Shown one piece after another: positions 1 to 46,418 of a stretch of 46,418 nucleotides of DNA (positions within the stretch are counted from its first letter, which is position 1; every line of letters starts with the position of its first letter). A program made the translations under genes and the position numbers. Source of the DNA: Bacteroidales bacterium (GTDB lineage: Bacteria > Bacteroidota > Bacteroidia > Bacteroidales > UBA932); NCBI GenBank assembly GCA_024401925.1, contig JAKSKD010000012.1, positions 1-46,418 of the forward strand, written 5' to 3'. A model generated the notes under the pieces. That model saw nothing but the letters and a program-made list of their open reading frames with translations, had not been told where the DNA came from and did not search any database.

Positions 1-75
1 ATGCAAAGTAACGTAAAAAATATGGTAAACTCAAATATTTTGAGAAATATTCTCACAGAACACGAGTTTATGCCC

Positions 76-437
76 TTAATCGCCCATACATTTTAAGGAA
101 ATCAACTTCCTGACCAATTGATTGGCGATGTCAAAAAAGACAGCACTTTCAGTACCGTCATCTCGTATTTGACTGATTTTTTGAAGGTATTCTTCCGCGT
201 TATCAAACCAAACGCCCCTTCGTTTGGCCCAATCCTCTATCAGAGATTGCTGGATGATGCCGTCGCCTGCGAGATCATCCGTGCAGTAGATCTCCCGAGA
301 CTCCGACTCTGTTCGAGGACATCCTCTACAGATAATGGCAGCTTGGCATAAGACTCCATATCTCGCTGACAAGCCAGACAATTGTTCTTGTGATATTCGT
401 TCAAATACTGTTGTCCCATTATCAATGTCCCTAGCAA
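76..437 (-). pseudogene. Frame-broken N-terminal remnant of a putative polyvalent protein kinase-like protein
   Basis: Two minus-strand frames appear to be pieces of one gene. The first reads from the ATG at 437 through a segment ending near LSVEDVLEQSR. The second, in another frame from about 340 down to the stop at 76, contains IIQQSLIEDWAKRRGVWFDN and then GTESAVFFD followed by LVRKLISLK. The second part resembles the start of kinase-fold polyvalent proteins of Bacteroidetes mobile elements (an EWAK..G.WF segment followed by a GTE..VY strand-loop-strand). This match is from memory. The catalytic lobe is missing, since the reading frame stops after about 100 residues. A frameshift near 300-340 plus C-terminal loss makes a pseudogene more likely than two small genes. 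It lies beside a toxin-antitoxin module and a duplicated transporter fragment, consistent with an accessory patch. Confidence 0.4.
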
Positions 438-470
438 CTTCTCAATAATTTCTGCAAATATAATAATTAT

Positions 471-597
471 CGTCAGACCGTCAGCACCCGTTTCTGCCGT
501 TGAGTCTCTTCAATATGGGGAACAATGGAACTCCGCATACGACGAAGGAAACGGCCATAGCAGTGATTTCGCTCCACGCATTGAGTCTCATCCATAT
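471..597 (-). repeat. Degenerate partial duplicate of the 3' end of the sodium:solute symporter gene
   Basis: Bases 471-544 align with 2206-2280, starting at CGTCAGACCGTCAGCACCCG, with a few mismatches near 506-520. Bases 545-597 then continue with 2589-2640 (AAGGAAACGGCCATAGCAGT onward). About 300 bases present in the real gene are missing at the junction. The fragment has the same orientation as the intact gene, so the two copies are direct repeats flanking hipT-hipS-hipB. The 168 bases between the kinase remnant and hipT hold little else. Confidence 0.85.
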
Positions 598-605
598 CGA
601 CATTT

Positions 606-1526
606 CTACATTATTTTCAAAAAGGAATTGATTCTTGTGTGATAAATCTTCTGATACTCTTTTTTGAGCTCTTCGCTCAGCAAAGAACGGCTTATCAATA
701 CCTCCGTTTTATCATATATGGTACAGAATCTGTTTATTTCGCTTATGACCGTCGTTTCGTCCAGCCCGATTATTTCCCCGAATTTAATAAAATCCTTTCC
801 GTCCACACCCATTTCTTTATTCCAGCCCGGATACAACCCCTTCTCCAAAGCAAAGATGTATCCGGTCGGGATATGGATTGACGTATTTATCAGATCATAT
901 GCAGGAGACAACTTGTAATCACCCTGAGGTGTTTGCAATACTGAAAAATTCTTGATATGGGCGTCACCATTCGCAAATACGAAATTGAACAGCATCAAAT
1001 CGAAATATTTCACCAATTCTATCCGCCACGCAGGGATATATTTCTTAATGATACCTGCAATATCGACATAATCAACCGCATTATATTTGAAGTCCGCCCC
1101 AGAGTTATCTTTTGAAATTCCAGCCAGAGAGGCAAAATCTTCCTGTTGGATTCTGCTTCCATCCGGTCTTATGTCATATCTTTTGGTGGCATACACCTGT
1201 TCGCCGTTTCGAGTGAAGCATACTGCATTTTCAGCAGTTCGAATCCCATAAACCTGGGAAGCAATCTGCATTGTAAGATTTTCGTTGGCAGGGCTGAAAA
1301 GACGATTCTCCCAATCGCTTAAAACAGGTTTCAGTATATATGTTCCCTGTTCTCCGGGCTCAGTCAACCGAAACTCGCCTTTATCTACTACCGCCGAGTA
1401 TTTGGTCTGGGCGCCAGAAAGCGATAAGTGGCCGCGTCCGCTTGTCAGACTGTTTTTTGACGAAAGCGTATCATACGGCAAAATCCGTGACACTTTCTGC
1501 CCGCCAAACAAAACCTTCTTATTCAT
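606..1526 (-). CDS. hipT: HipT-like kinase toxin (HipA C-terminal domain protein)
   Basis: This 306-aa protein is the kinase half of a split HipA, a Ser/Thr kinase toxin. HipA and HipT of E. coli phosphorylate glutamyl- and tryptophanyl-tRNA synthetase, respectively; the target here is unknown. Visible motifs are a Gly-rich loop SLSGAQTK (residues 35-42) with an S-x-S pair like the autophosphorylated serines of HipT, an ATP-contacting lysine in YILKP (about 66), a catalytic loop NGDAHIKN (186-193, Asp188 and Asn193), and the metal-binding Asp211 in SPAYDL. It lacks the N-terminal subdomain of classical 440-aa HipA; that piece is encoded by the preceding gene, which it overlaps by 8 bases. All kinase motifs are intact, so the gene looks functional. 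The order B-S-T matches known HipBST systems; assignment to HipBST rather than a generic split HipA is an inference. Confidence 0.85.
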   Translation of the reverse strand: MNKKVLFGGQKVSRILPYDTLSSKNSLTSGRGHLSLSGAQTKYSAVVDKGEFRLTEPGEQGTYILKPVLSDWENRLFSPANENLTMQIASQVYGIRTAENAVCFTRNGEQVYATKRYDIRPDGSRIQQEDFASLAGISKDNSGADFKYNAVDYVDIAGIIKKYIPAWRIELVKYFDLMLFNFVFANGDAHIKNFSVLQTPQGDYKLSPAYDLINTSIHIPTGYIFALEKGLYPGWNKEMGVDGKDFIKFGEIIGLDETTVISEINRFCTIYDKTEVLISRSLLSEELKKEYQKIYHTRINSFLKIM

Positions 1527-1848
1527 CTTCTATTTGTTTTATGGTAACAGCCCCCGGTGTGTCACAGAAGGCAGTTGCAAGAAGTATCCCGAAATCATCA
1601 TCAACATCCACGTGATGAAGAATAGCCTGCAATCTCCTGTTATATCCTTCAGAAAGCATATTGGAAAAAAAGGGGAAAAGGTATGACGAATGATATTCTT
1701 TCCGGCTCTTCGGTAATGTCAGGCTGACTGCCGGAAGCGACGAATCGGCATAGAACACATCATCATACGAAAATGTATACCCTTCTCCCGGTACTTCCTT
1801 CAAAAGGCCGGCATACCGCCCGTTCAAAAAAACCTTTCCCTGTCTCAT
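1519..1848 (-). CDS. hipS: HipS-like protein (HipA N-terminal subdomain 1)
   Basis: This 109-aa protein corresponds to the N-terminal subdomain of HipA, with the features GKVFLNGRYAGLL at the start, YDDVFYADSSLPAVSLTLP in the middle, and FFSNMLSEGYNRRLQA, which matches the PFFxNLLPEG region of HipA. In the tripartite HipBST system of enteropathogenic E. coli the equivalent protein acts as the antitoxin towards HipT; the same role here is inferred from length and order. Its ATG at 1848 overlaps the stop of hipB as ATGA, and its 3' end overlaps hipT by 8 bases, so translation is probably coupled along the operon. No membrane segment or signal peptide is visible. Confidence 0.82.
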   Translation of the reverse strand: MRQGKVFLNGRYAGLLKEVPGEGYTFSYDDVFYADSSLPAVSLTLPKSRKEYHSSYLFPFFSNMLSEGYNRRLQAILHHVDVDDDFGILLATAFCDTPGAVTIKQIEDE

Positions 1849-2045
1849 TGTTCAACAATCTTTACCGTCAGCTCCATTCCTATAATCTTCAGGACCTTCT
1901 CAATGGTCTGGATTGTGGGATTCCCCTCTCCTCTTTCTATTTGTGTAAGGGTATTGATATTTACTTCGGCCATCTGTGCAAGTTTACCCTGCGTAATGCC
2001 GAAATCCCTTCTTCTTGTTTTAATGATTTCCCCAATTTTCTCCAT
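1845..2045 (-). CDS. hipB: HipB-like XRE-family transcriptional regulator
   Basis: This 66-aa protein is a single helix-turn-helix domain of the Cro/C1 (XRE) class: IGEIIKTRRRDFGITQGKL forms helices 1-2, and LAQMAEVNINTLTQIERGEG is the recognition region with the typical IERGE ending. I chose the ATG at 2045 over the in-frame GTG at 2054; the longer form adds only three residues. It is expected to repress the three-gene operon and, with HipS, to keep HipT in check. A 14-bp palindrome lies about 70 bases upstream of the start and is a likely operator. The gene is first in the operon and shares the ATGA overlap with hipS. Confidence 0.85.
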   Translation of the reverse strand: MEKIGEIIKTRRRDFGITQGKLAQMAEVNINTLTQIERGEGNPTIQTIEKVLKIIGMELTVKIVEQ

Positions 2046-2074
2046 TAAAATCACAATATATTAGGAATACGCCG

Positions 2075-2082
2075 CAAATATA
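2075..2082 (-). promoter_or_regulatory. -7 promoter element of the hipB-hipS-hipT operon
   Basis: Read on the minus strand the bases are TATATTTG, an exact match to the Bacteroidetes -7 consensus TAnnTTTG, 29 bases before the chosen hipB ATG. No well-spaced -33 TTTG was found; the nearest TTTG (2093-2096) is only 10 bases upstream. Confidence 0.6.
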
Positions 2083-2106
2083 ACATTTTTTTCAAAGAAA
2101 AGAGAC

Positions 2107-2126
2107 GGAATTCCTATTATAATAGG
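2107..2126. promoter_or_regulatory. Palindromic operator candidate for HipB
   Basis: CCTATTATAATAGG (2113-2126) is a perfect 14-bp palindrome, overlapped by a second 8-bp palindrome GGAATTCC (2107-2114). The CCTAT...ATAGG half sites resemble the TATCC/GGATA half sites of E. coli HipB operators, and an ATTCCTA half site recurs nearer the gene at about 2060-2067. The position just upstream of the -7 element fits autorepression. Confidence 0.55.
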
Positions 2127-2159
2127 TAAAATTGTGATCAGACCTCCGACGGCTAAAGA

Positions 2160-2204
2160 TCAAGCGCTGCACCGAGCTCGATGAAGCGGCTCGCTTGCGC
2201 TTGA
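2160..2204 (-). terminator. Stem-loop just after the symporter gene
   Basis: TCAAGCGC (2160-2167) pairs perfectly with GCGCTTGA (2197-2204), and inside it CGAGC (2173-2177) pairs with GCTCG (2189-2193), leaving an 11-base loop. It begins 12 bases after the symporter stop codon on the minus strand. No U-run follows, so it may be a 3'-end stabiliser or a factor-dependent terminator rather than a classical intrinsic one. Confidence 0.45.
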
Positions 2205-2215
2205 CCGTCAGACCG

Positions 2216-3946
2216 TCAGCACCCGTTTCTGCCGTTGAGCCTTTTCAAGACCGGGAACAATGGAACTCCGCATACGACGAATGCAACTGTCATTATGATT
2301 GCGAGAGTCGTTTTGCCGTATATCCAATAACCGGTAGCGAACATTGCGGAGTAAACTGCGGCAGAGGCAAGTGTCATAGCGAGCATACCCCAGGCGATGT
2401 CGTGTCGGGTGACTTTTATCCTTCCCCGGAATTCGGCGGCTTTCACCTCCGCGGTAGGGGCGGTTAGCAAAGTTACACTAACCCAGGCGACTGTCGTTAT
2501 TCCCATCACTATCAGCAGATTCTGCCACGAAGCCAGTGCCGGAAGACCGAGGTGGGGATATACCAGCTGAAGGAAACAGGCCACGATGAAGGAAACGGCC
2601 ATAGCAGTGATTTCGCTCCACGCATTGATTCTCATCCAGAACCAGCGCAGCAGATAGATAAGTCCCGTACCCGCTCCTATCTGGAGTATAAGGTTGAATA
2701 CGGTGCCTGCAGAAATGAGGAAGGGGGAAATCAACGCCGTACCTACCATAATTATTATTACGGAGAGCCGTCCTACAAGTATCAGTTCCTTCTCCGAAGC
2801 TTCAGGGCGCACGAACCTTTTCCAGAAGTCATTGGCTATATAGTTCGAGCCCATCGACAGGTGTGCGGCCACGGTTGAAAACAGGGCTCCCATCATAGCT
2901 GCGGCAACCAGCCCGAGCCATCCGTTGGGCACGAAAGTAAGCATCGCCGGATATGCCACATCCCCTTTTATCAGAGACGGATCGATATTCGGGAACGCCT
3001 TCTGCAACGAGAGCAAATCAGGGAACACTATCAAAGACGCAAACGCCGTCAGGTACCAGGGCCAGGGTCTGATTGCATAGTTGACAACCTGATAGAAAAC
3101 AGAGCCTCCCATACAATGGTTCTCGTCCTTTGCGGAAAGCATACGCTGGACGACATACCCGCCACCGCCCGGTTCGCTGCCGGGATACCATACATTCCAC
3201 CATTGAACTGCAATAGGTATGACAAAGGCTGCGACAAATATATCGGGATTGTTGATATCCGGAAAGAATGACATATGTTCAAGGACGGTCGGATTCGAAA
3301 GCAATGCGTGATATCCTCCTACCTGCGGCAGATTCACGGCATAATGCATACCAACGACAGCCCCGACCATTATTATTATAAACAGGAAGAAATCCGTATA
3401 AATCGACCCCCTGAGCCCTCCCAAGGCAGAATAGACTATCGACGCGACACAAGTGACGATAACAACCGTCCATTGATCTACGCCGAAAAGCACCTGCCCT
3501 ATCTTGATCGCGGCAAGGACCACTATGCCTGTCGATATGATATTGAAGATGAATCCGAGGTAAACGGCCCTGAATCCTCTGAGGAAAGCCGCGGCCTTAC
3601 CCGTATAACGCATTTCATAGAATTCGATGTCACTCTTTGCTCCGGAACGCACCCAAAGTTTGGAATAGACGAACACCGTCAGCATTCCGGTAAGAAGGAA
3701 AGCCCACCATTTCCAGTTCTCTCCAAGGTTGGAATTACGGATGTACTCCGTAAACATATTGGCGGAGTTGGTAGAAGTGGACGCCGCGCACATCGATATG
3801 CCGATAAGCCACCAAGGCATAGATTGCCCTGACAGGAAAAAGTCTTTTGCGCTTGATGATGCACGTTTCGAACACCACAGGGCAATCCCGAACATCAAAA
3901 CAAAGAAAAGGGCAATGGTAAGCCAGTCTATCCAATTAAGTAACAT
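2216..3946 (-). CDS. Sodium:solute symporter (SSS family) transporter
   Basis: This 576-aa inner-membrane protein has many hydrophobic segments across its whole length, as expected for the 13-14 transmembrane helices of the SSS family. Supporting features are the start WIDWLTIALFFVLMFGIALW, the segment FFLSGQSMPWWLIGISMCAA typical of helix 2, and the ARxx-like Na+-site region around SALGGLRGSIYTDF. The substrate cannot be read from sequence. It is the last gene of a three-gene operon, 4 bases after the U32-like gene and downstream of the reductive-dehalogenase-like gene, so it probably imports the compound or cofactor precursor these enzymes act on. The stop codon lies inside an 8-bp tandem repeat (GACCGTCA twice, 2203-2218). 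A degenerate copy of its 3' end occurs at 471-597. Confidence 0.9.
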   Translation of the reverse strand: MLLNWIDWLTIALFFVLMFGIALWCSKRASSSAKDFFLSGQSMPWWLIGISMCAASTSTNSANMFTEYIRNSNLGENWKWWAFLLTGMLTVFVYSKLWVRSGAKSDIEFYEMRYTGKAAAFLRGFRAVYLGFIFNIISTGIVVLAAIKIGQVLFGVDQWTVVIVTCVASIVYSALGGLRGSIYTDFFLFIIIMVGAVVGMHYAVNLPQVGGYHALLSNPTVLEHMSFFPDINNPDIFVAAFVIPIAVQWWNVWYPGSEPGGGGYVVQRMLSAKDENHCMGGSVFYQVVNYAIRPWPWYLTAFASLIVFPDLLSLQKAFPNIDPSLIKGDVAYPAMLTFVPNGWLGLVAAAMMGALFSTVAAHLSMGSNYIANDFWKRFVRPEASEKELILVGRLSVIIIMVGTALISPFLISAGTVFNLILQIGAGTGLIYLLRWFWMRINAWSEITAMAVSFIVACFLQLVYPHLGLPALASWQNLLIVMGITTVAWVSVTLLTAPTAEVKAAEFRGRIKVTRHDIAWGMLAMTLASAAVYSAMFATGYWIYGKTTLAIIMTVAFVVCGVPLFPVLKRLNGRNGC

Positions 3947-3950
3947 AAAT

Positions 3951-4970
3951 TTATCGTATTGCTATCCGTTTGAAAACCTCCTCGCAATACCCGCATTCAT
4001 TGCATTCCCTGTCGCACCTGGCGACCGTCTGCGCCCAATCCTCCGGGAACCTTGAATTATCCAGCACTATACCATATTTATAGAATGCAGGAGCGAAACC
4101 AGGTTCGAGCAGATCCAGCAGGTTTCCGTGAAAAGAGCGCGAAGAATATGCATCCAGCACCAATGCCATGCGCTGATGCTGGCGGGTGGCAAGTTTCACG
4201 AAATCGACATAAGGCTCGTACCGGTCGATATCCTCGGGCCTTATCCAGGTGGCCTTGAGGATTTCCGGCAGTTTGGACTCTGATTCGTACATTGTCCAGC
4301 ACAGGTGAGGATTGAAGTTCACGGAGCGTGGCGTCCCCATCGCCTCATAACTGTGGGCGATGAGATTGTCGTGATATGTCTGCCACGGGCAGTTGCGCAG
4401 GCACCCGGAGTTTGCCAGTATGCCCACCGTCTTCCCATTGGAATGAGCCCAGTCGCTGAAACGCTTCACATTGTCGAGGTTCCTGTGCACGTCCCTGCCT
4501 ATGTAAAAAGAGTCGAACCAGGGTGCAAGATAAGCCATAGCCTGCAGGGTGGTTATTCTCATATTGACAGAAGCACGCGTTTCTATTTCAGGAAAACGCT
4601 TCTTAACGACGTGCGCTATGAACGGGGATGCCGCCGTTATGGTTTCCGGCTTGCACCCCCAGGAGTCAAGTTCCTCTATGATGCCCTTCACCCTGAGCTC
4701 CAGTTCCCTGCTCATAGACAGTTCGCCGTAGCAATTGGCGTTCAGCAGCAAATCGAGGCGCATACCAAGACTCTTCAGGGCGACAAGTTCATCGTGAAGC
4801 ACCGTCTTTATCGTCTCGGTGTCATCACCCTCGCCATAGCCGAGAATCGGGCGTCCGCTGGGCTCGCGCACCCAGGGGAAATAGACCTCCTTCACCTGCG
4901 GAAAAGCCGAAACAAGCGAAGAGAATCTCTCCCCTTCGCTTTGATGTCGGTATCCGGCAGCGAAATACAT
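3951..4970 (-). CDS. U32 peptidase-like / UbiV-like iron-sulfur protein
   Basis: This 339-aa cytosolic protein (from the ATG at 4970; an in-frame GTG at 4973 would overlap the upstream stop) resembles the peptidase U32 family. Known members such as UbiU/UbiV and the tRNA-hydroxylation protein TrhP act in prenyl or RNA hydroxylation and bind 4Fe-4S clusters rather than cutting peptides. Visible features are a TIM-barrel-like series of strands (LDLLLNANCYG, TRASVNMRI), the U32 signature region GCLRNCPWQTYHDNLIAHS, and a C-terminal CDRECNECGYC. Together these provide enough cysteines for a cluster. It sits between the dehalogenase-like gene (start-stop overlap) and the symporter (4-base gap), so the three are probably co-transcribed and act together. 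The reaction is unknown. Confidence 0.7.
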   Translation of the reverse strand: MYFAAGYRHQSEGERFSSLVSAFPQVKEVYFPWVREPSGRPILGYGEGDDTETIKTVLHDELVALKSLGMRLDLLLNANCYGELSMSRELELRVKGIIEELDSWGCKPETITAASPFIAHVVKKRFPEIETRASVNMRITTLQAMAYLAPWFDSFYIGRDVHRNLDNVKRFSDWAHSNGKTVGILANSGCLRNCPWQTYHDNLIAHSYEAMGTPRSVNFNPHLCWTMYESESKLPEILKATWIRPEDIDRYEPYVDFVKLATRQHQRMALVLDAYSSRSFHGNLLDLLEPGFAPAFYKYGIVLDNSRFPEDWAQTVARCDRECNECGYCEEVFKRIAIR

Positions 4971-4972
4971 CA

Positions 4973-6088
4973 CTAGTCCATCATAGGATTATACGTAAGA
5001 CCTGCCTCGTTGACCTTCTTTCCGTCTCCTTCAGAATCGACTCCGCTCAGACCTGCTGCTGCGGCGCTGCCATAGTTCTCCTTGGCATTGTATTCGGTCA
5101 TTGCCTTATGGGACTCTATACCTGCACCGTTCTTATAATACTCATAAACCTCAGGATCGATTTCGTAGGGTTTGGAACGATCCATAGTCCAGAAAGGTTT
5201 CTTCGGATCGCGGAACTGGTTGCGGAAAGTCTTTGTAAGCTTGTTCCTCTGCTCCAGATGCGCCATACAGGCTCGTGTACAACCTGCGGCACCTTCTATT
5301 GCACGGCCGTAACCATACTGACGGGGATATTCTGCCTCAAAAGGATTCTGCGCCTTGTCAAGACCGCCCTGCAAGCCGTGCTCGCAAGCCATTTCATCAA
5401 GTTTGCCCCACTCCACTTCGTGGCCGGCAAGAGTCACCTTGACGGATTCATCCTTCGAAATGGCGTGGCCTGCACAATGCGCAACGCACTGTTTGCAGCG
5501 GTCACAAATATGGCCTTCATATATGGGATCCGGTTCCAATTCCGCATCAGTAAGCAATACCACGAAACGTACGCGCGGACCGAATTCGGGAGTAAGGAAC
5601 ACCTTGGACCAGCCGAACTCGCCCATACCTGCCAGATATGCGGCGATGCGGAAATGCACCAGTACGTCGGGATGAGGCTTGCCGGGTTCCACAGGACGGC
5701 TCCAACCTTCGCGGAACTTGCCTGTTACGGTATTGGTGGATTCACCGCCGTTGGCGTTGATAAGAGGAACGACCTCATAGCCGTGGTCTTCCATCCAGTT
5801 GCAGAAAGGCCACATCACCATAGGTCCCCATACCTGATTGATTGCAGCATAGCCCATTGTAGGATATGTGGAAAACAATGTCCCCTCCTCGATACCGCGC
5901 AAAGAACCGCGGGGAATCCTGAACCCGAAGACAATGAAGGATTTCGCACCCGGGAAAATATATCTCGGATCATTCTGTTTCGGAGCTCCTTCCCAACGCT
6001 CCATATTTCCTATTCCGCACAAATCAGCGCCGAAACGCTTTGCCGCTGCCTTTACGTCAGCGCTTGTAAGATCACATTCGTATGCCAT
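4973..6088 (-). CDS. Reductive dehalogenase / epoxyqueuosine reductase-like double 4Fe-4S protein
   Basis: This 371-aa protein belongs to the superfamily of corrinoid reductive dehalogenases and epoxyqueuosine reductase QueG. Residues 148-173 carry the family motif (AAYLAGMGEFGW, then LTPEFGPRVR). A ferredoxin-type cluster motif C-x2-C-x2-C-x3-C lies at Cys195, 198, 201 and 205. Further cysteines at 235, 270 and 274 (AGCTRAC) could bind a second cluster; the usual C-x2-C-x3-CP form is altered. There is no Tat or Sec signal, so it should be cytosolic, unlike respiratory dehalogenases. It is too diverged and in the wrong context to call QueG. It is the first gene of the operon, divergent from iclR, with a TATATTTG promoter element 20 bases before its ATG. 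The substrate is unknown; dependence on cobalamin is an inference from the family. Confidence 0.72.
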   Translation of the reverse strand: MAYECDLTSADVKAAAKRFGADLCGIGNMERWEGAPKQNDPRYIFPGAKSFIVFGFRIPRGSLRGIEEGTLFSTYPTMGYAAINQVWGPMVMWPFCNWMEDHGYEVVPLINANGGESTNTVTGKFREGWSRPVEPGKPHPDVLVHFRIAAYLAGMGEFGWSKVFLTPEFGPRVRFVVLLTDAELEPDPIYEGHICDRCKQCVAHCAGHAISKDESVKVTLAGHEVEWGKLDEMACEHGLQGGLDKAQNPFEAEYPRQYGYGRAIEGAAGCTRACMAHLEQRNKLTKTFRNQFRDPKKPFWTMDRSKPYEIDPEVYEYYKNGAGIESHKAMTEYNAKENYGSAAAAGLSGVDSEGDGKKVNEAGLTYNPMMD

Positions 6089-6108
6089 AATTCTTGACTT
6101 TTATAGTT

Positions 6109-6116
6109 CAAATATA
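6109..6116 (-). promoter_or_regulatory. -7 promoter element of the dehalogenase-like operon
   Basis: On the minus strand the bases read TATATTTG, matching TAnnTTTG, 20 bases upstream of the ATG at 6088. Confidence 0.6.
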
Positions 6117-6149
6117 TATCATATTATTTCTATAATGAAATAAAATTCA

Positions 6150-6157
6150 TAATTTTG
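6150..6157 (+). promoter_or_regulatory. -7 promoter element of the iclR gene
   Basis: TAATTTTG on the plus strand matches TAnnTTTG and lies 54 bases before the iclR ATG, leaving a short leader that contains the palindrome at 6175-6191. Confidence 0.5.
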
Positions 6158-6174
6158 TCAGACCGATAATATAT

Positions 6175-6191
6175 ATTCAATATTATTGAAT
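6175..6191. promoter_or_regulatory. Inverted repeat, candidate IclR operator
   Basis: ATTCAATA-T-TATTGAAT is a perfect inverted repeat with 8-base arms and a one-base centre. It lies between the iclR -7 element and the iclR start in the divergent spacer. A repressor bound here would block transcription of iclR directly and could also influence the divergent operon. Confidence 0.5.
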
Positions 6192-6211
6192 TTTAGTACA
6201 TCTTTATTGTA

Positions 6212-6967
6212 ATGATACAAGTAATTGACAGGGCATTGAACATCCTGGAATTGCTGGGTTCAGACCCTTCAAAAAATTTCGCCCTTGCAGAAATAGCGGA
6301 TATCACGGGATTACAAAAAACAACATGTGCAAATATACTGCAATCATTAGTCTCCCGAGATTATGTAGAGCACAGAAGCAAGCCGACCGGATACAGGCTC
6401 GGCTTCAAGGCTTTCAGACTGGTCAACTCACCAGCTTATTATGAAGCATTAAAGAGCATTGCAGAAGAACAGATGAATACGCTGTTCAATGCTATCGGCG
6501 AGACCACCGTTCTTTCAGTCCTGATAAACGGCAAGAGGATTGTCATATCCGTAAAAGAATGTCAACAGGGAATCACTGCTAGAATAAAACATTCGGCAAA
6601 CCTGTATCGTTCCGCAACAGGTAGGGTAATACTCGCAAATTATCCTAAGGAAAAAGCATCGCGCCTGATAGACAGAATCGGACTTCCAGACCCAGCGGAC
6701 TGGGAAGAAATTTCTACAAAAGACCAACTCAAATCGGCACTGCAAGTAATCCAACAGGAAAAATTCTGTGAAGTACGTAGTTCAGATATCATTGGTCTCG
6801 CTATGCCGATAATCCGCAACGGGATTGCCATCGCAAGCATAGGGGTATGCGTCCCTCTGTTCAGATTTGACGATTATAAAAGAGATTCCATCAAAAAATC
6901 TCTTGAGGCTGCCGCAAAGTCGATAGAAGATAAGATATCGAATGGGATATCAGTTGACATTGTTTAA
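6212..6967 (+). CDS. IclR family transcriptional regulator
   Basis: This 251-aa protein has an N-terminal winged helix-turn-helix (residues about 1-65; VIDRALNILELLG, LAEIADITGLQKTTCANILQ) and a C-terminal IclR effector-binding domain (about 75-245; SANLYRSATGRVILAN, then GLAMPII and IASIGVCVPLFRF). IclR proteins usually control catabolic genes for aromatic or small organic acids and bind the pathway substrate or an intermediate. The gene is divergently transcribed from the dehalogenase-like operon with 123 bases between starts and is very probably its local regulator. A perfect inverted repeat in the spacer is a candidate binding site. Length and domain layout are normal for the family. Confidence 0.88.
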   Translation: MIQVIDRALNILELLGSDPSKNFALAEIADITGLQKTTCANILQSLVSRDYVEHRSKPTGYRLGFKAFRLVNSPAYYEALKSIAEEQMNTLFNAIGETTVLSVLINGKRIVISVKECQQGITARIKHSANLYRSATGRVILANYPKEKASRLIDRIGLPDPADWEEISTKDQLKSALQVIQQEKFCEVRSSDIIGLAMPIIRNGIAIASIGVCVPLFRFDDYKRDSIKKSLEAAAKSIEDKISNGISVDIV

Positions 6968-6975
6968 AATCTTAT

Positions 6976-7004
6976 TACCTTTGCAGCAAGTTATGGTGAA
7001 CCAT
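6976..7004 (+). other. Orphan 5' fragment of a cobalamin-riboswitch promoter/leader
   Basis: These 29 bases differ at only two positions from 40869-40897, which form the -7 box (TACCTTTG) and the first strand of helix P1 of the cobalamin riboswitch upstream of btuB. Here the similarity stops at 7004. No B12-box or aptamer core follows, because the next bases are the 3' end of the ATPase gene on the other strand (stop codon at 7006-7008). It appears to be a leftover of a riboswitch-controlled locus cut by insertion or recombination. It might still initiate antisense RNA into the ATPase gene. Confidence 0.6.
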
Positions 7005-7005
7005 G

Positions 7006-8133
7006 CTAATATTGGCGTTCAAGCCATATCCGTGTCATCGGATCTGACAAAGAATACGTATTCCCTTTCTTTGTCAGAATTCCAGATTCGAGCAAAGACT
7101 TTGCAGCGGACTGAACTGCACTTGCCGATTTCAGATTATGACGTTTGATGAATGCTGCAGAAGTAATGCCTGCCGCATTAACTTCTGAACTGACTGCATA
7201 TAACAGTTCTTTCTGCTGTTCAGAAATTACTGAGAGAATTTCTTTGATTTTTACCCCGCTTTCATTGATATAATTGCCACTGAAAACTTCGGCTTCTTTC
7301 ATAGTGCAGGTCTCTCCATCTTCCGTATAATAATAACAGTCGTGAAGGACACGATGCACATAAAGAGTGACACCTTCGAATAGGCTATAGATATAATCAA
7401 AAGCTTCCCTCTGCAATTTTTTGCCGGATTTGGAAAATTGTTTCTGTGCAAAAGCATAATATTCATCTCTTGCTATCGCCTCCAGCATCAGCGTTGTCGC
7501 GCTCTGGTAGAACGGTTTTTTATCAGAATGAAACATTTCTGAAAGAATTCTTCGCTCTGAACCTGCAAAAATAATATGTGTGTTCGTAAGATTCTGAATC
7601 TTTCCTCTCAGCAGTTCCTCAACATTCTTCTCCGAATAGTTTGCTATCCTCTGGAACTCGTCAATGGCGATAACACAAGGCTTGTCAGCTGATTCAAGAA
7701 ATGCAAAGATTTCATCTAAGGTATAGTCAGGAGAGTCTATGTCCCCAAGCCTGATGTTGAATGTTGGCGTCGCATTTATCGGGTCATATCCAAAGCTTGC
7801 TGTCAACGACTTCAAGGTTGCAAGAAAACTGCGTTTTAGTTTATCACTCTTTTGTGCAACGGTTGCGAATGCTGCATTGCCAAGCTCCTTGACAAATTCC
7901 TTCGTTGAAGCAGTATGGAGAATATCGATAGAAATAGTATAATAGTTATCCTTGATTTCCTTCAATTCAAAACAATGGTTAATCAACCCTGTTTTCCCGA
8001 TACGTCTCTGCGCTATCAGCACAACATTTTCTTGATTTGTAATACTCTTCAGCAGGAGTTCAGTCTCCTTCTCCCTGTCACAAAAAAACTGAGAGGGGAT
8101 GCGGTTTGTTAGATAGAATGGATTTGTCTTCAT
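7006..8133 (-). CDS. AAA-superfamily ATPase with C-terminal winged helix
   Basis: This 375-aa cytosolic protein has a P-loop AAA/STAND-like ATPase domain: Walker A AQRRIGKTGL at residues 41-50 and Walker B CVIAIDEFQRI with Asp158-Glu159. A lid region follows, then a C-terminal winged-helix segment (about 310-375; KRHNLKSASAVQSAAKSLL, then GNTYSLSDPMTRIWL). The family is abundant in Bacteroidetes and archaea as single genes and is usually annotated only as ATP-binding protein; its role is unknown, with possible links to mobile DNA or stress. It has no operon partner. A -7 element (8138-8145) ends only four bases before the ATG, implying an almost leaderless mRNA. Its 3' end abuts the orphan riboswitch fragment, suggesting a recent arrival at this site. 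Confidence 0.85.
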   Translation of the reverse strand: MKTNPFYLTNRIPSQFFCDREKETELLLKSITNQENVVLIAQRRIGKTGLINHCFELKEIKDNYYTISIDILHTASTKEFVKELGNAAFATVAQKSDKLKRSFLATLKSLTASFGYDPINATPTFNIRLGDIDSPDYTLDEIFAFLESADKPCVIAIDEFQRIANYSEKNVEELLRGKIQNLTNTHIIFAGSERRILSEMFHSDKKPFYQSATTLMLEAIARDEYYAFAQKQFSKSGKKLQREAFDYIYSLFEGVTLYVHRVLHDCYYYTEDGETCTMKEAEVFSGNYINESGVKIKEILSVISEQQKELLYAVSSEVNAAGITSAAFIKRHNLKSASAVQSAAKSLLESGILTKKGNTYSLSDPMTRIWLERQY

Positions 8134-8137
8134 AATG

Positions 8138-8145
8138 CAAATATA
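8138..8145 (-). promoter_or_regulatory. -7 promoter element of the ATPase gene, near-leaderless
   Basis: TATATTTG on the minus strand ends four bases before the ATPase ATG at 8133. With the usual distance from -7 box to start site, the transcript would begin at or next to the start codon. The 159-base spacer up to uxuA (8134-8292) is AT-rich and otherwise shows only a weak 5-bp hairpin (CGTAT-ATG-ATACG, near 8205). Confidence 0.45.
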
Positions 8146-8292
8146 GTGATTATTTAATTCGCATTATTCATTTTACATAATTAATATTAGATTTTTTTAT
8201 GAAACGTATCATATACGGCCATAAAAGTGTCCGGGCATATTTCCTTTACGCTTAGATAAATAAATTCATTCTGACCTTCCCTTGTTTGAAAA

Positions 8293-9465
8293 TCACAATT
8301 CAGCTATCGCGTGCTCTATACCGCGTAGTTCGGCCAGCGAACGCATACGGCCATAGAAACTGTATCCAGGATTTGATTTACGACCCAAATCATCACACAT
8401 TTGATGCCCATGGTCCGGACGCATATATATGCTGCAGCCTCGTTTCTGCTGAACATCATATACGGCCTTAACCATCTCATATACAGGCACATCACCCTCG
8501 AGTAGATTGGCCTCGTAAAAGTTACCATCAGCATCACGTTTTGTGCTGCGAATATGTACGAAGTCAACTCTATCACCAAACTCTCGCATAATGGCAGGAC
8601 AGTCATTGTCCCCACGTACACCGAAAGATCCTGTACAAAGATTGAGGCCATTACTCTTGTTGGGCACAGCGGTAATAAGCTTACGAAAATCTTCAGCGGT
8701 GCTCATAATACGCGGCAGGCCAAGAATAGGATATGGAGGATCATCAGGATGAATCACCATTCTTGAGCCAACCTCATCACATATGGGGCATATCTGTTTC
8801 AAGAAGAATATCAGATTGGAACGCAGTCTCTCGGCATCGATGCCTTTATAACGGTCGAGGGCCTTCTGGAACTCCTCCAAAGTGAAGCTCTCCTCACTAC
8901 CGGGAAGGCCTGCAATCATATTACGTGTGATGAGTTTTTTCTCTTCCTCGTCCATCTGCTCGTAGCGAGCTTTAGCCTTAGCAATATCCTCCGCACTGTA
9001 CTCCTTCTCTGCACCTGGACGTTTCAAAATGAAAAGGTCGAAAGCCAAAAAAGCCGCCCTTTCAAACCTCAGGGCCGTCGAACCATCGGGAGTCTCCCAC
9101 GCAAGGTTAGTCCTTGTCCAGTCCAATACAGGCATAAAGTTGTAGGTAATAACATGTATGCCACACTCCGCCAAATTGCGTATACTCTGCTTATAGTTCT
9201 CTATATATTTGAGGTATTCTCCCTCCTGAGTCTTGATATGCTCATGAACGGGCACAGACTCCACCACGCTCCACACAAGACCTTTAGCCTCGCACTGAGA
9301 CTGACGCTTGCGGATTTCCTCCACCGTCCAAACTTCTCCGTTGGGAATATGGTGAAGGGCTGATACTATGTCCGTAACTCCCGCTTGACGTATGAAATCA
9401 AGTGATACGGGGTCATTGGGACCATACCACCTGAAACTCTGCTTCATCAAAAAAGGCTGTTTCAT
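8293..9465 (-). CDS. uxuA: Mannonate dehydratase
   Basis: This 390-aa cytosolic enzyme dehydrates D-mannonate to 2-keto-3-deoxygluconate in the hexuronate pathway. Highly conserved UxuA segments are present: [16 protein letters not shown] at the N-terminus, [38 protein letters not shown] (conserved Cys), and [12 protein letters not shown]. The start at 9465 is chosen because an AGGAG precedes it by 10 bases and because the upstream in-frame extension to 9510 would run into the oxidoreductase gene. It is the last gene of the PUL operon, 13 bases after the SDR gene. With that SDR it forms the fructuronate to mannonate to KDG step, suggesting that the glycan target releases uronic acid. No isomerase or KDG kinase is in the window. 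Confidence 0.95.
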
Positions 9466-9478
9466 AACATCAAATCTC

Positions 9479-10297
9479 CTATATACTGAAACTATTGAAT
9501 CCTCCGTCAACAGGAACTACTGTACCTGTAACACCATTTGAAGCCTCACTGACAAGGTAGTGAAGTGCACCTACCAGCTCATCAGGCTCCAAAAAACGGC
9601 CAAAAGGAGTGTGACCTATAATCTTATGGCTACGGTCTGTGAGACTGCCGTCAGGATTAGTCAGCAGGCTACGATTCTGATTGGTAAGCAGAAAGCCTGG
9701 AGCTATCGCATTCACGCGTATACCCTCTCCGAACTTGAGGGCCATCTCACCGGCTAACCACTGTGTCCACGATGCGAGAGCAGACTTTGCCATACCATAG
9801 CCACATACACGTGTAAGCGGTCTATAGGATGACATACTACAGAAGTTTACAATGGCACCTTTCTTCTTCTCAACCATAGTCTTCGCAAATACCTTGGTAG
9901 GAAGTATAGCGCCTATAATATTAAGTTCGAACACTTTGCGGGTAGCATCAATGTCCATATCAAAGATAGTCTGTTCCGGAGTAACGTTAGCAGGACCCAT
10001 ATTGCCACCGGCACCGTTAAGAAGGATATCGATACTACCGTAAGCCTTTACAATGTCCTGACGATTCTGATCCAACACCGACTCATCCAGCACATTTGTA
10101 GGCAGGAACATTGCCTGTCCACCATCGGCCTTGATTTCAGCGACAATCTTCTCGCCTGTCTCTCTAGCCCTTTCAAGGTCCAGAAGAACCACTTTGCAGC
10201 CCTGAGCCGCGAAATACTTCACTATTGTCGCTCCAAGAACGCCACAAGCGCCTGTCATAACGACAACCTTCCCTTTCAAATCAAACAAATTTTCCAT
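9479..10297 (-). CDS. SDR-family oxidoreductase, probable D-mannonate oxidoreductase (fructuronate reductase)
   Basis: This 272-aa protein has a classical short-chain dehydrogenase layout: NAD(P)-binding TGACGVLG at residues 15-22, NGAG at 94-97, catalytic Ser in CSMSS (about 154-157), YGMAK at Tyr167-Lys171, and the C-terminal [10 protein letters not shown]. The acidic end of the second strand (LLDLER) favours NAD(H). Its position directly before uxuA, 13 bases away, points to interconversion of fructuronate and mannonate, as done by SDR-type UxuB enzymes of Bacteroidetes. This is context-based; the sequence alone gives only the family. It follows the GH2 gene by 20 bases in the PUL operon. 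Confidence 0.85.
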
Positions 10298-10317
10298 AGA
10301 AATACTACTCTTAAACT

Positions 10318-16279
<5,962 letters not shown>

Positions 16280-16282
16280 TTT

Positions 16283-17056
16283 CTATCGAAAGATTTCATT
16301 AAGTATTTTTGCAAGTCTATATCCTGCATAAGTAAGCTCTTGCCGGGCAAGCGGCCAATTCCGCATCAAATAATCATCATCAATAATATGATTGGCCGGA
16401 ACGTCAAGATTTACGTTCTGGCATCGTGTGGCTATCTCCTGCCCCCAATCAATAAGAGAGCCTTCCTGAATCTTTGAGATTTCACGTTTTGTCGCCACGT
16501 CACAAATGTACGCCAGATCAAGTGGACCTCCGGAAACATATTCAGTCACGGGGCCATCCCAAATTCTATGCAGATAGATATCGTCACCTTCATAAGAGAA
16601 CTTCACCCATTGCATCTCACTACGTCCATCTTTATAAAGAACATGTCCAGGGCAATGTATGTCGCCTATAAGATGAACAATGCAGTACAGGTCCACCCTT
16701 CTCGTAGAGTCATCCAACTCTTTATAATGCTTGAGCTCCGAAATGCAGTCCTGAATATGTACCAGAACATTTTTCTGACCCCTTTCATTCAAGACCGGTT
16801 CCAGTTCGCATTGAAAATTTTCATCTACGCACAACAAGTGCCGGATTGGGAGCATGGAATTTCTATGCTCATCCAGATATGATGCTTCCTCAGCCAGGTG
16901 GCCGCCGGATATTTCACGAACATTTTTTTTTGCTTTCGGGGACAGATGATTCTCCGCGATAATAGCAATTGCAGCATGCTCTCTTTTATTCCAAGCACAC
17001 AGGTTCACCTCAGTAAACGCCGGCAAAAGAAGAAGACAGAATATCAACTTTTTCAT
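16283..17056 (-). CDS. S1/P1-type nuclease family protein
   Basis: This 257-aa protein has a signal peptide (MKKLIFCLLLLPAFTEVNLC) directly followed by AWNKREHAAIA, whose Trp (new N-terminus) and His are zinc ligands in S1/P1 nucleases. Further ligand-like motifs are DEHRN and HLIGDIHCPGH. The family comprises zinc-dependent enzymes of about 260-300 aa that cut single-stranded nucleic acids or remove 3' phosphates. Start 17056 was chosen because the in-frame upstream start would overlap the preceding GH3 stop. Its place inside a PUL between two GH3 genes is unusual; it may supply phosphate or nucleosides, or remove DNA or RNA from plant or microbial debris. The zinc-binding pattern looks complete, so activity is likely. 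Confidence 0.85.
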   Translation of the reverse strand: MKKLIFCLLLLPAFTEVNLCAWNKREHAAIAIIAENHLSPKAKKNVREISGGHLAEEASYLDEHRNSMLPIRHLLCVDENFQCELEPVLNERGQKNVLVHIQDCISELKHYKELDDSTRRVDLYCIVHLIGDIHCPGHVLYKDGRSEMQWVKFSYEGDDIYLHRIWDGPVTEYVSGGPLDLAYICDVATKREISKIQEGSLIDWGQEIATRCQNVNLDVPANHIIDDDYLMRNWPLARQELTYAGYRLAKILNEIFR

Positions 17057-17063
17057 ACGTAAA

Positions 17064-19373
17064 TTACAAAGAATAATTTGGATGCGCATAAGTCTTTACG
17101 CGTTCATCATTTATTACACCTGACCAGTTCATACCGAATGCAAAATCATACAGATTGCCGTCAGCATCGCGATAACATCTCATATCGTGTGGTACATCCT
17201 CACATTGTTCCTCAACAGTTACCATATCTGCCGGCAACTGACAAGGCAGAAGTCCATAAGGCTCGAACTTTCCACTGATAATGTCGAGTACAGCCTGATT
17301 AGATGCTCCCATTGTGATTAGAATGGCATCAGACGATGGTTCAATCTCGGCAGGGATGAACGGACGATCCATAGCTACGACGACAATTACCGGCTTATCA
17401 CCCATCACACGTCTGGTTTCAAGGACCGTATACATATCCCCGATACTGGTAGTATGCTCTGCCACACCTTTATAACTTCGGTTGCCAGATTTCTCAAGAG
17501 GGTCGCCTCCAGCCACACTCTTTTCACGAGCGGCATCAGCGACATAGTCTCCCCATTGAAGGCTGATGGGTGCATACCGACCTTCAGGAAAACTATTTTC
17601 ATATTCGGAAACCTTTACAAAGACCTCCTTGTATCTAGGAATCCCACCTTCAATTTCAGGCCTGTGGTACCCCCAACTGCCGACGGGAGATTCAATGTAG
17701 ACAATCGCAAAATCTGCCTCTACAGGATTGGCAACCTGCTCAAAATAACGGGCAACCATAGACGAATCGAACGGGCATCTATCTTCCGCAGGAGTGCTGG
17801 TCCCCCAACAGGTAAGTCCTGAATCCACTTTCCTGTTTGGGATATAAACTTTCCTCTTCCCTTCAACCGGTATGGCGGATGCATGATTCTTCGTCATCAC
17901 AATGGACTTCAATTGGGCCTGATATCCTGCCGCAACATATTCCTCACAGCCAACGATTTCCGCCGCCTTTTCTGGATCGACATAAGGATTCTCAAAAACG
18001 CCAACATTAAATATATTCACAAGAAGCCTTTTTGCAGAAAGCTCAAAGCGACTACGGGCGCTCTCTTCTCCATATTTCTCACACCAGAGTTTGTATGCTT
18101 CAATACTGGGACCGCTGTCCTGAACTCCTCCAAGTTGGTCAACACCAGCCTCAAATACTCTCAACCGCTTTTCTGCTATGGTCAAATCCTCCACTCCCCA
18201 TGGCTTTCCACTATGGAAGAAGGGTCCGGCATAGCCCTTAACAATACCCCAGTCTGTACATACCACCCCACTAAAACCATACTTATCCCTGAGTAAGTCC
18301 TGAATGATATAATGGCTGAAACCATTACCGACATTTTCACCATTAGGGTTTTGTCCATAAGATATGGTATAATAGGGCATCACTGCCGAGGCCATTCCCG
18401 TCCTACCTTTGAGTTTGAATGCACCCTCAATAAAAGGGATAAGACCGAGATCGAAACGTCCACCAGGATAAACGGCGTATTTTCCAAAGCAAAAATGGGC
18501 ATCGCGTCCTCCCTCTCCGGTTCCACCGCCAGGCCAATGCTTCACCATACAATTGACTGATTCCGCTCCCCAGCCGTTACGACTTCCCGTAGTGGTCTGG
18601 AAAGCATCACAATATTCACGAACAAGATCTCTACAAAGTTTAGGGTCCTCGCCGAATGTACCATATACTCGCCTCCATCGAGGGTCTGTACTGATATCAG
18701 CCTGTGGAGAAAGAGTCGTCGTCAGACCAAGCGCGCGATATTCATCCGATACGATTTCCCCGAAATTGCGGACTACATCCTTGCTGAAAGTAGCGGCAAG
18801 GCCAAGTTCTCGCGGCCAGTGGGAAATATCTCCTCCCGAACCAGCATTGAACTCACCGTCCGCTTCGGAATAATTCCTGGGATCAGAACTGTTGTTGGCT
18901 GGGATTCCAAGTGGTGTTGCCTCACAGAAAGCCTGAACATTATTCGACCATTCAGCACCAGTACGCGCATTAGGGATTTTAGCTAGGAGTATGTGCCGGA
19001 TATTGTTTGGCCCCAAATATTCTTTCATATTGTCAGTAAGTCCAGCAGAATCCGGATTCTGTTGGCCCGAATAAATCATCAACCCGGCAATTTCCTCTAT
19101 AGATAGTCTAGAAGCCAGATCTTCCGCACGTTTATCCGAGGGAAGTCTCCAATCTTCATAAGGATCCAATTCCCCATTTTTATTCAAATCCTTGAAGGGT
19201 CTTCCATCAACAATCAAAATCTTCACGCCTGATTCAGGTCTGTACCCAAGTTTTGGCGCACCTTTTTGAGTAACTAACCTATAAAAACCGCAATCAGTTT
19301 CCTCTATCTCGCGAGTACACCCAATAATAATGGGTATAACCGCCAGGCAAATAAATTTATAGGCAATCTTCAT
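17064..19373 (-). CDS. Glycoside hydrolase family 3 lipoprotein
   Basis: This 769-aa protein has a lipoprotein signal (AVIPIIIGC, Cys about 19) and a Ca-binding-like loop DLNKNGELDPYEDWR before the GH3 barrel. The nucleophile Asp lies in GVVCTDWGIVKGYAG (about residue 373), and the KH motif in CMVKHWPGGGTGEGGRDAH. Its C-terminal sandwich domain is shorter than that of the other GH3 in the operon, and there is no clear fibronectin-like tail. The two GH3 proteins are quite different in sequence and probably cleave different linkages. Surface or periplasmic anchoring by lipid is likely. The gene follows the GH26 fusion by 3 bases and precedes the nuclease by 7. Confidence 0.88.
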   Translation of the reverse strand: MKIAYKFICLAVIPIIIGCTREIEETDCGFYRLVTQKGAPKLGYRPESGVKILIVDGRPFKDLNKNGELDPYEDWRLPSDKRAEDLASRLSIEEIAGLMIYSGQQNPDSAGLTDNMKEYLGPNNIRHILLAKIPNARTGAEWSNNVQAFCEATPLGIPANNSSDPRNYSEADGEFNAGSGGDISHWPRELGLAATFSKDVVRNFGEIVSDEYRALGLTTTLSPQADISTDPRWRRVYGTFGEDPKLCRDLVREYCDAFQTTTGSRNGWGAESVNCMVKHWPGGGTGEGGRDAHFCFGKYAVYPGGRFDLGLIPFIEGAFKLKGRTGMASAVMPYYTISYGQNPNGENVGNGFSHYIIQDLLRDKYGFSGVVCTDWGIVKGYAGPFFHSGKPWGVEDLTIAEKRLRVFEAGVDQLGGVQDSGPSIEAYKLWCEKYGEESARSRFELSAKRLLVNIFNVGVFENPYVDPEKAAEIVGCEEYVAAGYQAQLKSIVMTKNHASAIPVEGKRKVYIPNRKVDSGLTCWGTSTPAEDRCPFDSSMVARYFEQVANPVEADFAIVYIESPVGSWGYHRPEIEGGIPRYKEVFVKVSEYENSFPEGRYAPISLQWGDYVADAAREKSVAGGDPLEKSGNRSYKGVAEHTTSIGDMYTVLETRRVMGDKPVIVVVAMDRPFIPAEIEPSSDAILITMGASNQAVLDIISGKFEPYGLLPCQLPADMVTVEEQCEDVPHDMRCYRDADGNLYDFAFGMNWSGVINDERVKTYAHPNYSL

Positions 19374-19376
19374 AGC

Positions 19377-21386
19377 TTATTCCTGTGGGGCCAAACGGCC
19401 GAAAATAATGTTATCTTGACGAATGAACTCCTTCATTGCGGTCTTTTTCTCTGTTGTATTCTCACTTTCGCTCCAGACTTGGAAAAGTGACAAGCCTATA
19501 TCACTGCCCTTGAGTATTTCCTGAACCCAATCATTATAGAAATTAAGAGCCTCATCCCCAGAATATACGTTGTTTGTCTCGAAGATTGCCGCAACCTTCC
19601 CTTTTTCATTAGCGATGGCGGTCACATATTTTGCCCTCTTTTTCTGCTCAATGAGCGCCAATTGACGGATATTATAATAGTCACTGGCATCTCCGATTTC
19701 ATAATCATCATAACCCAGTATGTCGACATAGTCGTCGCCAGGATAGCAGGTTAAATATTCGCTCTTGCTGTCGAAATGACGATCTGTACAAAAAGCAAAC
19801 ATAATCTGTGCATTAGGGCAATATGTTCTGAATTTCCCGACGGTAAGTTGATAGAGAGCTATATATTCATCCTTTGAACAGTTGGTATAATTATAGCTAT
19901 TAACCTGCCACCACGCCCAGCCACTCTCAACCTCGTGCCACAAACGGAATATAATGGGTATAGGATGACCTTCTTCATCCACTAGTTCATTGATAAAAGA
20001 TGCCACCTCACGAACCCTGGTATCAAACCAGTCTCCGAGACGGCCGATACCTAAGGTGTCGACCTGTCGGTTACTCAAAATATCTCTTACCTGATAACGG
20101 TATTTGGCAGGGAAATTCTCGGCTATTCCAGCCCTTCCATATACATACCTGCAGCCCATTTTCTGTCCCTGTTGCTCATAGAAATCAGAGTAAACGGCAT
20201 ACGGGCTCTCCAAATGCCATGAAAATGAAGGTATAGAATGATTGGACCGCCATGCCTTTTGGACAACGGCCTTGATATTGTCTCTGTCCTCCAGCCTTGA
20301 AGCCTGCGGAAAATAAGTTCCGAAAGCTGTATAAAAATCTATACCATAGATATACGGGAGACCGTAATTTGTAGTTTTATATCCTGTAATATTTTCAGAT
20401 GACTCGTAATTGAAGAATTTAAACATACTGAAATACGTCTTTCCTGCAGTTCTGGCGGACTTTAATTTATTGAGGACATCAGCCTTTGTCGTCCAGTTGT
20501 TCCAAGAAGTTTCAACCTCAGGACCTGATGCAGGAACAGTAATCACATCTCCGAGTCCCTCAATTTCAAGAGAGCCCGTAAGCCAGTCTTCAGAAAAAGT
20601 AAATGCATACACAAAATTCCTGTCAACTTTCTTCAAAGAGCTGATGTTGAATGAGCATAGTTCCCTACTATTGCCATTCACCGTAATCTTCAATCCTTTT
20701 GACAATTGAGTTGGAAGAAGCACAAGATAATACTCTCCGACGCCAACAGAGCCATTGGAAGAGATCATCTTAACATAAGAATTTCCACCATTTGCACTGA
20801 CTACAGGAATTTCCTTTGAGTCGAGCTGTACATTAACGGGACCTGAAAGCTTTTCTCCTCCTATTGCAGATGCAGTGATATTATATACACCTGCCCCAGG
20901 TGACGTGACAATCAGTTTAAGATAACATCCAGCATTCCTGAAAAATCCGGAATGATTACCCTTATACAGTACGGTTTTGGCCATAGATAAATTTGCTCCA
21001 GCAGCAAAGCTACCTGAAGTTGCGGGCTGTTCAGCAGGTAGTTCTGTAGAAATCACACCATTGCTGATAGTAGCAGCACTATTATAAGGGTATAATGTAT
21101 AGTAGTAATCACGAGTAGAAGCCTCACCATAAAAAGTCGCTGTTAAACCATCTTCTGTAGAGACAAACCTGCAATTTTCGTTTCCGTCAAAAACACTTAT
21201 TGCATCACCAGTCTGCCACAAAACCAATTTATCCGACAGTTGCGATTTCGTTGTCACCGTGGACATTTCCATCGCCATTTCATCCTTCTGACATATGGCG
21301 CCTCCCTCCTTGCTGCAAGACATCACAGCAAGAACAAGCGAAAATGTAACAGTCAATTTTTTTAAGAAAATATTAATAGTTTTCAT
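19377..21386 (-). CDS. Fimbrillin-like domain fused to GH26 endo-beta-mannanase-like domain, lipoprotein
   Basis: This 669-aa lipoprotein has the lipobox LAVMSC (Cys about 24). Residues about 35-270 look like a FimA/Mfa-type fimbrillin fold: WQTGDAISVFDG, YYTLYPYNSAATIS, FRNAGCYLKLIVTS, YYLVLLPTQLSKGLKI. Residues about 290-665 are a GH26 catalytic domain beginning SWNNWTTKADVLNKLKSA. The acid/base Glu lies in FRLWHEVESGW (about 485) and the nucleophile Glu in AAIFETNN (about 602). GH26 is mainly endo-beta-1,4-mannanase. The second half is clearly related to the GH26 gene at 28498. The N-terminal domain probably serves as a surface spacer or glycan-binding part. It follows the fimbrillin-like lipoprotein gene by 15 bases. 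Confidence 0.85.
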   Translation of the reverse strand: MKTINIFLKKLTVTFSLVLAVMSCSKEGGAICQKDEMAMEMSTVTTKSQLSDKLVLWQTGDAISVFDGNENCRFVSTEDGLTATFYGEASTRDYYYTLYPYNSAATISNGVISTELPAEQPATSGSFAAGANLSMAKTVLYKGNHSGFFRNAGCYLKLIVTSPGAGVYNITASAIGGEKLSGPVNVQLDSKEIPVVSANGGNSYVKMISSNGSVGVGEYYLVLLPTQLSKGLKITVNGNSRELCSFNISSLKKVDRNFVYAFTFSEDWLTGSLEIEGLGDVITVPASGPEVETSWNNWTTKADVLNKLKSARTAGKTYFSMFKFFNYESSENITGYKTTNYGLPYIYGIDFYTAFGTYFPQASRLEDRDNIKAVVQKAWRSNHSIPSFSWHLESPYAVYSDFYEQQGQKMGCRYVYGRAGIAENFPAKYRYQVRDILSNRQVDTLGIGRLGDWFDTRVREVASFINELVDEEGHPIPIIFRLWHEVESGWAWWQVNSYNYTNCSKDEYIALYQLTVGKFRTYCPNAQIMFAFCTDRHFDSKSEYLTCYPGDDYVDILGYDDYEIGDASDYYNIRQLALIEQKKRAKYVTAIANEKGKVAAIFETNNVYSGDEALNFYNDWVQEILKGSDIGLSLFQVWSESENTTEKKTAMKEFIRQDNIIFGRLAPQE

Positions 21387-21401
21387 TGTTATAAATTTAT
21401 A

Positions 21402-22832
21402 TTATTCTAAAGCACTTTCATATACGAACTCAATACCGGAAACCAAACTATTGTATTTTGAGATATAGATTTGATAACTTGTATTTGCAAGTGGAGGTGT
21501 AAGGTCATTCCTTTCTTGCTCACGGTTTCCATTATGGCCCAAACGTAATTGGTGGAAATATTTGCAAGCGGTATTTGTCGTCAAATATAATTTCAACGCT
21601 CTGTTGTCCTTAACTGAGCTTTCAGGGAAGAATGTCCCCGTCATATATACCGTCCCTGGTGTACTTGGGGTTGCACTATATCTGATACTTACCTGAGCAC
21701 AATTGTTTGATTCATGTCCATCAAAAACAACATTGACTTTCTTCAATGCCTTACCTTCAATGGCTGGGCTGACAATAAGGCCCCCTTCCTTAAACAGATA
21801 AGTACCTGTTCCCCATTGACGGCACTGAACATAGCCGAACTGATATCCTTCACAGGTAACGGTCTTGTAAGTACTTTCAGACGAGCTTCCGAATTTTGTT
21901 ACATTTGGATTTAGGAATACAGACAACATGCCTTGTTTTGCAGGACGTTCTATATCGATTGTTCCAAGGTCATAAACATTGTTTCTCTGTGCAACGAAAC
22001 CGTTGGTCGTAAACTCATAGATTTCACCATCTGTTGCGCTAAGTACAACATGAAGTCCTTCTGCCCCCATAGTTGTGAAATCGCCAGGGAGAATTGTCAT
22101 ATAATATGTTCCATTATCGATAGTATTCATTGAAGAATATCCGAGAACATAGGTGGATTCCATTCCCTCGGCAACGGGATTACCTAATTCATCAAATGAC
22201 ACCGTCATAAGTCCGGAAAGTTTGGAGTTATTCACACTTTCGATAAGAATCTGGCGTATAGGACGAGTTCCACTATTGCCAATTGTAAATTTCAAGTAAG
22301 AGCAGGCATTTTTCATTGTACCGGACAAAGAGCCATCTGAATTTATTGTCGCGTCACACACAGCGATATTGGAGCTGGCGTTGATTCCATTTTTTACAAG
22401 CGTCTGCGCCTGAGCGAGAACAGTAGTGAAAACTCCTGCGGAAGTACATTTGTGTGGTCCAGCCGTTTCAGTTGCGGAAGCAACAGATGACACGGCATAA
22501 TAGAAAGGATATATTGCATACGCCTTTACTGCATCCTCAACAGCACTGCCTGTAAAATCCTTAGATCCAGCTGCTTTCGTGAATTTCGCACCTGTTTTCG
22601 TTGTCTGTTCATCAACTTCTCCTGCAGTAAAAGAATAAACACCCAGATACTCGGCAGAAGAAGACCAATCGAGAGTACCTGCGGTCGGATTAAGAACCAC
22701 TTTAGATTCCGGAGTGCAACGGAAAGTCACCTCCTTGAATCCTGATTGATTCTGTGTCAGAACATCTCTGGAACAACCTGTCAAAAGGTTAGCAACAATC
22801 AATGTTGAGATAATGATAAAATTTTTCTTCAT
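21402..22832 (-). CDS. Fimbrillin-like surface lipoprotein with C-terminal SPAIEG module (possible glycan-binding protein)
   Basis: This 476-aa lipoprotein (lipobox ANLLTGC, Cys about 20) has an N-terminal fimbrillin-like domain (about 30-300): AYAIYPFYYAVSS, KNACSYLKFTIGNSG, GTYYMTILPGDFTTMG, NNVYDLGTIDI. Residues about 310-476 form a second beta-rich module containing GGLIVSPAIEGKALKKV, LANTSYQIYIS and the ending GIEFVYESALE. The same pattern occurs at the C-terminus of the BACON lipoprotein at 37095. I know no enzyme motif in it. By position after the sensor and before the GH26 fusion, and by analogy to SusE/F-type proteins, it is a candidate surface glycan-binding protein. It has 17-base spacing from the sensor gene. 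Confidence 0.75.
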   Translation of the reverse strand: MKKNFIIISTLIVANLLTGCSRDVLTQNQSGFKEVTFRCTPESKVVLNPTAGTLDWSSSAEYLGVYSFTAGEVDEQTTKTGAKFTKAAGSKDFTGSAVEDAVKAYAIYPFYYAVSSVASATETAGPHKCTSAGVFTTVLAQAQTLVKNGINASSNIAVCDATINSDGSLSGTMKNACSYLKFTIGNSGTRPIRQILIESVNNSKLSGLMTVSFDELGNPVAEGMESTYVLGYSSMNTIDNGTYYMTILPGDFTTMGAEGLHVVLSATDGEIYEFTTNGFVAQRNNVYDLGTIDIERPAKQGMLSVFLNPNVTKFGSSSESTYKTVTCEGYQFGYVQCRQWGTGTYLFKEGGLIVSPAIEGKALKKVNVVFDGHESNNCAQVSIRYSATPSTPGTVYMTGTFFPESSVKDNRALKLYLTTNTACKYFHQLRLGHNGNREQERNDLTPPLANTSYQIYISKYNSLVSGIEFVYESALE

Positions 22833-22849
22833 CTCTTAATTCCTTTATT

Positions 22850-25800
22850 TTAATTTTTATTATTCTTAGCATATTCGGAAGGAGCAACACCAAAATAGTC
22901 TTTGAAACATTTATAGAAATACTGTCTAGTACTGAACCCTACCATATAGCACAACTCTGAAACATTTACATCCTTACTCTTCAGTATCGACGCCGCAGTC
23001 TTCAATCGTGAAGTCCGGATATAATCAACTGGCGTTGTATTGAGAAGGGTAGCCATTTTCCTGTTCAGCGATGAATGACTCAAAAACAGTTCCTCTTCAA
23101 GTTGCTTCACGGTGAAACTTTCATCACTTATATGGCTCTCGATTACAGCATTCAAATTACTTAGAAACTTAGAATCCCTATCCTCAACCATTATCCTTAC
23201 TGGTTGCATATCAAGAGATTTTGTTCCTGATTGACTCTTACGCAAAAGATTGTTAATCGATGCAATAAGATAATCTATGGTAAAAGGCTTTTCAATATAA
23301 ATATCAGCTCCGTTTTCTATACATTCAATTTTAACGGTCTCCGATGCAACGGCAGAAATAACAATGACCGGAAGATTGGAGTTATCCGGATCTTCCTTTA
23401 TCAGTCTGCATAATTCTCCACCTTTCATACCAGACATACCAATATCAGTAAGTATCAAATCAACATTTACTAACTTCAATATATTCAGCCCTCTCTTTGC
23501 AGAGGTAGCGGTAATTGGGTTGAACACGGCCGAGAGCTTTTCTTTCAAATATTCTGACAACTTTTCGTCGTTTTCTATAATAAGAATGACTGGATTCCCA
23601 TCATTAGAAAGGTCAGCAGGAGTCGTCTCTGCAACGAAACGCCTAGGAGAGTGTTCCACAATAGGAATGGTGAATACAAATTCTGTTTCTGCTGACGAAG
23701 AAAGATAAAGTGAGCCGCCTTGGATAACGGCAAGCCTTCTAGCAAGGGCAAGGCCTATCCCAAGACATTGGTCATAAGCATATGATTTATCCTTCAACTG
23801 TACGAAAGGCCTGAAAATATCCTCCTTTCTAGCTTCAGGGATTACAGGTCCGTCATTCCTGACCTTCACATAAGCGGTTTTCCCATTAACGACAACCTCA
23901 ACAGCAAAATATGACTTTGCATATTTCAGGGAATTATGCAGAAGGTTATTGATAATTTTACGAATAGCCTTATCGTCAGCATTAACATAAACTTGTTCAT
24001 CGGTATGAATGAACTCTATTTTAATGTTGTTGTTTTTCGCAGTTTCAGAGAAGTTATAGCACATGAAACTGATGGATTCAATGAGGTCTATCGGCTCAAG
24101 TGAAAGTACATAGCCGATTCCCTCAGCTTGAACATACTCAAGCAAGTCATTTGACAACTTGTCAAGAGAAGCTGTACCGTTTCTAATGATCTCAACATCC
24201 TTTTTAAGTTCTCCAGTCAATACATCGGAAGATGAAATATTATGGAGCGGAGTTTTTATTAAGGTTAGAGGCGTCTTTATCTCGTGAACTACATTGGACA
24301 GGAAATTCATTTTATCCTTTATCACCTCCGCTTCCTGCTCCATTTTGAAATCGTTCTCACGCTTCTTCCTAATTGTCCTTTGTCTAAGGTTAAGCAAAGC
24401 CATCAACAATAATACCAACAATAGAAAAGATGCTATCAATACACATATCCCAAGAGTAGACAAAAAGAAAGGTGGATCTACGGTAACTTTAATAGGCTTA
24501 TGACCGGAGATCTCCAGAGAATATGTTCCGGGGGGAACATCATAAAAATTCAGTTGAGCATCGGAGCATACCCTTATCGGAGCTTTGTTATAGCCTACCA
24601 TTTGGTAGGAAACTATTGCAGGACCAAGCATGCCTGGTGTTGACAGCCTGACAGAAAACAAATGCTTATCGGATTCAATGTGTATGTCATCCGCAATATT
24701 TACGTTACAATCAATAACAGACTTCTCTTTCCCGGGATGTATTTCTTCATCCCCAATAAGCAACGCATCAACATCGACACTCTGCTTACTCTGAACAACC
24801 ATATTTGAAGAGAAAGAGATAAAACCGTTAATCGAGCCAAAAAGACACGTTCCATCCTTCAGTATGATTGATGATTGAGAGAAATCATTTTCTAGCAATC
24901 CACTTCTCTTATCATAAATTGCATTCGTCGTAAAAGATGACGTATCAAAATCCACAAGCCCAGAAGTAGTTGAAATCCAGATATGACCATCTGTCCCTTG
25001 TTCTGCGCACAATATCACACTGTTGGGAAGAATAGAATCATCACGGAAAGATATTTTCATAAAGTCTCCAGATGCTTCATCATAGCGTGATATTTCCGAA
25101 TCATATCCTATAACCCAAATATAGCCATACCTATCCAAGAATACAGATGAGGTCATCGGCTGTGTTTTACCTAAGAATGAAGTCAGCTTGCCATCGTCAA
25201 CGGACAATTTGAATACCCCGTTGGAATATGTCGATAACCAGATATTACCCTTCCTATCCTCGACAAAACTGCCCGCACTTACATTCTCCAAACCTGGAAT
25301 CTGAATGAAACTATCCGATTTGGCATCATATTTCCAAACACCATTAAGCAATCCCACATAAAGCTGTTTGTCGGACGCAATGAACAATGAAGTAACCCTG
25401 TTCTCATTTGCAATATTTTCCGACATATAATTGTATATCCTTCTGGTATTTAAATTATACTTCAAAAGGCCGTACTGAGTACCAATCCAAAGAAGGTTAT
25501 CTTCTGATTTGACACCGCAGAGGAACTGTGGAATACCGGGCACATTATAGCGTTCAAGCCGTTTTTCACGTGGGTTGAACCGTAATAATCCCATTCTTTC
25601 GGTAGCAATCCAAACGATGCCAGACAAGTCCTCCGTAAAATCCCTGATGACGCAATTATTCAGGCTCTCCCCTTTGTCTGTCCTGAAATGTATATCAAAT
25701 CGGTTCATTTCCTTGTTGTAGAAAGAAACACCGTTACGGCTAGTTCCAACCCAAACATTCCCTATTATATCAGTTGCTATGCAGCATAGATAATCCTCTG

Positions 25801-26695
25801 AAATAGAGAAAGGGTCGTTATCCGAGTGCCTCATTCTTTGAACATGGCCGGTACCCAATTCTATTCTAACAATGCCTGACGATGTGGCACACCAAAGTAT
25901 TTTGTTGTTTTCCAGGGATAATCCAGTAGGTTTTTCATCCAATTCCCAGTCCAATAAATGCTTTGCCTTATTACGTCTCAGGTCCACTTCAAACACACCA
26001 TGTTTTTTCGTTGAAACATATATCAAACCGCGGACATCTGTTCTGGAGACAGGCCCCCATATTTCATCGTGGGCGAATACATTCGGGTAATTGGTAGGAT
26101 TGACCGTAAAACAATCCTGGCCTGTATATTTGAAAAGATTGACCGTACTGCTTGCGATTAAAAGATTATCCTCTGAATCAAGTCCTAGCCTGACACTACC
26201 ACATCCCAAATCCACATCCTCCTTAACAAAGACCTTTTTTGAGGCGTCATATCTAAACAAGCCGCCCTTATTGGTTGAAACCCATATTCCCCCTTTTGAG
26301 TTGCAGACGATAGAAGATATGAAACATTTATTCAAACCATTATCTCCTCCTGAAGGTATCCAGAAATAATCATTTGGATAATTATATACTGAAATACCGC
26401 ACGACGTTCCTATCCATATATTTCCGTTATGATCCTCACAAATTGCGGAAATGTAATTTGAAGACAATCCAAGGTCATCGTGATAATAAGACCTTGTACG
26501 AGTACCATCAAAACGGTTAAGTCCCATCTGTGTGCCAATCCAAACATATCCACGGCTATCAACGAAAAGACTTTTCACCCCGTTATGCGAAAGACCCTGC
26601 TCCTGTCTTATCGTACGGAACGCAAAACTCTGCTCTGGCTCTGCCATACAGAGCCATGAACAAAACATTAGTAAAAGAACCAAACGAATACGCAT
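22850..26695 (-). CDS. Hybrid two-component system sensor/regulator (HTCS)
   Basis: This 1281-aa protein (ATG 26695; the TTG at 26710 is less likely) has every HTCS part. It starts with a signal peptide (MRIRLVLLLMFCSWLC) and a periplasmic double beta-propeller with many repeats such as GYVWIGTQMGLNRFDG (about 30-640). A Y_Y_Y-type domain (about 690-740), a transmembrane helix (about 740-765) and a histidine kinase follow: phospho-His in NVVHEIKTPLTLI about residue 804, N-box NNLLHNSLKYA, G-box GIGLALARRL. The receiver domain has Asp in LILTDIGM, with Lys in IEKPF. The C-terminus is an AraC-type DNA-binding domain ending in MVGFSTRQYFYKCFKDYFGVAP. It senses an oligosaccharide in the periplasm and activates the PUL. 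It lies inside the operon it presumably controls. Confidence 0.95.
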   Translation of the reverse strand: MRIRLVLLLMFCSWLCMAEPEQSFAFRTIRQEQGLSHNGVKSLFVDSRGYVWIGTQMGLNRFDGTRTRSYYHDDLGLSSNYISAICEDHNGNIWIGTSCGISVYNYPNDYFWIPSGGDNGLNKCFISSIVCNSKGGIWVSTNKGGLFRYDASKKVFVKEDVDLGCGSVRLGLDSEDNLLIASSTVNLFKYTGQDCFTVNPTNYPNVFAHDEIWGPVSRTDVRGLIYVSTKKHGVFEVDLRRNKAKHLLDWELDEKPTGLSLENNKILWCATSSGIVRIELGTGHVQRMRHSDNDPFSISEDYLCCIATDIIGNVWVGTSRNGVSFYNKEMNRFDIHFRTDKGESLNNCVIRDFTEDLSGIVWIATERMGLLRFNPREKRLERYNVPGIPQFLCGVKSEDNLLWIGTQYGLLKYNLNTRRIYNYMSENIANENRVTSLFIASDKQLYVGLLNGVWKYDAKSDSFIQIPGLENVSAGSFVEDRKGNIWLSTYSNGVFKLSVDDGKLTSFLGKTQPMTSSVFLDRYGYIWVIGYDSEISRYDEASGDFMKISFRDDSILPNSVILCAEQGTDGHIWISTTSGLVDFDTSSFTTNAIYDKRSGLLENDFSQSSIILKDGTCLFGSINGFISFSSNMVVQSKQSVDVDALLIGDEEIHPGKEKSVIDCNVNIADDIHIESDKHLFSVRLSTPGMLGPAIVSYQMVGYNKAPIRVCSDAQLNFYDVPPGTYSLEISGHKPIKVTVDPPFFLSTLGICVLIASFLLLVLLLMALLNLRQRTIRKKRENDFKMEQEAEVIKDKMNFLSNVVHEIKTPLTLIKTPLHNISSSDVLTGELKKDVEIIRNGTASLDKLSNDLLEYVQAEGIGYVLSLEPIDLIESISFMCYNFSETAKNNNIKIEFIHTDEQVYVNADDKAIRKIINNLLHNSLKYAKSYFAVEVVVNGKTAYVKVRNDGPVIPEARKEDIFRPFVQLKDKSYAYDQCLGIGLALARRLAVIQGGSLYLSSSAETEFVFTIPIVEHSPRRFVAETTPADLSNDGNPVILIIENDEKLSEYLKEKLSAVFNPITATSAKRGLNILKLVNVDLILTDIGMSGMKGGELCRLIKEDPDNSNLPVIVISAVASETVKIECIENGADIYIEKPFTIDYLIASINNLLRKSQSGTKSLDMQPVRIMVEDRDSKFLSNLNAVIESHISDESFTVKQLEEELFLSHSSLNRKMATLLNTTPVDYIRTSRLKTAASILKSKDVNVSELCYMVGFSTRQYFYKCFKDYFGVAPSEYAKNNKN

Positions 26696-26710
26696 AACGC
26701 AATTTAACAA

Positions 26711-28501
26711 TTATTTAATCAGCAGATACGAATTTCCTTCTATGACCAAATTATCATACAGATATGGTTTTGACGAATAATTACAAATTACGACACTGCC
26801 ATCCGACCATCTTGAATAGCTCACATAGTCCGAGAGCATTTTATGTTCATCGAGAAATTCATACTGCAAATATCCGAGTTCCCTCTGCTGCTCCCACGCT
26901 CTTGAGATAGCCTTGACAGCACTATTCAATTCCGAGGCATTCCCACATCTAAGGTCTTCGTCACCCATCCAATTATTACCGTCATCTTTAAATGATGAAT
27001 AAAAATAAAACGACGGACGGCTCCCATATTCTATTGCTTTCATTGCAATTTCAGGTGCTTTAATCGTATAATTGACAAGATCGGAAGCTGCATTGTTAAG
27101 AATTATTCCATTATAAACGATATGCCACAACGGAACGTACTCTGAAGCCATTGAGGGCCACTTATCCTTTTTAAGGTCAAATGTAACATACAGGGCATAA
27201 TCCTCTGCACCAGCCACAAAATCGAAGGGTCCTTCACTTGCCGCGCCACCCATCTTCTGGGCAGCATCCCTCAGGTGAGCTTCTGCTGCACGGGCTTGTT
27301 CTGCCCTATTGTGAGGGTGCTTCTTATCATAGCAAGGCTGATGGTATTCACAAGAAAGCACATCTATATAATGCAACCCTCGAAAACCAAGTTCCCGCAC
27401 CTGCGAGTTTACCTCACTGACAATCTCATTCATCTGGCAGAGACAGGTCTTGTACATCCTGCCGCCAGACCAAAACTGTTTTCCAGTTGCGAACTGTCCG
27501 TCAGGATTCTTGACAATGATATCCTCACTGAATCTATCTGAAATCGTATATGCATCAGAAGAATTAGTATGGCAAGTAATCTGAAATCCATTTTCCTGTG
27601 AATATCCTATAAGTTCGCGTAAATCCTTTTCACCACCAAGCGACGGTTCTACTGGTAAAGCAGTAGGCCAACGTCCATCATGGCCTCTTACATTCCACCC
27701 CACAAGACATATCTCTGCTTTTGAAACCCCGACTGATTTCAGTGAATCAATTATATCCTTAACTCGGCGGAAAGTAACCGCAACCTTCATTTTCGGTTCA
27801 TTCTCCGGAGTTTGCTCCAAGACCGTAGGAGGAGCAGGTTTCCACCCCTGGCGAATTCTTATCTCGGGGCTCTCTGCAGCATACTTCAAGTACTCATTAT
27901 TAAGCACTCTCTCCTTCAAAGGTCTGATACGACCACGTTCTAACTGGTATTTACGATATGTTCTTCCCATACCGCTGTAAGATGCGTCATCCCCCACCAA
28001 TGGATAATAATCCACAATAATATCCTCATATGGGTTAACATCCTTGAAATCGAAACGCCGTCTCAATGAATACACGCCATTCTTAACAACTATGGAAATA
28101 GTGTTTTCAAATTGTAGCCCCTTGACGATTTCGAGCCAACAACCTGCTGGGGTAAGCGCTCCGGCAATAGGCATAGGCTGAGAATTCAGAGAATAAATCT
28201 GGTCAGTCTTACTGTCAAAGCGGAAAAGGAAGTCATTCGGCAGTACATAATAACCATCATCACCGAGCTTGGCTCTTTCAAACTCCGGAATAATTTCCAA
28301 TGAAACAAGAGAGCGAAGATCTTCCTTTCTTCTATAGAAACGATAGAAATCGCTCTGTTTTTCAAGAACACAAACAGTCGTGTCGCATCTTCCATCAGTA
28401 TATAATGAAACGACACTGGCTCTTGTCGGTGTTTCACATATTAAACCCGAATCCGAAAAAGGAGTCAAAGCAGCTAAGATAAATAGTAATGTACCAATCA
28501 T
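26711..28501 (-). CDS. Secreted putative TIM-barrel protein, DUF5696/GH101-like, function unassigned
   Basis: This 596-aa protein starts at the ATG at 28501, which overlaps the GH26 stop as ATGA, with a hydrophobic signal-like start MIGTLLFILAALTPFS. Residues about 1-200 are beta-rich. From about 240 a barrel-like domain begins: KVAVTFRRVKDIIDSLKSVG, EICLVGWNVRGHDGRWP, FQITCHTNSSDAY, LGFRGLHYIDVLSCEY. The Asp in HYIDVLS and the Asp-rich GWNVRGHDG could be catalytic. The layout recalls DUF5696 proteins and the barrel of endo-alpha-N-acetylgalactosaminidases (GH101), but I cannot confirm this. In the PUL it would be an additional glycoside hydrolase acting on side groups or backbone. It is followed after 15 bases by the sensor gene. 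Confidence 0.6.
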   Translation of the reverse strand: MIGTLLFILAALTPFSDSGLICETPTRASVVSLYTDGRCDTTVCVLEKQSDFYRFYRRKEDLRSLVSLEIIPEFERAKLGDDGYYVLPNDFLFRFDSKTDQIYSLNSQPMPIAGALTPAGCWLEIVKGLQFENTISIVVKNGVYSLRRRFDFKDVNPYEDIIVDYYPLVGDDASYSGMGRTYRKYQLERGRIRPLKERVLNNEYLKYAAESPEIRIRQGWKPAPPTVLEQTPENEPKMKVAVTFRRVKDIIDSLKSVGVSKAEICLVGWNVRGHDGRWPTALPVEPSLGGEKDLRELIGYSQENGFQITCHTNSSDAYTISDRFSEDIIVKNPDGQFATGKQFWSGGRMYKTCLCQMNEIVSEVNSQVRELGFRGLHYIDVLSCEYHQPCYDKKHPHNRAEQARAAEAHLRDAAQKMGGAASEGPFDFVAGAEDYALYVTFDLKKDKWPSMASEYVPLWHIVYNGIILNNAASDLVNYTIKAPEIAMKAIEYGSRPSFYFYSSFKDDGNNWMGDEDLRCGNASELNSAVKAISRAWEQQRELGYLQYEFLDEHKMLSDYVSYSRWSDGSVVICNYSSKPYLYDNLVIEGNSYLLIK

Positions 28502-29643
28502 AAACTCCAAATAATGTTCTTTTGGCCAATAAATTTGATAGTCTGCTGTTTATAGAACGACATAGACCATAACTGGAAAACTGAAATATGTACCTTCTTA
28601 TCTGTAAGTACATATTCCACATAGTCATAGTACTCATCTTTCATATCTGCCGTCTTACAATTTGATTCTGCAATCATAGCAGGTTTACTCAGCCTACTTG
28701 ATACGGCGGAAACAACACGGGCTCTGTTAAGAATGGCATCAATGAACATCTGTGTCGTGCATCCTCTATCATCGCCTATCTGATAATCATCATAAGCCAA
28801 GATATCAACGACATCATCGCCTGGGTAGGACTCAAGATATGATGCCTCATCAGAAAAATACCTATCAGGACAATAGCACCATAGTATCTGAGCATTCGGA
28901 CAATAATTTCTAAATTTTTCAACAGTTAGTCTCCATAATGCCTTGTAATCTTCCACAGACACGTGAGTTCTTTTAGAACTTCCTGTTCCCAATCCCCACC
29001 ATTGCCAAGAATCCTGTTGTTCATGCCACAAACGGAAAACAAACGGAATCGGTTTGCCGTTCTCATCTACAAATTCCTTGTTAATGAAATCGGCTATCTC
29101 CCTCACCTGCAAATCAAACCAATCTCCGATATTACCTATACCGAGGGTATCAATCTGTTTATTGTTCAAAATTTCATTGACAACATACCTGTGATTTTGA
29201 GGATATCCTTCAACGAGATGATGATATCGACACCCCATCTTATTTTGGAATTCCGAGTATACAGCATATGGAGAATGAAGGTGCCAGGAAACCAATGGGA
29301 CAGCCCTATTGTTCTTCCAGGCAGCCTTGACCATTACCGCAATATTATGATATTGCGCGGAAGTCATCTCCTTAGGAAGATAATCACCAGTTGCTTGGTA
29401 GAAATCAATACCATACATGAACGGATGGTCCAGATACTTGGCACGGGAGTCGTTTATATCGTCTGTTCTGGTATAATCATAGAACTTGAACATACTGAAA
29501 TACGTTCTTCCCTTATCAGCCGCTCTGTTAAGATTCGCAAGGAGAGTTTCCTTATCCGACCAATTGTTCCATTTACTCGCTGCCCGGGCACATAAAACAC
29601 CCGAACCCAACATCAGTATGCATATCAATATGTACTTTTTCAT
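28498..29643 (-). CDS. GH26 endo-beta-1,4-mannanase-like enzyme
   Basis: This 381-aa secreted enzyme has a signal peptide (about 1-21; LMLGSGVLCARA) followed directly by the GH26 domain, starting SKWNNWSDKETLLANL. Key motifs are SWHLHSPYAVYS, the acid/base Glu in FRLWHEQQDSWQWW (about residue 207) and the nucleophile Glu in AMIAESNC (about 326). It is a close relative of the GH26 part of the 19377 gene but lacks the fimbrillin-like N-terminus and a lipobox, so the two probably act at different sites (periplasm versus surface). It is 3 bases after susD. Mannan is the usual GH26 substrate; beta-1,3-xylan or mixed-linkage glucan are less common options. Confidence 0.9.
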   Translation of the reverse strand: MKKYILICILMLGSGVLCARAASKWNNWSDKETLLANLNRAADKGRTYFSMFKFYDYTRTDDINDSRAKYLDHPFMYGIDFYQATGDYLPKEMTSAQYHNIAVMVKAAWKNNRAVPLVSWHLHSPYAVYSEFQNKMGCRYHHLVEGYPQNHRYVVNEILNNKQIDTLGIGNIGDWFDLQVREIADFINKEFVDENGKPIPFVFRLWHEQQDSWQWWGLGTGSSKRTHVSVEDYKALWRLTVEKFRNYCPNAQILWCYCPDRYFSDEASYLESYPGDDVVDILAYDDYQIGDDRGCTTQMFIDAILNRARVVSAVSSRLSKPAMIAESNCKTADMKDEYYDYVEYVLTDKKVHISVFQLWSMSFYKQQTIKFIGQKNIIWSL

Positions 29644-29646
29644 AAT

Positions 29647-31437
29647 TTATTCAAAATAATAATCATTTTGATCCTCGTATCCTATACCTTTATTATATAG
29701 GAATTCGCTGTTCGGGAAGGCAGCAAGAAGGCCTTTTCTGACTTCTTCCACCGAAGTACTATAATAGAAACCTGCCTTGAATGATTCCTGGTCTCCACTA
29801 GCCTTTCTCAAATCCGAATTTTCATATCTGTCCAGGAATGTATTTTTAGGTATTGAGATATTATCTATTATCCATTGAGCTCCGTGACGATGCACCTCAT
29901 TCCATTCGTGACCTTCGCCGTACAGTTCGAATATCCTTTCCCAGAAGATTGCAGAGAGGAGTTCATCCTTCTTAAATTCTCTCCCATTCCAATTCGGCCA
30001 TTCTCCTTCTCCACGAGCACGCTTATGGAGGACTTCTATATAATCACGAGCTTTTGGTTCCTGATTCAAAGCAGCAGCAGCCTCTGCAGCATTAAGATAT
30101 ACTTCCGCAAAACGCATACAATAGAAATTTGATGTCCCATTATCCATATTGTACGTAGAACTCCAATATTTCTTAAAATAAGGATACACAGAAACCTTCT
30201 TGTTCTCAACTTTCTGAGGATAGATAATAGTAACTGATCCGTCGCAAGCATTCACTATTGAACCATAATATAGAGTAGCATCAATCCTAGGGTCCAAACA
30301 AGTGAAATACATCCCCGGATGTTTGGTATTTTCCTCACCAGGATATGTTTCGCACCATTTTTGGAACACCCATCTGTTAGGGCGGAAACGGCCGGTGTTC
30401 GTATTGTAGGAAGTTTGTACACAATCAAGTGTGCCCTCGCAATATTGAGGTAAAGTCCTAAAAGCATGATATCCACGGGTGCTTCCAGGCGTATAGGAAA
30501 GCACGAATATCTGCTCGGGGTTGTCATATGCGATTGACGAATAATCCGGATCGTAGTGGAACAGGTCAGAATACTTATCAACAAGTTTGTATGCACATTC
30601 CGGTATCCTCTTTCCAGATTCCTGAATTAGTGATTCTGCATATTCAAGCGCTTTCTTATAAGCATCATCTGACGTTTCTATACCAAGAGATTTGAAATTC
30701 GGACGCCGTTCCACCTTATCATTGTTCCAGAAATTGTCATTCTCAGATGCAAGCAAGGACCCGATAACAGTATATACACTTGAAAGATATGCAATAGGTG
30801 CATATTTGTCAGGACGCGGTATTCCGATATAATGTTCACGAACCTGCTGAGGAGTACGCATTCCTTCAGAAGCTTCAGTAAAGTCCTTGATAATTTGTTC
30901 GTACACTTTGGAATAATGTGACCTAGGACAATTGGTGGCATTCTGGACATTTACAGTAGATATTCTGAGAGGTAGATCAGCCCATATCTGAACAGCTATA
31001 AAATATAGCACTCCTCGATAAAATTTTGCCTCAGCTTCAATCTGTTTCTTGTACGCCTCGTTGACAGGAGATTTTGGGAGATTGTCTATCAATACGTTGC
31101 AATAGTCAATCGCCCTATAAAGAGACTGAAAATGAGAATTGTTTGCATCATTCGTAGAATACTGCGTGAATTTCAGCGTAGAATCCCATTTCGGCTTTCC
31201 AAGGCGAGAAGACCCGCCCCAATGCGTAAGAGCTGAGGCTTCACTGAAAAATTCCATTGATTCGCCACTCACTCCCCAAGTACCGGAAAAACCTGTCAAA
31301 ATACCATAAATATTTGATTCCAGCATCTCTTCGCTGGCATAGGTTGACTCCTGAAGTCCTGTAGTCTGTTTCTCATTGAGAAAGTCGGAACAGGAGCATA
31401 CTATCAAAACTGATATAGCCAATATTATTCTTTTCAT
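29647..31437 (-). CDS. SusD/RagB-family surface nutrient-binding lipoprotein
   Basis: This 596-aa lipoprotein has the lipobox ISVLIVCSC (Cys about 16) followed by SDFLNEKQTTGL, the usual SusD N-terminal region. TPR-type helices follow (LYRAIDYCNVLIDNLPKS, AEAKFYRGVLYFIAVQIWADLPL), and the C-terminal part has RFAEVYLNAAEAAA and LHKRARGEGEWP and ends in a region with WNEVHRHGAQW. SusD proteins cap the SusC barrel at the outer surface and bind the glycan. It directly follows susC (11 bases) and precedes the GH26 gene (3 bases). It is the only SusD in the window although there are two SusC-like proteins. Confidence 0.95.
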   Translation of the reverse strand: MKRIILAISVLIVCSCSDFLNEKQTTGLQESTYASEEMLESNIYGILTGFSGTWGVSGESMEFFSEASALTHWGGSSRLGKPKWDSTLKFTQYSTNDANNSHFQSLYRAIDYCNVLIDNLPKSPVNEAYKKQIEAEAKFYRGVLYFIAVQIWADLPLRISTVNVQNATNCPRSHYSKVYEQIIKDFTEASEGMRTPQQVREHYIGIPRPDKYAPIAYLSSVYTVIGSLLASENDNFWNNDKVERRPNFKSLGIETSDDAYKKALEYAESLIQESGKRIPECAYKLVDKYSDLFHYDPDYSSIAYDNPEQIFVLSYTPGSTRGYHAFRTLPQYCEGTLDCVQTSYNTNTGRFRPNRWVFQKWCETYPGEENTKHPGMYFTCLDPRIDATLYYGSIVNACDGSVTIIYPQKVENKKVSVYPYFKKYWSSTYNMDNGTSNFYCMRFAEVYLNAAEAAAALNQEPKARDYIEVLHKRARGEGEWPNWNGREFKKDELLSAIFWERIFELYGEGHEWNEVHRHGAQWIIDNISIPKNTFLDRYENSDLRKASGDQESFKAGFYYSTSVEEVRKGLLAAFPNSEFLYNKGIGYEDQNDYYFE

Positions 31438-31448
31438 TTCAAAACCTC

Positions 31449-34400
31449 CTAAAAAGTGAATTTTACATCAAAATTATAACTTCTCGCAGGCGGGTAGGCA
31501 TTGGAGTCAACCCCCATCCTCCTGACATTTCCACCGAATGAATTATAGTACGGACTCCACCCAGAATAAGATGTCACAATAAAAGGATTGTCGCAAGACA
31601 GGGTAAAGGCCACCCTTTTGAACACCTTGGACTTCTTTGCATTTATTGGAAGATTATATGTGAGCGCAATATTTGATAGACGTAGATAAGATCCATCCTC
31701 TACATAACGGTCAGAAAAACGTCCGTCCTCCGTGGTACTGGTTTTTGCAACACCTGGAAACGAGTTGCCCTTATTCTCCGGAGTCCAGGCATTTGTCCAT
31801 GCAACTTTCATAATATTATGTTCAGTCATATCCGTCATATAATCACTCATATTCGAGAAATTATATATATCGAATCCATATGCCCCTGAAAATGAAGCTT
31901 TGAGCGTGAAATTATCAAAAGAAGCATTGATACGGAAACCGTAAGTGAATTTTGGTAAAGGATTACCGATAATTGTACGGTCATTCAAATCTATGTAGCC
32001 GTTACCGTCAAGGTCGACATATTTGATATACCCTGGTCCTCTAGTCTCTCCTTTAGCAAATCCAGGGCCTGTTTCCCCTTCCTGAATAATGCCATCTGTC
32101 TTGAAACCATAGAAAAGGCCCATAGGCTGACCTTCAATGAAAATATTCAATGCATTAGTATAACCGGAATTCTGAAGTTTGTCACCATTCCAATAATTAA
32201 CTTGTTGCAGATTCCCTTCACTGAGATATATCATCCCGGAATCTCCACTTTCACCGATTCCAGTGATGGTATTCCTGTTGAATGACATATTACCGCTTAT
32301 ATTAAGCTCAAAGAACTTGGTCTTTACGGGGGTTGTATTCAAAGAGAACTCTATCCCTTTATTGTTAATGGAACCATCATTGACATATATCGTATTGAAA
32401 CCTGTCGAAAGCGCAACGTTCTTCGCCTGAAGCAAATCCTTGGTTGTCTTATAATAAGCGTCAACTGTAGCGGCAAGACGTCCCTTCCAAAAACTGATAT
32501 CCAAGCCAACATTGAATTGTTCCGAAGTCTCCCACTTCAAGTCAGGATTACTGATATTACCAGGTTTAACACCCATCTGTACTCCTGAGGTACTCATCCA
32601 GTTACCGATACTAGTGGTGAAATCGTACACATTCTGTGTCTGGTAGTTGCTTATCGCCTGATTACCGACACGACCCCAGCCTCCCCTGAGTTTCATATTA
32701 GATATCACAGGGACTTTGAACCATTCTTCATTAACAGGTCTCCAAGCAAATGCGAATGACGGGAATTGAGACCATTTGTTCTTACCCTGAAATTTGCTGG
32801 ATCCATCAAAACGATAAGTTGCTGTAAGAACATAACGGTCACGATAATTATATACACCGCGTGCAAAGACAGACATCAATGAATTCAAGGTTTCAGAATA
32901 ATTCATTGATGAATAAGAAGGATCTGCGGTATTGATTGCATATGCTTCTGCCTTTGGCTGAGCAAGATGTTTACCATAAACGTATTCTTCAGCCCTAATC
33001 CACTTTGAATAAGATTGTCCGAGCGTTACTGAAAATTTATGGTATTGTGACTTGAAATCGTATGTAAGAAGGTTGTCCCAGTTGTAGCGGATATTTGTAG
33101 CCTTTCCTACACCTACCTGATTGCCATCAGTGGGAGATAACTTATAAGTCTTCGTCTGCGTTCTCGTCTCACTCCTAAAATCACCGCCGAATGTCGATTT
33201 GAACGTCAATGGCTTGATTATATTCCAATTGAGGAATATAGAAGGGGTTATACGGAAACGTTCGGAAAGGTTCTTTACCTCGGTAAGCCATCTAGAAGGT
33301 CCATACCGCAATTCGTCATCACCGTCAACAGGACTCTCATCCTCATCGGCAGGATTCTTATAGGCGAATGGTCTAGAACAAATCATTGAACGCAAAACAC
33401 TTGATGAACTTCCCGTAGCAGCACCATTGGACGCGCCATTAAGCAGGTTGGACTTAGTGTAAGCGAAATTGTTCTTCAGACCAATAGTTAGTTTTTTAGC
33501 TAATTTTTTCTCAAGATTGAGACGCATAGAATAATTTTCAGAAGTACTTGTCTTGACTATTCCGTCGTTCTTGTCATAGCCAAGAGAAAACATATAGTTG
33601 ATACTCTTGGGATTTCCGGAAATAGAAAGAAAATAACGCTGGCTTACAGATGTGCGCAGAGTATAGTCCTGCCAATCCATCGGAGTTACCTTAAGCGTTC
33701 CGCGGTTTTGTGGGTCAACATATCCGTCAAACATTTGGCTTAGCATGCTAGAAGACAATTTTGAAGGATATTCTTCAAGGAACTGCAAGTATTCGTCAAA
33801 TGAAAGAACGTCCATTTTCTTAAGGGCTTGACTGACAGTTACACCTGCGTTCAAATTAATCTGAGGTTTGTCTCTCTCTCCACGCTTTGTCGTAATAAGG
33901 ACAACACCATTGGCTCCCAACGAACCATAAATAGCCGTTGCAGAAGCATCCTTCAATATCTCGATTGAAGCAATATCCTGAGGGTTGATTCCAGATAGAC
34001 CATTCGTAGGAGAAGCAGAATTGTCGATTGTGGTCAATTCCTCCGAAGCGCAATTCATAACGATTCCGTCCACCACATACAGAGGTTCAGAATCTCCGAA
34101 CGAGGATAAACCCCTGATCCTGATATTGATACCGGCATCGGGAGAACCGCCTGTAGACAATACCTGCATTCCGGCAGCACGGCCTTCAAGCATTTGATCG
34201 AGCGTAGTACTTCTGGCAGCATCGTCCTCATCTACTTTGATAGATGTCACAGATCCTGTCAAGTCAGAACGTCGCATCGCTCCATATCCGACAACAATAA
34301 CTTCATCCAATAATTCGGCATCTTCTTCCAGAACTATAGTATAATCTGACGCTTTGCCAATTGTGAACTTGCTTTCCTTAAAACTTATACAACTGCAAAC

Positions 34401-34616
34401 CAATGTGGAACCGGTCACGAAATCGGCGTGCAATGAAAAACGCCCGTCCGGGCCAGTAACCGTTGCAACATTCTGAGCACCTTCCTCCATGATAACGGCA
34501 CCAACAATAGGCTCCCCCTTGGAATCCTTTACCGTACCGCTGATTGTTCTAATCTCAGCATTCAGATAAAAGCAGAACCCGAATACGCAGAATATGAATA
34601 ACAATATTTTTTTCAT
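31449..34616 (-). CDS. SusC/RagA-family TonB-linked outer membrane receptor
   Basis: This 1055-aa protein has a signal peptide (about 1-20) and a CarboxypepD-regulatory-like N-terminal domain (about 23-105; ISGTVKDSKGEPIVGAVI). The SusC TonB-box region is LDEVIVVGYGAMRRSDLTGS. The plug domain contains LEGRAAGMQVLSTGG, IRIRGLSSFGDSEPLYVVDG, IEILKDASATAIYGSLGANG and VVLITTKRG. A 22-strand-type barrel follows, with RGVYNYRDRYVLTATYRFDGSSKF and the C-terminal aromatic end YNFDVKFTF. It imports oligosaccharides with the SusD encoded next. Size and domains are normal for SusC. Confidence 0.96.
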   Translation of the reverse strand: MKKILLFIFCVFGFCFYLNAEIRTISGTVKDSKGEPIVGAVIMEEGAQNVATVTGPDGRFSLHADFVTGSTLVCSCISFKESKFTIGKASDYTIVLEEDAELLDEVIVVGYGAMRRSDLTGSVTSIKVDEDDAARSTTLDQMLEGRAAGMQVLSTGGSPDAGINIRIRGLSSFGDSEPLYVVDGIVMNCASEELTTIDNSASPTNGLSGINPQDIASIEILKDASATAIYGSLGANGVVLITTKRGERDKPQINLNAGVTVSQALKKMDVLSFDEYLQFLEEYPSKLSSSMLSQMFDGYVDPQNRGTLKVTPMDWQDYTLRTSVSQRYFLSISGNPKSINYMFSLGYDKNDGIVKTSTSENYSMRLNLEKKLAKKLTIGLKNNFAYTKSNLLNGASNGAATGSSSSVLRSMICSRPFAYKNPADEDESPVDGDDELRYGPSRWLTEVKNLSERFRITPSIFLNWNIIKPLTFKSTFGGDFRSETRTQTKTYKLSPTDGNQVGVGKATNIRYNWDNLLTYDFKSQYHKFSVTLGQSYSKWIRAEEYVYGKHLAQPKAEAYAINTADPSYSSMNYSETLNSLMSVFARGVYNYRDRYVLTATYRFDGSSKFQGKNKWSQFPSFAFAWRPVNEEWFKVPVISNMKLRGGWGRVGNQAISNYQTQNVYDFTTSIGNWMSTSGVQMGVKPGNISNPDLKWETSEQFNVGLDISFWKGRLAATVDAYYKTTKDLLQAKNVALSTGFNTIYVNDGSINNKGIEFSLNTTPVKTKFFELNISGNMSFNRNTITGIGESGDSGMIYLSEGNLQQVNYWNGDKLQNSGYTNALNIFIEGQPMGLFYGFKTDGIIQEGETGPGFAKGETRGPGYIKYVDLDGNGYIDLNDRTIIGNPLPKFTYGFRINASFDNFTLKASFSGAYGFDIYNFSNMSDYMTDMTEHNIMKVAWTNAWTPENKGNSFPGVAKTSTTEDGRFSDRYVEDGSYLRLSNIALTYNLPINAKKSKVFKRVAFTLSCDNPFIVTSYSGWSPYYNSFGGNVRRMGVDSNAYPPARSYNFDVKFTF

Positions 34617-34633
34617 AACAGAGTTCTCCTTTC

Positions 34634-37102
34634 CTAGAATTTTAAACTAATGCCCAAAATCACACTCCTGGCCGAAGGGAAAGAACCGTAATCATATCCA
34701 TTTGCAAGTGTAGATACACCGAAACAGTTGACATCAGGATTCCACCCGCTGTATGAAGTGAACGTGTATATATTATTCATACTGAGGCGGATATCCAGCC
34801 CCTTAAGCCATTTTATATTTGAACAGGGAAGGTTATATTTAACACCCAGCTGCGAAAGACGCAGATAATCACCTTTCTCTATATACTTCTCCGAAAGAGC
34901 CATCTGACCGTCAGCATCAAAGAAACCGTCTTTGATCAAACTGTTGACATTCGCAATACCAAATCCAGCAGCACCATCCATCTGCAATTCAACAGAAAAC
35001 TGGCCGAATGACAGAACGGTCTGAAGACCTCCATAACATTTAGGTATCGAATTACCCAGGACAATTTTATCAGAATACGAGATGATTCCATTGCCTGTAA
35101 TATCACAAATGTTCCCATCGGCATCAGTTTTATAGCCGAAGAAACTGCTGACCGGCAGGCCTACAGTATTACAGGTACAGTAGAGATTATGACCTACATT
35201 CTTTCCTGGGAAGTCATCCGCATTTGAGGAAACGACAGCATTGACGTTGTACGAAACATTGGCGTCAACAGTCCATTTAAAAGAATTATTATTTATTAGA
35301 ACACCTCTGAAATCAAACTCAAATCCTCTATTGGATATCTCGCTCACACGTGAAAATACAAATGATGGATCCTTCCAGCCCCAATAATCAGCTTCAGGAT
35401 ATTTGGCTCCGTTGCAAAACATTTCAAAACTGTCGAGTGTGCTCCTGTCATAATACGTGACTCCTATGAAATAGCGGTCAGATAAGAATCCTACATTAAG
35501 GCCAACGTTCAGTTCTTTTGTACGGATGCGGTCCATACCGTCATAGAAAGCCTCTGTTCCTGATTCAGGAGTAGGCCATCCTGAAGAAAGGTAGTTTGAG
35601 AAAAGTTCATAAGGCACATATTTTTCATTTCCGCTTATTCCGAAGCCACCCTTGACTTTCAAATAGGAAACCGATTTAAAATCCCGGAAAAGAATATTGT
35701 GCAAATCGACCCAAGCATTAACAGCCGGGTAATGGTCCATGATATTGCCTTTATATTTAGGTGTCCAGTCAAAGCGATATGAAGCATCTGCTCCGACAAA
35801 GTCACGGAAAGAATATTCAGCGTGTGCAAATACAGCATGATGGTTATAGCTCCTCTGGAAATTACGGTTATTTACTGCACTGTTACCAAGATTCAATCCT
35901 TTGGCACGGAGTTCATAAGTGGCGAAATCAAGTTTGTTCATCGTGTTGAACTTATTGATATATCCCAACATTTCCCAGCCTGCCGATGCCTTGAAATGAT
36001 GCACTTCATTGAAAAAACGATTGAACTCCAGTTCAGCTCTGCCATTGTAATTGAACATTACGGATGAAAGAATGGCAGCCGCACCGCCCTGGACATTATC
36101 TTCCGACTTACTTCCCAAAGGCAATCCGTCACCATACCATATATATCTGGTATTATCCTGGAAATCAATGCCCACTAATGCTTTGGCGCGAAGTCCTTGG
36201 GTTATATTGAATATGAGCTGTGATGATGCCAATGCCCTGTAATCCTTGGAATCATCATCATAATTGTTCTTCCACAGTTCTGGAGTCGTGCCCGATGCAA
36301 GTGATTCGTCTCTGACGGCAAGGTTATACGAAGGAGATCCGAAATAAGCGGTACCGGTTGTGGAAGAAGATTGACCGGCACTTAAAAGAGCGTTGAATCC
36401 CAACCAGATGGCCCTATTGGCTTGAGTGTTGAAATTTGCCTTTACAGAACCATAATTACTCCCCATCCTTGGCATAGAACCACCATCGTGACGGAAAGTT
36501 GCAGAAAAATTATATGAAGTTTTGTCTATATTTCCGTCAAGAGCAGCCCTGTAATTATGCAGTACACTCACGTAACCATTTGAAATGGACTTCGGATAGG
36601 TATTTACGCCAGCATTGGCATCGAAAGAAAACCTCTTTTCGGCCAGAGATGATTTTTTCGTCTTGATGATAATTACACCATTGGCACCCCTCGATCCATA
36701 CAAAGCAGTGGCCGAAGCATCCTTGAGGACTTCAATGCTTTCAATCTCAGAGGCTGCAAGAAAAGAAAGAGGATTCAATGGAGCAGTATAATTGCTTTCG
36801 CCATATTGCCAGAAGGCATCTATATTGTCATTCAAGTCATACGACACAATAGCACCGTCAACAATCCAGAGAGGCTGGTTGTTCGTACGAAGTGTATTGA
36901 TACCACGGATATTGACGTTCATAAGTCCTGCAGGATTACCGTCAATCTGGGATACACGTACACCGGAAACCTTACCACGCAATAATTCAGCAACATTCGA
37001 TGCTGAGGCCGTGCTGAATCCTAATGTATCGGAAACCTGGGCGAACACAGTCAAAATTCCGCAAAAAAGCATTGCGGCAGATAAAAGAATGCGTTTACTC
37101 AT
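34634..37102 (-). CDS. Short SusC-like TonB-dependent receptor lacking the N-terminal carboxypeptidase-like domain
   Basis: This 822-aa protein has a signal peptide (about 1-21; MSKRILLSAAMLFCGILTVFA) and goes almost directly into the plug: VAELLRGKVSGVRVSQIDGN, MNVNIRGINTLRTNNQPLWI, IEVLKDASATALYGSRGANG. A barrel follows, with ASYRFDWTPKYKGN, LKVKGGFGISGNEKY and the C-terminal end SARSVILGISLKF. It is about 200 residues shorter than usual SusC because the carboxypeptidase-like domain is absent, and no typical TonB box is evident. It has no SusD of its own; the gene before it encodes a BACON lipoprotein and overlaps it by 8 bases. It may pair with the single SusD or with the BACON protein. 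Confidence 0.88.
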   Translation of the reverse strand: MSKRILLSAAMLFCGILTVFAQVSDTLGFSTASASNVAELLRGKVSGVRVSQIDGNPAGLMNVNIRGINTLRTNNQPLWIVDGAIVSYDLNDNIDAFWQYGESNYTAPLNPLSFLAASEIESIEVLKDASATALYGSRGANGVIIIKTKKSSLAEKRFSFDANAGVNTYPKSISNGYVSVLHNYRAALDGNIDKTSYNFSATFRHDGGSMPRMGSNYGSVKANFNTQANRAIWLGFNALLSAGQSSSTTGTAYFGSPSYNLAVRDESLASGTTPELWKNNYDDDSKDYRALASSQLIFNITQGLRAKALVGIDFQDNTRYIWYGDGLPLGSKSEDNVQGGAAAILSSVMFNYNGRAELEFNRFFNEVHHFKASAGWEMLGYINKFNTMNKLDFATYELRAKGLNLGNSAVNNRNFQRSYNHHAVFAHAEYSFRDFVGADASYRFDWTPKYKGNIMDHYPAVNAWVDLHNILFRDFKSVSYLKVKGGFGISGNEKYVPYELFSNYLSSGWPTPESGTEAFYDGMDRIRTKELNVGLNVGFLSDRYFIGVTYYDRSTLDSFEMFCNGAKYPEADYWGWKDPSFVFSRVSEISNRGFEFDFRGVLINNNSFKWTVDANVSYNVNAVVSSNADDFPGKNVGHNLYCTCNTVGLPVSSFFGYKTDADGNICDITGNGIISYSDKIVLGNSIPKCYGGLQTVLSFGQFSVELQMDGAAGFGIANVNSLIKDGFFDADGQMALSEKYIEKGDYLRLSQLGVKYNLPCSNIKWLKGLDIRLSMNNIYTFTSYSGWNPDVNCFGVSTLANGYDYGSFPSARSVILGISLKF

Positions 37103-38528
37103 AATACAGTATCACTTTTGAAATCGCCCCATTGGATTTTGTCGTACTGAGCAGTTTATACGAAGTGTTTGGTTGCGGTTCGACTCCGGTTTCACCGAGA
37201 TTCCAGGTCACCTGCTCCCCGGCAACATCTTTTTCATTTCTGATTTTATTGGCGAGCGTCTTGCCTGTTGCCGGATCGACAACCTTTGCTTCAATGATAT
37301 AGTAGGAAGAATTCTTTACCTTCTCGAGCACAAGTTTTTTAAGAGTGAGACCTTCTATTGCGGGTGTTATCAGATAGCCGTAGCTGTCCCCATAATTTCC
37401 CCTGACCAGAAAGTAGTTACTTCCTTTCTTATAAAAATATAAAAGTTTAAGTGTATAGGTATGACCTCCGATTGTCATATTGTGGGAGGTCTCTTCGGTT
37501 ATGAACGATGTTGAAAGTGCGGGTTCCCAGATATTTCCAAGCAAATCCATAACCAGCGGAGATCTCTGGGTATATTCCGGATTCAGTTCCGCGAAGTCCG
37601 TCTTTATAGAGAAAACAACATTCAGGTAAGACAAGGGGTCCCCTCCGGGGTTCGCGAAAGTAAACTCAATTTCCTGATCACCGGAGATTCCGGCCTCGCC
37701 CGAAGTTTTTTTCAGAACAACGTTGGAAAGAGTCGCAGACTTCACTGCCGCAGTCCAGGCTGAGTTAGTCTGAATAATGATTTTCCCGGACACCTCACCG
37801 CCGGGCAACTGATAGACATTCGCAGGAGAAAGTTTCAGATACGGCTTGGCTTCATCTTGAGTCAGGTCAACGTAAACGTCTTCACAATCAGTGGCTGAAA
37901 TCTTTATACGCACATCTTTTTGGGAAATTTCAAAATTCTCATCAAAAGTGACAGAGATGACATCCGGATCAAAACCGCTCGTCTTGTCCAATGATGTCTT
38001 CGCTGAAGAACTCACTATTTCCGCAGTCCATTTCGTATTGCAATCAACAGAAATTTTAATGACATCCGGGTCACAATTCGCATCAGTCTTGTCTGGGACA
38101 GCATTAAGATGATAGACAGCACCACTCTGATTGACAGGTATGCTGAAGAACAATTTCCCCTGCGAGTAGAAATCAAGTACACCGTTAATGCCGTCCTGGC
38201 TGTAATTCCTATTGAAGCTAATTGTAATGGCCACTTCATCAGGAACATTTGTAAGATTGAGATGCTCACACACATCAAGAGTAGCCCAAGGTACCTCCTG
38301 ATCGGTAGGGACAGGATTGTCCTTATCGTTCAGGTGGGCAGACCAGCTGCGATTGGAAATCACCTTTACTATTTTTTCATTGTCACTTGTACCAGGCTGG
38401 AATTCAGCAGACATAGTCACTGATTCCAGGTCTGTACGAAGAGCAACCTCCTCAACCTTTACACTTTTTTCCAAACAACCTCCCAATAGGAAAGCCATAG
38501 GGATGAGAAACAAGACTGATTTTCTCAT
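37095..38528 (-). CDS. BACON-domain lipoprotein, candidate surface glycan-binding protein
   Basis: This 477-aa lipoprotein begins at the ATG at 38528 (lipobox MAFLLGGC, Cys about 17); the longer in-frame start would run through the terminator hairpin. It contains BACON-like Ig repeats with the typical W-x-A pattern: ISNRSWSAHL (about 55), VDCNTKWTAEIVSSS (about 160) and IQTNSAWTAAV (about 260). The C-terminal 138 residues (YGYLITPAIEGLTLKKL, QPNTSYKLLS, ending ISKVILYYE) resemble the C-terminus of the fimbrillin-like lipoprotein at 21402. It overlaps the short SusC gene by 8 bases, suggesting coupled synthesis. It probably binds glycan at the cell surface in the way SGBPs do, perhaps replacing a SusD for the short SusC. 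Confidence 0.8.
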   Translation of the reverse strand: MRKSVLFLIPMAFLLGGCLEKSVKVEEVALRTDLESVTMSAEFQPGTSDNEKIVKVISNRSWSAHLNDKDNPVPTDQEVPWATLDVCEHLNLTNVPDEVAITISFNRNYSQDGINGVLDFYSQGKLFFSIPVNQSGAVYHLNAVPDKTDANCDPDVIKISVDCNTKWTAEIVSSSAKTSLDKTSGFDPDVISVTFDENFEISQKDVRIKISATDCEDVYVDLTQDEAKPYLKLSPANVYQLPGGEVSGKIIIQTNSAWTAAVKSATLSNVVLKKTSGEAGISGDQEIEFTFANPGGDPLSYLNVVFSIKTDFAELNPEYTQRSPLVMDLLGNIWEPALSTSFITEETSHNMTIGGHTYTLKLLYFYKKGSNYFLVRGNYGDSYGYLITPAIEGLTLKKLVLEKVKNSSYYIIEAKVVDPATGKTLANKIRNEKDVAGEQVTWNLGETGVEPQPNTSYKLLSTTKSNGAISKVILYYE

Positions 38529-38557
38529 ATTTTTTATTGTCTTTGTAAATAAAAAAT

Positions 38558-38590
38558 GCAGGCCTCCGCGTACAGGACGCAAAGGCCTGC
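38558..38590 (-). terminator. Intra-operon intrinsic terminator / attenuator
   Basis: GCAGGCCT (38558-38565) pairs perfectly with AGGCCTGC (38583-38590), with an inner GCG/CGC pairing, and on the minus strand the hairpin is followed by ATTTTTTATTT. It lies 8 bases after the stop of the first fimbrillin-like gene and 30 bases before the BACON gene. No TAnnTTTG promoter is visible in between, so downstream PUL genes probably depend on readthrough. Confidence 0.85.
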
Positions 38591-38597
38591 CTTCATA

Positions 38598-40526
38598 TTA
38601 GTTCAACTCCACAACAGAACCGACTTTTTCGGTATTTGTCAATATAGGAGTCTTCTCATAGGCCTCAAGAATAGTGAATTTTTGGAGAACCGTACTCATT
38701 GAGAAGAAGGTTACATAATCTTCAGATTTCTTATCTCCGAATGACACTACCTTCGACTGGAATTCAGATGAATAATCCTGTGAGAAATGCGTTGCAGCTG
38801 TTATATCTCCGGTTGCATTTCTATCAATCTGAAAACCATGCCAGAACTTCACATTCAGGTCTTTATTTGGCTGCTGCGCACCAAAACGTATCATGCCAGT
38901 AACCTTCGAATCAGCCATTACCTGTACGGAGAAAAGAATTCGAGCATAATTCTGATAGATATAGCCATTGTTCAGATTTGACGCGTTGAACAAGCCGTCA
39001 CTGTCATTTCCACTGCTGTAAATCTTCATTGAAAGTCCAGGAGCTCTTTGCGTACTATCGACAGGCTCTATAGTATAATACGTCTTTGCCTTCTTAATCA
39101 ATACACTTTTACCACTACTACTCCATTGGAAAGGCTTGGCAGCATTAGTTCCACCATACACATCAGGAGAAGAAGGATCATCGTCGCTCAATTTGGGATC
39201 GTTATTCATAATCAGAGTACGCCTGTTGAGAGGGAAATTCCTTACCAAACCTTCGACAATCTTATCTTCATACTGCGTATCGGTAGTGTGAATAAGGACT
39301 TTGACTGTATATTTGCTGAAAGGATTGTCATACTGGGAATCCACGCTGAAACCAGTAGCGACATCGAAGGTATTCGATGAAGTGGTAGGTTCGCTTCCGT
39401 CGGTGGTATAATAGAACGTACATCCTGTCGTCGGAGCATTCTTGATGGAAGCGGCTGTCCTTTCTTTGGTGGTACCGACGGTAAGAGGAGTCTCAAGCAA
39501 GGTAAGTTCGCCTGGAACAGGAGTGCGGTATCCCTTTCCTGTCGGAAGTGTTCCAAGATCTTTGATGGTTCCATTCTTGAAGTTATCGCCTTTCAAAGTC
39601 TTTGTAAATACCAAAGAACCTCCCTCTGCATTGTAAATGGTAAAGGATATTGTTTTTATGTTATTTTCAAGATTCTTGATAATTTTGCTGCCATCAGCAG
39701 TCTCAGAATAGGAATAGCAGTTAGGTGCCATTACAGCGTAAAGGTCTCCGCTCAAGACATTTCCTTCATTTTCAATTGTAAGAGTAGTAGCCATACAATT
39801 TGTCTTGGACTGATCGGTAGTAACCCAAAAATCTGTTGTACCCATAGTCAGATTGAACTGATATCTTCCAGCAAGTCCGGCGACATTGCCTGATGCATCT
39901 GTGCCGGTGATTTCAATCTTGGTTGCTTGATATTCTTCAGGGAGATTGAACTTAAATAGAGGAGTCGTAGCAGTCAACGTACCTGAACCCCTGATTATGA
40001 GTTCTCCTTTTTCGTATGAAACAAAGTCATCCTCGGCTATACCGGTAATGAAATGGCAATTTCTGGCAGCGTCATTCTTTACACCCGTCTGGGTGGATGG
40101 AACGGCCATCACCGTCTTCTGATTGTTACGATAATGACTAATCAGTGTAGAACTGAATTGCGGATAAACAATATAGAACACGTTCGGAGTACCGCCCTCT
40201 CCTTTGGGCTGCCAGCCTTTAATTGAACCATCGAACACGGCAGGATTTCCTGCATCTTCTGTCGTAAATGTATTTGCATCGGCGTTGCGCGCCTGACCGG
40301 TTGCATAATAGCCATCCTGATATACGGCTATCTTATCACCAGAATTCCAAGTAAATTTGCCCTCACTAGTGAAAGTAACCTTGGTGTTTTCATCAAAAAT
40401 GATTTTACATTTAACAGCGTCTGTCTGTTCGCCTTGCTGATTGTTTTCTACATCAGCATTTTTTGAACAGGAAGCAGCAAAAAACACTGTAGCGAGAATT
40501 GATATGAATTCAAATGTCTTTTTCAT
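38598..40526 (-). CDS. Fimbrillin-like surface lipoprotein with chitobiase-type C-terminal-like domain
   Basis: This 642-aa lipoprotein has the lipobox VFFAASC (Cys about 20) and an N-terminal fimbrillin-like region (about 30-340): KFTWNSGDKIAVYQDG, NVFYIVYPQFSS, LTATTPLFKFNLP, GDLYAVMAPNCYS. A segment at about 365-420 (CTFYYTTDGSEPTTSS) matches the CHB_HEX_C-type beta-sandwich often appended to glycan-active proteins. The final 200 residues are beta-rich (ARILFSVQVMADSKVTGMI, ending KFTILEAYE) and may be another binding module. It is the first large gene of the PUL and is followed by an intrinsic terminator, suggesting higher expression than the other genes. A TAACTTTG element (40534-40541) just upstream could give it its own start. 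It is likely a surface glycan-binding or scaffold protein. Confidence 0.75.
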   Translation of the reverse strand: MKKTFEFISILATVFFAASCSKNADVENNQQGEQTDAVKCKIIFDENTKVTFTSEGKFTWNSGDKIAVYQDGYYATGQARNADANTFTTEDAGNPAVFDGSIKGWQPKGEGGTPNVFYIVYPQFSSTLISHYRNNQKTVMAVPSTQTGVKNDAARNCHFITGIAEDDFVSYEKGELIIRGSGTLTATTPLFKFNLPEEYQATKIEITGTDASGNVAGLAGRYQFNLTMGTTDFWVTTDQSKTNCMATTLTIENEGNVLSGDLYAVMAPNCYSYSETADGSKIIKNLENNIKTISFTIYNAEGGSLVFTKTLKGDNFKNGTIKDLGTLPTGKGYRTPVPGELTLLETPLTVGTTKERTAASIKNAPTTGCTFYYTTDGSEPTTSSNTFDVATGFSVDSQYDNPFSKYTVKVLIHTTDTQYEDKIVEGLVRNFPLNRRTLIMNNDPKLSDDDPSSPDVYGGTNAAKPFQWSSSGKSVLIKKAKTYYTIEPVDSTQRAPGLSMKIYSSGNDSDGLFNASNLNNGYIYQNYARILFSVQVMADSKVTGMIRFGAQQPNKDLNVKFWHGFQIDRNATGDITAATHFSQDYSSEFQSKVVSFGDKKSEDYVTFFSMSTVLQKFTILEAYEKTPILTNTEKVGSVVELN

Positions 40527-40533
40527 AATACTT

Positions 40534-40541
40534 CAAAGTTA
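40534..40541 (-). promoter_or_regulatory. Possible secondary -7 element before the fimbrillin-like gene
   Basis: TAACTTTG on the minus strand fits TAnnTTTG, but it ends only seven bases before the ATG at 40526. An ATTGG about 18 bases further upstream could serve as a weak -33. It may be coincidental. Confidence 0.3.
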
Positions 40542-40553
40542 AAAGGTTCATTT

Positions 40554-40703
40554 TTAGTTCCAATCATCTGTACCTGAATCACTGTCATCTAAAACAGGAT
40601 CTGAAATGGATAGATTCGCACCTGAACCGGAGCAATTGAAAAAACTGTGTCGTGCTGATACCACAAACACAGAGAGATTTGGTTGTTTGTAATCTTTTTT
40701 CAT
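40554..40703 (-). CDS. 49-aa small protein at the head of the PUL operon
   Basis: An uninterrupted ORF runs from the ATG at 40703 to the TAA at 40554. It begins MKKDYKQPNLSVFVVSARHS, continues FFNCSGSGANLSISDP and ends in a very acidic tail DDSDSGTDDWN. The start MKKxYxxPxLxV, a central Gly/Ser stretch and an Asp-rich end with a final Trp-Asn are the style of short Bacteroidetes proteins I have seen annotated as hypothetical near fimbrillin genes. It stops 27 bases before the fimbrillin-like start. A -7 element TAATTTTG lies about 57 bases upstream. There is no signal peptide. Function is unknown; it could be a leader peptide, a regulator or a small secreted partner. Confidence 0.6.
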   Translation of the reverse strand: MKKDYKQPNLSVFVVSARHSFFNCSGSGANLSISDPVLDDSDSGTDDWN

Positions 40704-40760
40704 ATTTGAAAATATAAAATTGGTTGATTAATAAGGTATTACTTCAATCTTTTTTGCAAA

Positions 40761-40768
40761 ATTATTGG
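40761..40768 (-). promoter_or_regulatory. -7 promoter element candidate for the PUL operon
   Basis: On the minus strand the bases near this position read TAATTTTG, matching TAnnTTTG, upstream of the small ORF start at 40703. The only TTTG further upstream is 25 bases away, more than usual. The coordinate is within a few bases. The rest of the 386-base spacer (40704-41089) is AT-rich and holds this promoter and the divergent riboswitch. Confidence 0.45.
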
Positions 40769-40868
40769 GAATATAATTGTGCATAAAAACAAATATTTCA
40801 AATGTGAACATTTATATTTCATTTGAATTTTTTCTACGAAATTTTAGTCCTACTTACGTAATTTTCTC

Positions 40869-40876
40869 TACCTTTG
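40869..40876 (+). promoter_or_regulatory. -7 promoter element of the riboswitch-btuB-btuC transcript
   Basis: TACCTTTG matches TAnnTTTG exactly and sits directly before the riboswitch, so transcription should begin near 40884, at helix P1. Confidence 0.65.
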
Positions 40877-40883
40877 CAGCAAG

Positions 40884-41060
40884 TTACGGTAAACCATTGC
40901 GGTTTCAAAAGGGAATCAGGTGAAAAGCCTGAACTGTGCCCGCAGCTGTAAGTCCTTGAAAGTCCTTGTTTTCAGGCCATTGTCCCTATGGGATGAGAAG
41001 GTGCAAGGATGGGATGAGTCAGAAGACCTGCCGTAATCAAGTCAAATCACCGGAGCCCGG
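40884..41060 (+). promoter_or_regulatory. Cobalamin (adenosylcobalamin/B12) riboswitch
   Basis: The conserved core is present: GGGAATCAGGTGAAAAGCCT at 40911-40930, GCCCGCAGCTGTAA at 40938-40951, and the B12-box-like GAGTCAGAAGACCTGCC at 41016-41032. Helix P1 is formed by TTACGG (40884-40889) with CCGTAA (41031-41036). A CCGG-AGC-CCGG hairpin (41050-41060) follows the aptamer; it is the likely expression platform whose loop can contact the aptamer and mask the btuB start region. High cobalamin should turn off btuB and btuC. The btuB ATG is 30 bases further on. Confidence 0.93.
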
Positions 41061-41089
41061 GAGCAGGTTCTTGAAAGACGAAACAAACT

Positions 41090-43015
41090 ATGTTTTTATC
41101 AATTCTGCCGGCATTGACCGGGATGATTTCTGCAGTCGCTTGCGATGCAGGAATTTCTGAAGCAGAGAAAACCGACACGCTCTCTGCCGTGACCGTGGTC
41201 GCCGACAGGGGGACGGTGGTATCAAGGGCCGATACGGTGTTGACCGGCAACTCGATTTCAATCACTGATGCGCTGTCATCCATCCCCAGCATTTACATTT
41301 GTGATTATGGCGCCCTTGCAGGGCCGAAATCGGTGAGCCTGCGCGGATTCGGCAGCCCGCACACCGCCATCTACCTGGACGGAGTGCGCATAAGCAATGT
41401 CCAAAACGGGCAGGCCGACCTCGGAATGCTGGACTTTGCCAACTGCTCCGCCGCCGTTGTGGATTATGCCCAGAACAGCATTTCATTCAATACGGCAAAA
41501 CCTGCATTCAAGGGCGGGCGCCTCGTCGGAGGGAGCGTGAACTTCCGCGGCGGTTCGTTCGGAACCTACGAGCCTGCGGCAAGGCTGGATTTCAAACTCA
41601 CGCCCAGAGTTACAATGACCGCAAGCGCCACAGGAACCATCAGCAAAGGCGATTTCACTTATGGTGACGACAACGCAAGGCGTGAAAACAACGATATAAA
41701 ACAGATACGCACCGGCCTTGATTTCAGGGGGGACCTTGACGGAGGACATTGGCACGCAAAAGCATATTACAACGGCTCAGACAGGGGCACACCAGGATCC
41801 GTCAGCTGGCCGTCCATCGACCGTCAGAAGGACCGCAACGCTTTCGCACAGGCCCTGGTCCGGAAACGGTTCACACCGCTCTACCAGTTGAACCTCAGCG
41901 CCAAAGGCGCATACGACGACCTTCTGTACATCAGCGAGTGGGGCGACAGTCGCTACCGTCAGGGCGAGGTCCAGATAAACTCATCGCACAGATTCAGCGT
42001 CAACAAGTGGTTGGAAGCTTCTTGTGCCGCCGATTACCAGTGGGACGGGCTGAATTCCACTGAGTACGCGGCATCCCGTTCGGCCGTCACTGCGGCGGCA
42101 ACCGTCACCTTCCATCCTAAGAATTTCAAAGCGGACATTGCCGTGGAATATTCAGGTTTCTTCGACAGGACTCAGGGCACTGACGCAGCAGCGACGAAGA
42201 GCACGGACGCCATAGCCGGTCAGGGCAGGAACCGCAACGTCGTCTCCCCTTCCATAGATTTGCGTTATCGCGCATTCAAGGGATTCGACATCACGGCTTT
42301 CGGCCGCAGGGCATACCGTACGCCCACTTTCAACGAACTCTACTATCCCGGCTACGGCAACCCGGACCTCAAGGCGGAGGATGCCTGGCTGACGGATATC
42401 GGGCTGGAATACCACCTGACCTTCGCTGACAGGTGGAACGTTTCCGCCAAGGCGGACGGTTTCTGCAACTTTCTGAAAAACAAGATAGTATCGGCTCCTA
42501 CTGAGCTGGATCCTAGCATCTGGCTGCCATACAACATAGGCAAAGCCAGAATGGCGGGCTCCGACCTGCAGGCGGGCATCGTCTATGACTCCGGGGCGGC
42601 CGGAGCATCGGCAGGCTCGACGCGGACAGGCGGCAGAGACGGCGTAAAGACCGGCTTTTCAGCCCGCTACAATTATAATGACGCCATCGACAAGACTCCT
42701 GACGCCTACACCTACGGACAGCAGATACCCTTCATTTCGAAACATACGGTCAGTCTCGATGCCAACGCCTCCTACAGAGGCTGGTGGGCGGACCTGAAAT
42801 GGAACTGGCGGGGAGGCAGATATGACTCCGCCGGCAAAATGCCCGACTACAACACCCTCGACCTTACGGCAGGCAAGGACATCCGCCTGCCCCACGACCT
42901 TCTTCTGGGGCTGAAATTCATTGCCCGCAACCTCACCGATTGCCGCTATGAACTCACAAGCGGCTATCCTATGCCAGGGCGTTCATTTTTCGGAGAAATA
43001 AATTTCAAATTCTAG
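41090..43015 (+). CDS. btuB: BtuB-like TonB-dependent cobalamin receptor
   Basis: This 641-aa outer membrane receptor has a signal-like start (MFLSILPALTGMISAVACDA) and a TonB-box-like DTLSAVTVVADRG. The plug domain carries LSSIPSIYICDYGALAGPKS, SLRGFGSPHTAIYLDGVRIS and ENSISF-like features typical of BtuB. The barrel includes FGRRAYRTPTFNELYYPGYG and NPDLKAEDAWLTDIG and ends in FFGEINFKF. Length matches BtuB (about 600-650 aa) and is far shorter than SusC. The riboswitch directly upstream supports cobalamin or another corrinoid as ligand. Its TAG stop is in the same frame as btuC, followed by three codons and the btuC ATG. The region is clearly GC-richer than the PUL. Confidence 0.92.
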   Translation: MFLSILPALTGMISAVACDAGISEAEKTDTLSAVTVVADRGTVVSRADTVLTGNSISITDALSSIPSIYICDYGALAGPKSVSLRGFGSPHTAIYLDGVRISNVQNGQADLGMLDFANCSAAVVDYAQNSISFNTAKPAFKGGRLVGGSVNFRGGSFGTYEPAARLDFKLTPRVTMTASATGTISKGDFTYGDDNARRENNDIKQIRTGLDFRGDLDGGHWHAKAYYNGSDRGTPGSVSWPSIDRQKDRNAFAQALVRKRFTPLYQLNLSAKGAYDDLLYISEWGDSRYRQGEVQINSSHRFSVNKWLEASCAADYQWDGLNSTEYAASRSAVTAAATVTFHPKNFKADIAVEYSGFFDRTQGTDAAATKSTDAIAGQGRNRNVVSPSIDLRYRAFKGFDITAFGRRAYRTPTFNELYYPGYGNPDLKAEDAWLTDIGLEYHLTFADRWNVSAKADGFCNFLKNKIVSAPTELDPSIWLPYNIGKARMAGSDLQAGIVYDSGAAGASAGSTRTGGRDGVKTGFSARYNYNDAIDKTPDAYTYGQQIPFISKHTVSLDANASYRGWWADLKWNWRGGRYDSAGKMPDYNTLDLTAGKDIRLPHDLLLGLKFIARNLTDCRYELTSGYPMPGRSFFGEINFKF

Positions 43016-43024
43016 ACTCAAGTT

Positions 43025-43819
43025 ATGCTCAACCTTCTCTACGTAATACTTTGCGGCATCGCCCTCCCGGTGGGCGGAGTCCAGATGCAATATCTCTGGC
43101 GCAACCAGCTCGGCGACATATACTCCCTTGGACTCGGCAGCGCAGCCTGTCTGGGTGCGGCCACGGCGACTATGACGGGATGGTGCTCGCTGACCGCCGG
43201 TGCCTTCATCTGCCAGGCGGTATGCGCAATAATCGTAGCCCTCGTGGCGCTCAGGCTGGACACTCCGAAACTGATAACGTTCGGCATACTGTTCGGCACG
43301 CTCATAGGCTCGCTCGGCACCATAGTGGTCACCAACGCACCTACGGGAGACCTGCTGAAACAGTATTACCTCTGGGGAGCGGCGAACTTCAAGCTGCAGG
43401 GTGTAACGCCAGTCGACATTGCCGTAAGTCTGACTCTGTTCGCAGCAGGCATAGCCTCAGCCGTCCTGTGCGCGAAGAAACTCACAAAACACCACAGCGG
43501 GGAAATCGAGCTTTCGAACCTGTCCAAGGCCATAATACTCTTTATGGTGAGCATACTGGTCACGAGCGTGGTGAGCATCTGCGGAACGATAGGCTTCGTA
43601 AGTCTGGGCATACCCAACCTTGCCCGCATCATCGTAAAACCCGGGGACATACGCAGACAATATGCGCTGTCCGTCGGGATGGGGACAGCGCTGCTATTGA
43701 TAACCTATCTTGTAGTGGAATACTGCAACTTCGGTTTCTACCTGCCTGTCAGCGCCACGATGGCGATAATAGCCCTGCCGCTGATGGTGGTGCTGTTCAG
43801 ACGCTCTACTTCGTCGTAA
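43025..43819 (+). CDS. btuC: BtuC/FecCD-family ABC transporter permease, N-terminally short
   Basis: This 264-aa integral membrane protein matches the middle and C-terminal parts of the FecCD/BtuC family: GIALPVGGVQMQYLWRNQLGDIY (usual form SGAxxQxxxRNPLAxP), GILFGTLIGSLGTIV, LWGAANFKLQG, TIGFVSLGIPNLARIIV (usual GFVGLxxPHxxR). Normal members are about 320-350 aa; about 70 N-terminal residues with the first helix are missing, and the in-frame stop of btuB prevents extension upstream. It may be a shortened but functional permease or a decayed one. No btuD ATPase or btuF binding protein follows. The 3' end overlaps the convergent GH2 gene by 14 bases. Role: corrinoid import through the inner membrane, inferred from the riboswitch. 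Confidence 0.82.
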   Translation: MLNLLYVILCGIALPVGGVQMQYLWRNQLGDIYSLGLGSAACLGAATATMTGWCSLTAGAFICQAVCAIIVALVALRLDTPKLITFGILFGTLIGSLGTIVVTNAPTGDLLKQYYLWGAANFKLQGVTPVDIAVSLTLFAAGIASAVLCAKKLTKHHSGEIELSNLSKAIILFMVSILVTSVVSICGTIGFVSLGIPNLARIIVKPGDIRRQYALSVGMGTALLLITYLVVEYCNFGFYLPVSATMAIIALPLMVVLFRRSTSS

Positions 43820-46418
43820 ACCTGTACACGGTATGCTGGGTATAAACCTCTCCCGGATTCAACAGGGTTGAAGGGAAAGCCGGTTGGTTCACTGAGTCGG
43901 GGAACTTCTGGGTTTCGAGAGCGAGAGCCTCGCGGAAGCCTATGGGCTGACCTTCCGTCTTGCCGCAGTATGAACCGTCGAAGAAGTTGCCGCAGTAGAA
44001 CTGCAGACCCGGCTGATCCGTGTAAATCTCGACAAGGCGTCCCGTGCTGTCCTCAGAGAACTCGCACACCTTGCGAAGCGTACCGTCAGAGCCATTGAGC
44101 ACCCAGTTGTGGTCATATCCGTTGCCGAAACGGAGCTGCTCGTGGTCCTCAAGCACCCTTTCGCCGATCTTGTGCGCAGTGCGGAAATCGAACGGGGTGC
44201 CTTCCACATCCATAAACTCCCCTGTAGGGATAAGCGTTGCGTCCACAGGAGTGATGGCATCGGCATATATGGTCATATTGTGGTCGAGGATTGTACCGCC
44301 CTGCGTGCCCTTCAGGTTGAAGAAAGCGTGCTGCGAAAGATTGACAGGAGTTGTCTTGTCAGTTGTTGCCTTGTACTGAAGGTCAAGCGCGCCTTCTCCC
44401 GTAAGGGCTAAGGTCAGGGTGATGTCCAGATTGCCGGGGAAACCGTCCTGTCCGTCAGGGGCGAGATAATGGAGAGTCAGGAGAGTGTCAGTGTGCTCCA
44501 CGACATCCCACACCACCATATCAATACCCTTGAGACCTCCGTGCAGGCAGTTGGGGTCGTTGTTTATCGGCAAGGTGTAAGTCTTGCCGTCAACAGTCAT
44601 CCTGCCCTTGCAGATGCGGTTTGCCACGCGGCCCACAGTGGCCCCGAGGAAGCGCTCACCGGTATTGTTCAGATAGCGATCGAGATTGTCATATCCCACG
44701 ATGATGTCATCGCGCCTGCCATCCTTGTCGGGAGCGAAAAGGCTTATCACACGTGCACCGAAATTGGTGATCTGCATAGTGATACCGCCATTCTCTATGG
44801 TGTAGAGCGCTGTCTTGCCACCATCGACATCCTTGTTGTAGAAGTTGACTTCCGGTATCATCTTGACATCGGATTTCGTATTTATCACGTGGGTATTGGC
44901 CTCACGCACACGCCCGAGGTCCATTTTCAGGATTTCACGGTCATAGGTATAGAAACCGTTCACCTCACCTTCCACATCAGTTGTCTGGGTATATACGGCC
45001 GCAGCGCACATATCCGTCTTCACAAGACCTTCGAGCACCTTCGCGAATTCAACGTATTTGTCCGTCACCTCATCAGTGCTCTGGAACTTGACATAGCCCC
45101 AGTTCTTGCCTTCCTGCCACAGATGGCCCTCGATCGGATAGCCTATACCGCCATATTCGCCGAGGACATTGACCATTGCGGTATCGAGAAGCCTCATACG
45201 GGGACCTGGATTGTAATGGTGTGAATCCAGAATGTCGCCTGCACCCTCTATCCAGTTTCCGCCGGAAGCGGCATTGATGAGGCGGGTGGGATCCTTTTCG
45301 CGTGTGAACTCGCACACGGCCTTGGTATTGAACTGGCCCCAGGCCTCATTGAAAGGCACCCACACAACAATGCTGGGGAACTTGGCGAACTTATGGAGTA
45401 TGTCGCCCCATTCCGCATAGTATCCGGCCTCAGCCTCAGGCGTAAGAGCATAATAGTCGCGTCCTGCACCATACACGTCCACTCCCTGAGCCCAGTCGGC
45501 ACGATCGTGACGTCTGTAATCCCCTATGCAGGGCATATCCTGCCAAACCATCATTCCGAGACGGTCGCAATCATAGTACCACCTTGACGGCTCAACCTTT
45601 ATGTGCTTGCGTATCATATTGAAACCCAACTCCTTGGTCCTTTCTATATCCCAGGCCATAGCCTCCGCCGTAGGAGCCGTGTAAAGCCCGTCAGGCCACC
45701 AGCCCTGGTCGAGCGGACCGAACTGGAAAAGAATCTCACCGTTGAGGGCAAGGCGCTTCACACCGAATTCATCCTTCTGTGCAGTCACCTGTCGGAGAGC
45801 GCTATAGCCCTGAACACGGTCTATCACCTTGCCGTTACGGATAAGGCTTATGCGCAGACCGTAAAGATATGGCTTGTCGACAGTCCAAAGTTTCGGACGG
45901 CGCACCTTCACTGTAAGAGGCTCGCCTGCAGGACCTTTCGCACGGCCCTTTCCGAAAATGGCCCATCCGGGATTCTCGGCGCTGTAGCCTATGCGCGGAC
46001 GAAGGGCGACCACCTGTATCTCGTCGCCTTCCTCGGCTCCCACCAGGTCGGTCGTAACGGTAAACGTGCCGTCAGCAATGTCTGCAACCACATTATAATC
46101 ATCAATGTATGCTTTTTCAGGCACGGCTTCCATCCACACGGTCTGCCATATACCGGTGACAGGGGTGTACCATATACCGTGGGGCTCACGATACTGCTTG
46201 CCGTGGGGAACGGGGTGCGTATCATCATCGGTCGGATCGGTCACCTTGAGTTCAAGTGTGGCCTCGCCTTCTGCCAGATATTCAGTAACATCCACTTCAA
46301 AGCCAGTATAACCACCTTTGTGCGTGGTCACGGCCTCACCGTTGATGAAGACTTCGCACTGCCAGTCGACGGCATCGAAGTGCAGCAGCACGCGTCTGCC
46401 GGACCATTTTTCAGGGGA
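43806..46418 (-). CDS. GH2 glycosidase fused to aldose 1-epimerase (5' end beyond the window)
   Basis: The reading frame is open to the window edge, so the N-terminus is missing; at least 870 residues are present. The first part is GH2: sugar-binding jelly roll (CEVFINGEAVTTHKGGYTGF), Ig-like domain, and a TIM barrel with GFNMIRKHIKVEPSRWYYDC, acid/base Glu in VVWVPFNEAWGQF (codon near 45345) and nucleophile Glu in VLGEYGGIG (near 45157). From about 44850 to the end it is a complete GalM-type mutarotase: GARVISLFAPDKDG, GATVGRVANRI, catalytic His in NLSQHAFFNL (near 44328) and Glu in LALETQKFPDS (near 43915). One polypeptide would release a beta-linked sugar and convert its anomer. A stop exists only at the end, so the fusion is real in this sequence. 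It is not part of the main PUL operon. Confidence 0.88.
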   Translation of the reverse strand, partial: SPEKWSGRRVLLHFDAVDWQCEVFINGEAVTTHKGGYTGFEVDVTEYLAEGEATLELKVTDPTDDDTHPVPHGKQYREPHGIWYTPVTGIWQTVWMEAVPEKAYIDDYNVVADIADGTFTVTTDLVGAEEGDEIQVVALRPRIGYSAENPGWAIFGKGRAKGPAGEPLTVKVRRPKLWTVDKPYLYGLRISLIRNGKVIDRVQGYSALRQVTAQKDEFGVKRLALNGEILFQFGPLDQGWWPDGLYTAPTAEAMAWDIERTKELGFNMIRKHIKVEPSRWYYDCDRLGMMVWQDMPCIGDYRRHDRADWAQGVDVYGAGRDYYALTPEAEAGYYAEWGDILHKFAKFPSIVVWVPFNEAWGQFNTKAVCEFTREKDPTRLINAASGGNWIEGAGDILDSHHYNPGPRMRLLDTAMVNVLGEYGGIGYPIEGHLWQEGKNWGYVKFQSTDEVTDKYVEFAKVLEGLVKTDMCAAAVYTQTTDVEGEVNGFYTYDREILKMDLGRVREANTHVINTKSDVKMIPEVNFYNKDVDGGKTALYTIENGGITMQITNFGARVISLFAPDKDGRRDDIIVGYDNLDRYLNNTGERFLGATVGRVANRICKGRMTVDGKTYTLPINNDPNCLHGGLKGIDMVVWDVVEHTDTLLTLHYLAPDGQDGFPGNLDITLTLALTGEGALDLQYKATTDKTTPVNLSQHAFFNLKGTQGGTILDHNMTIYADAITPVDATLIPTGEFMDVEGTPFDFRTAHKIGERVLEDHEQLRFGNGYDHNWVLNGSDGTLRKVCEFSEDSTGRLVEIYTDQPGLQFYCGNFFDGSYCGKTEGQPIGFREALALETQKFPDSVNQPAFPSTLLNPGEVYTQHTVYRFTTK

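Follow-up and report, generated by a model that had tools for sequence, protein, structure and literature searches.

A conserved dehalogenase/QueG-like and U32-like protein pair in a three-gene cassette of a Bacteroidales bacterium, probably under IclR control

A gut bacterium of the Bacteroidales (UBA932) carries a cassette of three tightly packed genes. Its conserved core pairs a dehalogenase/QueG-like protein with a U32-like one; the less constant partners are an SSS symporter and an IclR-family regulator. The window analysed was positions 1 to 46,418 (forward strand) of contig JAKSKD010000012.1 from assembly GCA_024401925.1. The pair is uncharacterised and may carry out an oxygen-free reaction on an unusual sugar. 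We give about an even chance to the reading that the locus serves the catabolism of a small molecule derived from carbohydrate and is switched by IclR; the pair would then modify an imported sugar derivative. Judged mainly from titles and the openings of abstracts, no paper naming such a gene set was found.

Layout of the cassette, its symporter and its regulator

The three genes lie head to tail on the minus strand and span positions 2216-6088. The dehalogenase/QueG-like double-cluster protein (4973..6088, 371 aa) is followed by the U32-like protein (3951..4973, 340 aa, starting GTG then ATG) and the SSS sodium symporter (2216..3946, 576 aa). The first two ORFs overlap by 1 base (TAGTG), and 4 bases separate the U32-like gene from the symporter gene. 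The IclR-family regulator (6212..6967, 251 aa) is encoded divergently on the plus strand. The ORF coordinates thus agree with the initial annotation, which had described three tightly spaced genes with a divergent IclR gene. The arrangement of the first two genes exceeds chance, because the pair recurs across several bacterial phyla.

The symporter matched SSF (PF00474) with 94.7 bits (cut-off 22.8, E 7e-27). Its nearest solved relatives are of the SGLT type, the best PDB match over most of its length being the sodium/glucose symporter vSGLT (2XQ2/3DH4, E 8e-34). In our own reading of the alignment, the residues at the positions which we take to be the galactose contacts of vSGLT are replaced, so the substrate probably differs from that of vSGLT.

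The regulator exceeded the cut-offs of both IclR_C (48.7 bits) and HTH_IclR (41.7 bits). Between the divergent genes lies a palindromic box, TTCAATATTATTGAA (6176..6190), the presumed IclR operator, which is the sole exact match of the pattern TTCAWTRWTAWTGAA in the 1.86 Mb genome. Related boxes occur at three close relatives that are likewise linked to an IclR gene (L014, L015 and L016). IclR control of the cassette, as previously proposed, is kept here as probable: the regulator would bind the palindrome and control both sides.

Placement of the dehalogenase-like protein relative to QueG and RdhA

The dehalogenase-like protein scored 46.8 bits against the RdhA model TIGR02486 (cut-off 160) and 23.7 bits against the QueG model TIGR00276 (cut-off 200). 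Its family nevertheless matched both in profile-profile comparison (RdhA 99.8%; QueG 99.7%, global mode). PceA (4UQU) and NpRdhA (4RAS) were among the best PDB profile matches, and Streptococcus thermophilus QueG (5D6S) matched locally in the core. The first motif, CxxCxxCxxxC, is shared with QueG, and the core AGLGE...TPEFGPR...cluster is shared with RdhA. In a quick tree of 84 rows, for which the tool warned that some deep long branches meet, the contig's protein and 49 relatives were set apart from the 22 QueG rows by a branch of SH-aLRT 98, and the 5 RdhA rows fell outside the clade as well. By these sequence comparisons the protein is neither QueG nor RdhA, and belongs to a separate clade.

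An alignment of 73 rows was made from the contig's protein and 72 of 119 full-length relatives. C195, C198, C201 and C205 were invariant in 73/73 rows, which bears out the intact first cluster motif described earlier. The second cluster is indeed altered, with C235, C270 and C274 invariant and the fourth ligand variable; the lack of conservation at this ligand, in the cluster that adjoins the corrin, is a difference from QueG. Seven Cys are thus invariant in all 73 rows, and the eighth is C268 in 34/73. No Cys occurs at 262-269 in 31/73 rows, the contig's own protein among them. The idea that the whole family has a [4Fe-4S] cluster with an open site was dropped because 34/73 rows have C268. 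The Asn aligned with PceA N272 is kept in 56/73 rows. The superfamily Tyr common to QueG and RdhA aligns with W87 of the contig's protein and is Tyr in 38/73 rows, its placement being uncertain by 2 residues (W87 by the QueG alignment, Q85 by the RdhA alignment). In the superfamily this Tyr sits above the corrin. For the possible corrinoid dependence raised in the initial annotation, the good profile matches to QueG and RdhA speak in favour, and the unconserved Tyr speaks against. No Tat or other export signal was visible when the N-terminus was read by eye, in line with the initial annotation.

QueG identity was ruled out by the score of 23.7 bits against 200 together with the tree. That the protein nonetheless replaces QueG as the organism's epoxyqueuosine reductase is scarcely credible. 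It is the sole TIGR00276 match (23 bits) in a genome that is 89% complete. Against such a role, the 36 other sampled genomes of the genus, several of them incomplete, had neither a QueG match nor this gene, none of the 37 sampled genomes of the genus passed the QueG cut-off, and the tree puts the protein outside QueG. QueG also acts on tRNA, in contrast to the sugar context of the genes studied here.

According to a passage of PMC4646009, dehalogenation and epoxyqueuosine reduction are the functions named so far for the QueG fold, and further B12/[4Fe-4S] enzyme families are possible but there is no sequence motif for finding them. The clade is a concrete candidate for such a family, and it comes with an importer, a regulator and a partner, often present, of the Fe-S type. 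Relatives are carried by a cultured organism, Oligosphaera ethanolica.

Conservation of the pair and the U32-like partner

We kept the best 80 of 421 confirmed dehalogenase-like relatives, giving 128 matches in 78 loci, whose genes were called by our own codon-usage script with uncertain starts and small genes. A U32-like gene was found in 28 of the 78 loci; by our own reading it directly adjoins the dehalogenase-like gene in 26 and is one gene away in 2. An SSS gene resembling that of the contig occurred in 22/78 loci (69-82% identity; 53-54% in L019, L029 and L030). All three genes stood together in 8/78, the SSS gene being missing from 20 of the 28 U32-bearing loci, partly owing to contig ends. 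A close IclR gene was present in 3/78 and missing from 75/78, to which contig ends also contribute; AraC/XylR-type regulators were commoner (15 loci). Of the co-occurrence expected at the outset, the pairing of the first two genes therefore held, and the full set with the symporter and a close IclR gene proved rarer among these best 80 of 421 relatives. Neither of the two results named in the initial annotation as refuting it, a place inside the QueG clades or a lack of conserved co-occurrence, was obtained.

The pairing was also seen genome by genome. Strong matches in 194 genomes of the Oligosphaera phylum fell into 29 with both proteins, 13 with the U32-like protein only, 1 with the dehalogenase-like protein only and 151 with neither (Fisher p 3e-23, kinship ignored). 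The U32-like protein was thus present in 29/30 genomes with a strong dehalogenase-like match, as an adjacent pair in 26/29. Dehalogenase-like matches at E<=1e-30 were found in 40 genomes. In 10 of these all such matches stayed below 300 bits, and the genomes were treated as negatives; 2 of the 10 had a strong U32-like match. When places were counted (65 of 69 U32-like places, after removal of 4 weak ones, versus 49 dehalogenase-like places; the strong dehalogenase-like places not included lie far from any U32-like gene or on contigs lacking one), 34/65 U32-like places lay within 4 kb of a dehalogenase-like partner and 31/65 had none. The partnerless genes include tandem arrays beside a methionine-synthase-like gene, their neighbours having been read by eye without a profile library. 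In another check, 20/20 genomes had a U32-like gene, which is weak evidence, as 18 were chosen from loci already showing one. The remaining two, the genomes of L063 and L052, are informative, and both had the gene: beside a dehalogenase-like partner in the former (L124), and without a partner in flanks of about 1.5 kb in the latter (L126 and L136).

In some loci that lack a U32-like gene, the dehalogenase-like gene stands in two- and three-gene arrays, and 25 places match it in Oligosphaera, amounting to many paralogs in one genome. The 36 other sampled genomes of the contig's genus, several incomplete, had no comparable match. No relative of the dehalogenase-like protein was found in the plasmid collection or, with the patterns used, in the viral collection, and none of the U32-like protein in the viral collection.

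The U32-like protein matched Peptidase_U32 (PF01136) with 14.9 bits (E 0.017), under the curated cut-off of 22.4, and matches in its family were weak throughout (16/26 members at E<=1, best 7.5e-4). C81, C191, C195 and C225 (C81...C191-x3-C195-x29-C225) are invariant, and a C-terminal CxxxCxxCxxC is present and not invariant. A PDB profile search gave no credible match. Judging from the weak U32 likeness, the protein is probably an Fe-S TIM barrel. The group of PF01136 includes UbiU, UbiV and RNA hydroxylases, and the review PMC11574389 describes U32 oxidases as Fe-S enzymes that hydroxylate without O2 and quotes for them the motif CX6CX15CX3C.

The roles in the pair could be divided otherwise: the dehalogenase-like protein, lacking a corrinoid, would be an electron-transfer partner and the U32-like protein the catalyst, of an oxygen-independent hydroxylation or similar on the compound taken up. 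The unconserved superfamily Tyr, the four invariant Cys of the U32-like protein and the O2-free chemistry of U32 oxidases point that way. The Cys spacing, however, is unlike the motif quoted for these oxidases, the dehalogenase-like genes also stand without a U32-like gene, and the N-terminal half of the dehalogenase-like protein is well conserved across relatives, unlike a simple ferredoxin. We regard this division as possible but doubtful.

Carbohydrate and corrinoid context

The scanned neighbours of the dehalogenase-like relatives are largely carbohydrate-catabolic. They include XylR/AraC-type regulators, GH43, GH109/GFO_IDH_MocA, DUF5696, FGGY kinase, and fucose-isomerase-like and arabinose-isomerase-like genes. 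Isomerase, kinase or aldolase genes adjoin the pair in some other loci, and none of the downstream enzymes compared across loci was common to all. In one Clostridia locus (L066), the genes ahead of the pair look, when read by eye, like those of a permease and a binding protein, and no SSS gene was found. DUF5696, for which no mention was found in the literature searched, lies directly beside the dehalogenase-like gene at L019, L029 and L030 and one gene away at L039 and L047. A DUF5696 glycosidase-like protein is also encoded on our contig (26711..28510, minus strand; context only), with 35-42% identity to these five.

In the reading that we prefer, the SGLT-related symporter would import a carbohydrate-derived small molecule. 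The protein of dehalogenase/QueG fold, which would represent a new clade of class III (corrinoid/double [4Fe-4S]), and the U32-like Fe-S protein would together take off a substituent of this molecule, or rearrange it, without oxygen, and the product, a more common sugar, would enter central metabolism. The corrinoid, electron flow, substrate, reaction and IclR binding are the parts of this scheme that we infer. The cassette data agree with the earlier suggestion of a non-respiratory reaction on a small molecule taken up by the cell. If modified sugars are the substrates, this would open a step of anaerobic glycan breakdown so far without an assigned enzyme.

Both parent families contain RNA-modifying enzymes, namely QueG and the U32-type RNA hydroxylases. 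The target of the pair might likewise be RNA, or some other macromolecule, with the transporter incidental. We consider this quite unlikely, given the tight packing with the transporter gene, the catabolic-type regulators and sugar neighbours, the patchy presence within the genus and the many paralogs in Oligosphaera. That the pair reductively dehalogenates an imported compound, or removes an aromatic hydroxyl group from it, seems more improbable still. PceA and NpRdhA are among the nearest solved structures; the protein nevertheless falls outside RdhA in the tree, the symporter is SGLT-related, and no halogen- or aromatic-degradation gene was recognised in the subset of neighbours scanned. 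In the gene context scanned, nothing pointed to the dehalogenation put forward in the initial annotation.

A narrower form of the sugar reading is that the pair is an anaerobic corrinoid/Fe-S system stripping a methyl or other ether group from sugars, for example O-methyl hexoses or 4-O-methylglucuronate, which we hold to be unlikely. If true, the pair would achieve without oxygen what a P450 system does in aerobes when it demethylates 6-O-methylgalactose, and the QueG/RdhA fold would gain one more functional class.

Two cobalamin riboswitches were found at L014, one of them upstream of its IclR gene. A link between cassette and corrinoid stays a hint because L014 is the only one with riboswitches among the 34 loci searched, of the 78 from the best 80 of 421 relatives. 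At L055, proteins of about 480 aa after a triple array were candidates for corrinoid methyltransferases by their length; the idea was dropped after one of them, inspected by eye, looked like a binding lipoprotein. On our own contig, as context only, a cobalamin riboswitch (40870..41049, plus strand) precedes the genes of a TonB receptor (41090-43015) and a FecCD permease (43025-43819), likely a corrinoid uptake locus.

Arrangement of the cassette and conservation of the core pair

The window carries three tightly spaced genes with a divergent IclR gene, as the initial annotation had it. The dehalogenase-like ORF (4973-6088), the U32-like ORF (3951-4973, overlapping it by 1 base) and, after a 4-base gap, the SSS symporter ORF (2216-3946) lie on the minus strand, and the divergent IclR ORF (6212-6967) lies on the plus strand. 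The contig belongs to a 1.86 Mb genome that is 89% complete; its SusC/SusD-type genes and its relatives point to Bacteroidota. SSF and IclR assignments were clear in family scans of the window proteins. The dehalogenase-like protein scored 46.8 bits against TIGR02486 (RdhA) and 23.7 bits against TIGR00276 (QueG), each far below the cut-off, and the U32-like protein matched no family above cut-off in the Pfam and NCBIfam scans. No description of the cassette was found in the literature searched.

Queried with a 70-residue dehalogenase-like core, one scan of a named genome collection gave 421 confirmed relatives, and the best of these supplied 78 loci (designated by L numbers). Contigs often stop near the match in these loci, so the absence of a partner there is often uninformative. 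The U32-like gene was present in 28/78 loci; by locus reading, 26 of these genes directly adjoin the dehalogenase-like gene and two (L019, L040) are one gene apart. All three families occurred jointly in eight of the 78 loci (L012, L013, L014, L019, L040, L044, L047 and L048). In a sample of 194 genomes drawn evenly from the phylum of Oligosphaera, the U32-like protein was matched in 45 genomes (42 strongly) and the dehalogenase-like protein at E<=1e-30 in 40 (30 over 300 bits). Counted without correction for kinship, strong hits to both were found in 29 genomes, to the U32-like protein only in 13, to the dehalogenase-like protein only in one and to neither in 151. The pair was adjacent in 26 of the 29 genomes with both. 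A partner lay within 4 kb at 34 of the 65 U32-like places in this sample, and was seen at 21 of the 28 U32-like loci fetched from it with flanks of about 1.5 kb on each side. The cassette is real and its core pair is conserved. In the co-occurrence check called for in the initial annotation, the pair held, while an SSS like that of the window (22/78 loci) and close IclR relatives (over 150 bits; 3/78, L014-L016) were less regular.

The U32-like protein also occurs alone, for example in tandem arrays, each with 3 to 5 copies and no dehalogenase-like partner in the stretch (L168 6295-12294, L169 7270-10699, L170 7143-10641). By eye, the solo arrays adjoin a methionine-synthase-like gene, and glycosyltransferase-like genes stand beside those of L169 and L170.

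The two partner proteins

A 73-row profile of the dehalogenase-like family matched PceA, QueG and NpRdhA in PDB, chiefly via residues 145-210. Profile-profile alignment in global mode, with end-to-end matching forced, gave 99.7% for QueG and 99.8% for RdhA; its N-terminal part is plausible and less sure. Seven cysteines are invariant (73/73), and the Asn aligned with PceA N272 is retained in 56/73 rows. The eighth QueG/RdhA ligand is variable, being C268 in 34/73 rows, and 31/73, including the window protein, have no Cys at 262-269. According to PMC4646009, a Tyr above the corrin is common to QueG and RdhA; in contrast, just 38/73 family rows have Tyr there, and by the QueG alignment the window protein has Trp. 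The family also has a motif of its own, R57-I-x-R-G...R64-G-x-E-E-G-T. Because of the profile matches and the seven invariant cysteines, set against the variable ligand and Tyr, the protein likely has the QueG/RdhA fold with an active site that appears to differ.

In a quick tree of 84 rows, a branch with SH-aLRT 98 separated 50 family rows (the window protein and 49 relatives) from 22 QueG, 5 RdhA and 7 shorter or other QueG-like proteins; some long branches meet, and the deeper order is unsure. The comparison called for in the initial annotation places the family outside both QueG and RdhA. Separately, replacement of QueG was ruled out, the QueG cut-off being passed in 0/37 sampled genomes of the same genus versus 52/60 drawn from the same class.

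C81, C191, C195, C225, H201, H207 and the signature LANSGC...C...HDN...H are invariant across 26 U32-like members, and the C-terminal CxxxCxxCxxC varies among them. Weak PF01136 matches were obtained for 16 of the 26, and a credible PDB sequence match for none. The reviewed U32 oxidases are described, in PMC11574389, as Fe-S proteins that hydroxylate without oxygen. Since the Cys spacing of those in this source is unlike that of the U32-like protein, all that can be said from the sequences is that a likeness of mechanism, not membership, may exist.

Genomic context, proposed role and regulation

The top PDB matches of the symporter were vSGLT and SGLT1/2; the positions that we take to be the galactose contacts of vSGLT differ in it. 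Scanned neighbours of the relatives included XylR/AraC-type regulators, DUF5696 genes, GH43 (L015; L016 by similarity), SusC/SusD-type genes (L014 and L015, by eye and similarity), GH109/GFO_IDH_MocA (L012, L034), a GH123 match below cut-off (L047), FGGY kinase with fucose- or arabinose-isomerase-like genes (L062, L020), an aldo/keto reductase (L064), enolase-like genes (L052) and ordinary housekeeping genes. In L066, where an SSS gene was not detected, permease and binding-protein-like genes are ahead of the pair. The DUF5696 protein of the window is 35-42% identical to five others, each adjacent to a dehalogenase-like gene or separated from one by a single gene. Among the neighbours scanned in the window and the Kiritimatiellae loci, no kinase, isomerase or aldolase was recognised beside the pair, so a peripheral step yielding a common sugar would fit. 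Judged from sequence, the most likely role would be the modification, without oxygen and inside the cell, of an imported sugar derivative, on which the new clade of the QueG/RdhA fold would act together with its U32-like partner.

The window also holds a polysaccharide utilisation locus (8293-40526) with GH2, two GH3, two GH26, SusC/SusD-type, hybrid two-component regulator, DUF5696, mannonate dehydratase (UxuA) and oxidoreductase genes. At 606-1848, a HipA_C kinase-like ORF (606-1526) overlaps a short ORF (1519-1848), which looks like a split HipA-type module.

A palindrome, TTCAATATTATTGAA, is located at 6176-6190 between the divergent genes. Boxes sharing this form occur upstream at L014 (IclR side), L015 and L016, all with a neighbouring IclR gene; the box is absent at L012 and L013, and no IclR was detected at either. 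A degenerate pattern drawn from these boxes, with one mismatch allowed, had 3 matches in the window versus 0.23 expected, two being the palindrome itself on both strands; 3 matches were also reached in 1 of 100 shuffles. The sole exact match of TTCAWTRWTAWTGAA in the 1.86 Mb genome is the cassette site, and its reversed control had none there. IclR-like genes also sit between the two partners in Oligosphaera (L171) and, by eye, next to dehalogenase-like genes at L182 and L186. Elsewhere, regulators of the AraC or XylR type occur more often (15 loci).

In the window, about 34 kb away from the cassette, a cobalamin riboswitch precedes a TonB receptor and FecCD permease (40870-43819, likely a corrinoid uptake locus). 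Two such riboswitches are present in L014, and none was found in the other 33 of the 34 loci searched among the 78. One (7424-7625, minus strand) precedes the IclR gene of the cassette, whose likely start is about 130 bases away, leaving space for a promoter; through this riboswitch the B12 level could control the regulator. The second (6286-6458) precedes a TonB receptor whose neighbour is a DUF5074 match just below cut-off. As a corrinoid link to the cassette, the riboswitches are suggestive only.

Occurrence and spread

The dehalogenase-like protein had no match in 36 other genomes of the same genus, and among 61 genomes searched there were 7 partial matches in 5 others (63 to 209 residues, 32-39% identity). 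By single-sequence search of 395 genomes of the same phylum, the U32-like gene was found in its own genome only. The dehalogenase-like relatives carry the labels Lentisphaerae/Lentisphaeria, Kiritimatiellae, Verrucomicrobia, Clostridia and other Bacillota, Armatimonadetes, WS1, Zipacnadia, Spirochaetia and gut Bacteroidales; cultured Oligosphaera ethanolica DSM 24202 is among them. Among the best of the 421, the closest loci (L012-L016) encode proteins 89-91% identical to that of the window. The scattered distribution, together with near identity between genomes labelled as different phyla, suggests that the gene has moved horizontally; single metagenome bins may be wrongly binned.

The family has 25 matching places in the Oligosphaera genome. 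Long matching proteins of about 764-774 aa in L186 (3334-5655) and L028 (2894-5218) are probably fusions. Three dehalogenase-like paralogs in a row, with no U32-like gene at the locus, are found in L055, L058, L065, L076, L081, L086, L088 and L089, and perhaps represent a separate sub-system.
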